Source of the DNA: Aestuariivivens insulae
GTDB lineage: Bacteria > Bacteroidota > Bacteroidia > Flavobacteriales > Flavobacteriaceae
Direction: 5' to 3'
Assembly (NCBI RefSeq): GCF_022662195.1
Contig: NZ_JAKMCS010000020.1
Span: 1 to 56,184 of the forward strand
Length of the DNA stretch: 56,184 nucleotides
Shown here: piece by piece, positions 1 through 56,184 of the stretch
Layout of the letters: each line of letters begins with the position of its first letter
How positions within the stretch are numbered: position 1 is the stretch's first letter
Notes under the pieces: generated by a model
Database searches by the model: none
What the model was told of the DNA's origin: nothing
What the model saw: only the letters and a program-made list of their open reading frames with translations
Program-made: the position numbers and the translations under genes

Positions 1-14
1 CTCCAGAGGGACTC
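1..14 (-). repeat. Duplicated 3' segment of a tRNA gene, cut by the window edge
   Basis: The first 14 bases are identical to 114-127, the T-arm/acceptor part of the tRNA-Thr gene just to the right. After base 14 the match stops and a dispersed repeat motif follows (CCTTCGACTACGCTCAGG, 15-32). It could be a true second tRNA broken by the repeat, or a short duplication of the tRNA 3' end. The left part is outside the window. Confidence 0.5.
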
Positions 15-110
15 CCTTCGACTACGCTCAGGATAAACTTCTCGTCCTAGTTACTTTAATTTCTATATTTAACTAAGCCATCCTTCCAACTCTATCTTCA
101 AAATTTCAAG

Positions 111-184
111 AGCCTCCAGAGGGACTCGAACCCACGACCTGCTGATTACAAATCAGCTGCTCTAGCCAGCTGAGCTATGGAGGC
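111..184 (-). tRNA. tRNA-Thr (anticodon UGU)
   Basis: Read on the minus strand, a 7-bp acceptor stem (GCCTCCA with TGGAGGC) closes a standard cloverleaf. The D-arm contains AGCTCAGCTGG, the anticodon stem-loop is CTGATTTGTAATCAG with anticodon TGT, and the T-loop is GGTTCGAGTCC. The discriminator is T and CCA is not encoded. It lies downstream of hpf on the same strand, as in other flavobacteria where this tRNA leads a tRNA/tuf cluster. Confidence 0.95.
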
Positions 185-284
185 TTTTCATTACTTTTTT
201 CTCACAAAAAAAGCCCGCTATTTCTAACGGACTGCAAATGTATATATTTATTTTTTTATTCAAAACATTTTTCGTAAAATTTTA

Positions 285-587
285 TCAGGAATGTGTCCTT
301 AGTTTTTCTTTTCGTTTTATAAGCTGTCTTTCTAATGACGAAACAGCCATGTCTGCACCTTCCTCAAAGCTTTTACATTGCTTTTTTACCACAAAACTGT
401 CCCCCGGGACACTAACTCTAGCTTCAAAAATTTTGTTTTCCTTGTCACTTGTATTTTCTACCTTTAAATACACGTCCGATTTTATGACCTTATCATAAAA
501 TAATTCTAACTTATCCATGCGTTTTTGAATAAAATCCAACAATTTTTTGTCAGCATTAAAATTTACCGATTGCGTGTTTACTTTCAT
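285..587 (-). CDS. hpf: Ribosome hibernation promoting factor, short HPF/RaiA family
   Basis: This 100-residue protein is the length of short HPF and has the expected beta-alpha-beta-beta-beta-alpha pattern. It opens with MKVNTQSVNFNADKKLLDFI and ends in a basic helix with RQLIKRKEKLR. Family members bind the 30S decoding centre in stationary phase and promote inactive 100S dimers. There is no C-terminal dimerisation domain, so this is not long HPF. It lies 37 bp downstream of xerC on the same strand and is probably cotranscribed with it, an order common in flavobacteria. The start has no Shine-Dalgarno sequence, as usual in this phylum. Confidence 0.9.
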   Translation of the reverse strand: MKVNTQSVNFNADKKLLDFIQKRMDKLELFYDKVIKSDVYLKVENTSDKENKIFEARVSVPGDSFVVKKQCKSFEEGADMAVSSLERQLIKRKEKLRTHS

Positions 588-624
588 ACTTCTACTTTTT
601 TTGGTTAGACAATAAATGTGAATG

Positions 625-1518
625 CTATTTTTTGCTCCTTGGGTGCGCTTTAATGTGTACCTTCTTCAACTCTGAAATGCTATTATGAGTGTACACTTGA
701 GTCGCAGCTAAACTAGAATGTCCAAGAAGTTCTTTAACAGCATTTAGATCGGCACCTTGGTTTAATAAGTGGGTTGCAAAAGAGTGCCTTAATATGTGTG
801 GACTCTTTTTTACTTTAGAAGATGCTTTACTAAAATAATCATTTATTATTCTGTACACAAGTGTTTCATAAATTTTTGCTCCTTTTTTTGTCAAAAATAA
901 GATGTCTTCATCGACAATTTGCTCTAAACCTTTTCTATAGCTTAAGTATTCGCTTAATGTTTTTAAAGTAGAATCCAATAACGGAACAATGCGCTCTTTA
1001 TTTCTTTTACCTAATACCTTTAAGGTTTTATTTTGAAAGTTTACACTGCTCAACTTTAAATTGACAAGCTCTATTCTACGAATGCCCGTTGAATAAAACA
1101 GCTCTATAATTAGTTTATCCCTAACACCTTCAAAACTTTGATCAAAAACGAAATCGTCCAATACGGCATTAACCTCGGTTTTTGAAAACGGCACTTGCAC
1201 TTTTTTTGATGTCTTTAAGGCTTTATGCTTAGCTAATGGATTTGTTTTTAGCGCTCCTATTTTAAGCAAGAACTTATAATAAGTGTTTAGCGCAGAAATT
1301 TTCCTGTTAATGCTTCGATTGGAAAGCCCCTGTTCTACAAGTGCGACAATCCAGTTTCTAATCTGAACATAAACAACCTGGTTGATGTTTTCAGAATCAA
1401 ATTCTATTTTAATAAACTCCGAAAAACTTTCAATATCTTTAGTGTATGCTTTTACTGTTAAAGCCGAATAGTTTTTTTCTAACAACAAATAATCTGTAAA
1501 GGCCTTTAAGGAGTTCAA
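625..1518 (-). CDS. xerC: Tyrosine recombinase XerC
   Basis: A site-specific recombinase of 297 residues, the normal XerC/XerD length, that resolves chromosome dimers at dif together with a partner. The N-terminal SAM-like core-binding domain covers about residues 1-90. The catalytic domain carries Arg147 (in TGIRR), Lys171 (in LGKRNKER), His241 and Arg244 (HILRHSFATHLL), His267 (LLGHSS) and the nucleophile Tyr276 (TQVYTH), so all active-site residues are present. It sits between rpsU and hpf, which supports the housekeeping enzyme rather than a phage integrase. XerC and XerD are hard to tell apart from one sequence; the gene order favours XerC. Confidence 0.9.
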   Translation of the reverse strand: MNSLKAFTDYLLLEKNYSALTVKAYTKDIESFSEFIKIEFDSENINQVVYVQIRNWIVALVEQGLSNRSINRKISALNTYYKFLLKIGALKTNPLAKHKALKTSKKVQVPFSKTEVNAVLDDFVFDQSFEGVRDKLIIELFYSTGIRRIELVNLKLSSVNFQNKTLKVLGKRNKERIVPLLDSTLKTLSEYLSYRKGLEQIVDEDILFLTKKGAKIYETLVYRIINDYFSKASSKVKKSPHILRHSFATHLLNQGADLNAVKELLGHSSLAATQVYTHNSISELKKVHIKAHPRSKK

Positions 1519-1609
1519 AAGTGTAACATTTAAAATTGAAGGTTCAAGTTAGGAAAAACAACGCTTAAAAACCAACATTATAAAACGTTGTTATATTTTG
1601 GGCAAAAAA

Positions 1610-1630
1610 AATCCCGCTGTTAGCGGGATT
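1610..1630 (-). terminator. Intrinsic terminator of rpsU
   Basis: On the minus strand an 8-bp perfect stem (AATCCCGC / GCGGGATT) with a 5-nt loop is followed directly by a run of eight T, 20 bp after the rpsU stop. It separates rpsU from xerC. Confidence 0.85.
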
Positions 1631-1649
1631 ATATATGGTCTTATATGCA

Positions 1650-1844
1650 TTAAATCTCTTCTGCATCTCTTAAGCTTTGGATATATTGCGCTTTTTGTAT
1701 TTGCGCTCTACGCTCCACAGAAGGCTTTGTAAATTGCTTACGTTGCTGCAACTGACGCTTAACTCCTGTTCTGTCGAACTTACGCTTAAAACGCTTTAAC
1801 GCTCTATCTATATTCTCTCCTTCTTTAATTGGAATTATTAACAT
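1650..1844 (-). CDS. rpsU: 30S ribosomal protein bS21
   Basis: A 64-residue basic protein with the bS21 signature: MLIIPIKEGENIDRALKRFK, followed by a central RKQFTKPSVERR segment. bS21 sits beside the anti-Shine-Dalgarno end of 16S rRNA; in Bacteroidota it helps hide that sequence, so most mRNAs are translated without SD pairing. Unlike its neighbours, this gene has a near-perfect SD (AGGAGGT, 10 nt before ATG). It is monocistronic, with its own terminator at 1610-1630. The unusual SD fits known autoregulation in flavobacteria, where ribosomes lacking bS21 translate rpsU preferentially. Confidence 0.95.
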   Translation of the reverse strand: MLIIPIKEGENIDRALKRFKRKFDRTGVKRQLQQRKQFTKPSVERRAQIQKAQYIQSLRDAEEI

Positions 1845-1853
1845 AGTGTCTTA

Positions 1854-1861
1854 ACCTCCTC
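1854..1861 (-). promoter_or_regulatory. Strong Shine-Dalgarno sequence of rpsU
   Basis: On the minus strand GAGGAGGT precedes the rpsU ATG with about 10 nt spacing. The other genes examined here lack such a site, so this one stands out and fixes the start codon. In Flavobacterium the matching site is reported to mediate bS21 autoregulation. Confidence 0.85.
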
Positions 1862-2033
1862 TCTTTTAGATTTTGTGGGTGCAAATATAATTAATAATTG
1901 AAAATGAACAATTAAAAATTTAATAATTATTTTAATCCTAAATTCCCATCTTAACTTCTATCCTATAATACATTACTTCAACTCCACTTAGTGATTACAG
2001 AACAACTTATTACCCAGCAACCATTAACTTAAA

Positions 2034-3197
2034 CTAAGTCATTGGCTTATACTCCTTTTTATCAAAAATAATCTTAGCTAAAATCTCCCGAAGTATTTCC
2101 GAGGTACCTCCTCCTATAGGCCCTAGCCTACTATCGCGCAACAAACGCGCCATAGGGTAATCTTCCATATAACCATAACCTCCTAAAAACTGCAGGCACT
2201 GGTAAATCACTTTATCGGCCATTTTAGTCGATTTTAATTTGGATATGGTCGCTTCTTTCACGACATATTCCCCTTTGTTCAATCGAGAGGCCACCATATA
2301 GTTGTAGTTTTTGCACAACTCTATATCGGCATACAATTCTACAGCATTATGACGCAAGGCCTGAAATTGGTCTATGGCTTTCCCAAACGCTTTGCGCTCG
2401 GACATATATTGCAAGGCATAATCCAAAGCATATTCGGCACGGGCATGGGCATTAACCCCCATAACCAAGCGCTCTAATGAAAAGTGTTGTACAATATAAC
2501 CAAAGCCTTTATTTTCTTCGCCCAACAAATTAGCTACAGGTACTTTTACATTATCGAAAGCAATTTCTCCAGTATCTGAAGCACGCCATCCCAGTTTATC
2601 CAATTTGGTAGCCGACACGCCTTTTGTATCTCTATCTATAACAAACATACTCAAGCCTTTATTACCCAATTCAGGGTTGGTCTTTGCCGCTACAACAAGA
2701 TAGTCACTGTAAACCCCATTGGTAATAAAAGTTTTGGAACCATTAATAATATAATGGTCTCCTTCTTTTACGGCTGTTGTTCGCATACCCGCCACATCAC
2801 TACCACCAAAAGGTTCTGTTATACACAAGCAACCTATTTTATCGCCCGTAATACTTGGCGCTAAGTAATTTTGTTTTATCGTTTCGCTACCCTCTGCATT
2901 AAGGTGCGTCATGGATAAATACACATGTGCCCAAATGGCTGCCGCAAAACCTCCCGAATTTATTTTCTGAAGCTCTTCCAACAAAATAACCGTATAGAAC
3001 ACATCTAAATTTAAACCACCATAAGCTTCGGGATAATTAATTCCAAAAAATCCCATATCTCCAAACTTCTTCCAGATAAACCGATCTATGGTTCCTGTCT
3101 TTTCCCAAGTTTCTATATGCGGAACGACTTCTTTCTTTAAAAAATCCTGAAGGCTCTTTCTAAAGAGGCTATGCTCTTCTGTGAAGTAATTACTCAT
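2034..3197 (-). CDS. Acyl-CoA dehydrogenase family protein
   Basis: An FAD-dependent acyl-CoA dehydrogenase of 387 residues, the normal family length. The helical N-terminal domain is followed by the middle beta domain with the conserved CLCITEPFGGSDVAGM (about 121-136) and FITNGVYSDY motifs. The C-terminal helical domain carries QCLQFLGGYGYMEDYPMARL and ends with a GGTSEILREI flavin-site segment, where the catalytic glutamate region lies in many members. It introduces a trans-2,3 double bond into an acyl-CoA; the substrate cannot be told from sequence. The start lies 5 bp after the ComEA-like gene, so the two are probably translated from one mRNA. Confidence 0.88.
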   Translation of the reverse strand: MSNYFTEEHSLFRKSLQDFLKKEVVPHIETWEKTGTIDRFIWKKFGDMGFFGINYPEAYGGLNLDVFYTVILLEELQKINSGGFAAAIWAHVYLSMTHLNAEGSETIKQNYLAPSITGDKIGCLCITEPFGGSDVAGMRTTAVKEGDHYIINGSKTFITNGVYSDYLVVAAKTNPELGNKGLSMFVIDRDTKGVSATKLDKLGWRASDTGEIAFDNVKVPVANLLGEENKGFGYIVQHFSLERLVMGVNAHARAEYALDYALQYMSERKAFGKAIDQFQALRHNAVELYADIELCKNYNYMVASRLNKGEYVVKEATISKLKSTKMADKVIYQCLQFLGGYGYMEDYPMARLLRDSRLGPIGGGTSEILREILAKIIFDKKEYKPMT

Positions 3198-3202
3198 CTG
3201 TT

Positions 3203-4084
3203 CTAATTTTCGAGCGACAAATATAATTTAATTATATCGAATTTATTAACTGGAAAGTCCTTAACTTTTTGTAATTCTTCTAGGTTTTGAAAACCATCCT
3301 TTAAGGTTCGCTCCTCTATAATAGCAGAAGCCAAATCGTAATCGATATGTTGTACGGTAACCAATTGCGCTACCGTAGCCTTATTTAAATCTATTCTTTC
3401 TATGGATCTTGGTGTTTTTACCGTAAAGCGATTTGTAATGCGGGAAATAACTTCTGGGGAGAGGCCATACACATCCTGTAGCTGTACATCTGCAATAAAA
3501 CCACCAACAAACTTATTTCTAAATTTAATGATACGTTCAGACAGCACTTTACCAACACCGTTTACCTTTTGCAATTGTTTTGCCGTAGCGGTATTTAAAT
3601 CTTCTTTTTGGGCGGTACTTTTGTATTGGTCTTTATACCCTTTATTATCATTAAGTGAAGTTTTGGGATTTGTTATCCATTCCGGAAATTTAAAATAAGG
3701 TGACATGGCTGCCAACAGCGAATCGGATATCTTGGTTACCTCCTGGAATTGCTTTGCAGAATTAATCCACCTATTAGCTTTTCTAAAAGCCAATAGCCTA
3801 TCAATTTCTTCATTGCTCATTCCTAAAGTGCTCCCTTTATAATCGGTAATATAATTGGGATTGAATGGATACATCTTAGAAGCTATAGCTGTTTTTTCAA
3901 TTTGCCTAAGCGAATCGATTTCCTTTGAAAACACATCATAGGCTTCTTGATTGTATGCAACTGCTTCGGGGTGTAAATCAATAAAGTAGTAACTCACTTG
4001 AAGTGTCACTATAAGCAATACCAATAAAAAAATCCCATTCCGCTGTTGTTTTGTTAACGTGAAATGGGATTTTAAATTGTTCAT
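3203..4084 (-). CDS. ComEA-like helix-hairpin-helix protein
   Basis: A 293-residue protein with one N-terminal membrane anchor (about residues 17-33, FLLVLLIVTLQVSYYFI) and several helix-hairpin-helix units. The clearest are EDLNTATAKQLQKVNGVGKV (about 160-180) and IDLNKATVAQLVTVQHIDYD (about 228-248), with a weaker one around residues 90-110. This HhH form binds DNA backbone non-specifically and in ComEA serves DNA uptake. The anchor suggests an outward-facing periplasmic DNA-binding protein. It sits between an AGCS symporter (8 bp gap) and an acyl-CoA dehydrogenase (5 bp gap), which say nothing about competence, so the role is uncertain. Confidence 0.75.
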   Translation of the reverse strand: MNNLKSHFTLTKQQRNGIFLLVLLIVTLQVSYYFIDLHPEAVAYNQEAYDVFSKEIDSLRQIEKTAIASKMYPFNPNYITDYKGSTLGMSNEEIDRLLAFRKANRWINSAKQFQEVTKISDSLLAAMSPYFKFPEWITNPKTSLNDNKGYKDQYKSTAQKEDLNTATAKQLQKVNGVGKVLSERIIKFRNKFVGGFIADVQLQDVYGLSPEVISRITNRFTVKTPRSIERIDLNKATVAQLVTVQHIDYDLASAIIEERTLKDGFQNLEELQKVKDFPVNKFDIIKLYLSLEN

Positions 4085-4092
4085 ATTAAAAA

Positions 4093-5793
4093 TTAGCTTT
4101 TTAAAGCTTCTCTTTTCAATTTAATAGCATCGGTATAACGCTTTAATTGCTTCTTAACAACTGGCATTAACAGGTACAATCCTACCATATTAGGGAATAC
4201 CATCGCAAAAATCATCGCATCGGAGAAGTCCCAAATAGACTTCATACTAGCCGCTGCCCCTATTACAACAAACGTTAAGAATAAAACCTTATAGGTTAAA
4301 TCTGCTTTTTTACCTCTTCCAAAAAGAAACTTCCATGATTGCAATCCGTAATAACTCCATGAAATCATCGTTGAAACGGCAAACAGGAATACCGCCACAG
4401 TTAAGAACACATTTGAAAACGGAATATACTCTGCAAAAGCTTTAGCCGTAATACCAGCACCTTCATAAGACACTCCATCTATTAATACTGCTCCCAGGCC
4501 ATCACCGCCATACTGGAAATAGCCTCCAAAATTAAAAATGATAATCACCAAAGCTGTCATGGTACAAATAACCACGGTATCTATAAAAGGCTCTAATAAA
4601 GCCACTAGACCTTCACTAGCCGAATATTTTGTTTTTACAGCCGAGTGCGCAATAGATGCCGAACCTGCCCCTGCTTCATTAGAAAAAGCAGCTCTTTTAA
4701 ACCCAACCAATAAAACTCCAATAAAACCGCCTACTCCAATAGCTTTAGGATTAAACGCCTCTTCTACTATTAACCCAATAGCATCATCTATTAAACTAAA
4801 GTTTGCAAAAATGATATATAGACAGCACAAAATATATAGCACCGCCATAAAAGGCACTATTTTTTCAGTAACTGAGGCAATCCTTTTGATTCCTCCAATA
4901 ATTATAATACCTACTAAAAAGGCTATAACCAATCCTATTACGGTACCTGCCATAGTGCTTTCCAAACCTAAAAGTTCCTTTACAACAATGGTTGCTTGGT
5001 TAGATTGTGCCGCATTACCGCCACCAAAAGAACCTCCAATACAGAATATTGCAAACAAAACCGCAGCAAGCTTTCCTAATCTCTTAAAGCCCTTTTCCTT
5101 TAAACCTTTGGTTAGGTAATACATAGGTCCGCCGTAAACCGTTCCATCTTCTCCAACATCCCTGTAGTGCACCCCTAAAGTACATTCAACAAATTTGGTT
5201 GACATTCCTAAAAGCCCACAGACAATCATCCAAAAGGTAGCTCCTGGCCCTCCTAAAGCTATTGCTAGTGCCACACCTGCTATATTACCATTGCCTACGG
5301 TACCAGATACCGCAGTTGCTAATGCTTGAAAGTGGGACACCTCGCCGTGCGAACTTTCATCCCTTATGGTCTTTTTTATGTCGCCATCGATTTCTAAATC
5401 ACTATGTAAACTTTCTATATTTTCAATATGCTCTTCAATATCGTCTACCTTATTAATGTCTACACCTTGAGCAACACCCTCTTCGCCATATAAAATTTTT
5501 GCACCATGTTTTTCTATATCCTCGTACTTTCCTCTAACCACACTTATCGCCGTCCAAAAGTGTCTAATATTGGGAAACTTAAAATATAAGGTAAAAAATG
5601 CCGCACTAAAAACTAATAATATCAGTACAAATGGAGTTTCCCCAATCTGAAAAAAGATTACGTTAGAGAAAAAATCGGAAACAGGCTTAAAGGCTTCATC
5701 TATTTGTTGGTCTATTCCTTTTTCTACTGCTTCTTGTGCGAATGTTATTAATGGTAAAATGATTGCTAGTATGGAAAGAAGATACTTCTTCAT
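4093..5793 (-). CDS. AGCS-family sodium:alanine (amino acid) symporter
   Basis: An inner-membrane amino-acid carrier of 566 residues, longer than the usual ~450 because of an N-terminal signal-like segment (MKKYLLSILAIILPLITFAQ) and an acidic hydrophilic insert at about residues 90-145 between the first helix and the core. The core has the AGCS motif ALATAVSGTVGNGNIAGVAL (about 157-176), then many hydrophobic helices with FKRAAFSNEAGAGSASIAHS near residue 370. The family imports alanine or glycine with Na+ or H+. It heads the minus-strand group with the ComEA-like gene and acyl-CoA dehydrogenase. The acidic insert is unusual but recurs in Bacteroidota members of the family as far as I recall. 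Confidence 0.88.
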   Translation of the reverse strand: MKKYLLSILAIILPLITFAQEAVEKGIDQQIDEAFKPVSDFFSNVIFFQIGETPFVLILLVFSAAFFTLYFKFPNIRHFWTAISVVRGKYEDIEKHGAKILYGEEGVAQGVDINKVDDIEEHIENIESLHSDLEIDGDIKKTIRDESSHGEVSHFQALATAVSGTVGNGNIAGVALAIALGGPGATFWMIVCGLLGMSTKFVECTLGVHYRDVGEDGTVYGGPMYYLTKGLKEKGFKRLGKLAAVLFAIFCIGGSFGGGNAAQSNQATIVVKELLGLESTMAGTVIGLVIAFLVGIIIIGGIKRIASVTEKIVPFMAVLYILCCLYIIFANFSLIDDAIGLIVEEAFNPKAIGVGGFIGVLLVGFKRAAFSNEAGAGSASIAHSAVKTKYSASEGLVALLEPFIDTVVICTMTALVIIIFNFGGYFQYGGDGLGAVLIDGVSYEGAGITAKAFAEYIPFSNVFLTVAVFLFAVSTMISWSYYGLQSWKFLFGRGKKADLTYKVLFLTFVVIGAAASMKSIWDFSDAMIFAMVFPNMVGLYLLMPVVKKQLKRYTDAIKLKREALKS

Positions 5794-5898
5794 ATGAAAT
5801 TAAAATTAGTTAGTGTATGAAACTTTTGATTTTAAAAAACGGCAAGATGGTAAAAATTATTGATTTTTTAAAACATAAGCTGTTAAAATGAGAAAAAG

Positions 5899-6921
5899 CT
5901 AATCTATATTATAAACAGCATTTAAAGCTTCTATCTGTTCTGGACGCCCTAAAACAATTAATCTAGAGTTTGGAGCCAACTCCAGCTCTGCTTCTGGGTT
6001 AACGATATATTCGCCTTTTTCATCTTTATAGCCAATAACCGTGCAGCCCGTCTTTTTTCGTAAATCTAAATCTTTAATGGTTTTCCCGGATGTATCGGTG
6101 TGGAGCTTTTCTACAGCCACTTCTTCTATATTGATATTATTTTTACCTACAATATTAAGATTATCCACAAACTCCATTAAGCCAGGGACCACCACCAGGG
6201 ATGCCATGTGGTTACCTCCTATATTATCGGGAAGGATAACATTATTGGCTCCTGCGAATTTAAGTTTATCGTAAGATGATTCGCTTGAAGCACGACTTAT
6301 AATATTTATGGTTTTATTTAATTGCCTGGCAGAAAGCACTACAAATAAATTATCGGCATCACTAGGTAATGCCGAGATAAAATTGGAAGCTCGATCTACC
6401 CCTGCCTGCACGAGCACTTCATCTTCATTGGCATTCCCTATAATATAAGGTACACCATCTATTTGCAGCCGCTCTTCCATTTCCCTGTTCTTCTCAATGA
6501 CCACAAACGCTTTTTTATGTGTCATTAATTTTTTTACAGCCTGTCTTCCGTTTCTTCCATAGCCGCAAACCACTACATGTTTTTTAAAGCCATCAATTTG
6601 TTTTTGCATCCTTCTATGTTTTAATTCTTCAATTCCATTTCTACTTAAAATATATTCTGTTATTACAGACAAAGCATACCCCACAATAACCATACTGGCC
6701 AATATTAAAAAAATAGTAAAAATTTTAGATTCATCATCTAACGGTACTACTTCTCCAAAACCAACGGTAGTCATGGTTATTACAGTCATATAAAAGGCAT
6801 CGACCCAAGAATAGCCCGATATCATAACATATCCCGCCACACCAATTAACATAATAACACCCAATAAAAATAAGGCAGTATATATCTTAGTCCTAAAAAA
6901 ACGAATTAATGGATTGGTCAT
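5899..6921 (-). CDS. Two-TM potassium channel with RCK (TrkA-N/TrkA-C) domains
   Basis: A 340-residue channel subunit. Two membrane helices (about 14-36 and 65-88) flank a pore loop with the selectivity filter TVGFG at residues 52-56. The cytoplasmic RCK part starts with the Rossmann motif VVVCGYGRNG (about 107-116), which binds nucleotide, and ends in a TrkA-C domain (about 250-340). Architecture resembles MthK-type ligand-gated K+ channels. TVGFG instead of TVGYG is common in bacterial relatives and still K+ selective. The start is 4 bp after the PspC gene stop, so the two are cotranscribed; a shared envelope-stress or ion-homeostasis role is only inference. Confidence 0.9.
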   Translation of the reverse strand: MTNPLIRFFRTKIYTALFLLGVIMLIGVAGYVMISGYSWVDAFYMTVITMTTVGFGEVVPLDDESKIFTIFLILASMVIVGYALSVITEYILSRNGIEELKHRRMQKQIDGFKKHVVVCGYGRNGRQAVKKLMTHKKAFVVIEKNREMEERLQIDGVPYIIGNANEDEVLVQAGVDRASNFISALPSDADNLFVVLSARQLNKTINIISRASSESSYDKLKFAGANNVILPDNIGGNHMASLVVVPGLMEFVDNLNIVGKNNINIEEVAVEKLHTDTSGKTIKDLDLRKKTGCTVIGYKDEKGEYIVNPEAELELAPNSRLIVLGRPEQIEALNAVYNID

Positions 6922-6925
6922 AAAT

Positions 6926-7150
6926 TTACAGATCGAAAACCGATGAGCGTTTGGTATAAATTAAATCTTTAATACGCATCCAAAATGCCAAAAACAAATA
7001 TAATGCAAAACCAAACCCCAAGGTTACAAACGTTAGGTACATAAAAGATGTACGCACTACCTTGGCCCTAATACCCAAGCGGTCTGCAATACGCTGGCAC
7101 ACATAATAGCCATGCTTTTGGAAAAACAATAATGGTTTGTAAACATTCAT
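6926..7150 (-). CDS. PspC-domain membrane protein
   Basis: A 74-residue protein matching the single-domain PspC family. A short amphipathic N-terminus contains RIADRLGIRAKVVRTSFMY, typical of the PspC turn, followed by one membrane helix (about 37-56) and a short basic tail. PspC in enterobacteria senses envelope stress with PspB; stand-alone copies in Bacteroidota have no proven partner. It sits 50 bp downstream of the DUF2851 gene and 4 bp upstream of the K+ channel, suggesting an operon. Confidence 0.8.
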   Translation of the reverse strand: MNVYKPLLFFQKHGYYVCQRIADRLGIRAKVVRTSFMYLTFVTLGFGFALYLFLAFWMRIKDLIYTKRSSVFDL

Positions 7151-7200
7151 GTCGCAATTTACTGTTTCCTTTTTTAGTTTAAAAGTTATTATGTAAGAAG

Positions 7201-8484
7201 TTAATAGGCTATTGCTTTATTTAAAAGACTATTCCCAACGGCGCAACCTAGACACCTATTTTTATCGCAATACGATTTTTTTAACTCAATGAATGCTTGG
7301 GAATGCAAAGCCGATGTCGCTATTGGATTCAACTTATGAAAGGCCTCAACAACACTATTCTTTTCCAATTTTATTTCTGATATGAGATTTAAAATTACCT
7401 CATCTGCAGATACACCTTGCTGTTTAGCGTAGCAATGTTTTATAGGGATAATGGTGTTAATGAGCAATAAATCTACAAATCCCCTTGAAACGGTTTTTAT
7501 AGATGATCTTGATTCCTTTTGAAACGTATAATGGTTTTCCCAAAATGAGGACGCAGAGATATTGAACAGCTCATAAAAGGCATCCAAGGTTTGTAGTTCT
7601 ATAATTTTAGAAAATAAGTTTTGATACTGATGGTATATGCCTGCCAATTGCGACAAACGAATGGTTGGAAAATTTAAAGGGCGCAACCTAAAAAATTGCA
7701 ATGACAACACCTTTGTATTATCCAGTTTAAACTTTTGCTTAAGTAACCGATACTCTATAACCAAGTTATAGTAATATCCATTTTCGATAATGTCTTCCAA
7801 CAAACCAGATTGACCAAAAAACAAAGCTTCCAAACATAGCCTATTCGATTGTACTTTTCTAACTATAGAAAAATCGATAGTATTGGCCATACTTAAAAAG
7901 GCCTCACCATTAACCTTCAATCCAAAATTTTTGGACAACATTTTAAACAACACAGCTTCCCAATCATTTTTTGAAGCTTCGAGCAATGCTTCAATAGCCG
8001 CCGTCTTTTGTTCCAAACGTTCAAAATACAAACGTTCCAACCAGTTATTCAGTATAAAATTATCGACATAGGGAAAATCACTTTCACAATTAATCCAATT
8101 TCCTTGACTACCTAGTAACGCTTTGTAATTATCTAAAACTGCTTCTGATGTATAATCCTTAAGCTCCAATGTAGGTATTATGGTTTTATCGTTTCTAAAT
8201 ACTTCGGTATCATGCTCCCAGACCACATGTAAAATAACATTGTCGTAATTTTTATCCTGCTCGTGGTTATGCAAAAACCAATCGGATGACTTTACATGGA
8301 TTTCTACATTACCGGCCCAAAGTTGCTCCCCAACAATTAATTGGGCATTAAAAAAATCGGGGCCCGCATTATGGTTATGTTGTCCCACCGATTTTATAAT
8401 AATAGCCTCTCCCCCAGCGGTTCTTAAATTGGTAAGTTCAAACTTTTTATGCCTCCAAATGTAGTGTAAATATTTTTCTTGCAT
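7201..8484 (-). CDS. DUF2851 family protein
   Basis: A 427-residue protein recognised as DUF2851, a family of unknown function largely confined to Bacteroidota. Hallmarks are MQEKYLHYIWRHKKF at the N-terminus, HNHNAGPDFFNAQLIVG (about 36-52) and GNVEIHVKSSDWFLHNHE (about 58-75), rich in His/Asp/Glu like a nuclease or metal site. It ends with a cysteine cluster, CDKNRCLGCAVG. No signal peptide or membrane segment is visible, so it is cytoplasmic. It is first in a minus-strand group with PspC and the K+ channel. The acidic/His motif suggests a hydrolase or nuclease fold, which is inference. Confidence 0.85.
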   Translation of the reverse strand: MQEKYLHYIWRHKKFELTNLRTAGGEAIIIKSVGQHNHNAGPDFFNAQLIVGEQLWAGNVEIHVKSSDWFLHNHEQDKNYDNVILHVVWEHDTEVFRNDKTIIPTLELKDYTSEAVLDNYKALLGSQGNWINCESDFPYVDNFILNNWLERLYFERLEQKTAAIEALLEASKNDWEAVLFKMLSKNFGLKVNGEAFLSMANTIDFSIVRKVQSNRLCLEALFFGQSGLLEDIIENGYYYNLVIEYRLLKQKFKLDNTKVLSLQFFRLRPLNFPTIRLSQLAGIYHQYQNLFSKIIELQTLDAFYELFNISASSFWENHYTFQKESRSSIKTVSRGFVDLLLINTIIPIKHCYAKQQGVSADEVILNLISEIKLEKNSVVEAFHKLNPIATSALHSQAFIELKKSYCDKNRCLGCAVGNSLLNKAIAY

Positions 8485-8649
8485 ACCGCAAGATAATACT
8501 TACTTTAAAGATTTGCAAGTTCGTTTTTTAAAAGAGTAAAAATCTTTAACTGTCCTTCTGGTGACAAGGCGGCTTCATGTGCATTCGACCTTACATTATA
8601 CAACCTTAGTTGTTTGTTCCTTAACTTTAGCCTTAATTGACAATATTGC

Positions 8650-8657
8650 TAAATTTG
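8650..8657 (+). promoter_or_regulatory. Putative -7 promoter box (TAnnTTTG)
   Basis: TAAATTTG matches the Bacteroidota -7 consensus and lies 14 bp before the ATG at 8672, which would give a very short leader. No good -33 TTG is found at normal spacing, so this is tentative. Confidence 0.4.
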
Positions 8658-8671
8658 CAAAAACTTATTTT

Positions 8672-9067
8672 ATGGAACAGCTTACCTTAACCACACCGGC
8701 CTTACTTTTTTCTGCCATCTCATTAATTATGCTGGCTTATACCAACAGATTTTTAGCCTATGCTACAGTAATTAGAAGTTTGCATGACAAATACGTTCAA
8801 AAAAAGGATTCTGTTTTAATTGCCCAAATAGAAAACATAAAACAACGCTTATACCTAACCCGTTCTATGCAAATTTTTGGAATCACCAGCTTACTGCTTT
8901 GCGTACTAACTATGTTTTTAATTTACATACAGCAACACACCATAGCTATTTGGGTATTTGGACTGGCTTTGCTTTTGCTTATCTTATCCCTTGTACTTTT
9001 AATTGTTGAAATCCAAATTTCGGTAAAAGCACTAGAGTACCATATTAGTGATATTGAGAATAATTAA
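8672..9067 (+). CDS. DUF2721 family membrane protein
   Basis: A 131-residue inner-membrane protein with three hydrophobic segments: near the N-terminus (LLFSAISLIMLAYTNRFLAY) and two near the end (about 65-83 and 92-112). Charged residues lie between the first and second, as expected for DUF2721. An open frame extends 37 codons upstream, but that part is not family-like, and the ATG at 8672 lies just after a -7-like box. Function is unknown. It converges on valS, with a shared inverted repeat between the genes. Confidence 0.75.
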   Translation: MEQLTLTTPALLFSAISLIMLAYTNRFLAYATVIRSLHDKYVQKKDSVLIAQIENIKQRLYLTRSMQIFGITSLLLCVLTMFLIYIQQHTIAIWVFGLALLLLILSLVLLIVEIQISVKALEYHISDIENN

Positions 9068-9068
9068 G

Positions 9069-9101
9069 GTTTGGTGTCTTCGACAACCTTAGACACCAAA
9101 C
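9069..9101. terminator. Inverted repeat between convergent genes, likely bidirectional terminator
   Basis: An 11-bp perfect stem (GTTTGGTGTCT / AGACACCAAAC) with an 11-nt loop lies between the stops of the DUF2721 gene (9067) and valS (9111). There is no strong T run on either side, so the terminator role rests on position. Confidence 0.5.
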
Positions 9102-9110
9102 TATACTTAT

Positions 9111-11750
9111 TTAGCTTAAACTCGCCAAACTTGCTTTAAGAGTTTCTATTTTTGCCAAAGCATCGGCTTCTTTTTTGCGCTCTCCAGCTACAACTTGTTC
9201 TGGCGCATTATTTACAAAGCGCTCATTAGCCAATTTCTTTTGTACCGACTTTAAGAACCCTTCGGTATAATTAAGCTCCTCGGTTAACTTATTAATTTCT
9301 TCTTCAACATTTATGGTGTCTAATGAAATGGGGACAAAATATTCATTGGATTTTACACGGAAACTCATTGCCCCGTCTATTTTGTCTTCAGAATATGATA
9401 GGTTTTCTACATGCCCCAACTTTTTGATGACCTCATCAAAACCGTTTGTAGCGTTTTCATTATTAATAACAACCAAATCTATCGCATCCTTAAACGGCAT
9501 ATTTTTTTCTTTCCGAATCGTCCTTATACCCGAAACCACTTCCGAAGCAAAATCGAATTGATTGACAAGCGCTTCGTTGGCCTCTTCTATCTTAGGGTAC
9601 TTAGCAATGATCAAAGCATTTTCTGGCGTACGCTCCTTTATGGTTTGCCAAATCTCTTCAGTAATAAATGGCATAAAAGGATGTAATATTTTTAAGTTAT
9701 CTTCAAAAATGGCAATAAGTTGATGGTATGTCTTGGCATCAATAGGTTGCCCGTAAGCTGGTTTTACGATCTCCAATAACCAGCCACAGAAATCATCATA
9801 AATCAATTTATAGATAGCCATTAATGCATCACTTAAACGGTACTTGCTATAATGGTCTTCAATTTCTGCCAAAACTTGGTTAAACCTAGCCTTATACCAT
9901 GCTAAAGCAATCGTACTGTGTTCTGGTTGTTCGATTTCTTCAGACGCCTCCCAAAGCGTGGTTAAATAAAATGCGCTCCATACTTTGTTGCCCAATCCCC
10001 TACCTTGCTGGCAAAGCGCTTCATCGAACAACAAATCGTTACCTGCCGCCGAACTCAACAATAAGCCTACACGAACACCATCTGCTCCATAGTCTTCAAT
10101 CAATTTCAGGGCATCTGGAGAATTACCTAAAGATTTGGACATTTTACGACGCTGTTTGTCGCGCACCAAGCCTGTTAAATATACATTTTCAAAAGGACGC
10201 TCGCCTTTGTATTCATAGCCAGCAATAATCATACGGGCCACCCAGAAAAATAAAATATCCGGTCCTGTTACCAAGTCATTAGTTGGGTAGTAATATTTTA
10301 TCTCTTCGTTTTCAGGGTTTCTAATACCATCAAAAACACTCATTGGCCATAACCAAGAGGAGAACCAGGTATCCAAGGCATCTTCATCCTGCCTCAAATT
10401 GGCTATGGTTAACTCATGATTATTGGTTTTCGCTTTGGCCAGTTCCAGAGCTTGCTCTTTGGTTTCGGCCACAACAAAATCTTCCTTGCCATCACCATAG
10501 TAATACGCAGGTATTTGTTGTCCCCACCATAACTGACGCGAAATATTCCAATCGCGAATATTCTCCATCCAATGGCGATAGGTATTTTCAAATTTTTTAG
10601 GGAATAATTTTACTTCTCTATCCTCTCCCAAAACCGCCTCTATTGCCGGCTTGGCCAACGCTTCCATCTTTAGGAACCATTGGTCTGACAGCCTTGGCTC
10701 TATAACACATTTGGTCCTTTCGGAAGTCCCTACCTTATTGGTATGCTGCTCTATTTTAACCAAATAGCCCTTTGCTTCCAGCTCTTTTGTTATTTCTTTT
10801 CTTACTACAAAACGATCTTTCCCCTGATAGTGCAATCCGTAGGAGTTTAAGGTAGCATCATCATTAAAAATGTCTATCACCTCTAAGTTGTGCTTATCAC
10901 CCAAAGCCTTGTCATTTTCGTCATGTGCAGGGGTTACTTTCAAACATCCCGTCCCAAATTCAACATCAACATAATCATCTTCAATAATTGGGATTTCCCT
11001 TTCACATAAAGGTACTATGGCTTTTTTACCTTTTAAATGCGTAAAACGTTCATCATTTGGGTTTATACAAATTGCAGTATCGCCTAAAATGGTTTCTGGT
11101 CTTGTGGTGGCAATCGTTACTTTGTCATCTGCCCCTACAATTTCATACTGTAAATAGTATAGGTTCCCTTGGCGTTCTTCGTAGATCACCTCTTCATCGG
11201 ACAAGGTTGTTTTGGCCTCAGGATCCCAATTAACCATACGGTAGCCCCTATATATCAATCCTTTGTTGTATAGGTCTACAAAAACCCTAATAACAGACTC
11301 AGACAATGCTGGATCCATCGTAAACGCTGTTCTTTCCCAATCACAAGAAGCACCTAACTTCTTTAACTGCTCTAGAATAATACCTCCATATTCATGCTTC
11401 CACTCCCAGGCATGTTTTAAAAACTCCTCTCTGGTTAAATCATTCTTATTAATGCCCTGCTCTTTTAGCTTTGCAACCACCTTTGCTTCGGTTGCAATAG
11501 AGGCATGGTCTGTTCCCGGCACCCAACAGGCATTTTTGCCTTGTAACCTGGCACGTCGAATTAACACATCCTGTATGGTATTGTTAAGCATATGTCCCAT
11601 GTGCAATACCCCTGTAACATTGGGCGGTGGTATAACAATAGTGTAAGGTTCCCGTTCGTCTGGTGTAGAATGAAAATAATCATGTTTCATCCAGTAATCG
11701 TACCATTTACCTTCTACCTGGCTTGCATCATATTTTGATGGAATTTGCAT
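9111..11750 (-). CDS. valS: Valyl-tRNA synthetase
   Basis: A class Ia aminoacyl-tRNA synthetase of 879 residues, normal for ValRS, that charges tRNA-Val in the cytoplasm. It shows [13 protein letters not shown] (41-53) with the HMGH active-site motif at 50-53, the editing (CP1) domain around 190-340 including [15 protein letters not shown], the KMSKS loop at 536-540, the anticodon-binding domain after about 600, and the C-terminal coiled coil (about 815-879) typical of ValRS. The gene stands alone: a likely -7 box lies upstream at 11780-11787, and it converges with the DUF2721 gene downstream. Single copy and complete. Confidence 0.97.
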
Positions 11751-11779
11751 ACTTTGGAATAGTTTTTGACATTAATTTG

Positions 11780-11787
11780 CAAAAGTA
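11780..11787 (-). promoter_or_regulatory. Putative -7 promoter box of valS
   Basis: On the minus strand TACTTTTG matches TAnnTTTG and ends 29 bp before the valS ATG, a sensible leader length. The -33 region is weak. Confidence 0.45.
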
Positions 11788-11916
11788 CTCATATTTCTTT
11801 AGCTGTGAAATGAGCATTATTAAAATATTTTATCTAAAATTCAACACAAAAACAGCAAAATGCAGAATATACTTTTAATAGTGTTGAATATGTTAATACA
11901 CGTGCATTATATCTAA

Positions 11917-11924
11917 TATTTTTG
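11917..11924 (+). promoter_or_regulatory. Putative -7 promoter box of the DUF1573 gene
   Basis: TATTTTTG fits TAnnTTTG and would give a leader of roughly 95 nt before the ATG at 12026. It overlaps the right arm (11920-11930) of an 11-bp inverted repeat whose left arm is AAACAGCAAAA at 11850-11860. The repeat might be an operator, but this is weak evidence. Confidence 0.3.
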
Positions 11925-12025
11925 CTGTTTGCCAAAAAAGTAAGTATGTTTGACTTGGTTTTGAAACCGAAATACTATAAAATAGACTTTATAAATATTA
12001 AATTAATTAACTAAAATATAAAGAG

Positions 12026-12445
12026 ATGAAACAATTAATTACAATGGTTTGTATCGGTTTATTGAGTTTTTCAATCCATGCACAAGCCAAAATTGAATTC
12101 AAAACAGAAACTATTGATTATGGTACTATTGAAAAAGGCGCTAATGGTGTTCGTGTTTTTGAATTCACCAATACAGGAGACGAGCCTCTTATTATATCTC
12201 AAGTAAAATCAAGTTGTGGTTGTACCATCCCCAAAAAACCAAAGGATCCTATTTTACCTGGTAAAACCGGTGAAATTGAAGTGAAGTACGACACCAATAG
12301 AGTAAACCCCATTAGAAAGACCATAACCGTTATTTCTAATGCCGAAACACCTACCGTAGCCCTAAAAATTAAAGGTTTGGTTATAGACCCCAATAAAGAA
12401 AGTGTACTGGAAAAGAAAGATAAAAAAAGCATTGTGCAACAATAA
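12026..12445 (+). CDS. Secreted DUF1573 protein (Ig-like/ASH fold)
   Basis: A 139-residue exported protein. Signal peptide MKQLITMVCIGLLSFSIHAQ is followed by one DUF1573 domain with the signatures YGTIEKGANGVRVFEFTNTG and SCGCTIPKKP. The fold is an ASH/MSP-like immunoglobulin sandwich, probably periplasmic or outer-membrane-associated. These proteins are very common in Bacteroidota and have no firm function. It has its own terminator just downstream and a lone promoter region, so it is monocistronic. Confidence 0.88.
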   Translation: MKQLITMVCIGLLSFSIHAQAKIEFKTETIDYGTIEKGANGVRVFEFTNTGDEPLIISQVKSSCGCTIPKKPKDPILPGKTGEIEVKYDTNRVNPIRKTITVISNAETPTVALKIKGLVIDPNKESVLEKKDKKSIVQQ

Positions 12446-12466
12446 ACCTAAAAATAAAGATAAAGC

Positions 12467-12497
12467 AAACCCGAATAGAGATCTATTCGGGTTTTTT
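12467..12497 (+). terminator. Intrinsic terminator after the DUF1573 gene
   Basis: A 12-bp perfect stem (AAACCCGAATAG / CTATTCGGGTTT) with loop AGAT is followed by TTT on the plus strand, 21 bp after the stop codon. Confidence 0.85.
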
Positions 12498-12680
12498 GTT
12501 GCTCTAAAGATGATATACCTGCATAAATAAAACTCTCTAATAGCACAGCTGTCTTTTAATTAATTGATATGCCAAATTATTTGTTTATTTACATATACCT
12601 CAACTCACTTTCTAGCAAACCTCGCTAGTCAAAAAATAATTTAATGACGTCAAGCACTAAAGTTTTTTTGATTTAAAGTT

Positions 12681-14216
12681 CTAAGGTTTTATCAATTCCA
12701 ATGGTTGTCCATTTTTTTCAGGATATAATGCGCTTTTATCTTTCATTTCAACAATCAAAGCTTCCATCATCAACTTAAGTTGCTTAACATTTTTATCAGA
12801 TAAATTATTGAACTCAAACGGATCCTCCTTTAAATTATAAAGCTCATAGTCTGGGGAGCCATCAATTTGAAAATGATATATAATCTTCCAATCCGATTTA
12901 ACCATACTTGTAAAATAACTGGAACGATGACTATGGGGAAAATGATTAAGAAATAATTCATTACGTTTATGATTCTTTCGATTGCTCAATTGATCCTGCA
13001 GAGAGAATCCATCTAAAATATACCCTTCTTTTTTATTCACTTTGGCCACTCTACACAGTGTTGGAAATATATCGAGGATAGTTCCCATTTGTTGCTGAAT
13101 GGCATTTTGTTTAATTATGGTTTCTTTTTGACAAAAAGCATCTTTATTTGGTGTAATCCATGATGCTATAAATGGAACTCTCATACCACCTTCCCAATGA
13201 TTCCCTTTTTTACCTTTTATTGGTGATGAACTACTATAGCCTTCTTTGACAGGTAAAGGTGCATCCGAGCCATTGTCCCCCAGAAATAGAATTAAGGTAT
13301 TCTCGCCCAATCCCAACTTTTTAACATGCTGTATAATATCACCAAGAGATTTATCTATTCCTTCAATTAAAGTTGCATAGGCTTGTGCATTTGGCGATTT
13401 ACCAGAGTCCTTATAGTGATCACTAAAACGAGGATCTGATTGAAAAGGGGCATGGACCGCATAATGCGCCATATTAAGAAAAAAAGGCTTTCCTTCTTCC
13501 TTTGCCTTTGTTATTTCAAATATCGCTTCTAATGTTAATGCCTCTGTGAGAAATATATCTTTACCATGGTATTTTTCTAAACCCTCTACAGCTCTTGCCT
13601 TATTACCTGCTATATGCCCAAATCCATCTGCACCAAAATAACTACCTGGTTGACCTATAGAACTACCGCCAATATTGATATCGAAACCTAAATTAAGTGG
13701 ATCTTCTCCTTCGCTGTTAAAAGGTCCAAAGTGCGCTTTGCCCACATGAATTGTCCTATAGCCCTGTTGTTGCAAAACTCGTGGAAGTGTAACCGATGCT
13801 TTGGTTAGTCCCTTCCAGTTCCAATCTTTGGGGCCAAATTCATTTTTATTATTTTCTTCAGACTTAATCCAATTGGTTGCTTTGTGTCGTGCAGAGTTCT
13901 GGCCCGTAAGGATTGAAATTCGTGTTGGAGAACAAACAGAATGGGCATAAAAGTTTGTAAATCGAATACCTTGTTTGGCAAACATTTCCATATTGGGCGT
14001 TCTGTAAAAATCATTTAACGAATGTTTCTCTGGTTTTCCATCAGAACCTGTTAAAAAGGGAACTGAAGTATCCATTAGTCCCATATCATCTACAAGAAAA
14101 ACGATAATGTTTGGAGGGATACTTTCTCTTGATTGACCCACACATGGTGTTAAGCTTAGTAATGTTACAAACATTAAAGCTATAAGTTCTATTTTCAGTT
14201 TCAATTTATGTTGCAT
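12681..14216 (-). CDS. Secreted formylglycine sulfatase (S1 family, arylsulfatase A-like)
   Basis: A 511-residue sulfatase with a signal peptide (about 1-28). Metal-binding aspartates appear in VFLVDDMG (D43, D44). The maturation motif is C-S-P-T-R with Cys95, the residue converted to formylglycine. Further signatures are HVGKAHFG and FLGDNGSD (second metal site), and a C-terminal subdomain with YELYNLKEDPFEFNNL. It hydrolyses sulfate esters, most likely on a glycan, and needs an anaerobic-type maturase not in this window. It follows the FG-GAP/ASPIC lipoprotein by 32 bp and closes the SusCD operon, which points to a sulfated polysaccharide or glycoconjugate substrate. The exact substrate cannot be read from sequence. 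Confidence 0.9.
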   Translation of the reverse strand: MQHKLKLKIELIALMFVTLLSLTPCVGQSRESIPPNIIVFLVDDMGLMDTSVPFLTGSDGKPEKHSLNDFYRTPNMEMFAKQGIRFTNFYAHSVCSPTRISILTGQNSARHKATNWIKSEENNKNEFGPKDWNWKGLTKASVTLPRVLQQQGYRTIHVGKAHFGPFNSEGEDPLNLGFDINIGGSSIGQPGSYFGADGFGHIAGNKARAVEGLEKYHGKDIFLTEALTLEAIFEITKAKEEGKPFFLNMAHYAVHAPFQSDPRFSDHYKDSGKSPNAQAYATLIEGIDKSLGDIIQHVKKLGLGENTLILFLGDNGSDAPLPVKEGYSSSSPIKGKKGNHWEGGMRVPFIASWITPNKDAFCQKETIIKQNAIQQQMGTILDIFPTLCRVAKVNKKEGYILDGFSLQDQLSNRKNHKRNELFLNHFPHSHRSSYFTSMVKSDWKIIYHFQIDGSPDYELYNLKEDPFEFNNLSDKNVKQLKLMMEALIVEMKDKSALYPEKNGQPLELIKP

Positions 14217-14248
14217 AATACATCTTATACTTTATTAATAAATAATTC

Positions 14249-17200
14249 CTAGTTATGGTCAAAAGCATAAAATTTTAACGATTCATTGTTTCTCACAAAA
14301 ACCAGTCTATCCTTTCCGTTAGCACCTTTTAACATATTCACTTGCTTCACTTGTCCATCGACCAACAAACCACTGTGAAAAGCAGGCAAAGCTTTAAAAG
14401 TAGAGTCTCCTCCTTTGAGGAACAATCCATAACTGGCATCATTCCGAGGAGTTTCAACTTCCGATCCATATAAATTTCCAGCAACTATAATATCAAGATA
14501 TCCGTCTTTATCAAAATCGAAATTTAAAATACTATTAATTGATGACAGCTGCGATTTTTTATCTAACGGGACACCCTTCATTTTTTGTTCATTTCCTGCA
14601 TTTTCAAAATACATACTCGAAAAATTTGAAGCCTTATAATTTAAAGCACTACCTAAGTTATTAGTACCATAAACCTGTACCAAAGTAGCTTTTCCAAAGG
14701 CATCATACGACTTAAATTTATCCTTAATAAAGGGCATTTCATTAGAGGAACACTGCCGTCCTCTTAACGGGTATAAATCACCCCCATTATAATAACCAAG
14801 AACTATATCCAAATCGCCCGAATCATCGAAGTCTTTAGTGTAGATATCGAAAGTTTCTTCTTTTGATGCTTTGTATTTATAATTTAACCCAAGGTTACCG
14901 CATACCAAGTCTACATCACCATCGTTATCGAAATCTGCTGCTGAGACACTGTTCCACCAACCTACTTCTTCATTCAAACCATATCTATCCGTTTGATCTG
15001 CAAAGGCTCCATCTTCATTAATAAAAATTTTAATAGGCATCCACTCTCCAACAATCACTATATCTATCAATTGATCTTCATTTATATAGGCCCAAGCTGC
15101 ATCTGTAACCATTCCTAAATCCTTAAGATCTGTAAATATCTCTTTTGAAGCATCAACAAAACTTATGCTTCTATCTTCTGACCTGTTTTCTAATAAATAA
15201 CTATCAGCCGGGTACGGGTACCTTTTTGGTATTTGTCGCCCTCCAACAAACAAATCTTCATCCCCATCATTATCATAATCAAAAGCTCGCACACATGATC
15301 CACTGGTAAAAAATTCTGGAAGGGCTCCAGTTGTTCTTACAAATCTTCCATTATCATTTTCATACAGCCTGTCTTGGTAATGCTCTGAATTTTCTTCACG
15401 TTCATTTCCACCACTAACCACATATAAGTCTAAATCTCCATCATTATCTGCATCAAAAAAAGTTGCGCCTACATCTTCAAAATCCCTGTCCTTAAAAAAA
15501 TCAAGATTGTTTTTGGCTTCTTTAAAAGAACCGTCATTATCTTGAATAAATATCTTTCCCGAATGACCGAGGGCTCCTCCAATATAAAAATCATCCATAC
15601 CATCTGAATTTAAATCTCCAACTGCAAAAGCAGGCCCTTGTTCAGACATTTTATGTGGCAATAGGCTTTCCTGTTCAAAATCATTATAACTATTTTCCTC
15701 ATGCCTATATTGAATCAAATCTGTTGATATTTCTTTAAATAGTTTATCTTCATCAACAGCCCCTACATTATCAACAACATATGCATTCTTATAATCTATT
15801 AGAAGTGTTTGATTAGCTTTTACACCATTAAATGTTTGAACTTTCCCATCATTCCAAACCACCCTAATTTCTTCAACCACATTTGCTTTATCCAATCCAA
15901 AATGCAAACAATTTCCAACAGAAGATTGAAAACCTCTAGTATTATAGTGCTCCTTCATTTGTTGGTTGCCACCACTGCTTACATATACTTTTGTTCCAAC
16001 ACCCATTGTATTACCTTTGGGACCGTTTAACCTTAATTTCAAATAATTCCTGCCACCTTTTTCTGATTCATTGTTTTTATAGACATGAGCGAAATCATCC
16101 ATATTATTAACAACAATATCTACATCGCCGTCATTATCAAAATCTGCATAGGCTGCCCCATTGGAGGCAGTAAGTATACTGTCCAATTGTTGAATGCCAT
16201 TTACTTTAGAAAAAGTTAGATCTCCTTGGTTCATAAAAAAATAATTGGTCTTCTTTCTTGTTGGCATCTTAGCCATTATATGGGATATATAGGCTTCTTT
16301 ATTTATTGTCTTATTTTTTGAAAGTTCTTCTCTTACTTTCTTATGATACTTTAGAAAATCATTATTTCTAAAATCCCTCTTTATTCCATTAGAAATAAAA
16401 ATGTCCTGCCAGCCATCATTATTCATATCAAAGAATAAAGGGGCCCAACTCCAGTCTGTATTGGAAATATTCGCTAGGTGTGCGGTCTCAGAAAAAAACG
16501 GGGTTTCTTTATCTAAACCAGTTCCATTGTTTGTTTGAAGTGTATTGAACATATATTGATAATGCAGGCCTAAATCAACATGGTTATAAAACCTGTCTAT
16601 ATCCATACCACTCATACTGGTTTTTATACCGTAGTTATCTTCGGAAACCATATCGACACTCATAATATCCAGCAAGCCATCATTATTGTAATCTGCGGCG
16701 TCATTCCCCATGGAGAAAAATGAGATATGATTAGTAGCTTCTTTAATTTTTTCTGAAAAGGTCCCGTTGCGGTTATTAAGATATAAATGGTCTTTTCCTG
16801 AAAAATCATGACTTACATATACATCTGGCCAATTATCATTATTAAAATCACCAATAGCTAAACCCAACCCATATCCCAATCGGTTATTGATAATTCCTTT
16901 TTCTTCGGTTACGTCAATAAACTTAGAATTATCATTTATATAAAGACGCTCTCCACTTAATTCTCCTTTAGTCTTAAGGTAATGCTCTAATTGTGCATCA
17001 CCATATATTTCTACATCATGATTAATTAAAAACATGTCCAAATCACCATCCTGGTCATAATCAAAAAAGGCAGCTTGAGTAGAAAACTCTTCTATATCGA
17101 GAAGATAGTCTTTCGCCATTTCTTTAAAAATTGGCACACCATTTTTATCGTTCCCCTGGTTTACAAAAAGTTCATTACGTCTTTTATTGGGGTCTTTAAA

Positions 17201-17632
17201 TTTACCTGAAGCACATACATAAATATCTAAAAGCCCATCGGAGTTAATATCTACTGTCGTTACCCCTGTTGGAAAAACAGCCTTTCCTTGTACCCCTGAA
17301 GTATTAGTCACATCATCAAATTTAAGATTGCCTTTGTTGAGATATAACTTGTTTGAATCTAAGTTTGATATAAAATAAATATCTGGAAGCTCATCATTAT
17401 TAAAATCACCTACTGCAACACCAGCCCCATTATAATAATATTCGTAAAAGAGCCCATTCATATATAAGGTTTCTTTTAGATCATTTCTAAAAAAGATATT
17501 GGTTTGCTCTGGACTGCAAAAAGAAAATGAAGGCACATTATTAGCGTGTTTCAATTTCTCTTTTTTTCTGCAGGAGAAAAGCGTGATTACCATTAAAAAT
17601 AAACTATAAAAAAAACACCTTGTCAAATTCAT
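14249..17632 (-). CDS. Giant FG-GAP (VCBS) repeat lipoprotein with ASPIC/UnbV domain, CRTAC1-like
   Basis: About 1127 residues from the chosen start. The frame is open 14 codons further up, but the start at 17632 gives a good lipoprotein signal ending in VITLFSC (Cys21). The body consists of many FG-GAP/VCBS units with calcium-loop motifs such as DFNNDELPD, DINSDGLLD, DYDQDGDLD and DNDGDLDL, folding as beta-propellers. In the middle, about residues 545-630, is an ASPIC/UnbV module (NYLKLRLNGPKGNTMGVGTK, then VRVVWNDGK-like text); more FG-GAP units follow. Such proteins are surface lipoproteins, probably binding carbohydrate or protein with Ca2+. It lies between susD and a sulfatase and should belong to the same uptake operon. 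No catalytic motif is visible. Confidence 0.85.
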   Translation of the reverse strand: MNLTRCFFYSLFLMVITLFSCRKKEKLKHANNVPSFSFCSPEQTNIFFRNDLKETLYMNGLFYEYYYNGAGVAVGDFNNDELPDIYFISNLDSNKLYLNKGNLKFDDVTNTSGVQGKAVFPTGVTTVDINSDGLLDIYVCASGKFKDPNKRRNELFVNQGNDKNGVPIFKEMAKDYLLDIEEFSTQAAFFDYDQDGDLDMFLINHDVEIYGDAQLEHYLKTKGELSGERLYINDNSKFIDVTEEKGIINNRLGYGLGLAIGDFNNDNWPDVYVSHDFSGKDHLYLNNRNGTFSEKIKEATNHISFFSMGNDAADYNNDGLLDIMSVDMVSEDNYGIKTSMSGMDIDRFYNHVDLGLHYQYMFNTLQTNNGTGLDKETPFFSETAHLANISNTDWSWAPLFFDMNNDGWQDIFISNGIKRDFRNNDFLKYHKKVREELSKNKTINKEAYISHIMAKMPTRKKTNYFFMNQGDLTFSKVNGIQQLDSILTASNGAAYADFDNDGDVDIVVNNMDDFAHVYKNNESEKGGRNYLKLRLNGPKGNTMGVGTKVYVSSGGNQQMKEHYNTRGFQSSVGNCLHFGLDKANVVEEIRVVWNDGKVQTFNGVKANQTLLIDYKNAYVVDNVGAVDEDKLFKEISTDLIQYRHEENSYNDFEQESLLPHKMSEQGPAFAVGDLNSDGMDDFYIGGALGHSGKIFIQDNDGSFKEAKNNLDFFKDRDFEDVGATFFDADNDGDLDLYVVSGGNEREENSEHYQDRLYENDNGRFVRTTGALPEFFTSGSCVRAFDYDNDGDEDLFVGGRQIPKRYPYPADSYLLENRSEDRSISFVDASKEIFTDLKDLGMVTDAAWAYINEDQLIDIVIVGEWMPIKIFINEDGAFADQTDRYGLNEEVGWWNSVSAADFDNDGDVDLVCGNLGLNYKYKASKEETFDIYTKDFDDSGDLDIVLGYYNGGDLYPLRGRQCSSNEMPFIKDKFKSYDAFGKATLVQVYGTNNLGSALNYKASNFSSMYFENAGNEQKMKGVPLDKKSQLSSINSILNFDFDKDGYLDIIVAGNLYGSEVETPRNDASYGLFLKGGDSTFKALPAFHSGLLVDGQVKQVNMLKGANGKDRLVFVRNNESLKFYAFDHN

Positions 17633-17747
17633 TAAGCCTAATTTTATTATTAAGAATGGGCGTGCAGCAACCACAATTCATTTCCAATAATTAAATGAAA
17701 GACCAGAAGCATTTTTGCTAATGGTCTTTCAAATTAATCACTATAAT

Positions 17748-19220
17748 TTAATATCCAGGATTCTGTTCAATACTTCCCTCCGAAATCTCCACCTCTCTTG
17801 CCGGTACTGGCATTAAAACATGGTGCGATTGTATATTGGCTCCAGGCACATCCAACCACGGTTCTTGGGCGTTTTGAATAGTCTCTACGAAAATACCCCA
17901 CCTCAACAGGTCGAATTTCCTAATACCTTCAAAACCAAGTTCCGTGGCACGTTCTTTTCGCAATGCTGTTCTAAATTCATCTTGTGTTAAGCCCGAAAGA
18001 GGTGGCAATCCAGCACGTTCTCTCACTTTATTTATAAATGGATAAGCGTTGGTTGGGCCATTCAATTCATTTTCCGCTTCAGCCCTCATTAGCAGAACAT
18101 CTGAATAACGAATCACATAGGTATTCTGGCTTCCATTATTACCTCTTGGTGAATCACCTCCTATGTTCAAGTATTTTCCAGTAATTGGCCCTGCCCCTGG
18201 GGATCTTGGAGATTCCAATACGTTACCATTTAATTCGGTTACATAGCTTATATCTTTTCTATTATCACCTGGTTCAAACATATCTAAATAATCACTAGTA
18301 GGAAGCATATTTTCCCATCCTCCACCAATAGCATTGACACCTCCTACTTCGGTATCCCGGGAGGCCACCCAGCTCTGCTTAAAATCGGGACGTTCATCTT
18401 GTTGAAACTGAATATCAAATACATTTTCATTAACACTTCCTCCGTCCAACCCTGGCAACAATACATATTCTGCATTTTGAGACCATAAAGCTTCATAATC
18501 TGCCACCAAGCCGTACTGTCCAGAAGCTATAACTTCTTCTGCTCTGTTATTGGCATCGGCCCATTCGTTTTGCGTTAAATGCACACGTGCCAACATGGCT
18601 GTAGCGGCTCCTTTTGTAGCCCTACCTGCATCTGTACTTCCATAACTTAAAGGCAATACTGCAATTGCATCTGTGAGGTCTTGCTCAATTAAATTATAAA
18701 CTTCTGCAACAGTGTTACGGGTAATCCCTACTAAGTCATCGGGTTGGGCAACTGTGGTTAATATAGGAACACCCCCATAAACCCTTACCAACTCGAAGTA
18801 ATAAAATGCTCTTAAAAATTTCGCTTCACCAATTAATCTCGATTTCAAGTTTTCATTCATGCTCACTGCCGGCACAAATTCAATCACACTATTGGCCAAT
18901 GCCACTCCTTGATAATTTTGTTGCCACATGACAGTTGCATCTCCATTGTTAGCATTTAAATCAAGAAACCATGATACTGGCCGTTTATTATGCTGTCCCT
19001 GGAATGCGATATCACTAGGAGTAAACCCATAATAGAATGAGATAATACTGTTATGCAGTCTAGTATAAGCGGCTGTTGTAGCTGCAATTGCATCAGATTC
19101 GCTTTCAGGAAAACTACCAGGCACTAAGAAATCCAAAGGTTCTTCTGTTATTATGTCTTCGCATGATATCAGTGCTATACTGCTCATTAGAAATACTATA
19201 TATAATTTTATTCTTCTCAT
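17748..19220 (-). CDS. SusD/RagB-type surface nutrient-binding lipoprotein
   Basis: About 490 residues, typical of SusD. I chose the start at 19220 rather than the longer frame because it gives a clean lipoprotein signal, MRRIKLYIVFLMSSIALISC with the lipid-bearing Cys20, and starts 11 bp after the susC stop. Family signs are FYYFELVRVYGGVPI, TKGAATAMLARVHL (TPR-like helices) and the C-terminal RKERATELGFEGIRKFDLLRWG. SusD caps the SusC barrel on the cell surface and captures glycan or peptide ligands. The pair with SusC marks a polysaccharide-utilisation-like locus, although no glycoside hydrolase is present. Confidence 0.94.
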   Translation of the reverse strand: MRRIKLYIVFLMSSIALISCEDIITEEPLDFLVPGSFPESESDAIAATTAAYTRLHNSIISFYYGFTPSDIAFQGQHNKRPVSWFLDLNANNGDATVMWQQNYQGVALANSVIEFVPAVSMNENLKSRLIGEAKFLRAFYYFELVRVYGGVPILTTVAQPDDLVGITRNTVAEVYNLIEQDLTDAIAVLPLSYGSTDAGRATKGAATAMLARVHLTQNEWADANNRAEEVIASGQYGLVADYEALWSQNAEYVLLPGLDGGSVNENVFDIQFQQDERPDFKQSWVASRDTEVGGVNAIGGGWENMLPTSDYLDMFEPGDNRKDISYVTELNGNVLESPRSPGAGPITGKYLNIGGDSPRGNNGSQNTYVIRYSDVLLMRAEAENELNGPTNAYPFINKVRERAGLPPLSGLTQDEFRTALRKERATELGFEGIRKFDLLRWGIFVETIQNAQEPWLDVPGANIQSHHVLMPVPAREVEISEGSIEQNPGY

Positions 19221-19231
19221 CTTAATTTTTT

Positions 19232-22200
19232 TTAGAATGTTAAATTCAAACCAACTGTCCATGTTTTAGCTGAAGGGTCTTGTGCTTGGTCATAACCCCT
19301 TCTAATATTACTATTTCCCCTATTAATTTCGGGATCATATCCACTATAGTTGTCAAACAGCAATAAATTGGTTCCTGAAATATACAATCTAGCCTTACTA
19401 AAAGGTAGTTTAGAAAGTTTTTCTATTGGAAGATTATAGCCTAGGCTTATATTTCTCAATCGCAAAAAGGACCCATCTTCCAAAACACCTGTTTCAGAAA
19501 CTATCTCACTTCTAAAAATACCCCTTACTGAAGGCACATCGGTATCCGTGTTACTAGGAGTCCAACGGTTAGCAAATTTTTTAAATACATTATTATCAAA
19601 CGCTGTATTAACTCTGGAATCTGTTTCGTTAAAAATATCATTCCCCACTGTAAAGGCCCAATACATTGAAAAGTCAAAGTTTTTAAATCGAATGGTATTA
19701 TTAATCCCGCCATAAAAATCAGGGTTCGGGTCTCCTATAATTCGCTGATCTAAATTATCTATAACTCCATCTGGAACTCCATCTGGTCCACTAATATCCT
19801 CAAAACGCTTTCCTCCAGGAAACACTCCTCTACCATTTAGACCAGCTGCATCTATCTCTTCCTGTGTATGCCATATTCCATTACGCACAAAACCATAGAA
19901 AGCACCTAAAGGTTGCCCTACCTCAATAACTGCCGACGGAACATTTACCACCCCTCCAAATCTATTGATTAACACTTGCCCATCTTCATCTGGTATAGAT
20001 AAAACCTTATTCTTGTTTGTTGAAATATTAAAACTTGTTTCCCAAGTAAAATCCTTAGAATCAACATTAACTGAATTAACAAACAATTCAAACCCTTGGT
20101 TTTCTACGGTACCAAAGTTTGTAGGTATTGATGAGTTTGGCACTCCTGCCAGCCATAGAATATCTTCAGATGTAAACAAATCACGGGTTTTCTTCTTATA
20201 ATAATCTAAGGTCACCCTTAATCTATTATTGAAGAACCCCATATCTACGCCAACATCCAACTGGTCTGTAGACTCAAATTTTAGTTTATCGTTACCTAAA
20301 CGATTAAGTCCTATACCGTTAGAAATACCTCCACTATTACCAAATAAATAAGTAAAACCAGCTCCCAAACGCGCTAGAGATGACCCTCCTGCTGCGGGGT
20401 TACCCAATGTTCCAAAACTTGATCTAAATTTTAAATCACTAAACACATTTAAGTCCTTAATAAATTTTTCTTTAGATGCCGTCCAAGCTATTGCTACAGA
20501 AGGGAAAAACCCATATTTTTCACTAGCGGCAAATGCAGTCGCTCCATCTCTTCTACCGCTAAGTGTTAATCTATACTTCCCGTCAAAATTGTAATTTAAC
20601 CTAAACAACATAGATTCTATACCTGATTCGGAAGCATTCGATTCTGCTCTAAATCTATCGGTACCTGCATCAATATTATTAAATGTAAAAAAATCGGTAG
20701 TAAAACCTCTTACACCAACGAGACTCCCTGAATTAAAAAAGCGTTGTCTTGTGTATCCTGCAAGTGCATTTATATTGTGTTTCCCTAAACTAACATTATA
20801 ATTAAGGGTTTGCTCAATTAAGGTGCTTAGAAATTCTGAATTACTAATGGTTGCTGTGCCCCCTATATTTTGCTGACCAAATAATGTTGAAGGTGCATAA
20901 TTTTCACTTTTAGAAAGTGATAAATCAGTCCCATAACTTAATTTATATTTTAAATTTTTAAATAGTTCTAATTCAGCATATATCGTTCCATAAATACGAG
21001 ATCTTGTATTCTCATTTATAGACTTTGTAGGTCCTCCTATTGGATTTTCAGCACTTAATTCACTACTTACAGTTTGTATTGTGAACTCCCCATTTTCATC
21101 CCGCACCGGAAGTGTTGGAAAGTAGCCCCCAATGTTTATAATATCACTACTTCCGGGGAGTGTATAATTTCTAGTGATTACAATGGAGTTTCCAATTTTC
21201 AATTTCTCTCCTAGTTTAAAATCGCCATTCAATCGTATTTGATATCTTTTTAAATTACCTTCAAAATAAATACCGTCTTGATCAAAATGGTTGGCAGACA
21301 AATAATATTGTGCATTATCATTTCCTCCAGAAATTGACAAGGTATTGCTAAAGGTAAGTGCATTATTGCGATATACTTCTTTTTGCCAATTTGTACCTTC
21401 TCCTAAAGATTCTGGGTTGGGGTAAGCATCTGTATTTTGCACCTCATTTTGAAAAGCGCCATACTCAGCAGCATTTAAGAACGGAATTAATCGTAAAGGA
21501 GATGAAGTAGAAACAAAGGAATCATACTTCAAAGTCATTTTTCCTTTTTTACCTCTTTTTGTTGTAATTAATACCACCCCAGCAGAAGCTCTAGACCCAT
21601 AAAGCGCCGTAGCAGATGCATCTTTTAGAATTTCAACAGATTCTATATCTTGAATATTTAAATCTGAAGTATTTCCTGTCCCAATAAGACCATCAATAAC
21701 AAATAACGGATTGCTATTCCCTGTAATGGAATTGGTACCTCTTATTCTTATTGATGCAGCTGCTCCTGGCTGTGAAGACGTTGGCACAACCTGTAAGCCA
21801 GCCGCCCTTCCTCTTAGGGCATCATCCAACCTAACGGATGGCGTTTCAGCTATTTCCTCAGATTTAATTGAGGTTACAGAACCTGTTAAATCGGATTTTT
21901 TCACAGTACCATATGCTACCACAACAACTTCTTCTAACTCAGCTGCATCTTCTTGTAAAGTAACAGCAATATCTGTTTTACCATCAATAGTCACTTCCTG
22001 TGACAAAAACCCAACGTAGGATATCACCAAAACAGCTTTTTCATTACTTACGCTTAAGGAAAATTTCCCGTCAAAATCGGTTTGCGTCCCATTAGTTGTC
22101 CCTTTTTCAAGAATACTTGTTCCGGGCAATGGTTGACCGTTTTGATCGGTAACTGTTCCCGATATTTCGGGGTTTTGATTTTTTATTTTTTCTTTAACCG

Positions 22201-22567
22201 GTCTTTCCTGGACTAAAACCGTATTATTTTCGGTAACCATTATTTTAAAGTTCCCTGTAGACAAGCTCTTCCTTAATAGCTCGTTTGTTTTTATCTTTCC
22301 CTTATTTAAAAACACCTTTGGAAAACTATCAAAGACACCTTCTTGATAAATAAATTTATAATCGGTTTGATCCATAATAAGATCAAACACTTCATCAACA
22401 GTTAAGGTTATATCTGCCTTAATTCTAATATTTGAATTTTGGGACAACACTCCTGTTGGACTAAAGCTAAAAGCTGTCATGCAACATAGAAAAATAATGG
22501 CTTTCATGACAATTGTTAATAGTTTATTTCTAAAATATATTAGAACATTCTTTAAGTTAATTTCCAT
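19232..22567 (-). CDS. SusC/RagA TonB-dependent transporter with STN signalling domain
   Basis: A 1111-residue outer-membrane importer. After the signal region (a second ATG at 22507 would give a shorter signal, MKAIIFLCCMTAFSF) comes an STN domain (about 45-115, LTVDEVFDLIMDQTDYKFIY), then a carboxypeptidase-like CNA-B domain (about 133-205, ISGTVTDQNGQPLPGTSILE). The TonB box region contains EEVVVVAYGT, the plug starts with GSVTSIKSEEIAETPSVRLD and includes RIRGTNSITGNSNPLFVIDG, and a 22-strand barrel ends in aromatic VGLNLTF. The STN domain contacts a FecR anti-sigma factor, so substrate binding can signal to the ECF sigma factor encoded alongside. It is complete. Confidence 0.95.
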   Translation of the reverse strand: MEINLKNVLIYFRNKLLTIVMKAIIFLCCMTAFSFSPTGVLSQNSNIRIKADITLTVDEVFDLIMDQTDYKFIYQEGVFDSFPKVFLNKGKIKTNELLRKSLSTGNFKIMVTENNTVLVQERPVKEKIKNQNPEISGTVTDQNGQPLPGTSILEKGTTNGTQTDFDGKFSLSVSNEKAVLVISYVGFLSQEVTIDGKTDIAVTLQEDAAELEEVVVVAYGTVKKSDLTGSVTSIKSEEIAETPSVRLDDALRGRAAGLQVVPTSSQPGAAASIRIRGTNSITGNSNPLFVIDGLIGTGNTSDLNIQDIESVEILKDASATALYGSRASAGVVLITTKRGKKGKMTLKYDSFVSTSSPLRLIPFLNAAEYGAFQNEVQNTDAYPNPESLGEGTNWQKEVYRNNALTFSNTLSISGGNDNAQYYLSANHFDQDGIYFEGNLKRYQIRLNGDFKLGEKLKIGNSIVITRNYTLPGSSDIINIGGYFPTLPVRDENGEFTIQTVSSELSAENPIGGPTKSINENTRSRIYGTIYAELELFKNLKYKLSYGTDLSLSKSENYAPSTLFGQQNIGGTATISNSEFLSTLIEQTLNYNVSLGKHNINALAGYTRQRFFNSGSLVGVRGFTTDFFTFNNIDAGTDRFRAESNASESGIESMLFRLNYNFDGKYRLTLSGRRDGATAFAASEKYGFFPSVAIAWTASKEKFIKDLNVFSDLKFRSSFGTLGNPAAGGSSLARLGAGFTYLFGNSGGISNGIGLNRLGNDKLKFESTDQLDVGVDMGFFNNRLRVTLDYYKKKTRDLFTSEDILWLAGVPNSSIPTNFGTVENQGFELFVNSVNVDSKDFTWETSFNISTNKNKVLSIPDEDGQVLINRFGGVVNVPSAVIEVGQPLGAFYGFVRNGIWHTQEEIDAAGLNGRGVFPGGKRFEDISGPDGVPDGVIDNLDQRIIGDPNPDFYGGINNTIRFKNFDFSMYWAFTVGNDIFNETDSRVNTAFDNNVFKKFANRWTPSNTDTDVPSVRGIFRSEIVSETGVLEDGSFLRLRNISLGYNLPIEKLSKLPFSKARLYISGTNLLLFDNYSGYDPEINRGNSNIRRGYDQAQDPSAKTWTVGLNLTF

Positions 22568-22779
22568 AAATTTGTCAAGTTATTAGTTAGTTAAACTTCT
22601 TAATTAATTAGTGATCAAAAAAGGGGGATTTGAGTTTTGTACTTTCCACGGTTTTAACTCGATTCCCTTTTGCTTATTTACTTTTTGTTATTTATTTTTT
22701 CATAGGCTTACAATTTAAATTATTATTAATTCCTTTTATTCATATCGAATTTCAGAAGAAACTTCTACTATTTGGTTCT

Positions 22780-23955
22780 TTATTTTAGTACAACTGTATT
22801 ACCTATAATTTCATATTCCTTAAGCACACTTAACGTTTTAATGGTCATCAAAATCTCTTCAATATCCTGATCTTTTCCTAAAACACCCTTAAACGTTATA
22901 GTCTCTAGTTCTTTATTTTCAAAAACAACATCTATATCATACCATCTAGAAATCACTTTCATAATATCTTTTAATGGTTTTCCTTTAAAACTGAACACAC
23001 CATTTTTCCAGGAAATGACTTCTTCCACATCAACCATGGAAACCTCAATACCCATGGTTCTTACATTTAAGTTAGATTGCTCACTTGGAACCAAATCCTG
23101 TCTTGCACCCCCCACCTCTACAACGACCTTACCTTCAACTAAAGTCGTATACACATTAAATTCGTCTTTATACGCTTTAACGTTAAATTCCGTTCCAAAA
23201 ACTTCAATATCTTGGGAACTGTTATGTACTTTAAATTTATCGCCATTGTGTTCTGAACTTGGAGATACATCAAAATAAGCCTCACCATATACCAACTCTA
23301 CTTGACGTGTTTCTCCGTCAATAAAACTTACCGGATATTTTAACTGGGATTCTGAATTTAACCAAACCTCTGTACCATCTGATAGCACAAGATTGAATTG
23401 TCCTCCCCTGGGTATTGTCAAATAGTTATATTTTAACTCTTTTGTTTTTCCACTCTCCTTTTTATAGACAATTTGTTCGCCATTACTGTTGGCTCTAGAC
23501 GTTTGTATAAAAGCTCCTTTTTCCAAGGCTATTTGTGAACCATCCTCTAAGGTCAAAGTTGCTTTGTCTGTACCCGGCACAATGGTTTCATTAACTATGG
23601 ATGGCTCATGTAATTCATAAGATTCTCCTGCCCTGTTCAAAAATAGAGTAAGCCCAACAACAAGCAATACAGAAGCCGCAGCAACATATTTATAAATAGG
23701 TTGTTTTTTAATTTTATAAACAAAAGCCCTTTCCTTTCTTATTGCCTGTAACAGTCTTCCTATAGCCAGATCTGTTTCAGGATCGTTCATGTTACAATGA
23801 ATAGCAAAATGAGTCTTAACAAATTCCTTAAACAATACTTTATTGGATTCCTCTTCGATCCACTTTGAAAGTAAGTCGAGATCAGATACCGTTGCCGAGT
23901 TCGTTAAGTATTTAACTATTATTTTTTCAATCTTTGGAGTCATTCTTCTAAACAT
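22780..23955 (-). CDS. FecR-family anti-sigma factor
   Basis: A 391-residue single-pass inner-membrane regulator. The cytoplasmic N-terminus (about 1-90) binds the sigma factor. One TM helix follows (about 90-107, YVAAASVLLVVGLTLFL), then the periplasmic FecR domain (TIPRGGQFNLVLSDGTEVWL, about 175-195; FKVHNSSQDIEVFGTEFNV). The C-terminus resembles an STN fold (FKGKPLKDIMKVISRWYDID, about 325-345), which in related systems engages SusC. It lies 212 bp upstream of susC on the same strand and divergent from the sigma gene. Function: holds the sigma factor inactive until the transporter signals. An alternative start 4 codons in is possible. Confidence 0.92.
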   Translation of the reverse strand: MFRRMTPKIEKIIVKYLTNSATVSDLDLLSKWIEEESNKVLFKEFVKTHFAIHCNMNDPETDLAIGRLLQAIRKERAFVYKIKKQPIYKYVAAASVLLVVGLTLFLNRAGESYELHEPSIVNETIVPGTDKATLTLEDGSQIALEKGAFIQTSRANSNGEQIVYKKESGKTKELKYNYLTIPRGGQFNLVLSDGTEVWLNSESQLKYPVSFIDGETRQVELVYGEAYFDVSPSSEHNGDKFKVHNSSQDIEVFGTEFNVKAYKDEFNVYTTLVEGKVVVEVGGARQDLVPSEQSNLNVRTMGIEVSMVDVEEVISWKNGVFSFKGKPLKDIMKVISRWYDIDVVFENKELETITFKGVLGKDQDIEEILMTIKTLSVLKEYEIIGNTVVLK

Positions 23956-24069
23956 TCATTTACCCTATAGCAAAGCAGAATTTAAAAACCCTTGCTTTTT
24001 TTATAAGTTTTTTTAGTTTTTATTTAATTTTTATGACATTTACATAAAGTTTGATGTATTTTAACCGTT

Positions 24070-24663
24070 ATGATGTCTTCAAAATTTGAAAATCCGTCGG
24101 TGCTCATATCGCATTTAAAGCGAGGTAATGAAGAAGCCTACAAGTATTTAATGACAACCTACCACAGGTTGCTCTTTAATTATGCGATTAGCTTGACCAA
24201 CGACCGGGCGATGGCGCAAGATGTCGTCCAAGAGGTATTTTTAAATATTTGGAGAGATAGAAAAAAACTACACGAATCCTATGCATTGAAGAATTACATC
24301 TTTAAGATGACCTATAATAAGTTCATCAACCAGTACCATAAAAATAGAGCTATTTCTTCTATTGAACGTGCTTATATGGAGGCATTAGATGAATCTATTG
24401 ATGATAACAATACCGAATTACTGGAACGAAAATTAGCATTAATCACTGAAGGCATTTCTAATTTGCCTGCCAAATGCAAAGAAACGTTCCTTTTAAGCAA
24501 AAAAGAAGGGCTCACCAATATTGAAATTGCGGCATACTTAAATGTTTCCACAAAAACAGTGGAAGGCCACTTGACCAAAGCATATAGTTTACTTAGAGAA
24601 CGTGTTGGCCATAAAATAAAACATTTGCTTTTTTTGCTATTTGGCAAAACAAAAAGGGCCTAA
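24070..24663 (+). CDS. ECF RNA polymerase sigma factor (FecI-like) of the SusCD locus
   Basis: A 197-residue ECF sigma factor. Region 2 includes DVVQEVFLNIWRDRKKLHES (about 57-76) for core and -10 binding. Region 4 is a helix-turn-helix, KEGLTNIEIAAYLNVSTKTV (about 157-176), that reads the -35 element. In Bacteroidota this subfamily is paired with FecR proteins and switches on SusCD operons. It is transcribed divergently from fecR across a 114-bp gap rather than upstream on the same strand as is usual. A second ATG one codon later is equally possible. Confidence 0.92.
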   Translation: MMSSKFENPSVLISHLKRGNEEAYKYLMTTYHRLLFNYAISLTNDRAMAQDVVQEVFLNIWRDRKKLHESYALKNYIFKMTYNKFINQYHKNRAISSIERAYMEALDESIDDNNTELLERKLALITEGISNLPAKCKETFLLSKKEGLTNIEIAAYLNVSTKTVEGHLTKAYSLLRERVGHKIKHLLFLLFGKTKRA

Positions 24664-24738
24664 ACTCCCCCCCTTTTAGCTTATTTTTTTAAAGAGAGGT
24701 ACGACGCATAAAGCTAATATTGAATGCCTTATTCTTAT

Positions 24739-26085
24739 TTATAAATCCTCAAACACATCCTCCAAAACAAACGAAAACCCCATAACAACGCCATCCCTAT
24801 CTATTTTTAATCGAATTCGCTTTCCGGCATCATCATAGAACATCTGCGTTATATTTTGCAAAGTAAATTGATGGGCTTGTTTGCCATTAATAGACAAGAT
24901 AATATCACCTAACTTAAGCCCTGCCTTTTCTGCTGGAGAGCCCTGCCTTAATTCAACAATACTGTAAGCTGGCTTTAGAGATAATTTATAGCGGGCATCA
25001 AAAACAATACGTGTTCCGTTTCTATTTTCTGCACTAGAAGCAGTAGCATCGCCGGTTTGAATAGACTCGTCCTTTTCCCTAACCAACCTTACACCTTCGT
25101 GAGCTAGCTCTATGCCACTTTTATTGTAAGTAAACTTGCTTTTAAAATAACTGTTCTTTTTTAGGATAATTAATGCATGCTGATAGTCTATGATAAGGTT
25201 AAACCGTTTTAAGATATTTCCAGAAATACTACCATTTCTATCCTTAAACCGTCTTGCATACGAAATTGATGACGAATCGGGAAATGCCACATTTACATTT
25301 TTTAAGGTAAAGTCTTGCAACGAAAAAGCTTTAACCCTTGAACGCTTTCCGTACACACTTCCACTTAGACCATGCCCTAAAAAATCATTAAAAAACTTAT
25401 CGCCAGATTTTATACCCAAGGTGTCATCCTCAAAAAGCCACAGCGCATCACTACCTCCGGAGTCAATCAATAGTTTTATAGGAATATCCTTGTCGTTAAT
25501 ATTAACCAAAGCATTAATGTAAGGTTTGTTATTATAAAACTCCAAATGCAGCATAACACATTTTTTGCAGTATTTATATTCATAGGCTCTAGGTTCGGTA
25601 AGTCGGATATATTTTCGCGAATAATTTATTTCCACAACCAGGTTCCTTAATAAATCGAACCCTATAATACCATGTATAGGAATCCCTAACCTTTGTCCGA
25701 AATTTAAATCTGAATTGTAAACCGCATAAATATCCTGATTTAAGTTAATGGCATCACCAACCTTAATGACGTTACCTGTAGATTTTAAAGCTTCTACTTC
25801 TTCTCCTTCGCCTAAGCCCCTGAGGTTTATCCGCTGGGTATTCTTAATTTTTAAGGAATCCGTAATATTTAAAATATTGAAAATTATAGGCTTACTTACT
25901 CCTGTATCCAATAAAAAAGACAACTCAACTCCATTTACCTCCACAGGAATAACAATTAGGTTGTTAATAAACTTAAACTTAACCTTATCTGATTTGCCTT
26001 TATTTTGAACGGTAAACCTACTCTGTGAAAAAGCCGTCTGGGTTATACAGAAGATAATTAAAATGAATTTTAATGCGTTTTGCAT
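24739..26085 (-). CDS. Exported aspartyl protease (retropepsin-like) with PDZ domain
   Basis: About 448 residues. I chose the ATG at 26085, which gives the signal peptide MQNALKFILIIFCITQTAFS; the frame is open 8 codons further up. Two retropepsin-like aspartyl motifs, FLLDTGVSK and LLIDSGGSD, lie in two tandem beta domains (about 30-160 and 170-320). A C-terminal PDZ domain has IVELRQGSPAEKAGLKLGDI. The pairing of D-T-G and D-S-G suggests one chain forms the active pair, as in two-domain aspartic proteases. Probably periplasmic or secreted. It is convergent with the sigma gene and shows no functional link to it. Confidence 0.8.
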   Translation of the reverse strand: MQNALKFILIIFCITQTAFSQSRFTVQNKGKSDKVKFKFINNLIVIPVEVNGVELSFLLDTGVSKPIIFNILNITDSLKIKNTQRINLRGLGEGEEVEALKSTGNVIKVGDAINLNQDIYAVYNSDLNFGQRLGIPIHGIIGFDLLRNLVVEINYSRKYIRLTEPRAYEYKYCKKCVMLHLEFYNNKPYINALVNINDKDIPIKLLIDSGGSDALWLFEDDTLGIKSGDKFFNDFLGHGLSGSVYGKRSRVKAFSLQDFTLKNVNVAFPDSSSISYARRFKDRNGSISGNILKRFNLIIDYQHALIILKKNSYFKSKFTYNKSGIELAHEGVRLVREKDESIQTGDATASSAENRNGTRIVFDARYKLSLKPAYSIVELRQGSPAEKAGLKLGDIILSINGKQAHQFTLQNITQMFYDDAGKRIRLKIDRDGVVMGFSFVLEDVFEDL

Positions 26086-26212
26086 AAATATAAAACAAAA
26101 TTTACCCAATCAATTTACGAATCTTTAAAATAGCGCTGTCATTTAAGCCCTTTTTTTAAAAAAAATTTAAGATAATTTTCTCAAATTTGCATTCTCAAAT
26201 AAAACTAAAACT

Positions 26213-27403
26213 ATGCCGAACATATCCAACAAAGGAGCATCAATGCCAGAATCGCCCATACGAAAGCTGGTTCCTTATGCAGAAAACGCTATAAAAGAAG
26301 GTAAAACCATATACCATTTAAATATTGGACAACCCGATATAAAAACACCTGAGGTTGCACTGAATGCAGTAAAGAACCAATCGTTGGAGATATTGGCTTA
26401 CTCACGATCTGAAGGTTCTGAAGCCTATCGCACAAAAATTGCCCAGTATTACCAAAAAAATGATATTCAAGTAAATCATGACGATATTATTGTAACCACG
26501 GGGGGAAGCGAGGCACTTTTGTTCGCCTTTGGCTCTATTATGGATGCAGACGATGAAGTGATTATTCCAGAGCCCTTTTATGCCAATTATAATGGATTTT
26601 CAACTGCATCGGGCATTAATATTGTTCCAGTAATTTCTAAAATTGAAGATAATTTTGCACTCCCGCCAATAGAGGAGTTCGAAAAACTAATCACCTCAAA
26701 GACCAAAGCTATTTTAATATGTAACCCTGGAAACCCTACAGGCTACCTCTATTCAAAAGAAGAAATTACAAAATTGGCAAACCTTGTTAAAAAGCACGAT
26801 TTGTTCTTATTAGCAGATGAAGTTTATCGTGAGTTTGCATACGATGGCCACCAACATTACTCCGTAATGCAAGCAGAAGGCATTGAAGACCATGCCATCA
26901 TGATCGACTCGGTATCCAAACGCTATAGCATGTGTGGTGCAAGGGTTGGATGCTTAGTTTCCAAAAACAAAACCGTAATACAAACCGCCCTCAAATTTGC
27001 ACAAGCCCGTTTAAGTCCACCAACATTTGCCCAAATAGCCAGTGAAGCCGCTTTAGAAACACCGCAAAGTTACTTCGATGATGTTATTGAAGAATATGTA
27101 GAGCGTCGTAACACCTTAATACAGGAATTGGAAAAAATAGAAGGGGTAAAAGTAGCAAAACCCAACGGTGCTTTTTATTGCGTGGTAGAATTGCCTATAA
27201 AAAATGCCGACCATTTTGCACAGTGGCTTTTAGAACATTTCGATATTGATGGTGAGACCGTTATGGTTGCTCCTGCAGCTGGATTTTACTCTACGCCAAA
27301 TGTAGGGCTAAACCAAATTCGCATTGCCTACGTACTTAAAAAAGAAAGTTTAATAAAAGCCGTAAGCATTATAAAGAAAGCCTTAACAGTTTATAAAGAC
27401 TAG
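26213..27403 (+). CDS. Class I/II PLP-dependent aminotransferase
   Basis: A 396-residue fold-type I aminotransferase, the aspartate aminotransferase-like length. PLP-site residues are visible: NPGNPTG with Asn174, ADEVYRE with Asp202 and Tyr205, the Schiff-base Lys236 in SVSKRYSMCGARVG, and the phosphate-binding Arg244. It transfers amino groups between an amino acid and a 2-oxoacid; substrate is not determined. The stop codon TAG overlaps the GTG start of murB by one base, so the two are translationally coupled. Confidence 0.9.
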   Translation: MPNISNKGASMPESPIRKLVPYAENAIKEGKTIYHLNIGQPDIKTPEVALNAVKNQSLEILAYSRSEGSEAYRTKIAQYYQKNDIQVNHDDIIVTTGGSEALLFAFGSIMDADDEVIIPEPFYANYNGFSTASGINIVPVISKIEDNFALPPIEEFEKLITSKTKAILICNPGNPTGYLYSKEEITKLANLVKKHDLFLLADEVYREFAYDGHQHYSVMQAEGIEDHAIMIDSVSKRYSMCGARVGCLVSKNKTVIQTALKFAQARLSPPTFAQIASEAALETPQSYFDDVIEEYVERRNTLIQELEKIEGVKVAKPNGAFYCVVELPIKNADHFAQWLLEHFDIDGETVMVAPAAGFYSTPNVGLNQIRIAYVLKKESLIKAVSIIKKALTVYKD

Positions 27404-28416
27404 TGTACATACAACATAACATATCCCTAAAATCCTATAATACTTTTGGTATAGATGTTACTGCCAAATATTTCATTTCAGTATCTAGTATTGAGGATTT
27501 AAAAACCGTATTACAGTTAAAAGACCATCCCAACAAGCTCTTTTTAGGCGGAGGCAGCAATATATTGCTTACCAAAGACCAAGAGGCGCTTGTAATACAC
27601 TTAAACATTAAAGGCATTGAAATTGTTTCTGAAGTTGAAGATGCAGTGACCGTTAAAGCCTGTGCTGGCGAAAACTGGCATGAATTTGTATTATGGTGCC
27701 TTAATAAAGGTTATGGTGGCATTGAAAACTTATCACTTATTCCTGGCAATGTAGGCACTGCACCAATACAAAACATTGGCGCCTATGGTGTGGAGCTCAA
27801 AGATACTTTTGTGTCTTGTGAAGCCTTATCTATTACCAACAACACACTTAAGACCTTCTCTAAAGCTGATTGTAATTTTGACTATAGAAATTCCATATTC
27901 AAACAACAAGCCAAAGGAAAATACGTTATTACTAGCGTTACATTTAAGCTAAGCAAGAAAAACCATAAGATTCATGCTAATTATGGGGCCATTGCTTCGC
28001 AATTAGAACTTATGAAAGTGAACACACCAACCATTACAGATATTTCCAATGCCGTTATAGCAATAAGGGAAAGTAAGCTACCTAACCCCAAAGAAATTGG
28101 AAATAGCGGTAGTTTTTTTAAAAACCCCGTGATACCAAAAACGCAGTACCAGTCGTTATTGCAATCCTTTAATGACATGCCTAGCTATCCTGTTTCTAAT
28201 GACGAAGTAAAGGTACCGGCCGGTTGGCTTATTGAAAAAGCCGGATTTAAAGGCAAGCGATTTGGTAATTACGGTGTCCATAAAAAACAAGCTTTGGTTT
28301 TGGTTAATTATGGCAACGCTAAAGGAGAAGACATTCTAGGCCTATCAAGGTTAATTCAAAAAACAATAGAAAGGATTTTTGGTATTCCTATTGAAGCCGA
28401 AGTAAATATTCTGTAA
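27403..28416 (+). CDS. murB: UDP-N-acetylmuramate dehydrogenase MurB
   Basis: A 337-residue flavoenzyme that reduces UDP-GlcNAc-enolpyruvate to UDP-MurNAc in peptidoglycan synthesis, cytoplasmic. FAD-binding motifs are LFLGGGSNILLTKD (about 46-59) and SLIPGNVGTAPIQNIGAYGVE (about 107-127, shown here as two joined motifs). Catalytic segments include YRNSIFK and the active serine in GNSGSFFKNP (about 232-241). Length and sequence match type I MurB. The start is GTG, sharing its G with the upstream TAG stop, which indicates coupling with the aminotransferase. Confidence 0.95.
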   Translation: MYIQHNISLKSYNTFGIDVTAKYFISVSSIEDLKTVLQLKDHPNKLFLGGGSNILLTKDQEALVIHLNIKGIEIVSEVEDAVTVKACAGENWHEFVLWCLNKGYGGIENLSLIPGNVGTAPIQNIGAYGVELKDTFVSCEALSITNNTLKTFSKADCNFDYRNSIFKQQAKGKYVITSVTFKLSKKNHKIHANYGAIASQLELMKVNTPTITDISNAVIAIRESKLPNPKEIGNSGSFFKNPVIPKTQYQSLLQSFNDMPSYPVSNDEVKVPAGWLIEKAGFKGKRFGNYGVHKKQALVLVNYGNAKGEDILGLSRLIQKTIERIFGIPIEAEVNIL

Positions 28417-28436
28417 AAAGTGTAAAAAGAAATTTC

Positions 28437-28444
28437 TACATTTG
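28437..28444 (+). promoter_or_regulatory. Putative -7 promoter box for the second sigma/anti-sigma operon
   Basis: TACATTTG matches TAnnTTTG exactly. It lies 51 bp before the sigma-factor start, in the gap after murB. The -33 region (around 28411-28416) is weak. Confidence 0.4.
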
Positions 28445-28495
28445 AAATAATCTAAGTATTATTACAAACCATACGTTAAACCTATTTTATTCATC

Positions 28496-29029
28496 TTGAT
28501 TTCAGCAATAGAAAAAGAAATAGTTACGTTACTCAAAATTGGCGATAAACGTGCCATTACTTTGCTGTACAACAATTACGCCGATGCTCTTTATGGCGTT
28601 ATTAAAAAGATTATTTCAGACGACGAAATCGCTCAAGATGTTCTTCAAGAGAGTTTTGTAAAAATATGGCGTTATGCCAAAAAATACGATGCCTCTAAAG
28701 CAAAACTGTTTACTTGGCTTTATAGAATTGCCTACAATACGGCTATAGACAAAGTTCGATCCTTAAAAAATAAAACCGAGAAGGAAGTCCAAATCGAGGT
28801 TTCTTCCGTATATAAGATAACATCGAACACCTTAAATCAGGATGTGTTAGATATAAAGAAACACTTAAAAACTATAGACGAAAAATATCAAATTGTAATT
28901 AATGCGCTCTTTTTTGAGGGTATGACACAGCAAGAAGCTAGCGACGAATTAGATATTCCGCTAGGTACTATAAAATCGAGATTAAAAATTGGATTACGTG
29001 AATTGAAAAAAATTTACGATCCTCAATAA
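28496..29029 (+). CDS. ECF RNA polymerase sigma factor (SigK-like)
   Basis: A 177-residue sigma-70 family factor. Region 2 has DEIAQDVLQESFVKIWRYAK (about 42-61) and LFTWLYRIAYNTAIDKVRSL. Region 4 has the helix-turn-helix GMTQQEASDELDIPLGTIKS (about 142-161). The start is TTG, the only start that keeps region 2 whole; no nearby ATG is in frame upstream. Eight bases separate it from a RskA-like anti-sigma gene, so the two form a control pair. The target regulon is unknown. Confidence 0.88.
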   Translation: MISAIEKEIVTLLKIGDKRAITLLYNNYADALYGVIKKIISDDEIAQDVLQESFVKIWRYAKKYDASKAKLFTWLYRIAYNTAIDKVRSLKNKTEKEVQIEVSSVYKITSNTLNQDVLDIKKHLKTIDEKYQIVINALFFEGMTQQEASDELDIPLGTIKSRLKIGLRELKKIYDPQ

Positions 29030-29037
29030 AAAATGTC

Positions 29038-29847
29038 ATGGATGAAAAAATAAATACTTTTTTAGACTCTGGGCTTTTAGAAAAATATCTAACAGGCACG
29101 ACCACTGTTGCCGAAACAGAACAGGTTGAGACCTACATCTCAAAATATCCAGAGGTACAAAATGCATACAACACCATGCAATTTAACCTAGAGGTTATTG
29201 CAAAAAGCAATGCCGTTGAAGCCCCTAAAGGCATCTTAAATACTATTTTAGATGAACTTGATGACGCCCCTGTTGTTAACATAAGCACATTCCAAAAATA
29301 TAAATCTTGGTATAAAATAGGTGTAGCGGCCTGTGTGGCTTCAATTATTTTTGCCGGCACAAGCTTTATGTTCTTTAAGCAAAACCAAAAGCTTAACAAC
29401 TATAACGATCTCTTAAGTGAAGAAAACCAAACTGTTGTTGACGAGCTTTTTGATTTGAGAAGTGATATTGAAAAGAACAATAAAAAACTGGATGCGGTAA
29501 TGCAACAGTTTGTAAAGCTTAACGACCCGGAAACTTACAAGTACATTATCCAAGGGAACAGTCGCGCTAAAGATTTAAAAACGGTGGCTTACATTAACCC
29601 AAGAGAGAAGACCTCTATGATTGATGTGGTTTCCCTTCCAAAACTACCCGAAGAACAATGTTACCAAATATGGGCCGAACTACAAGGTAAAATGGTAAGC
29701 TTGGGTATTTTAACAGAGGAAGACAGGCAGTTAAGGGCTATTCCTTATACAGAAGATGCTTTAGCCCTAAACATCACCATAGAGCCTAAAGGAGGGAACT
29801 CTATAGCGTCGCTAGACAATTCGGTAGCACACATAAGCTTACAATAA
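29038..29847 (+). CDS. RskA-type anti-sigma factor
   Basis: A 269-residue single-pass membrane protein. A cytoplasmic N-terminal anti-sigma domain (about 1-85) includes EKYLTGTTTVAETEQVETYI. One TM helix covers about 94-112 (GVAACVASIIFAGTSFMFF), followed by a coiled coil (about 118-160) and a periplasmic RskA C-terminal domain (about 170-269: INPREKTSMIDVVSLPKLPE, YQIWAELQGKMVSLGIL). It restrains the sigma factor encoded immediately upstream. The zinc-binding HxxxCxxC of ZAS proteins is absent. A strong terminator follows. Confidence 0.87.
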   Translation: MDEKINTFLDSGLLEKYLTGTTTVAETEQVETYISKYPEVQNAYNTMQFNLEVIAKSNAVEAPKGILNTILDELDDAPVVNISTFQKYKSWYKIGVAACVASIIFAGTSFMFFKQNQKLNNYNDLLSEENQTVVDELFDLRSDIEKNNKKLDAVMQQFVKLNDPETYKYIIQGNSRAKDLKTVAYINPREKTSMIDVVSLPKLPEEQCYQIWAELQGKMVSLGILTEEDRQLRAIPYTEDALALNITIEPKGGNSIASLDNSVAHISLQ

Positions 29848-29877
29848 AAAAAATAGAAAAAGAAAAATTTTATATTA

Positions 29878-29910
29878 AAAAGCCCCGATACAAAATGTAT
29901 TGGGGCTTTT
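29878..29910 (+). terminator. Intrinsic terminator of the sigma/anti-sigma operon
   Basis: A 14-bp stem (AAAAGCCCCGATAC / GTATTGGGGCTTTT, one G-T pair) with a 5-nt loop ends in a T run on the plus strand, 31 bp after the anti-sigma stop. The A/T flanks make it usable on both strands. Confidence 0.85.
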
Positions 29911-30092
29911 TAGTAAAAAACTGTTAATCAGTTCCTAACGACTTTATAATTTTTATTAAGCTTACGAGCTAAAACTCCCGCTTGCCAAATTCACCATAGA
30001 TAAGCTAATCTTTACAATAAAAATAGACTTTAAGCATTACTCATTTTTAAAATGTATAGATTATCCCGAACTTTGTAAAAACTATTTTTATT

Positions 30093-30650
30093 ATGGCCAG
30101 AACACCTTCAAATATGCTTCCTCTAGGAACCCTTGCACCAGACTTTTCACTTCCAGACACCGTAAGTGATGCTATTTTGGATTTAAATGAGCTAAAAGGA
30201 ACCAAAGGCACAGTAATTATGTTTATTTGTAACCACTGTCCTTTTGTGGTCCATGTGAACAAAGCATTGGTTGCCCTTGCCCACGATTATGCAATAAAAG
30301 GCATTGGTTTTATTGCCATTTCAAGCAATGATGTCGAGAACTACCCGCAGGACAGCCCAGAAAACATGAAGGCGCATGCTAAAATTGAAGGCTACCCATT
30401 TCCATATTTATATGATGAGAGTCAAGCCGTTGCTAAAGCCTATGACGCTGCATGCACACCCGATTTATATGTTTTTGATGAGGATTTGAAATTAGCCTAC
30501 AGAGGTCAACTTGACGATTCCAGACCAGGAAATGACATCCCTGTAACAGGCAACGATTTAAGATATGCCCTAGATTGCCTATTGGAAAACAAAGTTAATA
30601 CCAGACCACAAAAACCTAGTATTGGTTGTAATATTAAGTGGAAAGTTTAA
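30093..30650 (+). CDS. Thioredoxin-family protein (AhpC/TSA-like, CxxC)
   Basis: A 185-residue thioredoxin-fold protein with LGTLAPDFSLPD near the start and a redox motif C46-N-H-C49-P (FICNHCPFVVHVNK). The fold continues with GIGFIAISSNDVENYPQDSP (about 86-105) and the cis-proline region CTPDLYVFD. There is no signal peptide, so it is cytoplasmic. It probably reduces thiols or peroxides; no partner is encoded next to it. The family is widespread in Bacteroidota. Confidence 0.85.
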   Translation: MARTPSNMLPLGTLAPDFSLPDTVSDAILDLNELKGTKGTVIMFICNHCPFVVHVNKALVALAHDYAIKGIGFIAISSNDVENYPQDSPENMKAHAKIEGYPFPYLYDESQAVAKAYDAACTPDLYVFDEDLKLAYRGQLDDSRPGNDIPVTGNDLRYALDCLLENKVNTRPQKPSIGCNIKWKV

Positions 30651-30671
30651 AAATTATTATTTAACGATTCG

Positions 30672-31022
30672 TTATTTATTTTCCAAAATAAGCTTATCTA
30701 CATCTGATTTTAATTTTGGAAGATGACTTATAATTATGGACCAAATATTTTCATCAGATATATTATCATAAGCATGAATTACTTGATTTCGTAATCCAAC
30801 AATTGCCTTAGAATTTGAAATAATCTCTGCAAAGGAAGCGTCTCTTTTTATAATTCTATTAACTGCTTCACCTATTATTTCTAAATTTCTTTCTACTGCC
30901 CTTTTTAGCATTTTATTATTTTGATACTCATGGAAACTTTTATCTGTGCTTTCAAAATACAGATTTACTTCTTCAACTGCCATTTTTATATCAAAAAGCC
31001 ATTTTAAGATTCGTTCATCCAT
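30672..31022 (-). CDS. hepT: HepT-like HEPN ribonuclease toxin (DUF86)
   Basis: A 116-residue all-helical HEPN protein with the catalytic motif R78-N-Q-V-I-H83-A-Y85, which fits RX4HXY. Tyr85 is the residue that partner MntA enzymes AMPylate in characterised HepT/MntA (type VII) toxin-antitoxin pairs. The start overlaps the end of the upstream nucleotidyltransferase gene by 8 bp, so the two are translated together with antitoxin first. The toxin is intact. The pair is near convergent with the thioredoxin gene. Confidence 0.88.
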   Translation of the reverse strand: MDERILKWLFDIKMAVEEVNLYFESTDKSFHEYQNNKMLKRAVERNLEIIGEAVNRIIKRDASFAEIISNSKAIVGLRNQVIHAYDNISDENIWSIIISHLPKLKSDVDKLILENK

Positions 31023-31314
31023 AAATCAACTCTTTACTTTTATCTATGGATTTGATAAGGATTGGGTTCTTTAGAGTTTGTTCCTCAACAAGGTCTACTT
31101 CCCTTTTGAAAATGTTTTTAAGTTTTTCTTTTAGAGACATATAATTGTCAAAATATTGCTCTAAGCCAATTTTCCGAAACTTTACCAAAAAATCAATATC
31201 ACTGTTTTTTGTGAATTGATTTCCAGTAGCAGAACCAAACAAATAGAGCTTCTCTACAAGATGATTTTCACACAGCGACTTAATTAATTTTTTATTATGT
31301 TCGGTTATAATCAT
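31015..31314 (-). CDS. mntA: MntA-like minimal nucleotidyltransferase antitoxin
   Basis: A 99-residue minimal nucleotidyltransferase. It has GS at 27-28 and D39-x-D41 in the GSX10DXD pattern (GSATGNQFTKNSDIDF). In known pairs it adds AMP to the HepT tyrosine to block RNase activity. It precedes hepT with an 8-bp overlap. Regulation is probably at this shared promoter. Length and motifs agree with a functional antitoxin. Confidence 0.88.
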   Translation of the reverse strand: MIITEHNKKLIKSLCENHLVEKLYLFGSATGNQFTKNSDIDFLVKFRKIGLEQYFDNYMSLKEKLKNIFKREVDLVEEQTLKNPILIKSIDKSKELIYG

Positions 31315-31405
31315 ATATCAAATTTAAGATATTTTAATTAAGGTTCCCAATCTTTGGCATTATGGAAGTTAGCTATATGATAATCGTTATAGAATCGAAC
31401 TCTAA

Positions 31406-31891
31406 TTACTCTAGCTGCAACTGCCAAATACCAATAGTCTGCCAGGTATTAAATTTAAAACCAACCTCTTTTAATTCAGCAACTTGCTTAAATTCAAATT
31501 TTTCATGCAGCTTTATACTGGCATCATTAGGTATGGTAAGCACCCCCAAGACCGTATGGTACTGCGCTTGTTTGAGTTGTTTTATTAATTCGGCATAAAG
31601 TTGGGTTCCAATATGTTTACCTTGGGCATCATGCTTTACGTAGACCGTCGACTCCACAACATGATCGTAAGCAGGTTTTGGCCTAAATCGACTGCCATAG
31701 GCATAGCCTAAAATACCTTTGTCGTCTTCAAAAACCAAAAAAGGATAGGTTGCGTTTATGGTATTCATTTTTTTCTGAAAGGCTTCCAAGGACAATGGAG
31801 CGATATCGAAAGTTACCGCTGTATTAAGGACATAATAATTATAAATATCCAACAGATCTTGGGCATCATTTATATGAACTGGTCTAATCAT
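31406..31891 (-). CDS. GNAT N-acetyltransferase (phosphinothricin acetyltransferase-like)
   Basis: A 161-residue GNAT enzyme. Motifs include MIRPVHINDAQDLLDIYNYY, ESTVYVKHDAQGKHIGTQLY (acetyl-CoA binding, about 81-100) and a C-terminal segment with VGFKFNTWQTIGIWQLQL, as in the Pat/Bar-like subgroup. It acetylates an amine, for example an amino acid or an antibiotic-like molecule. Its ATG follows directly after the stop of the bacillithiol-transferase-like gene (TAA then ATG), so they form an operon. Confidence 0.85.
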   Translation of the reverse strand: MIRPVHINDAQDLLDIYNYYVLNTAVTFDIAPLSLEAFQKKMNTINATYPFLVFEDDKGILGYAYGSRFRPKPAYDHVVESTVYVKHDAQGKHIGTQLYAELIKQLKQAQYHTVLGVLTIPNDASIKLHEKFEFKQVAELKEVGFKFNTWQTIGIWQLQLE

Positions 31892-32437
31892 TTAAATCCA
31901 ACCGTTTCGTTTCAATAAGTTCTCTATATGGGCATAATGGTGATTGCTATGCCAGGCATAAATGCCAACATTTAGTTTAAGCGGCACTTCACTATTGGTT
32001 TCGGGGTGGATAAAACTTTTGTTCCATTGGGCTTCGCTCAACCCTTTCAGTAAGTATACCAACTTATAATGCAAAGCCTTTAAATGTTCTAACGACATGG
32101 GTATGAGTGCTGTTTTGCTATCATGAAGCTCTGCCCAATTCGCTTCGTTATAAGCCTTAATTACTGGCTTATCTTCTGTTAAGGCCCATTTAAAACGCGT
32201 ATAACTATGATGATGGCTATCAGACAAATGGTGTACCACCTGGCGCACCGTCCACCCACCTGGACGGTATGGCGTATCTAATTGCGCTTTTGATAATGGC
32301 TTGACCAAAGCTTCTAGCCGCAATGGGAATTGTTCTAAAACTTTAATCCATGCTTCTATTTGTGCTTTGGTTATAGTATCTGGACGCTCGAATCTTCCGA
32401 TAGGATAACGTAATTGCTCTAACTCTTGATTTTCCAT
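31892..32437 (-). CDS. YfiT/DinB-family putative bacillithiol transferase (BstA-like)
   Basis: A 181-residue DinB-fold four-helix protein. Three histidine groups fit the metal site: VVHHLSDSHHH (about 67-77) and WHSNHHYAHIENLL (about 156-170). The N-terminus contains LEQLRYPIGRFERP, typical of the YfiT group. YfiT members join bacillithiol to electrophiles and antibiotics with a divalent metal. Flavobacteria are known to make bacillithiol. It is followed with no gap by the GNAT gene. Confidence 0.82.
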   Translation of the reverse strand: MENQELEQLRYPIGRFERPDTITKAQIEAWIKVLEQFPLRLEALVKPLSKAQLDTPYRPGGWTVRQVVHHLSDSHHHSYTRFKWALTEDKPVIKAYNEANWAELHDSKTALIPMSLEHLKALHYKLVYLLKGLSEAQWNKSFIHPETNSEVPLKLNVGIYAWHSNHHYAHIENLLKRNGWI

Positions 32438-32453
32438 ATTATAAATATAAAAA

Positions 32454-32480
32454 AAAGGCTATCTAAAAAAGATAGCCTTT
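32454..32480 (-). terminator. Intrinsic terminator
   Basis: A 10-bp stem (AAAGGCTATC / GATAGCCTTT) is followed on the minus strand by a T run. It lies 17 bp above the start of the bacillithiol-transferase gene, and would end minus-strand transcripts from the PPIase gene at 32853-33788. Confidence 0.75.
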
Positions 32481-32502
32481 CAATATTATTTTCAATTATC
32501 AG

Positions 32503-32668
32503 CTAGTGTCGTGTCAACCCTGAAACTTCGAGTAAAATAATGATGGATTTTGGAGTGGTCCGAGGCGAAAAGCACAGGCATAGCCATAGCTATAGCGAGC
32601 ATTTCCAACGATGTACCGCTTCAAAAGGCACATCATAAACCGACTTTTTGGGATTGATAAGACACTAG
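32503..32668. repeat. MITE-like element with terminal inverted repeats
   Basis: The 166-bp stretch has ends CTAGTGTC and GACACTAG. Beyond that the left end reads CTAGTGTCGTGTCAACCC and the right end, reversed, CTAGTGTCTTATCAATCCC, an imperfect match of about 16 of 18. Internal segments also pair (GATGGATTTTGGAGTGGT against GATGTGCCTTTTGAAGCGGT), so the whole element can form a long imperfect hairpin. No coding sequence is visible. Confidence 0.6.
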
Positions 32669-32713
32669 GTTTTTACTTTGCTTAGATAATGTCCAACATT
32701 TACAACGACGACA

Positions 32714-32759
32714 AGGGTAAGCGACTCACACAATTCCGAATGCTTCAGAATTGGTTCGC
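32714..32759. repeat. 46-bp hairpin repeat, copy 1
   Basis: Matches 32804-32849 at 45 of 46 positions. It starts AGGGTAAGCGACTCACACAA and ends GGTTCGC, with an internal palindrome AATTCCGAA-TGC-TTCAGAATT (one mismatch). Confidence 0.8.
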
Positions 32760-32803
32760 AGTCAACACTCGTCTATCCCCATAAAGACCCTTCGGCTATG
32801 CTC

Positions 32804-32849
32804 AGGGTAAGCGACTCACACAATTCCGAATGCTTCGGAATTGGTTCGC
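32804..32849. repeat. 46-bp hairpin repeat, copy 2
   Basis: Second direct copy. Here the palindrome AATTCCGAA-TGC-TTCGGAATT is perfect. It abuts the stop of the PPIase gene (32853). It is preceded by CCCTTCGGCTATGCTCAGG, related to the motif at 15-32. Confidence 0.8.
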
Positions 32850-32852
32850 TGC

Positions 32853-33788
32853 TTATTTTACACCCATAAGTTCAACATCAAAAATAAGTGTTGCGTTTGG
32901 CGGAATAACACCCCCTGCACCAGCACTGCCATAAGCCAAATGGCTAGGGATTACAAAGCGCGCCTTGTCGCCTACTTTTAGCAAACCAATGCCTTCATCC
33001 CAACCTGGGATGACCTGTCCAACTCCTAAAGCAAAATCGATAGGTTGGTTACGCTTGTACGATGAATCGAACACTGTACCATCTGCCAACTGGCCTTTAT
33101 AATGTACGGAAACGGTCTTACCTTTTTCAGCTTTAACACCATCGCCATTTTGGATGATTTGATAGCGCAAACCACTATCGGTTTTATCAAATCCAGTTGC
33201 TAATTTTTCCATTTCGGCTTCGGCCTTTGCTTTTTCTTCTGCTATTCTTTTTTCTCTTGCCCCTTCAAAAGTCCTAAAGGCTTCAACGGCATTAAAAGCT
33301 TCGGCTTCTGCTCCAATTCGTAATATTTCCAAAGTCTCAATAACATCACCTTGTGCAATGGCATCTACAACGTCCTGACCAGTTTGTACTTTACCAAAAA
33401 CCGTATGGTTATTATCCAACCAAGGCGTTTCCACATGGGTTATAAAAAACTGACTTCCGTTAGTACCAGGCCCTGCATTGGCCATAGATAATACCCCAGG
33501 ACCATCATGCTTTAAATCTGGATGAAACTCGTCATCAAATTTATATCCCGGATTACCAGTACCAGTACCTTGTGGGCAGCCCCCTTGAATCATAAAATCT
33601 GGAATAACCCTATGGAATTTCAAACCATCGTAATATGGTGTTCCCTGTGGTTTTACAGCATTTTCTAAATTCCCTTCTGCTAAAGCTACAAAGTTACCCA
33701 CTGTGCCCGGGGTTCTTTGGTACTCTAAAGCAACTAGTATTTCTCCTTTTGTTGTATTGAATTTTGCGTATAATCCGTCTTGCATCAT
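32853..33788 (-). CDS. Cyclophilin-FKBP fusion peptidyl-prolyl isomerase
   Basis: A 311-residue two-domain immunophilin. The N-terminal cyclophilin domain (about 5-160) shows [41 protein letters not shown] (near residues 102-122, with the FFIT/NGSQF core) and [11 protein letters not shown] charged linker (about 175-200, [19 protein letters not shown]) leads to an FKBP domain (about 205-311: [52 protein letters not shown]). Both domains catalyse proline isomerisation. There is no signal peptide, so it is cytoplasmic. Dual-family immunophilins of this kind are reported from Flavobacterium. A second ATG one codon in is also possible. Confidence 0.93.
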
Positions 33789-33931
33789 TTTGTTTTTTAA
33801 ATGGACTGCAAAGATAGCTATTGCTTTTATATCTATAAAATGATGACAAAAATTATTAGGAAAGTGTTATATTTTGTAAAGTATGTATCGCAAAATAGCC
33901 TTATTTTAGCAATAACTTAAAAATACATTCA

Positions 33932-35542
33932 ATGCGTTCAATCTCTTGGTATTTGGTAATCACAATAGGTTCCTTACTATTTATTGGTCAAAGTTGTTCA
34001 AAAACAAAAAAAACGCCCCAACAACGACCTAATATCGTTTTTATAATGTCGGACGACCATGCCTATCAAGCCATTAGCGCCTATAACGACAAGCTCATCC
34101 AAACACCTAATATAGACCGAATTGCTAACGAAGGCATGTTATTCACCAATGCTTCGGTTACCAATTCCATTTGTGCCCCTTCAAGAGCTGTTATTCTTAC
34201 GGGAAAACATTCGCATATTAATGGTAAAATAGATAATCTATCGCCTTTTGATACCACAAACGTTACCTTCCCCCAATTATTTCAAAAAGCAGGATACCAA
34301 ACGGCTATGTTTGGCAAACTACATTTTGGAAACAATCCCAAAGGGTTCGATGAATTTAAAATACTGCCCGGACAAGGGGATTACTACAATCCTAAATTTA
34401 TAACCTCTAAAGGAGACACCATTGTTAATGGTTATGTTACCGATATTATTACAGACCTAACTTTAGATTGGCTAGAAAAAAGAAGGGACACCGCCAAACC
34501 CTTTTTATTAATGTATTTGCACAAAGCTCCTCACCGTAGTTGGCTCCCTGCCCAAAGGCATTATAAGGCATTTACACAAAAGAAATTCCCTATACCCGCT
34601 ACATTATTCGATGATTATAACACTAGGGGTGCAGCAGCAAAAACTGCCGAAATGAATATTTTAAAACACATGCATTTAGGGTACGACAATAAGTTAAGCA
34701 AAGAAACTATTGACGAATTAAATATTGAATATAGCGGATTACATAACCGTCCTATCAACCGCATGACGGAAGCCCAAAGAGCAAGTTGGGACTCAATTTA
34801 CGATCCTATAAATAACGACTTTAAAGCACAGTACCAAACAATGAACGATTCCACCTTAATGGTTTGGAAATACCAACGTTACATGCAGGATTACTTAGGA
34901 TGTATTGCTTCGGTTGATGAAAATGTAGGCCGTTTATTAAATTATCTGGACGATCAAAAATTAAGCAACAATACCGTTGTGGTTTATACTTCAGATCAGG
35001 GATTTTATTTAGGGGAACACGGTTGGTTTGACAAGCGTTTGATGTACAACGAATCCTTTAAAACACCATTGCTCATTAAATGGCCAAATGAAATTACTCC
35101 AGGAACCACAGAAACCGAACTCGTACAAAACCTAGATTTTGCCCAAACCTTTTTAGAAATGGCAGGCATTAATACACCAAACGATATGCAAGGCAAGAGT
35201 TTGGTTCCGCTATTAAGAGGTAAAAAAGAATTATGGGACAGGGATGCTGTTTATTACCATTATTATGAGTACCCAGCCGAACACGCCGTAAAACGGCATT
35301 ACGGCATTGCTACTAAAAAATACAAACTCATTCATTTTTATTACGATGTAGATGAATGGGAACTCTACGACAGGGATAAAGACCCTAATGAAATAAACAA
35401 TGTATACCTGGATCCAGATTATGCTTCAATTGTAAAGGAACTAAAAACGAAACTTAAGAATATTAGGAAAAATTATAAAGACTCCGATAGTTTAAACAAC
35501 CATTACATCCAAATATATAAAGACAAAGGGTACATTAAATAA
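33932..35542 (+). CDS. Sulfatase-like hydrolase lipoprotein (S1 family)
   Basis: A 536-residue sulfatase with a lipoprotein-like signal ending in LFIGQSC (Cys22). It has NIVFIMSDDHAYQAIS with metal aspartates D41-D42 and the maturation motif C81-A-P-S-R (CAPSRAVILTGKHSHINGK). Other signatures are FGKLHFGNNP and YTSDQGFYLGEHGWFDKRLM for the second metal site, plus a C-terminal YELYD-like segment (WELYDRDKDPNEINN). It removes sulfate from an unknown ester, probably glycan. It stands alone, about 20 kb from the SusCD locus, so its substrate partner genes are elsewhere. The last codons lie inside an inverted repeat. Confidence 0.9.
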   Translation: MRSISWYLVITIGSLLFIGQSCSKTKKTPQQRPNIVFIMSDDHAYQAISAYNDKLIQTPNIDRIANEGMLFTNASVTNSICAPSRAVILTGKHSHINGKIDNLSPFDTTNVTFPQLFQKAGYQTAMFGKLHFGNNPKGFDEFKILPGQGDYYNPKFITSKGDTIVNGYVTDIITDLTLDWLEKRRDTAKPFLLMYLHKAPHRSWLPAQRHYKAFTQKKFPIPATLFDDYNTRGAAAKTAEMNILKHMHLGYDNKLSKETIDELNIEYSGLHNRPINRMTEAQRASWDSIYDPINNDFKAQYQTMNDSTLMVWKYQRYMQDYLGCIASVDENVGRLLNYLDDQKLSNNTVVVYTSDQGFYLGEHGWFDKRLMYNESFKTPLLIKWPNEITPGTTETELVQNLDFAQTFLEMAGINTPNDMQGKSLVPLLRGKKELWDRDAVYYHYYEYPAEHAVKRHYGIATKKYKLIHFYYDVDEWELYDRDKDPNEINNVYLDPDYASIVKELKTKLKNIRKNYKDSDSLNNHYIQIYKDKGYIK

Positions 35543-35556
35543 CATACCCTTTGTCT
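35521..35556. terminator. Inverted repeat overlapping the sulfatase stop, likely bidirectional terminator
   Basis: Perfect 12-bp arms AGACAAAGGGTA and TACCCTTTGTCT have a 12-nt loop. The left arm is the coding end of the sulfatase, whose stop codon lies in the loop; recQ converges from the right and stops at 35581. On the minus strand the hairpin is followed by a T/A-rich tract. Confidence 0.6.
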
Positions 35557-35580
35557 AAAAAATTCAGTTTAATTAATGCC

Positions 35581-37785
35581 TTAATTGGCTACTTCACTTA
35601 TAAATTTAATACGATACAGCCTTAATTCCTCATCGTCATAATCGCCTTCAAACTCATCAATGGCCGCATCGATGCTATCGGTTTCTGAATCCATAAAGTA
35701 ATCGTGAATTTCTTCCTGCTGGTCTTCATCTAAAATATCGTCAATCCAATAGTCTATATTTAATTTGGTGCCCGAATAAACAATAGCCTCCATTTCCTTT
35801 ATAAAGTCTTCCATACTCATGCCTTTGGAAGAGGCTATATCATCAAGCGGCAGTTTTCTATCAATATTCTGTATGATATATAATTTATTGGCCGAGTTAC
35901 TCCCTGTGGATTTAACAACCAAATCATCTGGTCTAATAATATCATTATCTTCCACGTATTGGGCTATCATAGCCACAAAGTCCTTTCCGTACTTTTTGGC
36001 CTTACCATCACCAACCCCGTGAACATTACCAAGTTCTGCTATAGTAGTTGGATATTTTAAAGCCATATCTTCCAATGAAGGATCTTGAAAAATCACAAAC
36101 GGCGGCACACCCAACTTTTTGGCATTCTTTTTACGCAATTCTTTAAGCATACCCATTAGTACTTCATCGGCTACGGCACCTCCACCCTTGGCTGCTGTAA
36201 TAATGCTACCATCATCTTGTCCGCCATCAAAAACATGATCTTCGGTCATCATAAACGATACTGGAGCATCTATAAAGGCTCTTCCTTCACCCGACAACCT
36301 TATTACACCATATGTTTCTATATCCTTTTTAAGATAACCCGCCACTAAAAGTTGCCTTAACAAAGCCATCCAATACTTTTTCTCTTTGGCTTTTCCCAAA
36401 CCAAAAAATGGTTGTTCGTTGGTTTTATGGGAGTTTATTAATGCATTCTCCTTTCCAACAATTACCATCACCAAATCTTTGGCTTTGTATTTTTCATTAG
36501 TGCTTTTAACGGTTTCGAGCAATAACTTAACATCATCTTTGGCCTCATGCTTCTTTTTAGGATGCCTTACATTGTCATCCATATCACCACCTTCTCCTGT
36601 TTCGTTATCAAACTCTTCACCAAAATAATGCAGTATGAATTTTCTTCTGGAAATGGATGTTTCGGCAAAAGCCACCACTTCCTGTAACAAGGCATGACCT
36701 ATTTCCTGCTCTGCCACAGGCTTTCCAGACATGAACTTTTCCAGTTTTTCTATATCTTTATATGAATAGAACGCCAAACAATGGCCTTCGCCACCATCAC
36801 GTCCGGCACGTCCCGTTTCCTGATAATAACTTTCGATACTTTTGGGAATATCGTGATGGATAACAAATCGCACATCGGGTTTATCGATACCCATACCAAA
36901 AGCAATAGTAGCCACGACAACATCTACATCTTCCATAAGGAACATATCCTGATAACTCGATCTTGACTTGGCATCCAGCCCTGCATGATAAGGCACAGCT
37001 TTAATACCATTTACCTGCAAGACCTGCGCTAACTCTTCAACACGCTTTCTACTCAAACAATAGACAATACCCGACTTACCTTGGTTTTGTTTAACAAACC
37101 TTATAATATCTGCGTCTACCTGTTTGGTTTTTGGCCGTACTTCATAATATAAATTAGGCCTATTGAATGACGCCTTAAATACGGTTGCCTTTTGAATACC
37201 TAAATTTTTAATAATATCCTCTTGAACCTTTGGCGTCGCTGTAGCCGTTAATGCTATAATTGGGATATTCTCCCCTATTCTTCCTATTATATGCCTAAGG
37301 TTTCTGTATTCCGGCCTAAAGTCATGACCCCACTCACTTATACAGTGTGCTTCATCTATGGCCATAAATGATATTTTTACCGAACGTAAAAAGTCAACAT
37401 TTTCTTCTTTGGTCAACGACTCTGGCGCTACATAAAGCAATTTGGTAACGCCATTAACGATATCTTCCTTTACGCGCCTGACCTCTGTTTTATTTAGTGA
37501 AGAATTTAATACATGGGCAACGCCCTCTTCATTAGATACACCTCTTATGGCATCCACCTGGTTTTTCATTAATGCGATTAAAGGAGACACCACTATAGCC
37601 GTTCCTTCTTGCATTAAGGCTGGCAATTGATAGCATAAGGATTTCCCTCCCCCAGTAGGCATAATAACAAAGGTGTTATCCCCAGATAAAATGCTCTCTA
37701 CAACTCCTTCTTGCAGTCCTTTGAATTTGTTAAACCCAAAATACTTTTTTAACGCGGCATGCAAGTCACTTTTTGCTATTAACAT
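35581..37785 (-). CDS. recQ: ATP-dependent DNA helicase RecQ
   Basis: A 734-residue 3'-5' helicase for recombination and fork repair. The helicase core shows Walker A MPTGGGKSLCYQLP (about 42-55), the DEAH box (about 139-142, FMAIDEAHCISEWGHDFRPE) and motif VI QETGRAGRDG. The RQC region lies around 350-520, an HRDC-like domain at about 570-650, and an acidic tail (ESETDSIDAAIDEFEGDYDD-like) at the C-terminus. The zinc-binding cysteines of E. coli RecQ are not evident, as in many Bacteroidota copies. The acidic tail is unusual but not unique. Convergent with the sulfatase. Confidence 0.95.
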   Translation of the reverse strand: MLIAKSDLHAALKKYFGFNKFKGLQEGVVESILSGDNTFVIMPTGGGKSLCYQLPALMQEGTAIVVSPLIALMKNQVDAIRGVSNEEGVAHVLNSSLNKTEVRRVKEDIVNGVTKLLYVAPESLTKEENVDFLRSVKISFMAIDEAHCISEWGHDFRPEYRNLRHIIGRIGENIPIIALTATATPKVQEDIIKNLGIQKATVFKASFNRPNLYYEVRPKTKQVDADIIRFVKQNQGKSGIVYCLSRKRVEELAQVLQVNGIKAVPYHAGLDAKSRSSYQDMFLMEDVDVVVATIAFGMGIDKPDVRFVIHHDIPKSIESYYQETGRAGRDGGEGHCLAFYSYKDIEKLEKFMSGKPVAEQEIGHALLQEVVAFAETSISRRKFILHYFGEEFDNETGEGGDMDDNVRHPKKKHEAKDDVKLLLETVKSTNEKYKAKDLVMVIVGKENALINSHKTNEQPFFGLGKAKEKKYWMALLRQLLVAGYLKKDIETYGVIRLSGEGRAFIDAPVSFMMTEDHVFDGGQDDGSIITAAKGGGAVADEVLMGMLKELRKKNAKKLGVPPFVIFQDPSLEDMALKYPTTIAELGNVHGVGDGKAKKYGKDFVAMIAQYVEDNDIIRPDDLVVKSTGSNSANKLYIIQNIDRKLPLDDIASSKGMSMEDFIKEMEAIVYSGTKLNIDYWIDDILDEDQQEEIHDYFMDSETDSIDAAIDEFEGDYDDEELRLYRIKFISEVAN

Positions 37786-37975
37786 GAAACATGATAAATT
37801 TATTTGAACATACTAAAATACACTAAACTATTAAAATAGTAATAATAAATTTAGTAATATATTTAGAGATCCCTCAATGATTTTTTTGTTAGTTTTCTTC
37901 CGTAAAAACTAAATCTAGCATCTAAAAAATTGCAAAACTTAGTTTCACTTCAGTAACCACTACATCAGTCCATAT

Positions 37976-38018
37976 AATTTTTTCATTTGCTTTTTATGAA
38001 TTTTCAAATGAAAAAATT
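37976..38018. promoter_or_regulatory. 14-bp inverted repeat, putative operator upstream of kdsD
   Basis: AATTTTTTCATTTG and CAAATGAAAAAATT are perfect 14-bp arms with a 15-nt gap, in the 338-bp space between recQ and kdsD and just upstream of the TACTTTTG box. It could be a transcription factor site or a DNA hairpin. The rest of this gap shows only A/T-rich DNA. Confidence 0.4.
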
Positions 38019-38022
38019 CATG

Positions 38023-38030
38023 TACTTTTG
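38023..38030 (+). promoter_or_regulatory. Putative -7 promoter box for the kdsD operon
   Basis: TACTTTTG fits TAnnTTTG, and lies 93 bp before the kdsD start, right next to the inverted repeat at 37976-38018. The -33 match is poor. Confidence 0.4.
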
Positions 38031-38123
38031 TAACGGAAATTTCAAATCAAATAAGATTTATTTGAATAATAATTTTAAAGATAACAAAATCTTTAAAAGC
38101 TTCAACTAAAAAGTAAATAAATT

Positions 38124-39089
38124 TTGAGCCAAAAACAGTCTATCATTAGTACAGCAAAGCATACTATTGAAATGGAAAGTCAAGCCATTTCAAATTTATC
38201 AAACCTAGTGGATGAAGATTTCGCCAATGCTGTAACTTTAATATACCAATCTAAAGGCAGGGTTATCATTACCGGTATAGGAAAAAGCGCTATAATAGCA
38301 AGCAAAATTGTAGCTACTTTAAATTCTACCGGTACCCCAGCTATTTTTATGCATGCTGCCGATGCCATTCATGGCGATTTAGGATTAATTCTAGAAGACG
38401 ATGTCGTTATCTGTATCTCCAAAAGCGGTAATACCCCAGAGATAAAAGTCTTAGTCCCCCTAATTAAGAGAGCTAAAAACAAGATGATTGCCATAACAGG
38501 CAACACCGATTCATTTTTAGCCCAACAAGCCGATTATGTGTTAAACGGTTATGTAGAAAAAGAAGCCTGTCCTAACAATCTGGCCCCAACGACCAGTACA
38601 ACAGCCCAATTGGTTATTGGGGATGCGCTTGCCGTTTGTTTGTTGGAACTAAGAGGTTTTTCGAGTAGGGATTTTGCAAAATACCATCCTGGCGGTGCTT
38701 TAGGCAAAAAATTATATTTAAGGGTACAGGACATTGCTTCGGTAAACCAAAAACCTAAAGTAAGCAGTGACACCAATATTAAAGAGGTTATCGTAGAAAT
38801 TACCGAAAAAATGTTGGGCGTTACAGCAGTTGTAGAACAAAATAAAATTATTGGTATCATTACCGATGGTGATTTACGTAGAATGCTTGCCAAAGCAGAC
38901 GACTTTTCACAATTAACGGCCAAGGATATTATGAGCAGCAACCCCAAACGAATTGAAGCAGATGCCATGGCGGTAGATGCAAAAAATGTTATGGAAAACA
39001 ATGGCATTTCACAACTTTTGGTTGAAGAACAAGGGCTTTATGCGGGAGTTATCCATCTTCACGACCTTATAAAAGAAGGAATTATATAA
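38124..39089 (+). CDS. kdsD: KpsF/GutQ-type arabinose-5-phosphate isomerase
   Basis: A 321-residue enzyme that interconverts ribulose-5-phosphate and arabinose-5-phosphate, the first step to Kdo for lipopolysaccharide. An N-terminal SIS domain (about 30-190) contains VIITGIGKSAIIASKIVATL and SKSGNTPEI. Two CBS motifs follow (about 205-260 and 270-321: VVEQNKIIGIITDGDLRRML). The start is TTG; an in-frame stop lies two codons upstream, and the ATG at codon 17 would cut conserved N-terminal text. It overlaps tatC by one base (TAATG). The operon with lptB supports an LPS role. Confidence 0.9.
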   Translation: MSQKQSIISTAKHTIEMESQAISNLSNLVDEDFANAVTLIYQSKGRVIITGIGKSAIIASKIVATLNSTGTPAIFMHAADAIHGDLGLILEDDVVICISKSGNTPEIKVLVPLIKRAKNKMIAITGNTDSFLAQQADYVLNGYVEKEACPNNLAPTTSTTAQLVIGDALAVCLLELRGFSSRDFAKYHPGGALGKKLYLRVQDIASVNQKPKVSSDTNIKEVIVEITEKMLGVTAVVEQNKIIGIITDGDLRRMLAKADDFSQLTAKDIMSSNPKRIEADAMAVDAKNVMENNGISQLLVEEQGLYAGVIHLHDLIKEGII

Positions 39090-39919
39090 TGGCAAAACAA
39101 AAAAAGAACATCAACGAGATGTCATTTCTAGATCATCTAGAAGATTTACGCTGGCATTTAATTAGAATTGTAGTTGCCGTAGTATCGGTAGCTACCTTAG
39201 CTTTTATTTTTAGTCGATTTATTTTTGACGACATCATTTTTGCGCCAAAAGACATGAGCTTTCCTACCTATAAAATGTTGTGCAAAGCAGCTACCTATAT
39301 TAATGTGAACACCACATTTTGCGCAGAGGAAATCCCCATGATTATACAAAACAGGACAATGGCAGGGCAATTTTCGGCAGATATCTGGACGGCTATTCTG
39401 GCAGGTTTTATTATTTCGTTCCCTTATGTCATTTACCAACTATGGAAGTTTGTAAGCCCGGGCTTACACGAAAACGAACGTAAGCACTCTAGAGGATTTA
39501 TTATTATTTCTTCACTGCTGTTCTTTATTGGCGTATTATTTGGCTACTACGTTATAACCCCCTTATCAATAAACTTTTTAGCCAATTACAGTGTATCAAC
39601 AGTAGTAGACAATCAAATTGATATAAGCTCATACATTGCATTAGTACGCTCTTCAGCATTAGCATCGGGCCTAATTTTTGAGTTGCCAATCATTATTTAC
39701 TTTTTAACCAAGATTGGTTTGGTTACCCCTGAAGTGTTAAGAAAATATAGAAAGTATGCCTTGGTTATTGTATTAATACTTTCAGCAGTCATAACACCGC
39801 CAGACATTGCCAGTCAGGTTATTGTAGCCATTCCTATTTTAATCTTATATCAAGTTAGTATTTATATTTCTAAAGTTGTGGTTAGAAACCAAAGTAAAAA
39901 AGAAATACAACATGTCTGA
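39089..39919 (+). CDS. tatC: Twin-arginine translocase subunit TatC
   Basis: A 276-residue integral membrane protein with the N-terminal family motif MSFLDHLEDLRWHLIR (about 11-26) and six hydrophobic helices. Central segments include FVSPGLHENERKHSRGF, and the end shows LSAVITPPDIASQVIVAIPI. It binds signal peptides of folded Tat substrates. It sits between kdsD and the CMD gene, overlapping each by 1 and 8 bp, so it is in a tight operon. tatA/B are not in this window. Confidence 0.95.
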   Translation: MAKQKKNINEMSFLDHLEDLRWHLIRIVVAVVSVATLAFIFSRFIFDDIIFAPKDMSFPTYKMLCKAATYINVNTTFCAEEIPMIIQNRTMAGQFSADIWTAILAGFIISFPYVIYQLWKFVSPGLHENERKHSRGFIIISSLLFFIGVLFGYYVITPLSINFLANYSVSTVVDNQIDISSYIALVRSSALASGLIFELPIIIYFLTKIGLVTPEVLRKYRKYALVIVLILSAVITPPDIASQVIVAIPILILYQVSIYISKVVVRNQSKKEIQHV

Positions 39920-40262
39920 TATCGTAAAGGAGTTTAACGATTACCGTTCTAAAATGAACGATAAAATTCTCGCTGATAACAATAAGATTATCAAGCGTAT
40001 TTTCAATTTAGATACCAATGCTTACACTGAAGGCGCCCTGGATGTAAAAACAAAAGAGTTATTGGGGTTGGTAGCCTCGGCTGTTTTACGTTGCGATGAT
40101 TGCATTAAATACCATTTAGAAACCAGTTACAACATAGGGTTAAAAAAAGAAGAAGTCATTGAAGCTTTAAGTATTGCCACTTTGGTTGGTGGCACTATCG
40201 TTATCCCGCATTTGCGCCGAGCCTACGAGTTTTGGGATGCGTTGGAGTCTCAAGGCGAATAA
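39912..40262 (+). CDS. Carboxymuconolactone decarboxylase family protein (AhpD-like)
   Basis: About 116 residues; I chose the ATG at 39912 because the longer frame would overlap tatC by 44 bp with non-family residues. An AhpD-like CXXC motif C61-D-D-C64 with His68 follows (RCDDCIKYHLETSYNIGLKK), and the C-terminus has SIATLVGGTIVIPHLRRAYE. Such proteins are small alkylhydroperoxidases or oxidoreductases. It overlaps tatC by 8 bp and sits 91 bp before lptB. The redox motif suggests a thiol oxidoreductase; the link to TatC or Lpt is inference. Confidence 0.87.
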   Translation: MSDIVKEFNDYRSKMNDKILADNNKIIKRIFNLDTNAYTEGALDVKTKELLGLVASAVLRCDDCIKYHLETSYNIGLKKEEVIEALSIATLVGGTIVIPHLRRAYEFWDALESQGE

Positions 40263-40353
40263 CCAATATATCTAGTTAAACAAATTATAAAATAAAGTAT
40301 CTGCTATCGTAGTGCATATGATTTTACTATTTTTAGCGTTCAGTATATAACTT

Positions 40354-41094
40354 ATGATTTTAAGAGCCGAAAATTTAATGAAGTCCTACAGCGGACGAAA
40401 AGTAGTAAAGGATGTTTCCCTAGAAGTTAAACAAGGGGAAATCGTTGGACTTCTGGGCCCCAATGGTGCAGGAAAGACCACATCGTTCTATATGATTGTT
40501 GGTTTAATAAAACCCAATGGAGGCCATATCTTTCTTGATAACACTGAAATCACAAAATATCCCATGTATAAGCGTGCCCAAAACGGTATTGGGTATTTAG
40601 CACAGGAAGCTTCGGTATTTAGAAAATTAAGTATTGAAGACAATATTTTAAGCGTATTGCAGCTTACCAAATTGAGCAAAAAAGAGCAGCACCTTAAAAT
40701 GGAATCGCTTATAGAAGAATTTGGATTGGGGCATATTCGCAAGAACCGTGGTGATTTATTATCAGGTGGTGAGCGTCGCCGTACCGAAATTGCGCGTGCA
40801 TTGGCTACAGACCCAAATTTTATTTTACTAGACGAACCTTTTGCCGGGGTAGACCCCGTGGCTGTTGAAGATATTCAACGTATCGTGGCCCAGCTTACCA
40901 AAAAGAACATTGGCATCTTAATTACCGACCATAACGTACAGGAAACCCTTGCCATTACAGACCGAACCTATTTAATGTTTGAGGGTAGCATCCTTAAAGC
41001 TGGCGAACCCGAAGAACTGGCTAACGATGAGATGGTTCGTAAAGTGTATTTAGGACAGAATTTCGAGCTGCGTAAGAAGAAGATTAGGGATTAA
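40354..41094 (+). CDS. lptB: LPS export ABC transporter ATPase LptB
   Basis: A 246-residue ABC ATPase. Walker A is GPNGAGKTT (35-43), the signature is [15 protein letters not shown] (about 136-150), Walker B is [12 protein letters not shown], and the switch histidine is in LITDHNV. It powers extraction of lipopolysaccharide from the inner membrane with LptF/G. It lies downstream of kdsD and tatC, an arrangement conserved in Bacteroidota. The last gene before the repeat array. Confidence 0.95.
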
Positions 41095-41181
41095 GTTTTG
41101 CTCTTCGTTTGCTGTTAAAATATCCAGCAGTTTGTTAAGATGATGATTTAGTTTCTATCATTACATCTACTATAAAAAGCC

Positions 41182-41871
41182 TGTCATTCCTGCGTGTCAC
41201 ACTGAGCCTGTCGAAGTGAAGGCAAGAATCCACAACTCACAACACTATTAAGATTGACCTGTCATTCCTGCGTGTTACGCTGAGCTTGTCGAAGTGTAGG
41301 CAGGAATCCACATTAATAAACATCATTAAAATTAACTGTCATTCCTGCGTGCCACACTGAGCCTGTCGAAGTGAAGGCAGGAATCCACAACCCCATCTCA
41401 TTCAAAAACAATAGCTTCACCAAGCTTTATTTATAATATTATTCTTAGTTTTAGCACTGCTTGTCATTCCTGCGTGTCACGCTGAGCCTGTCGAAGCGCA
41501 GGCAGGAATCCACATTCATAAACATCATTAAAATTAACTGTCATTCCTGCGTGCCACACTGAGCCTGTCGAAGCGGAGGCAAGAATCCACAACTCACAAC
41601 ACTATTAAGATTGACCTGTCATTCCCGCGCGTTACGCTGAGCCTGCCGAAGCGGAGGCAAGAATCCACAACTCCATCTCATTCAAAAAACAATAGCTTTA
41701 CCAATCTTTATTTGTAATATTATTCTTAGTTTTAACACTGCTTGTCATTCCCGCGTGTCACACTTAGCCTGTCGAAGCGAAGGCAGGAATCCACATTCAT
41801 AAACATCATTAAAATTAACTGTCATTCCTGCGTGTCACGCTGAGCCTGTCGAAGTGAAGGCAGGAATCCAC
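41182..41871 (+). repeat. Array of eight 52-bp palindromic repeats with reused spacers
   Basis: Eight 52-bp units in the same orientation start at 41182, 41260, 41337, 41462, 41539, 41617, 41743 and 41820. Each runs from TGTCATTCC to ATCCAC; the outer ATTCCTGC pairs with GCAGGAAT in most units. Spacers occur as only three types, in the order A B C B A C B (25-26 bp for A and B, 73-74 bp for C), so this is not a CRISPR. The array ends 18 bp before the GIY-YIG gene. It accounts for most of the 795-bp gap after lptB. Confidence 0.95.
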
Positions 41872-41889
41872 TTGTTAGCCATAATACTT

Positions 41890-42201
41890 ATGTACAAAAC
41901 CATACACCAATACTACCTATACATTTTAACCAATAAAAGAAATGGCACATTATACATTGGTGTTACAAACAATTTAGAACGAAGAATGTTTGAACACAAA
42001 AACAAACATATTGAAGGCTTTACCCAAAAATACGGTTTAAACCAATTGGTCTATTTTGAAACCTACCAATATATAAACGATGCCATTAAAAGGGAAAAGA
42101 ACATGAAAAAATGGAAAAGGCAATGGAAAATTAAACTGATTGAAAAAGAAAATCCAAATTGGCATGATCTTTCTAAAGATTGGACTTACCTTATCGAATA
42201 A
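41890..42201 (+). CDS. GIY-YIG endonuclease family protein flanked by palindromic repeats
   Basis: A 103-residue protein (longer frame from 41854 starts inside the last repeat, so I chose the ATG at 41890). It shows the GIY-YIG core as YYLYILTNKR...LYIGVTNNLERRMFEHKN (about 8-44, Y-x-Y and Y-I-G) with Arg in LERR, and a C-terminal half containing YINDAIKREKNMKKWKRQWK. Family members cut DNA and are found in homing endonucleases, UvrC and small stand-alone forms such as YhbQ. A direct array of palindromic repeats stops 18 bp before the start, and an inverted copy begins right after the stop codon. The gene appears to be the cargo or helper of those repeats. Confidence 0.85.
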   Translation: MYKTIHQYYLYILTNKRNGTLYIGVTNNLERRMFEHKNKHIEGFTQKYGLNQLVYFETYQYINDAIKREKNMKKWKRQWKIKLIEKENPNWHDLSKDWTYLIE

Positions 42202-42229
42202 TGGATTCCAGCCTGCGCAGGAATGACAA
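42202..42229 (-). repeat. Inverted simple copy of the array repeat, directly after the GIY-YIG stop
   Basis: Read on the minus strand it is TTGTCATTCCTGCGCAGG followed by CTGGAATCCA, the palindromic core of the array repeat without the inner 24-bp insert. It starts at the base after the TAA stop. Confidence 0.85.
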
Positions 42230-42242
42230 TCAAATCACTCAT

Positions 42243-43133
42243 TCATTCTCTTTTTTTTCCTTTGAATAGTTTGATAAAAACTTTAAAAAGTTTCACCACT
42301 AAAAGCGCCACACACCCTACCAACAGACCAAGTATAAAGTCTTTTATAAAGCCAGGGAAGCTTTCCAAAACATGATGAAAATAGGGTATTTTATGCCCAA
42401 AGATACCTCCGGCCACCAATAACAAAGCAATAGTCCCTATTACCGAAAGGCTTTTTATCACCCAAGGCAAGGCATTAATTAAAAATTGCCCTATAACTTT
42501 TAAAGCACTATTCTTATTGGATGCATGTAAAGTAACCAATTTTAAACCTAAATCATCCATTCTAACAATTAAGGCTACAATACCGTAAACGCCAACAGTA
42601 GCAATAATTGCCACAATAGACACTACCAAAACCTGAAATAAAATAGACTTGCCCAATACCGTACCCAAAGCAATAATTACAATTTCTACAGATAGGATAA
42701 AATCCGTAAAAATAGCCGACTTAATTTTTTGCTTTTCGATTTCTAACACATGCTCTTCATCACCTATATCACCAATATGCACTTCTTTTTCATGATCATG
42801 AGGCACAAAAAAATCATATATTTTTTCCACACCTTCAAATGCCAAATAAACCCCTCCCAAGACCAATGCTAAGGTAACAGCCCATGGCGCAAAAGCGCTT
42901 AATAAAAAAGCTATAGGGAGTATGATAAGCTTGTTAAGAAAGGAGCCTTTAGTTATGGCCCATAATACAGGAAGCTCTCTTGAAGACACAAAACCTGTTG
43001 CCTTTTCGGCATTCACTGCCAAATCATCTCCTAAGATACCTGCTGTCTTCTTAGTTGTAATCTTACTCATTACTACAACATCATCCATTAATGTAGCTAT
43101 ATCATCCAACAATGCAAAAAAACCAGATGCCAT
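42243..43133 (-). CDS. DUF808 (YedI-like) membrane protein
   Basis: A 296-residue membrane protein with the DUF808 opening MASGFFALLDDIATLMDDVV and KTAGILGDDLAVNAE. About six hydrophobic helices follow, with FVPHDHEKEV in a loop and a basic C-terminus. Function unknown, some relatives are annotated as putative transporters. It follows pssA by 10 bp on the same strand, so they are likely cotranscribed. Confidence 0.85.
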   Translation of the reverse strand: MASGFFALLDDIATLMDDVVVMSKITTKKTAGILGDDLAVNAEKATGFVSSRELPVLWAITKGSFLNKLIILPIAFLLSAFAPWAVTLALVLGGVYLAFEGVEKIYDFFVPHDHEKEVHIGDIGDEEHVLEIEKQKIKSAIFTDFILSVEIVIIALGTVLGKSILFQVLVVSIVAIIATVGVYGIVALIVRMDDLGLKLVTLHASNKNSALKVIGQFLINALPWVIKSLSVIGTIALLLVAGGIFGHKIPYFHHVLESFPGFIKDFILGLLVGCVALLVVKLFKVFIKLFKGKKRE

Positions 43134-43143
43134 GAAAATTATA

Positions 43144-43875
43144 TTAAGATTTGGAGATTAAATTATCTAGAACCGACATGGCTATATAAAGCAATATAAG
43201 CAACGGAATGGCTGCAAATTGCAAAACAATTAACAGCACCATACAAAGCATAATAAAAATGTAACGGGTGGCATTACCTTTAAAACTGTAATCCTTAAAT
43301 TTTAAAGCGAACAGTTTAATACCCGAATTTAAAAGATAAGCACTTAGTAAAGTCACCCCAATTAAAAACCATTTATTTAAAATAATAGCATTAATAGCAT
43401 CATTATTCTGAAACTCCATAATAAGGGGCAATGATAAGATGAACAAGGCATTGGCAGGCGTTGGCAAGCCTTTAAAATAGCTCTGTTGCTCGGTATCGAT
43501 ATTAAAATTGGCCAGTCGGTAGGCTGAAGCTAAAGTGATTAATAAACCAAAGCAAGAAAAAACGGATACACCAAATAAGATATCAGATGTATCATTTACA
43601 CCCCAATCTAGTTCCACAAGTTCTAACAACTTATACATTACAATGCCAGGCACCAAACCACTGGTCACCATATCGGCCAAAGAATCGAGTTGCAGGCCCA
43701 ATTCACTTTGAACCTTTAATTTTCTGGCAGCCAGCCCATCAAAAAAATCAAAGAAAATACCTAAAAAGACAAAGAAAGCCGCTGCAACAAAATTGCTATG
43801 CACAGCATATATAACGCCAATACATCCACAGAACAAATTCAAAAGGGTCAAGGCATTAGGTATATGTCGCTTCAT
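43144..43875 (-). CDS. pssA: CDP-diacylglycerol-serine O-phosphatidyltransferase
   Basis: A 243-residue integral membrane enzyme that makes phosphatidylserine from CDP-diacylglycerol and serine. The CDP-alcohol phosphotransferase motif D-G-x2-A-R-x8-G-x3-D-x3-D is complete (residues about 46-68, starting DGLAARKLKV). The N-terminus MKRHIPNALTLLNLFCGCIG is typical of PssA, and several TM helices follow. The gene order with a DUF808 protein is a two-gene unit. Confidence 0.9.
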   Translation of the reverse strand: MKRHIPNALTLLNLFCGCIGVIYAVHSNFVAAAFFVFLGIFFDFFDGLAARKLKVQSELGLQLDSLADMVTSGLVPGIVMYKLLELVELDWGVNDTSDILFGVSVFSCFGLLITLASAYRLANFNIDTEQQSYFKGLPTPANALFILSLPLIMEFQNNDAINAIILNKWFLIGVTLLSAYLLNSGIKLFALKFKDYSFKGNATRYIFIMLCMVLLIVLQFAAIPLLILLYIAMSVLDNLISKS

Positions 43876-43939
43876 ATTTTTGATTGTAAATTTCTAGTTT
43901 CTAATTAATTTGAAAAGCCCCTAAGCTCTCTTTTCTGTT

Positions 43940-44084
43940 TACCGAACACTGATCACTAAACACTAACACTTCCGTCATCCGTCATCGGTCTTCCGTCTTC
44001 TTCCCTCCGTTAAGACACAAAGCCACTAATCTCTCTTTTCTGATCACTGACCACTGATTACCGAACACCAAACACTACAACTGT
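43940..44084 (+). repeat. Degenerate heptamer repeat tract
   Basis: Heptamers such as CCGAACA, CTGATCA, CTAAACA and CCGTCAT fill most of the 306-bp gap between pssA and the PorV-like gene. A longer direct repeat is also present: 43916-43937 and 44021-44041 share AAGCC-CTAA-CTCTCTTTTCTG with few differences. Confidence 0.7.
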
Positions 44085-44181
44085 CAACTAAAAAAGGTTG
44101 TGTAAAAATAACAAACAAATAGGGTCTAATCCAAGTAGAAAACAATATCTATTCTAAATTGAAGTTTATAGAATGTAAATT

Positions 44182-45279
44182 ATGTGCATATTTGTAAAAA
44201 ATTTGTGTTTGAAAGCTTATCTCACTACCATACTATGCTTTGCTACCCTTCTATTGAGTGCTCAAACCACTAGAAAATACTCTAATGAGTTTATGAACAT
44301 AGGGGTCGATGCAGCCGCATTGGGGATGAGCAGTGCCGTGACAGCGCATACTGCCGATGTAAACTCCGGCTATTGGAACCCCGCAGGATTATTAGCGATT
44401 GAAGACAACCAATTGGCTTTAATGCATTCCAGCTACTTCGCCAATATTGCCAATTACGACTATGCTGCTTTTGCGATGCCTTTGGATGATAGAAGTGCTA
44501 TTGGCGTTTCCTTAATCCGTTTTGCTGTAGATGACATTTTAAATACCACCCAACTTATCGACGAACAGGGCAATATTAATTACGACCGTATAAGCCTGTT
44601 TTCTACTGCCGATTATGGCTTAACCTTTTCCTATGCCAGGGCCTTACCTGTCGAAGGACTTAACTACGGAGTTAACGCCAAGGTGATCCGTAGAATTATT
44701 GGCGACTTTGCCTCGTCGTGGGGCTTCGGATTGGATGTTGGCATTCAGTTTGAAACGGACAACGATTGGAAATTTGGAGCCATGGCAAGGGATATCACGA
44801 CCACCTTTAACGCATGGGCTATTGATGAAGCCGAATTTGAAACCATTAGGGATGCTGTTGAAGGCCAAAACCAAGAACTACCGGAAACTACCGAAATCAC
44901 CATTCCAAAACTACAATTAGGAGTCTCAAAACTGTTGACCTTCAACTACGATTACACCCTACTCACCGCTGTAAACCTAAATGTGCGCTTCGAAGAAAAT
45001 AACGATATTTTTTCAACATCATTTGCAAGCATTAATCCAGCCTTAGGCTTTGAGTTTGGCTATATAGACATGGTATATTTACGTGCCGGCATGGGCAATT
45101 TTCAAAACGAACGCCAATTCGACAATACCGAACAGCTTACCTTCCAGCCAAGCTTTGGCGTTGGCTTTAAGTATAATGGTATCCAAATAGATTATGCCTT
45201 TACCGATATAGGCGACCAGAGCGTTGCCCTATATTCCAATGTGTTTTCCCTAAAACTTGATTTTAGTATTTTTAGGTGA
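44182..45279 (+). CDS. PorV/PorQ-family outer-membrane protein
   Basis: A 365-residue beta-barrel-type protein. A signal peptide (about 1-27, ending LLLSAQ) precedes GVDAAALGMSSAVTAHTADV and GYWNPAGLLAIEDNQLALMH, the N-terminal hallmark of PorV/FadL-like barrels. It ends with an aromatic-terminal LKLDFSIFR. PorV itself shuttles cargo of the type IX secretion system; this is a paralogue or PorQ-like member, not provably PorV. Alone on its strand. Confidence 0.82.
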   Translation: MCIFVKNLCLKAYLTTILCFATLLLSAQTTRKYSNEFMNIGVDAAALGMSSAVTAHTADVNSGYWNPAGLLAIEDNQLALMHSSYFANIANYDYAAFAMPLDDRSAIGVSLIRFAVDDILNTTQLIDEQGNINYDRISLFSTADYGLTFSYARALPVEGLNYGVNAKVIRRIIGDFASSWGFGLDVGIQFETDNDWKFGAMARDITTTFNAWAIDEAEFETIRDAVEGQNQELPETTEITIPKLQLGVSKLLTFNYDYTLLTAVNLNVRFEENNDIFSTSFASINPALGFEFGYIDMVYLRAGMGNFQNERQFDNTEQLTFQPSFGVGFKYNGIQIDYAFTDIGDQSVALYSNVFSLKLDFSIFR

Positions 45280-45332
45280 TGAATTTGTTTAAACTTTTTT
45301 ACTTTGAAGAAAAATAACATCAATCCATTTGG

Positions 45333-45434
45333 TCTCGATACGATTCCGATAACTATCGCAATCACTCGACCTGACATCTACATATTCAAAAATTGTCAAT
45401 TCGAGTGGTTTTTCAAAGAAAAACTGTATCGAGA
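45333..45434. repeat. 102-bp four-way (cloverleaf) inverted repeat element
   Basis: The outer stem is TCTCGATAC (45333-45341) with GTATCGAGA (45426-45434). Hairpin 1 is GATTCCGATA / TATCGCAATC (45342-45363, one mismatch). The central stem is ACTCGA..TGACA (45364-45376) with TGTCA..TCGAGT (45394-45406). Hairpin 2 is GTTTTTC-AAA-GAAAAAC (45408-45424). Together they form a cloverleaf fold on either strand. It lies 19 bp before the chosen start of the DUF4105 gene. Confidence 0.75.
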
Positions 45435-45453
45435 ATTGTATTCTTTTAAAGAT

Positions 45454-46635
45454 TTGAATTATTTCCGCAGAAAATTACTTCTCCTTGTAAGCTTAATATT
45501 TGCCTTTAATGTGCAGGGACAGCAAAAGAAACTATCTCCAGAAGCCGAAATTAGTGTGCTCACCATTGGACCGGGTGCCACCTTAAACGATGCGTTTGGA
45601 CATAGCGCCTTCAGAATAAAAGATTATATAAAAGGGCTTGACCTAGTTTTTAATTATGGGGTCTACGATTTTAACACACCTAACTTCTATCTCAAGTTCG
45701 CTCAAGGAAAACTTAATTATTTAATTGGGTTGGATTATTACGAAGATTTTTATGAAAGCTATATCGCCCAAAACAGAACTATAAAAGAACAGGTTTTAAA
45801 CCTATCACAAACCGAAAAACAAAAACTGTTCGATTATCTCGCAAATAATTATAAGCCAGAAAACCGGGCCTACCTCTACGACTTCTTTTACGATAATTGT
45901 GCAACCAAGATAAAAGATGTACTCCAAGAGGCCACCAGTAATAGCATTACATTTAAAACACCTAAAAATTTTGAAGCCAAGACCTTTAGAAGCCTAATTC
46001 ACGAAAACCTTGATTTGAATTCTTGGGGAGCAGTGGGTATTGATGTAGCCTTAGGATCTGTTATCGACAGACAAGCCACACCAGAACAACATATGTTTCT
46101 ACCCAAAAATATTTATCGCTTTTTTGGGGCTGCAACCGTTAAAACAGACAATAACAAAACATTAGTAAAGCAAAAACGTGTCCTTTTCGAAAAAATGGAG
46201 CAACCCAAGCAAAATGACTTTTTTACAAGTCCGCTGTTTGTTTTTGGTGTTCTTGGGGTATTTATTCTATGGCTCACTTACAAAGACTTTAAAAATAAAA
46301 AACGGACGCTTTGGTTAGACGTTTTATTGTTTAGCATAACAGGTATTATTGGCGTTTTTATTTTATTGTTATGGTTTGCTACCGACCATACGGGCACACA
46401 TCAAAATTACAACCTCTTATGGGCTTTTGCACTTAACCTTTTGGTGATACCGCAACTATTAAAAAAACAACCCGCTAAATGGTTTATCAAGTACCTTAAA
46501 TTTTTAATCATCCTATTATGCTTACTTACCCTGCATTGGATTATTGGCGTACAGGTATTTGCTATTGGGTTAATACCCTTTTTCATCGCCCTATTACTTA
46601 GGTATATATATTTGGTTAAACATTATAGGTTATAA
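45454..46635 (+). CDS. DUF4105 family membrane protein (putative periplasmic peptidase)
   Basis: About 393 residues from the chosen start, a TTG at 45454 that yields a good signal (NYFRRKLLLLVSLIFAFNVQGQ). The frame stays open up to a TTG at 45304, but that stretch is the cloverleaf repeat. The DUF4105 domain (LTIGPGATLNDAFGHSAFRI, then DFFYDNCATKIKDVL, with candidate catalytic His and Cys as in the Lnb-like group) is followed by about five C-terminal TM helices (YKDFKNKKRTLWLDVLLFSI onward). It is thought to be a cell-envelope peptidase, by family only. No ATG start is available, which is unusual. Confidence 0.75.
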   Translation: MNYFRRKLLLLVSLIFAFNVQGQQKKLSPEAEISVLTIGPGATLNDAFGHSAFRIKDYIKGLDLVFNYGVYDFNTPNFYLKFAQGKLNYLIGLDYYEDFYESYIAQNRTIKEQVLNLSQTEKQKLFDYLANNYKPENRAYLYDFFYDNCATKIKDVLQEATSNSITFKTPKNFEAKTFRSLIHENLDLNSWGAVGIDVALGSVIDRQATPEQHMFLPKNIYRFFGAATVKTDNNKTLVKQKRVLFEKMEQPKQNDFFTSPLFVFGVLGVFILWLTYKDFKNKKRTLWLDVLLFSITGIIGVFILLLWFATDHTGTHQNYNLLWAFALNLLVIPQLLKKQPAKWFIKYLKFLIILLCLLTLHWIIGVQVFAIGLIPFFIALLLRYIYLVKHYRL

Positions 46636-46700
46636 GCTTTAGCTTTATTACTGAAGACAAACCAACCCCAACACCACAAACAACAAGAGCAAACTGAGCA

Positions 46701-47056
46701 CCGAACACCGAACACTGATCACTGCAAACTGAATACTGAATACTGATCACTGAATACTGAATACTGCCCACTGCTCCCGTCTCCCGTCATCGGTCATCCG
46801 TCATCAATCACCCAACCTATATTCACTCGTCAGGCCACCAAATACTGCAAACTAAACACTGAATACTGAGACTGAACACAGAATACCGAACACTGATCAC
46901 TGCAAACTGAATACTGAATACTGAATACTGAACACTGAACACTGCTCCCGTCTCCCGTCATCGGTCATCCGTCATCAATCACCCATCATCACTCACCCAA
47001 CTTACATGCGCTCAACAACACGTCAAACACTGAACACCGAACACCAAACACTAAAC
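46701..47056 (+). repeat. Degenerate heptamer repeat array with a larger duplication
   Basis: Heptamers (CTGAATA, CTGATCA, CCGAACA, CGTCATC) run through the 423-bp gap before the exopolysaccharide genes. Within it, 46708-46814 (107 bp) and 46886-46985 (100 bp) share the same order of units, from CCGAACA to AATCACC plus CA, and differ by exactly one 7-bp unit (15 versus 14). No gene is seen in this interval. Confidence 0.9.
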
Positions 47057-47058
47057 CA

Positions 47059-48450
47059 CTACTGCCCCCTAAAGAAAATAACCGTACTTATGGTTTTTAA
47101 TAAAATGTTGAAGTCCAGAAAAAAACTACGATGCTTGATATAATACAAGTCGTATTGCAATTTAAGCAAGCTATCGTCTACCGAAGCTCCGTAGCGCGTT
47201 TTCACTTGGGCCCATCCAGTAAGTCCGGGTTTTATAATATGTCGGGTTTCATAAAAAGGCAACACTTGCGATAGCTCCCTAACAAAGTACGGGCGTTCAG
47301 GCCGAGGCCCAATCAAACTCATATCACCCTTTAGGATATTTACAAATTGAGGAAACTCATCCAATCGGGTATTGCGCAAAAACTTCCCGAAAAAGGTTAT
47401 TCTAGAATCATTTTTCTTGGCCCAGACCGCCCCATTATGCTCTGCATTCTTGATCATGGTTCGGAATTTTACCATCTTAAACACATCGCCATTTTTCCCT
47501 ATACGGTCCTGAACAAAAAACAAAGGGCCTCTATTACCTATTAGGTTGCCTAAAAAAATGAATGGCACCAATACCACACCAACCAAAACACCAATTATAG
47601 ATATAAGAACATCCATTAAACGCCTAAAAAACAGGTAGAGTTTGTTTTGGCTACTTCGGCTAAACGGAAAGTATTTATAAAAGTCCTTACCCACATACTG
47701 AACAGGAACCCTACGGGTCATCTCTTCGTAAACCTGGGTATATTCCTTAATAGAAAAACCCGTTTCGAGCAAGGTAATGAGTTTATGATAAATATCTGAA
47801 GTGATGTTTTCCGAATTATAGCTAGCAACGACTATTTCCTTAACATCATGTTCCTTAATAACTTTATGGATCTCGCTGGGGTGAAATTCTGGCACACCAA
47901 AAAAACGTATCCCTTCTTGCTGTTCGGCTTCACAATTAATAAAGCCTATAATCTTATAATTGGGATCGGCCTCCCAAAACGCCTTAATAATCGACTCGAT
48001 ATTAGACACCTCACCTACCAAGAGCACTTTTTTATAAAACCTAGGGGACACAATAAAGGTTAAATACATAAAACGCCACAAAAGCAAAGCACTTAAAATA
48101 GCGAAATAAAAGTAGAGTATCTGCAAGCGGTTTGCAGGTAAAAAAGGCGTATAAAAAGGGGTTAATAAATAAACCAAAACGGTCACCGAAACCGTAAGCA
48201 CGATATTGGAAACCACCTGTTCCATTTTACTGGATTTCTGCAAATCGTACAATTCAAAAACAGTTCCAAATACAGATATATATAGGACAAGCACCAAAAC
48301 CCAGGTCCAGTTTTCTTTGGTAATACTAAAATAATCGAAATCGAAAAGGTTACCTACCAGGTAAAGCAGTCCAAGTACAAATACCAGATCAAAAACCCGA
48401 AGCAAGACTTTCCGTTCAGATATATTAAAATGAATATTTTGGTTAGACAT
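47059..48450 (-). CDS. Undecaprenyl-phosphate sugar phosphotransferase (polyprenyl glycosylphosphotransferase)
   Basis: About 463 residues from the chosen ATG; 7 further codons are open upstream. N-terminal TM helices (about 15-145) and a nucleotide-binding-like domain (KKVLLVGEVSNIESIIKAFW, about 160-180) are followed by the bacterial sugar transferase domain (about 270-463: RRLMDVLISIIGVLVGVVLV, FRTMIKNAEHNGAV, RNTRLDEFPQFVNILKGDMS, LIGPRPERPY). It transfers the first sugar-1-phosphate to the lipid carrier and starts each exopolysaccharide or O-antigen unit. It is the last gene of the minus-strand cluster. Confidence 0.92.
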   Translation of the reverse strand: MSNQNIHFNISERKVLLRVFDLVFVLGLLYLVGNLFDFDYFSITKENWTWVLVLVLYISVFGTVFELYDLQKSSKMEQVVSNIVLTVSVTVLVYLLTPFYTPFLPANRLQILYFYFAILSALLLWRFMYLTFIVSPRFYKKVLLVGEVSNIESIIKAFWEADPNYKIIGFINCEAEQQEGIRFFGVPEFHPSEIHKVIKEHDVKEIVVASYNSENITSDIYHKLITLLETGFSIKEYTQVYEEMTRRVPVQYVGKDFYKYFPFSRSSQNKLYLFFRRLMDVLISIIGVLVGVVLVPFIFLGNLIGNRGPLFFVQDRIGKNGDVFKMVKFRTMIKNAEHNGAVWAKKNDSRITFFGKFLRNTRLDEFPQFVNILKGDMSLIGPRPERPYFVRELSQVLPFYETRHIIKPGLTGWAQVKTRYGASVDDSLLKLQYDLYYIKHRSFFLDFNILLKTISTVIFFRGQ

Positions 48451-48509
48451 GTTAGTAAGGGTAAATAGCAATGTATAAATATAACACCTTATGCCGACAA
48501 GACCACATA

Positions 48510-49523
48510 TTATTTTAAAACATTAATCCATTGTGTTTTTATATGGTTCCAGTCGAATGCCGCCACTTTTTGGTGTGCATTCAAAACCATTTTATTGGTT
48601 CTTTCAGAATTAGACATAAGGCCTTTTATAGCTTCAGTAAAAGCTTGTTCATCATCGGGAGCAACAAGAATACCGTCTTTTTCATGATCAATTAAAAAAG
48701 GCATCCCTCCAACCTTAGTCGAGACTATAGGAAGCCCCAAGGCCATAGCTTCAATAACACTAACAGGCATATTGTCAAAATTAGTGGTGTTTATAAACAC
48801 ATTATAATCATTTGAAAGGGCTATCCATTCCGGTTTACTTAACTTACCCGTAAACTTAACCTCTACCTGCAATGCCTTTGCTAACTGTTTGGTGTCTTCT
48901 AAGCTACCATCACCACTATCTGGTCCCACCATACAAAGCGACGCTTTAATACCGCTTTCCTTTAACCTTTTCAATACCCTTACGGCCAATTTGGGATTAT
49001 ATAGTTTTGAAAACGAACGTACCCAAAGCATTTGTACATCTTCAATCGCTCTGTCTTTAAAAGGATAATCATTTAGGGTTATGGTATTGGGGATATACTC
49101 AAGATTTGAATAGCCATACCGCTCAAAAACATTCTTTAAATAATTTGAAGGAGCTATGTTAGTATGGGCATGTTTAAATATTAAACGACTCAAGTAAGGA
49201 TTATACCCCAAACGCTTTGGTAAATTCCCACCTCGCAAAATAGGAATATAATTTACCCCTAAAACCCTACAAACTAGGGAAATAATAAGGGCATAATAAA
49301 AATTATAAGTACTATAGGTGTCAATAAGCACATATCGAACCCGTTTTCTATAATGAATACAGGCATAAACCATGTGCAACAAGCGGTATATTTTATTTTC
49401 CTTATTGGAGGCATAAAACACTGGTCCTACTACATCCTCTAACAATGGGCCAAGGGTGTCTATTCCAGTAAGGTTCTTGTTGCTAGCCTTTAATTTGTTT
49501 CCTATATAAAGCAGGTTTACCAT
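48510..49523 (-). CDS. Glycosyltransferase, GT-B fold (GT4 family)
   Basis: A 337-residue glycosyltransferase with the N-terminal domain about 1-170 (LLYIGNKLKASNKNLTGIDT, PILRGGNLPKRLGYNPYLSR) and a C-terminal GT4 domain (SFSKLYNPKLAVRVLKRL; MPVSVIEAMALGLPIVSTKV with Asp-x7-Glu for the donor sugar). It overlaps the upstream polymerase gene by 41 bp, unusually deep, so the two are likely coupled. Donor and acceptor are unknown. Confidence 0.88.
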   Translation of the reverse strand: MVNLLYIGNKLKASNKNLTGIDTLGPLLEDVVGPVFYASNKENKIYRLLHMVYACIHYRKRVRYVLIDTYSTYNFYYALIISLVCRVLGVNYIPILRGGNLPKRLGYNPYLSRLIFKHAHTNIAPSNYLKNVFERYGYSNLEYIPNTITLNDYPFKDRAIEDVQMLWVRSFSKLYNPKLAVRVLKRLKESGIKASLCMVGPDSGDGSLEDTKQLAKALQVEVKFTGKLSKPEWIALSNDYNVFINTTNFDNMPVSVIEAMALGLPIVSTKVGGMPFLIDHEKDGILVAPDDEQAFTEAIKGLMSNSERTNKMVLNAHQKVAAFDWNHIKTQWINVLK

Positions 49524-50838
49524 AAGTTAATTTTAATAAAGATAAGGCATAGATAAAAGCAGGAGCCGCAATACGCATGGAAGAGTGATTAATGGTTAAA
49601 AACCAAAAACACAAAAAGGCATAAAAATAATAATTACTCTTATTACGCGACCTAATATCAAAAGGCTTAAAAATCAAAATCAAAACAATCATAACACCCA
49701 AAATACCATGTTCTGCCAAAATTCTACTTATTTCACTATGGGAGGTAACGCCCTGCCCTTCAATTTCAAAACGCATGTCTTTGGCCCGACTGGATCCAAT
49801 CCCCAAAAAGGGACTGGAAATAAACCCTTCCAACTCGTTCATAAATAAGGCTACGCGCCCCGTAGTCAGATCTTCCTTTTCTCTCCCCAAATGGTCCTTA
49901 TTGGCATAACGCAGATCAATAAACCCTTCCGATTGTTTAGAACTGATTACCCATGTTGCCATTAAACTAAAACAAAAAAGCAGGAATACCATAAAAATTT
50001 CATTCTTCTTGCGCTTCGAAGCCTTAAAAAAATAAACCACTAAAAAAGCGATAATGGCAAGAACAGCCGTTACAACCCCACCTCGGCTAAAGGTAACCAC
50101 CGCCCGATAGGATATTAAAACCAGTATAACTGTGTTTAAAATCTTTAACACCAATGTTGGTGATTTCGTAAAAAGACGAACCGTCATAATAAACATACCC
50201 AATCCTAAAACAGTCGCAACCTGATTGGGCCCAAAACCACCAGAAGCGGCGCGGTTTGATGCCGTACTGGACAACACTTCCTTAATACTTGGGGTATAAA
50301 AATAAATATAGGCGGTATGGGCAATAATGGGCAATACCATATACAACAACACTTCAGAGAGTTGCTTATTGCTTATCTTTTTATCGTACATGTACAAAGC
50401 CGCAAGCCCTAAACAAACTGGTCCAGATAAGACAAAAGCGATGTTGGTTCTAAAATTGGCATCGAAACTCAAAGTAGTGGAAGCCACAAAAATAGAGGGC
50501 ACCAAAAACATTAAATAGATGAAATACGGATAGGCCTTACCCGAAACCCCCCTATAGAACATCCCCATCACAACAAATAAAATCACCAAATACTTCGACG
50601 CCTCATAAGCTATCGCTCCCTTGGTCATACGTAACAAAACCTCGGCCCCCACAAAATACGCACAGGCTTTTAAGACCTCTATCGTTTTTAAATTATCGGG
50701 AGCCATAATAATACGATACATAAAAAAAAGTAACGCCAGGGCAAAGTACAACTTGGCCAGGGTCTCATTAAAATAAATGAGCATACCCATTAAAACATGC
50801 AACCCAATGGCCCCTATGTAAGATATATTATACTTCAA
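49483..50838 (-). CDS. O-antigen ligase/polymerase (Wzy-like)
   Basis: A 451-residue polytopic protein with about 11 TM helices and the O-antigen ligase/polymerase family segment in the large loop: GIGSSRAKDMRFEIEGQGVT and TSHSEISRILAEHGILGVM (about 350-385, with His). It links repeat units of the polysaccharide or ligates them to a carrier. It follows the transglutaminase-like gene and precedes a GT4 gene. No Wzx flippase is in the window, so export may be encoded beyond it. Confidence 0.86.
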   Translation of the reverse strand: MKYNISYIGAIGLHVLMGMLIYFNETLAKLYFALALLFFMYRIIMAPDNLKTIEVLKACAYFVGAEVLLRMTKGAIAYEASKYLVILFVVMGMFYRGVSGKAYPYFIYLMFLVPSIFVASTTLSFDANFRTNIAFVLSGPVCLGLAALYMYDKKISNKQLSEVLLYMVLPIIAHTAYIYFYTPSIKEVLSSTASNRAASGGFGPNQVATVLGLGMFIMTVRLFTKSPTLVLKILNTVILVLISYRAVVTFSRGGVVTAVLAIIAFLVVYFFKASKRKKNEIFMVFLLFCFSLMATWVISSKQSEGFIDLRYANKDHLGREKEDLTTGRVALFMNELEGFISSPFLGIGSSRAKDMRFEIEGQGVTSHSEISRILAEHGILGVMIVLILIFKPFDIRSRNKSNYYFYAFLCFWFLTINHSSMRIAAPAFIYALSLLKLTYGKPALYRKQIKG

Positions 50839-50935
50839 TAATCGCTAGATAATTATCAGGTTCTAATCAGGTAAATATAAAACAATCCTTAGGAACAATA
50901 GAAGTAGACCAAAAAGATTACAACTAATGTATGCT

Positions 50936-51745
50936 CTAGGCAAAGATGCGTTTATAATTGTCCAAAGGAAAACGATAATGGTAACTTCGGTTTAAAATAT
51001 ACAACAAAAAATGGATCGTAAAAATTGGCAAAAAAGGCTTGAAACGCCTTAAAAAAGCATCATAGGTTTTATTGGAATAATCACAAATTAAAAAAGGAAC
51101 CGTTTTAGGATTAAAAAAACTGTTCTCAATCGCATGGGGCGCTACCAATCTAATGCTGCTAAAATATTCAAAACGAACTGGCTTATGGGCTCTCAGCAAT
51201 CGATAAACACCTATTACAGATAGCGGCAAATCATCTTCAGAATAAAACATAATGCATCTGGATACATCTATTAAAACCCATTGACCTAATTCTTTAATAA
51301 AAACCTCATTAAAAGAGTGCCCCCCAAAACATTTATCAAACGGTGCCCGTATAACGCCCCATTCCCGCACCTGAATATCGTTGATAACGCAAAAATTATT
51401 AAAGACCTGGGCTATATCGCTACACACCCCAACCCGACCATTCAACATCTTTCTCAGAGCTGTCTCAGACGGTTCACTCAAACCGGCCCCACCCTTAATA
51501 TGGGTACGTAACCAAATACACAATTGCTTAACACAGTCCAGATCGGTTTCTGGATTGCGATCCTTAAATATAAGCGCATTGATCTTGTAAAAATAAGAGG
51601 GAATATCCTGTTTGCTATTTGCCGAATTGTAAGTACAGTGTTTAATGGCTTCGGCATTCGAATTCCTTGATAGCAAGCGAAATCGTGTGACATACAAAAA
51701 CGGATGACGCTTTAAGGTCCAAAGTACTTTTTTAACAACCATCAA
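50936..51745 (-). CDS. Transglutaminase-like superfamily protein in an exopolysaccharide cluster
   Basis: A 269-residue protein with the papain-like transglutaminase triad: Cys108 (LNGRVGVCSDIAQVFNNF), His143 (CFGGHSFNEVFI) and Asp160 (GQWVLIDVSRC). There is no signal peptide, so it is cytoplasmic or released by a route not seen. Members act as proteases, amidases or cross-linking enzymes. It lies between a GT4 gene and the Wzy-like gene on the same strand, so it may modify the polymer or its building block, which is inference. No neighbour matches a known substrate. Confidence 0.82.
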   Translation of the reverse strand: MMVVKKVLWTLKRHPFLYVTRFRLLSRNSNAEAIKHCTYNSANSKQDIPSYFYKINALIFKDRNPETDLDCVKQLCIWLRTHIKGGAGLSEPSETALRKMLNGRVGVCSDIAQVFNNFCVINDIQVREWGVIRAPFDKCFGGHSFNEVFIKELGQWVLIDVSRCIMFYSEDDLPLSVIGVYRLLRAHKPVRFEYFSSIRLVAPHAIENSFFNPKTVPFLICDYSNKTYDAFLRRFKPFLPIFTIHFLLYILNRSYHYRFPLDNYKRIFA

Positions 51746-51795
51746 ATAGTTAGAATTAATAGCCTATCATTGGGAAACCTTTTAAAAGATATAAA

Positions 51796-52932
51796 TTATT
51801 TACCAAATAACAAAATTTCGCTACTAATCTGGCCATTATAATAACTATAAGTAAACTTCTCAATACCTTTTGTTCCCCTACGTATCATATCCATATAGTT
51901 GGTATTGGACAGACCTAAAAAATGCTCTATGGCCACAACCAGATTTTCTACGGTTACAGAATCCAGTAAAAATCCATTGTCAAGATGCCTAATATAATAC
52001 CCTATCGCAGAAATATTGGATACAATAGGCATGCATCCGTAATTCATGGCTTCAGCAATAACCTTAGGGAACCCTTCCGAAGCAGACGGCAAAACAATAG
52101 CATGACTTTCCATATAAATAGCATGAACAGCGTTACGGGGCAACAAACCATGAAATACAATATTCAAATCTATGGCACTAGCTTTGTGCTTATACAAACC
52201 AATCGAACGACCGTCACCAACAATATGCACGGTACCAATTTTAGACTTACTTTGGGGAGATAGCCTATCCAGTGCATCAAACAAGATACCAATACCTTTT
52301 GCCTCTTCAATACGTCCCACAAAACAAAAATCGACCCTATTATTAGCCAATTGTTTTTCAAGAACAATCTGCTGCGCAACAGCAACTTCATCTAAGGTCA
52401 AACACGGATTTTCAAAAGTCAAACAGTGCTTAGGCTGATGCTCCCACACCCCGTTTATGGTCACTGCTCTATGCTGAAGCTTTAATAGCCAGCGCTGAAA
52501 TCGATAAGAAAATTTAGGATGTGCCTGCCCCCAATTACCGGCATATTTAAACCAGCCTTGTTTAACACTGCAGCACATCAAATAAGGAATAACAAAAACA
52601 CCAATACCAGTAGGCGCCCTAAATTGAAAATAATCACACTGCTTTAGCGCCTTACCTACTGTATACAAAATACGGGGAGCCTGTTTCAATATTAAAAGTT
52701 TATCCCATAAACCATGACCACCCACAGCCGGAATGGGAATAAACTTGATCCTGCCTGAGGTATAGGGCAACATATTAGAGGGAACATCGCCCGAATGTAA
52801 CATAGCCACATGAAAAATCTCATCGAACACCTCTAACAGATGATTAATCTCTGTTACAGTAGCTCCCAAACCTACCACTGTACCATCCGTAGTCATGTAA
52901 TGTTCAGTATGTGATATAATGGCAAGTTTCAT
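51796..52932 (-). CDS. Glycosyltransferase, GT4 family
   Basis: A 378-residue GT-B glycosyltransferase. The N-terminal domain contains IISHTEHYMTTDGTVVGLGA and FQFRAPTGIGVFVIPYLM. The C-terminal domain shows FVGRIEEAKGIGILFDALDR and SASEGFPKVIAEAMNYGC with the E-x7-E donor-site motif. It precedes the transglutaminase-like gene by about 50 bp on the same strand. Upstream is the repeat-rich gap of 52933-53451. Confidence 0.88.
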   Translation of the reverse strand: MKLAIISHTEHYMTTDGTVVGLGATVTEINHLLEVFDEIFHVAMLHSGDVPSNMLPYTSGRIKFIPIPAVGGHGLWDKLLILKQAPRILYTVGKALKQCDYFQFRAPTGIGVFVIPYLMCCSVKQGWFKYAGNWGQAHPKFSYRFQRWLLKLQHRAVTINGVWEHQPKHCLTFENPCLTLDEVAVAQQIVLEKQLANNRVDFCFVGRIEEAKGIGILFDALDRLSPQSKSKIGTVHIVGDGRSIGLYKHKASAIDLNIVFHGLLPRNAVHAIYMESHAIVLPSASEGFPKVIAEAMNYGCMPIVSNISAIGYYIRHLDNGFLLDSVTVENLVVAIEHFLGLSNTNYMDMIRRGTKGIEKFTYSYYNGQISSEILLFGK

Positions 52933-53102
52933 CAGCGATGTTAATGTTTTTAAAAATCGGCTTTAATCCCATGTCCTAAAACCAATCCTTACCTGGTGTA
53001 TCCAATAATTAGTTTCAGTAAGATAGTTACAAGGCCCAAGAACAAAGGTGCTATTTTTATTTAAACTTAAAAATTATTTTTAAACTTTACCTATCAGCCT
53101 CC

Positions 53103-53130
53103 TGTCATTCAGAGCGAAGCGAAGAATCTC
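53103..53130 (+). repeat. Second palindromic repeat family (TCATTCAGAGCG), copy a
   Basis: TGTCATTCAGAGCGAAGC continues with GAAGAATCTC, 28 bp. Related copies: truncated 53134-53150, 53363-53399, 53401-53448 (with a 20-bp CCTGCCTGCCGATAGGCAGG insert), 53450-53477, and 56041-56057. The family differs in sequence from the 41182 array. Confidence 0.85.
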
Positions 53131-53133
53131 TCC

Positions 53134-53150
53134 TGTCATTCAGAGCAAGC
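53134..53150 (+). repeat. Truncated family-2 repeat in front of the nuclease remnant
   Basis: TGTCATTCAGAGCAAGC begins like the other copies and then runs into the GIY-YIG remnant at about 53156. Confidence 0.7.
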
Positions 53151-53155
53151 ATAGC

Positions 53156-53296
53156 CACATATACTACGAACACTTTTTTAATATCGAAGAAGCAATAAAA
53201 AGAGAAAAGGAAATTAAGGGCTGGAGTCGTTCCAAAAAAGAAAACCTAATAAAGGACTTCAACCCTAATTGGACATTCTTAAACAATTCAATCTAA
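53156..53296 (+). pseudogene. C-terminal remnant of a GIY-YIG endonuclease
   Basis: Forty-six codons plus TAA in one open frame. They match the end of small GIY-YIG nucleases: IYYEHFFNIEEAIKREKEIK then GWSRSKKENLIK and NPNWTFL. The intact gene at 41890 has the like segment YFETYQYINDAIKREKNMKK. The catalytic N-terminal half is absent; it is replaced by a repeat fragment at 53134-53150. The stop at 53294-53296 is directly followed by an inverted family-2 repeat. A decayed unit of the same build as the one at 41182-42229. The rest of the 519-bp gap holds repeats only. Confidence 0.85.
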
Positions 53297-53335
53297 AGAT
53301 TCTTCAGTCGGCCAAAAAGCCTCCTTCTGAATGAC
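53297..53335 (-). repeat. Inverted family-2 repeat abutting the nuclease remnant stop
   Basis: Read on the minus strand it begins GTCATTCAGAAGGAGG and ends GAAGAATCT, the opposite orientation to the copies on its left. It starts right after the TAA. Confidence 0.75.
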
Positions 53336-53362
53336 AAAACCCATTGCCATTCAGAGCGCCCC

Positions 53363-53477
53363 TGTCATTCAGAGCAAGCGCAGCGAAGCGAAGAATCTCT
53401 TGTCATTCAGAGCGCAGCGAACCTGCCTGCCGATAGGCAGGGAATCTCATGTCATTCAGAGCGCAGCGAAGCATCTC
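53363..53477 (+). repeat. Cluster of family-2 palindromic repeats
   Basis: Three copies (53363-53399, 53401-53448, 53450-53477) follow each other, all TCATTCAGAGC... to ATCTC. The second carries a CCTGCC...GGCAGG palindrome insert. The third supplies the last codons and stop of the glycosyltransferase gene at 53452. A shorter fragment lies at 53346-53358. Confidence 0.85.
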
Positions 53478-54582
53478 CTCCCTCAATAACACCAACATAC
53501 CGCTGCACAAGCGCACGCCATTGATGTTCTTCAGCCCATTCATAGGCTTGCTTTTTAAATGCTCCCTTTTTTTCCAAAATCATAGAAACCGCACGAACAA
53601 AAGCCTGGGCATCATTCCCATCGATAAGCACACCAGATCTACCGTCGGCAATAGCATCTTCAACACCCGCCCCCTTAGCTCCAATAGCCGGCACCCCCAT
53701 GGCATTAGCTTCCAATATGGCGATGCCAAACCCTTCCACATCACCACGCTCGGTTGCTGTACTTAACATGACAAATAGATCCGTTCCTGCAAGCACTTGC
53801 TTTAGCCGGGCTTCATCTAGAACGCCGTGAAAGGTCACATGCGATACAACCCCTAAATCTTCAGCTACTGACTTAAAAGCAGGCATTTCTGTTGAAATCC
53901 CCACACAATGGTAATGTAAGTCCGGATACACCTTTAAAAGTTCTGGCAAATGCTTAATAACATGCATCTGTCCCTTTCTTTCTGAAATTCGCCCAACAGT
54001 AGTAAGTACAGGTGTGCCCTTTAAGCTTATTTCAGGATCTTCTTCAACGGCCCATCTCCTTAAATCAATCCCATTGGGAATAACAATAACGTCCCGCTTC
54101 AAATGACTTACCAATTGTTTTGTAAAGCGCGATACCGCAACAATGGCATCAAAACGCTTTAAAGCCATATCTACAGATTTCCTTAATAATACCGATTTAA
54201 AATTCACTTCAGAACCATGAATAACGGCCAAGATTTTACACTTACAGAAAACACTACACAAAGCCACATTCCAAAGCGAAAACTTGCCCGTGGCAATAAC
54301 ATATGGTGCGTGCCTCACAGCCTTAAAAGTAGTAGCAATACGCCTTAAGTACATTAAGAACCGCCAGCTTTTGCTTTTTATTCTATCGACACGAAAAGGT
54401 AATCTGCCATCAAAAGCCCTTTCCTCTTCTCCCAATTTAGAGCGTTCATCAGTTATAACACACACCTCATAGCCATGTTCATATAAATGTTGTGCTAAAT
54501 GATACGCATGATTGCCTATGCCACCGGGTTGTGGCGGAAACTCAGAACTTACTATAACGATATGTGCATTCGTTTCAATCAT
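53452..54582 (-). CDS. Glycosyltransferase, GT4 family
   Basis: A 376-residue GT-B enzyme. The N-terminal domain has IVIVSSEFPPQPGGIGNHAY, and the C-terminal domain has TVGRISERKGQMHVIKHLPE and EGFGIAILEANAMGVPAIG with E-x7-E. The last eight residues (GDASLRSE) and the TGA stop are read from a family-2 intergenic repeat, so the original C-terminus was altered by repeat insertion. The start overlaps the upstream GT2 gene by 8 bp, so they are cotranscribed. Confidence 0.88.
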   Translation of the reverse strand: MIETNAHIVIVSSEFPPQPGGIGNHAYHLAQHLYEHGYEVCVITDERSKLGEEERAFDGRLPFRVDRIKSKSWRFLMYLRRIATTFKAVRHAPYVIATGKFSLWNVALCSVFCKCKILAVIHGSEVNFKSVLLRKSVDMALKRFDAIVAVSRFTKQLVSHLKRDVIVIPNGIDLRRWAVEEDPEISLKGTPVLTTVGRISERKGQMHVIKHLPELLKVYPDLHYHCVGISTEMPAFKSVAEDLGVVSHVTFHGVLDEARLKQVLAGTDLFVMLSTATERGDVEGFGIAILEANAMGVPAIGAKGAGVEDAIADGRSGVLIDGNDAQAFVRAVSMILEKKGAFKKQAYEWAEEHQWRALVQRYVGVIEGGDASLRSE

Positions 54583-55906
54583 TCAAAGATTCTATTAAAG
54601 GCCCTTGTTTTAGCTTCCTACTTGACAATCTCCAGGAGCTAAACACCTGAAAACATACCACAGGTAATATTAAAACACTAATAATGGCACCAACAACCAG
54701 TAAAGGACGGTGCTTTTTAAATTGATATGGAAAAATCGACAATGGCACTGTTCTTAATAAAGCCAAACGGGCTGCAGCATTACCAAAATAACGCCTGTAA
54801 AAATAAAGTACACTGGGAATTGGCCTTGGGGCAAAAAACTTAGAAGGCCTAAAGGCATCCCAACTCCCTAACTCCCGCAAGCCTCCCGTACCAGCTTTCA
54901 CATCAACACATGATGCTTTGGGGTTCGAGACACTCTTAATCCCAGACAAATAGACCCGTAATCCAAACTCACCATCTCCCATACGTTGCTTTTCAAACTG
55001 GCGATCAAATAAGCCCACAGTTTTAAAAACATGTTTGTATAACATGGCATTTCCTGTTGCAAATTGAGACGCAACAGCAAAAAAGGATCGTGCTTTGGGA
55101 ATGGACTTACCCGCAGGATAAAACACCCCGGCCGATACCTCAGCACCAAAAAAGTCCAAACATTTAAGATGGTTCGAAATCCAATCGGGTTGCACCCTAA
55201 CATCATCTTCAGATAGGGCGATCAACGTGCCTTTTGCTCGCTTTATGGCCGTATTCCGCGCCAACCAAAGGGCTTTTTCTTCTTGTCTTATAAGTTGAAT
55301 ATCCAGGTTAAAAGCTTTGTAGAAATCAGCATCAAAAGGAGTGGATTGATCCACTACAATAACCTCAAAATTTTGATAATCCTGCTGTTCCAAATCCTCT
55401 AAAACGGCTTTTAAATAATGGTATCGATTTAAGGTGGGAATAACAACGCTAACTTTCGGACAGGTCTCCAGCATAGGGGAATCATAAGCGTCCCAATTTG
55501 AATACCCCACAGTATAAGCTCCTGCCTGTAATTGTTTGATACATCGCGTAGCATACCAGGATCGTATTTCTACAAACGGATTCCGAAAGGATATCAACCG
55601 TAACAACAACACATAAAGGACCCATGCCGGATGAAAATATTTACGTATAAAGTGATAATTATCCCGAACGGACAACGCTTCAAACACGGTATACGCTGGA
55701 ACCTCTCCTACAAAACCGCACTGTATAGCCTGCCACGACAAATCGTAAGCCTTCGCCACTGCCGACTCATAGCGATCATCAGGTTTCAATTGGGTTACCA
55801 CCTCATCTGGTAACAGATCGGCTTTAGGAAACACCGATGCACCATGCTTTAAATAAAGTTGAAAATAATGTGTTGGTTGTAAATAACGAAGAAAGTGGAA
55901 TAGCAT
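54575..55906 (-). CDS. Glycosyltransferase, GT2 family
   Basis: A 443-residue glycosyltransferase. A 150-residue N-terminal extension is followed by the GT-A domain: VSVVIPTLNRYHYLKAVLED (about 152-171), VVDQSTPFD, and the acidic ALSEDDVRVQPDW motif (DxD-like). It ends with a membrane segment (VVGAIISVLILPVVCFQVF). It is the first gene of the minus-strand exopolysaccharide cluster and overlaps the next GT4 by 8 bp. Its substrate is unknown. Confidence 0.87.
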   Translation of the reverse strand: MLFHFLRYLQPTHYFQLYLKHGASVFPKADLLPDEVVTQLKPDDRYESAVAKAYDLSWQAIQCGFVGEVPAYTVFEALSVRDNYHFIRKYFHPAWVLYVLLLRLISFRNPFVEIRSWYATRCIKQLQAGAYTVGYSNWDAYDSPMLETCPKVSVVIPTLNRYHYLKAVLEDLEQQDYQNFEVIVVDQSTPFDADFYKAFNLDIQLIRQEEKALWLARNTAIKRAKGTLIALSEDDVRVQPDWISNHLKCLDFFGAEVSAGVFYPAGKSIPKARSFFAVASQFATGNAMLYKHVFKTVGLFDRQFEKQRMGDGEFGLRVYLSGIKSVSNPKASCVDVKAGTGGLRELGSWDAFRPSKFFAPRPIPSVLYFYRRYFGNAAARLALLRTVPLSIFPYQFKKHRPLLVVGAIISVLILPVVCFQVFSSWRLSSRKLKQGPLIESLND

Positions 55907-56040
55907 ACAGCTTTATATTTGTTTCCTTATAAATTTCTGAAACTTGGCCCAAATTACATATGAATCTTCAAAAAAACTAATTTACGTTATATCATTCAAA
56001 ATAATCCTGTCATTCAGTCCCTGTCATCCAAAGTATCCCT

Positions 56041-56057
56041 TGTCATTCAGAGCGAAG
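56041..56057 (+). repeat. Family-2 repeat fragment near the window end
   Basis: TGTCATTCAGAGCGAAG matches the family at 53103. Shorter pieces (TGTCATTCAG at 56009-56018; TGTCATCCA at 56022-56030) lie just before it. The 55907-56125 gap otherwise holds only A/T-rich DNA and the start of the insertion sequence. Confidence 0.65.
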
Positions 56058-56125
56058 TGGACTTCCTATATTAGACTGGACATAAAGATGAGAGAATATG
56101 CTTGCTAGTTATTAACTTAGCAATT

Positions 56126-56184
56126 ATGAGAAGTAAACCCAAACATTACACTTTAGAATTTAAACAAAAGGCAGTGGAGTTGAG
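56126..56184 (+). CDS. IS3-family transposase OrfA, 5' end only, cut by window edge
   Basis: From the ATG at 56126 the frame reads MRSKPKHYTLEFKQKAVEL, the characteristic start of the helix-turn-helix OrfA of IS3-family elements. It runs off the window. The left end of the element probably lies near 56070 (ATTAGACTGGACATAAAG), but the terminal repeat cannot be checked without the right end. Confidence 0.7.
   Translation, partial: MRSKPKHYTLEFKQKAVEL

Follow-up and report, generated by a model that had tools for sequence, protein, structure and literature searches.

In the flavobacterium Aestuariivivens insulae, a small GIY-YIG endonuclease gene is enclosed by palindromic repeats of opposite orientation, with hardly any DNA to spare on either side. 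The initial annotation of this locus, made from the sequence alone, took it for a possible REP/RAYT-like system with a different nuclease, which may cut or spread its flanking hairpins. This raises the question of whether gene and hairpins form one mobile unit, or whether they are together for another reason.

The GIY-YIG gene lies between a hairpin array and an inverted hairpin

The window, i.e., the whole stretch of 56,184 nucleotides that we analyzed, corresponds to contig C12 of a genome assembly of 33 contigs and 4.23 Mb. The features of the locus are as follows.

40354..41094, + strand: left neighbor, an ABC-transporter ATPase (presumably LptB-like), which served for site comparison
41182..41871, + strand: array of eight direct 52-nt CGTC-type (TGTC-tagged) long-loop hairpins (repeat comparison; two units folded)
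41820..41871, + strand: gene-proximal hairpin with its TGTC tag away from the gene, the left end of the minimal element (sequence, folding)
41890..42201, + strand: GIY-YIG nuclease gene, ATG to TAA (Pfam PF01541, invariant residues, structure model)
42202..42228, - strand: 27-nt short-loop inverted hairpin with its TGTC tag away from the gene, the right end of the element (sequence, folding)
42243..43133, - strand: right neighbor, a membrane protein (which we take to be DUF808-like), which served for site comparison

The eight array units start at 41182, 41260, 41337, 41462, 41539, 41617, 41743, and 41820, with periods of 78 and 281, and pairs of units are identical at 43 to 50 of their 52 positions. 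Each unit starts with TGTC and continues with ATTCCTGC or a closely similar sequence, a long loop, GCAGGAAT, and CCA. The last unit ends at 41871, leaving a gap of 18 nt to the ATG at 41890, and the gene encodes 103 amino acids up to the TAA at 42199 to 42201, directly behind which the inverted repeat TGGATTCC...GGAATGACA spans 42202 to 42228. The frame around the gene is therefore as first described as regards the eight 52-nt repeats, the 18-nt gap, and the inverted repeat at the TAA, but the downstream copy measures 27 nt and not 52: it is a short-loop form that keeps the TGTCATTCCTGCG and GGAATCCA ends and lacks about 25 nt of the middle of the 52-nt units. By folding, it has the same design as these units, its loop being short and its stem imperfect. 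The element thus begins with a CGTC/TGTC hairpin upstream of a small GIY-YIG gene and ends with an inverted hairpin downstream of it, and the tags of both hairpins face outward. The eight-unit array is a tandem amplification local to the window, and a comparable array is absent from most of the 80 named homologous loci described below; the locus is best explained as one copy of the element, amplified locally on its left side.

Two further repeat features were observed in the window. The loop of each 52-nt unit (41182 to 41871) includes a further sequence that resembles a palindrome, CTGAGCCTGTCGAAG or one closely similar to it, possibly a REP nested within a REP, and tandem repeats of 7, 14, and 21 nt (ACTGAAC-like) lie between two long open reading frames (ORFs) at 46693 to 46999.

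The protein matched the Pfam GIY-YIG family PF01541 with an E value of 5.3e-16; GIY-YIG and T5orf172 were the families above the cutoff, and Y1_Tnp was not among them. It carries the GIY..YIG motif together with the Arg and Glu of the GIY-YIG superfamily, and Y10, Y21, R31, and E68 (numbered from the residue after Met), which have catalytic roles, are invariant in an alignment of 33 sequences, namely, the window protein and those of 32 of the 80 named loci. The structure model (pLDDT of 89.7) was closest in Foldseek to the solved folds of UPF0213 (1zg2, E = 4e-4, the only match with an E value of <0.001) and Slx1 (E from 0.007), followed by a weaker match to the N-terminal domain of UvrC. Of 13 pairs tried, eight were measurable and gave dN/dS ratios of 0.015 to 0.41, six of them below 0.1, and the protein is therefore under purifying selection. 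Its best-scoring named homolog, from Flavivirga aquimarina, is 87% identical. Other identities were considered and rejected: PADLOC gave no match to a defense system, the phage collection contained no match and the PHROGs matches were weak and mainly to homing endonucleases, and the only two Rfam matches to structured RNAs were both below threshold.

Close homologs are mostly framed by outward-facing hairpins

We gathered homologs by protein alone, in four sets and ten whole genomes of other lineages, and located the gene in 196 of 198 loci for the scoring of outward-pointing tags. Close homologs were mostly framed in the same geometry rather than free of such repeats: among the 80 named loci, which are mostly from Flavobacteriaceae but also from Phycisphaerales, Sedimentisphaerales, Omnitrophota, Daviesbacteria, Desulfobacteraceae, Emcibacter, and others, 62 of the 74 that could be scored had outward tags on both sides, compared with 3 of 150 control ORFs. 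In the wider sets, outward tags were found at 10/29 loci of other Flavobacteriaceae, 12/29 of other phyla, 7/29 of alphaproteobacteria, and 6/28 of Bacteroidota (controls, 0/15, 0/24, 0/21, and 0/18, respectively), showing that framing is far from universal there. To relate framing to identity with the window protein, we counted as framed any locus with outward tags or an inverted flank match of at least 12 nt, after dropping 23 of the 196 loci as duplicates or for flanks shorter than 100 nt. The framed fraction was 45/51 at ≥75% identity, 29/40 at 60 to 75%, 34/66 at 50 to 60%, 3/7 at 40 to 50%, and 0/9 below 40%. Since framing falls with identity, the association is a property of a single GIY-YIG subfamily and weakens beyond it. 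Nor are the repeats as frequent beside random genes, given that by the same definition only 5 of 228 control ORFs were framed.

Conservative clustering places the 79 located named loci in 32 genomic contexts, and clustering by same locus places them in 53. Outward tags occur in at least half of the members in 27 of the 32 conservative contexts and in 39 of 48 scored contexts, so the pattern does not reflect one inherited locus. At L108, L135, L138, L142, and L073, from several genera, the element occupies one shared operon position, between genes that we take to be trpB and trpA, which suggests a recurrent or old insertion point within the operon. A plasmid collection contained 34 records with a match to the gene, nine of which we examined. 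In Sinorhizobium meliloti, Rhizobium sp. CIAT894, and a Sphingobium plasmid, the gene lies between matching inverted hairpins; in Azospirillum lipoferum plasmid AZO_p3 (L299), it lies between sufB and sufC with one REP pair per side; and in Neisseria gonorrhoeae and Planktothrix, it lies amid CGTCATTCCCGC-type and TGTCATTCTGAG-type repeats, respectively. Among these nine records, no hairpin pair was seen beside the gene in R. tumorigenes, Sinorhizobium sp. C101, and Photobacterium.

A separate observation concerns GIY-YIG genes of another subfamily (37 to 39% identity) at L184, L185, and L186, loci with a tRNA gene (Pro, Asp, and Pro, respectively). At L185, the last 15 to 18 nt of tRNA-Asp recur beyond the GIY-YIG gene. 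A second, tRNA-linked type of GIY-YIG element is possible.

The framing hairpins are CGTC-tagged REPs

According to the passages of Di Nocera et al. (2013; PMC3733652) on which we draw, CGTC-tagged REPs have an unpaired CGTC (often TGTC or CCTC), a stem of 8 to 9 bp with complementary A/T at its first two positions, a loop of 4 to 5 nt, and a tail near CCA, and they occur mostly in head-to-head pairs. They are described there from five phyla, include Neisseria dRS3, Rickettsia RPE-4/6, and rhizobial repeats, and "apparently lack a dedicated transposase" (PMC3733652). Of the 231 tags flanking GIY-YIG genes, 182 are followed by a stem with at least 7 of 8 pairs that begins exactly at the AT after the tag, compared with 85 of 520 control tags elsewhere in the same loci. 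Loops of 4 nt (134 stems) or 5 nt (20 stems) account for 154 of these 182 stems, and the flanking hairpins comprise 39 distinct arm sequences. In the window, all nine units have a TGTC tag and a CCA tail; many relatives have CGTC or TGTC, and the CCA tail is common among them by inspection. The repeats thus match the definition of CGTC REPs, save for the loops of about 28 nt in the eight array units of the window.

The two ends of an element tend to match each other

Hairpins differ widely in sequence between the alphaproteobacterial loci. There, the mean longest inverted match between flanks was 14.5 within a locus versus 7.4 between loci, a difference reached in 0 of 10,000 permutations; the corresponding counts for the other three homolog sets were 0, 0, and 12 of 10,000. 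In three of the four sets, matches between flanks in the same orientation, which were not permuted, exceeded the inverted matches in mean length (13.1 versus 10.9, 17.0 versus 10.3, and 11.5 versus 9.6), showing that the flanks resemble each other in part through direct repeats rather than inverted ends. Because of this excess, we searched for direct duplications beside the element (see below).

Among paralogs in seven genomes, ends matched in 12 of 40 comparisons within an element versus 6 of 220 between elements (P = 3.5e-7). In genome G044, no two of the seven paralogs adjoin the same type of hairpin or repeat, and the inverted ends of three of these paralogs clearly match. Protein and hairpin similarity were correlated (Mantel r = 0.55, n = 95, 0 of 2000 permutations), a value that still contains shared ancestry.

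The hairpin-framed block behaves as an insertion at two sites

To describe the element as a block, we used 91 deduplicated cases from the 196 loci that had both tags and at least 100 nt outside them. Their length from tag to tag was 337 to 515 nt, with a median of 396 nt. At L114 of Psychroserpens luteolus, the element (2439 to 2844) lies between two 27-nt copies of the target (93% identical) that abut both tags, and a congener (93% identical over the query) has a single 27-nt target with neither REP nor gene. Simple loss is unlikely at this site, because it would have had to remove exactly one target copy. At the alphaproteobacterial L197, the element lies between two genes that are adjacent in relatives. 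A match was found in 55 of 69 genomes, and of the 20 orthologous loci that we examined, 3 are filled (L197 included) and 17 are empty, with the sequence resuming within 4 to 83 nt. In most of seven empty junctions inspected the flanking genes abut or overlap, and none of the seven contains a REP pair. At these two closely studied sites, the block of hairpin, gene, and hairpin behaves as an insertion, which supports the initial annotation. At the site of the window itself, the junction of one congener (L260) is compact and free of repeats, and another (L263) has two REPs in the opposite order and no gene.

Direct duplications flank 18 of the 91 elements (between-locus rate of 0.8% at a score of ≥36). 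Several of these are long (80 to 309 nt), contain REPs, or lie in tandem arrays and therefore may be segmental duplications; L117 was left out as a clean duplication because its neighbors are tandem paralogs. The sole direct duplication with a matching empty site is that of L114. As for the features of insertion sequences and MITEs, the element has inverted ends, duplications were detected at only 18 of 91 copies and with an empty site at one, and Pfam detected no known transposase domain.

These sites bear on the alternative that the gene encodes a homing endonuclease that inserts into preexisting REP doublets, with the hairpins as its target and not its ends. Gene-less outward-facing REP doublets are indeed common, and the weak family matches beside Pfam GIY-YIG are to group I intron or homing endonucleases. 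At L114, however, the empty site contains a single target copy and no REP at all, which excludes insertion of the gene into a preexisting REP pair at this site, and the seven inspected alphaproteobacterial junctions are likewise devoid of a REP pair. In addition, paralogs within one genome adjoin different hairpin types, the window copy is intergenic, and the 79 loci represent at least 32 distinct contexts. We therefore consider this alternative very unlikely.

The hairpins could also be attenuators or terminators that are carried along with the gene by ordinary horizontal transfer, without any transposition. Their position near the start and stop codons would suit such a role, and the proximal upstream hairpin could influence translation; against this, many copies of these hairpins are not located next to the gene, the duplicated target at L114 stops exactly at the tags, and the hairpin sequences vary while pairing and tag persist. 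A purely regulatory origin of the arrangement thus seems very improbable.

Gene-less hairpin pairs and their association with the nuclease

In five of eight genomes, one of them covered in part, neighboring exact hairpins no more than 130 nt apart had their tags outward in at least 29 cases and inward in at least 3. Among the matches listed for the source genome, neighboring hairpins were outward in 7 cases, inward in 0, and in the same direction in 10, the latter all within the two amplified arrays. A length of 63 to 81 nt from tag to tag was found for 25 of 34 outward pairs within 250 nt, with middles that are variable except in arrays; these regions were picked for having doublets and are thus unsuited to orientation counts. 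No clear target duplication was found at gene-less doublets, except for two members of tandem arrays. At L294 (G544:C45:116875-118886), we observed five REP doublets of 139 to 142 nt in tandem, with conserved middles and a spacing of about 300 to 330 nt.

The exact hairpin was present in 13 of 14 genomes with a homolog of ≥60% identity (mean of 8.8 copies) versus 31 of 135 others (mean of 1.1), a comparison that rests on one exact hairpin in genomes related by descent and is without phylogenetic correction. The exact hairpin occurs 11 times in genome G096 and 16 times in G131, neither of which has a homolog at an E value of ≤1e-10; both may contain orphan repeat populations or another mobilizer.

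In the 4.23-Mb source genome, the 13-mer TGTCATTCCNGCG from the end of the repeat (at most 1 mismatch) occurs 66 times, versus 5 times for a control with the reversed pattern. This genome has 18 GIY-YIG matches. A second gene, 91% identical to that of the window (C11:592865-593170, minus strand), is enclosed by the same repeats in the same manner; distant paralogs at C33 and C2 lie amid other repeat families, and one at C28 is flanked by decayed hairpins. Of the last three, only that at C33 has outward tags on both sides. Of 12 further GIY-YIG genes of this genome, only two have such tags.

It is conceivable that another enzyme, a RAYT or an insertion sequence transposase, moves the REPs and that the nuclease is a domesticated or host-beneficial passenger, e.g., a hairpin-cleaning nuclease that limits REP damage. 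The many repeats of the gene-free genomes G096 and G131 fit such a scenario, as does the presence of Slx1, a structure-specific nuclease, among the nearest solved folds, and the source genome has two matches to Y1 transposases. One of these two is, however, interrupted by stops, and no TGTCATTC was found near either; a lone CGTCATTC lies about 120 nt from the broken one, but the second arm of a hairpin is missing. Moreover, paralogs in one genome lie beside different hairpin families, some with matching ends, which fits pairs of enzyme and target and not a general cleaner. A passenger role thus has very little probability in our view.

DISCUSSION

What can be observed directly is the geometry of gene and hairpins, its recurrence in several phyla, the tendency of the two ends to match, the presence or absence of the whole block at orthologous sites, and one clean 27-nt duplication. 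From these sequence comparisons, we think it probable that the locus represents an autonomous REP element moved by its own GIY-YIG nuclease, with the gene-less REP pairs as nonautonomous derivatives. Together with its framing hairpins, the GIY-YIG gene apparently forms a mobile unit that is present in several bacterial phyla, and its product is a strong candidate for the enzyme that has been missing for the CGTC hairpin repeats.

In the mechanism that we propose, the nuclease would recognize its own hairpin family, as a DNA hairpin or a cruciform, perhaps handling branched DNA in a manner analogous to Slx1, and would cut or nick at or beside the tag. Two offset cuts of the target strands followed by gap filling could then give rise to the target duplication, and the gene-less REP pairs (mostly 63 to 81 nt from tag to tag) would be mobilized in trans. 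More tentatively, such elements may constitute a separate class of bacterial transposable elements, about 400 nt long, with a GIY-YIG nuclease of about 100 amino acids as their sole protein and CGTC hairpins as their ends, that duplicate tens of nucleotides of target, are the source of CGTC REPs in several phyla, and whose enzymes and hairpins codiversify into many orthogonal pairs; this broader view we hold to be possible, though somewhat less likely than not. To our knowledge, no DNA transposon that relies solely on a GIY-YIG nuclease has been described. The occurrence of a small nuclease beside CGTC hairpins in several phyla, often matched to its hairpin, makes the question of the missing transposase directly testable. 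Should the element indeed be moved by this nuclease, it would rank with the smallest mobile DNA units that are autonomous and would offer many naturally distinct enzyme-hairpin pairs.

Among known systems, GIY-YIG homing endonucleases of the I-TevI type share the catalytic domain with the window protein. They differ in that no intron or intein was seen here, the 103 amino acids leave no room for a DNA-binding extension, and the element occurs in many unrelated contexts with terminal hairpins of its own. The small GIY-YIG proteins of the UPF0213/YhbQ type are alike in size and fold, as reflected in the nearest solved structure, 1zg2, but distant, with 26% identity in the aligned part. The nine GIY-YIG loci scored at <40% identity, which may include UPF0213 proteins, lack framing hairpins of this kind. 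Penelope-like retroelements also have a GIY-YIG nuclease that serves a mobile element, but a reverse transcriptase is absent from the ∼400-nt unit described here. In the open-access literature, i.e., outside preprints and most subscription journals, we found no paper that links GIY-YIG proteins to REPs and no match for GIY-YIG together with "extragenic palindromic"; the portion of PMC9465073 that mentions both GIY-YIG and RAYT merely lists them in a gene table.

The CGTC REP superfamily, as characterized in the cited passages of PMC3733652, is alike in its tag, its 8-bp stem starting with AT, its loop of 4 to 5 nt, its CCA tail, and its paired units. S. meliloti, A. lipoferum, and Neisseria, which are named there, have members of the window gene's family beside such hairpins in our data. 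The differences are that no dedicated transposase is reported there, whereas a gene is linked to the hairpins here, and that the loops of the window array reach about 28 nt.

The closest parallel in organization is the RAYT/TnpA-REP system with its REPINs, in which one small enzyme gene is likewise framed by inverted REPs and many gene-less pairs lie elsewhere in the genome. The enzyme is a Y1/HUH transposase there and a GIY-YIG protein here, and the tag is GTAG there and CGTC or TGTC here. Furthermore, several paralogs per genome are found here, and at least one insertion duplicated 27 nt of its target, whereas target duplications are, as far as we know, absent from the IS200/RAYT world. The chemistry at the target is probably different from that of REP/RAYT. 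The framing of the homologs and the insertion behavior at two sites support the original idea of a REP/RAYT-like system with a different nuclease, to which the CGTC type of the REPs and the duplication of a target can now be added: the unit works like a REP/RAYT pair, but, lacking the enzyme that defines a RAYT, it is not one.
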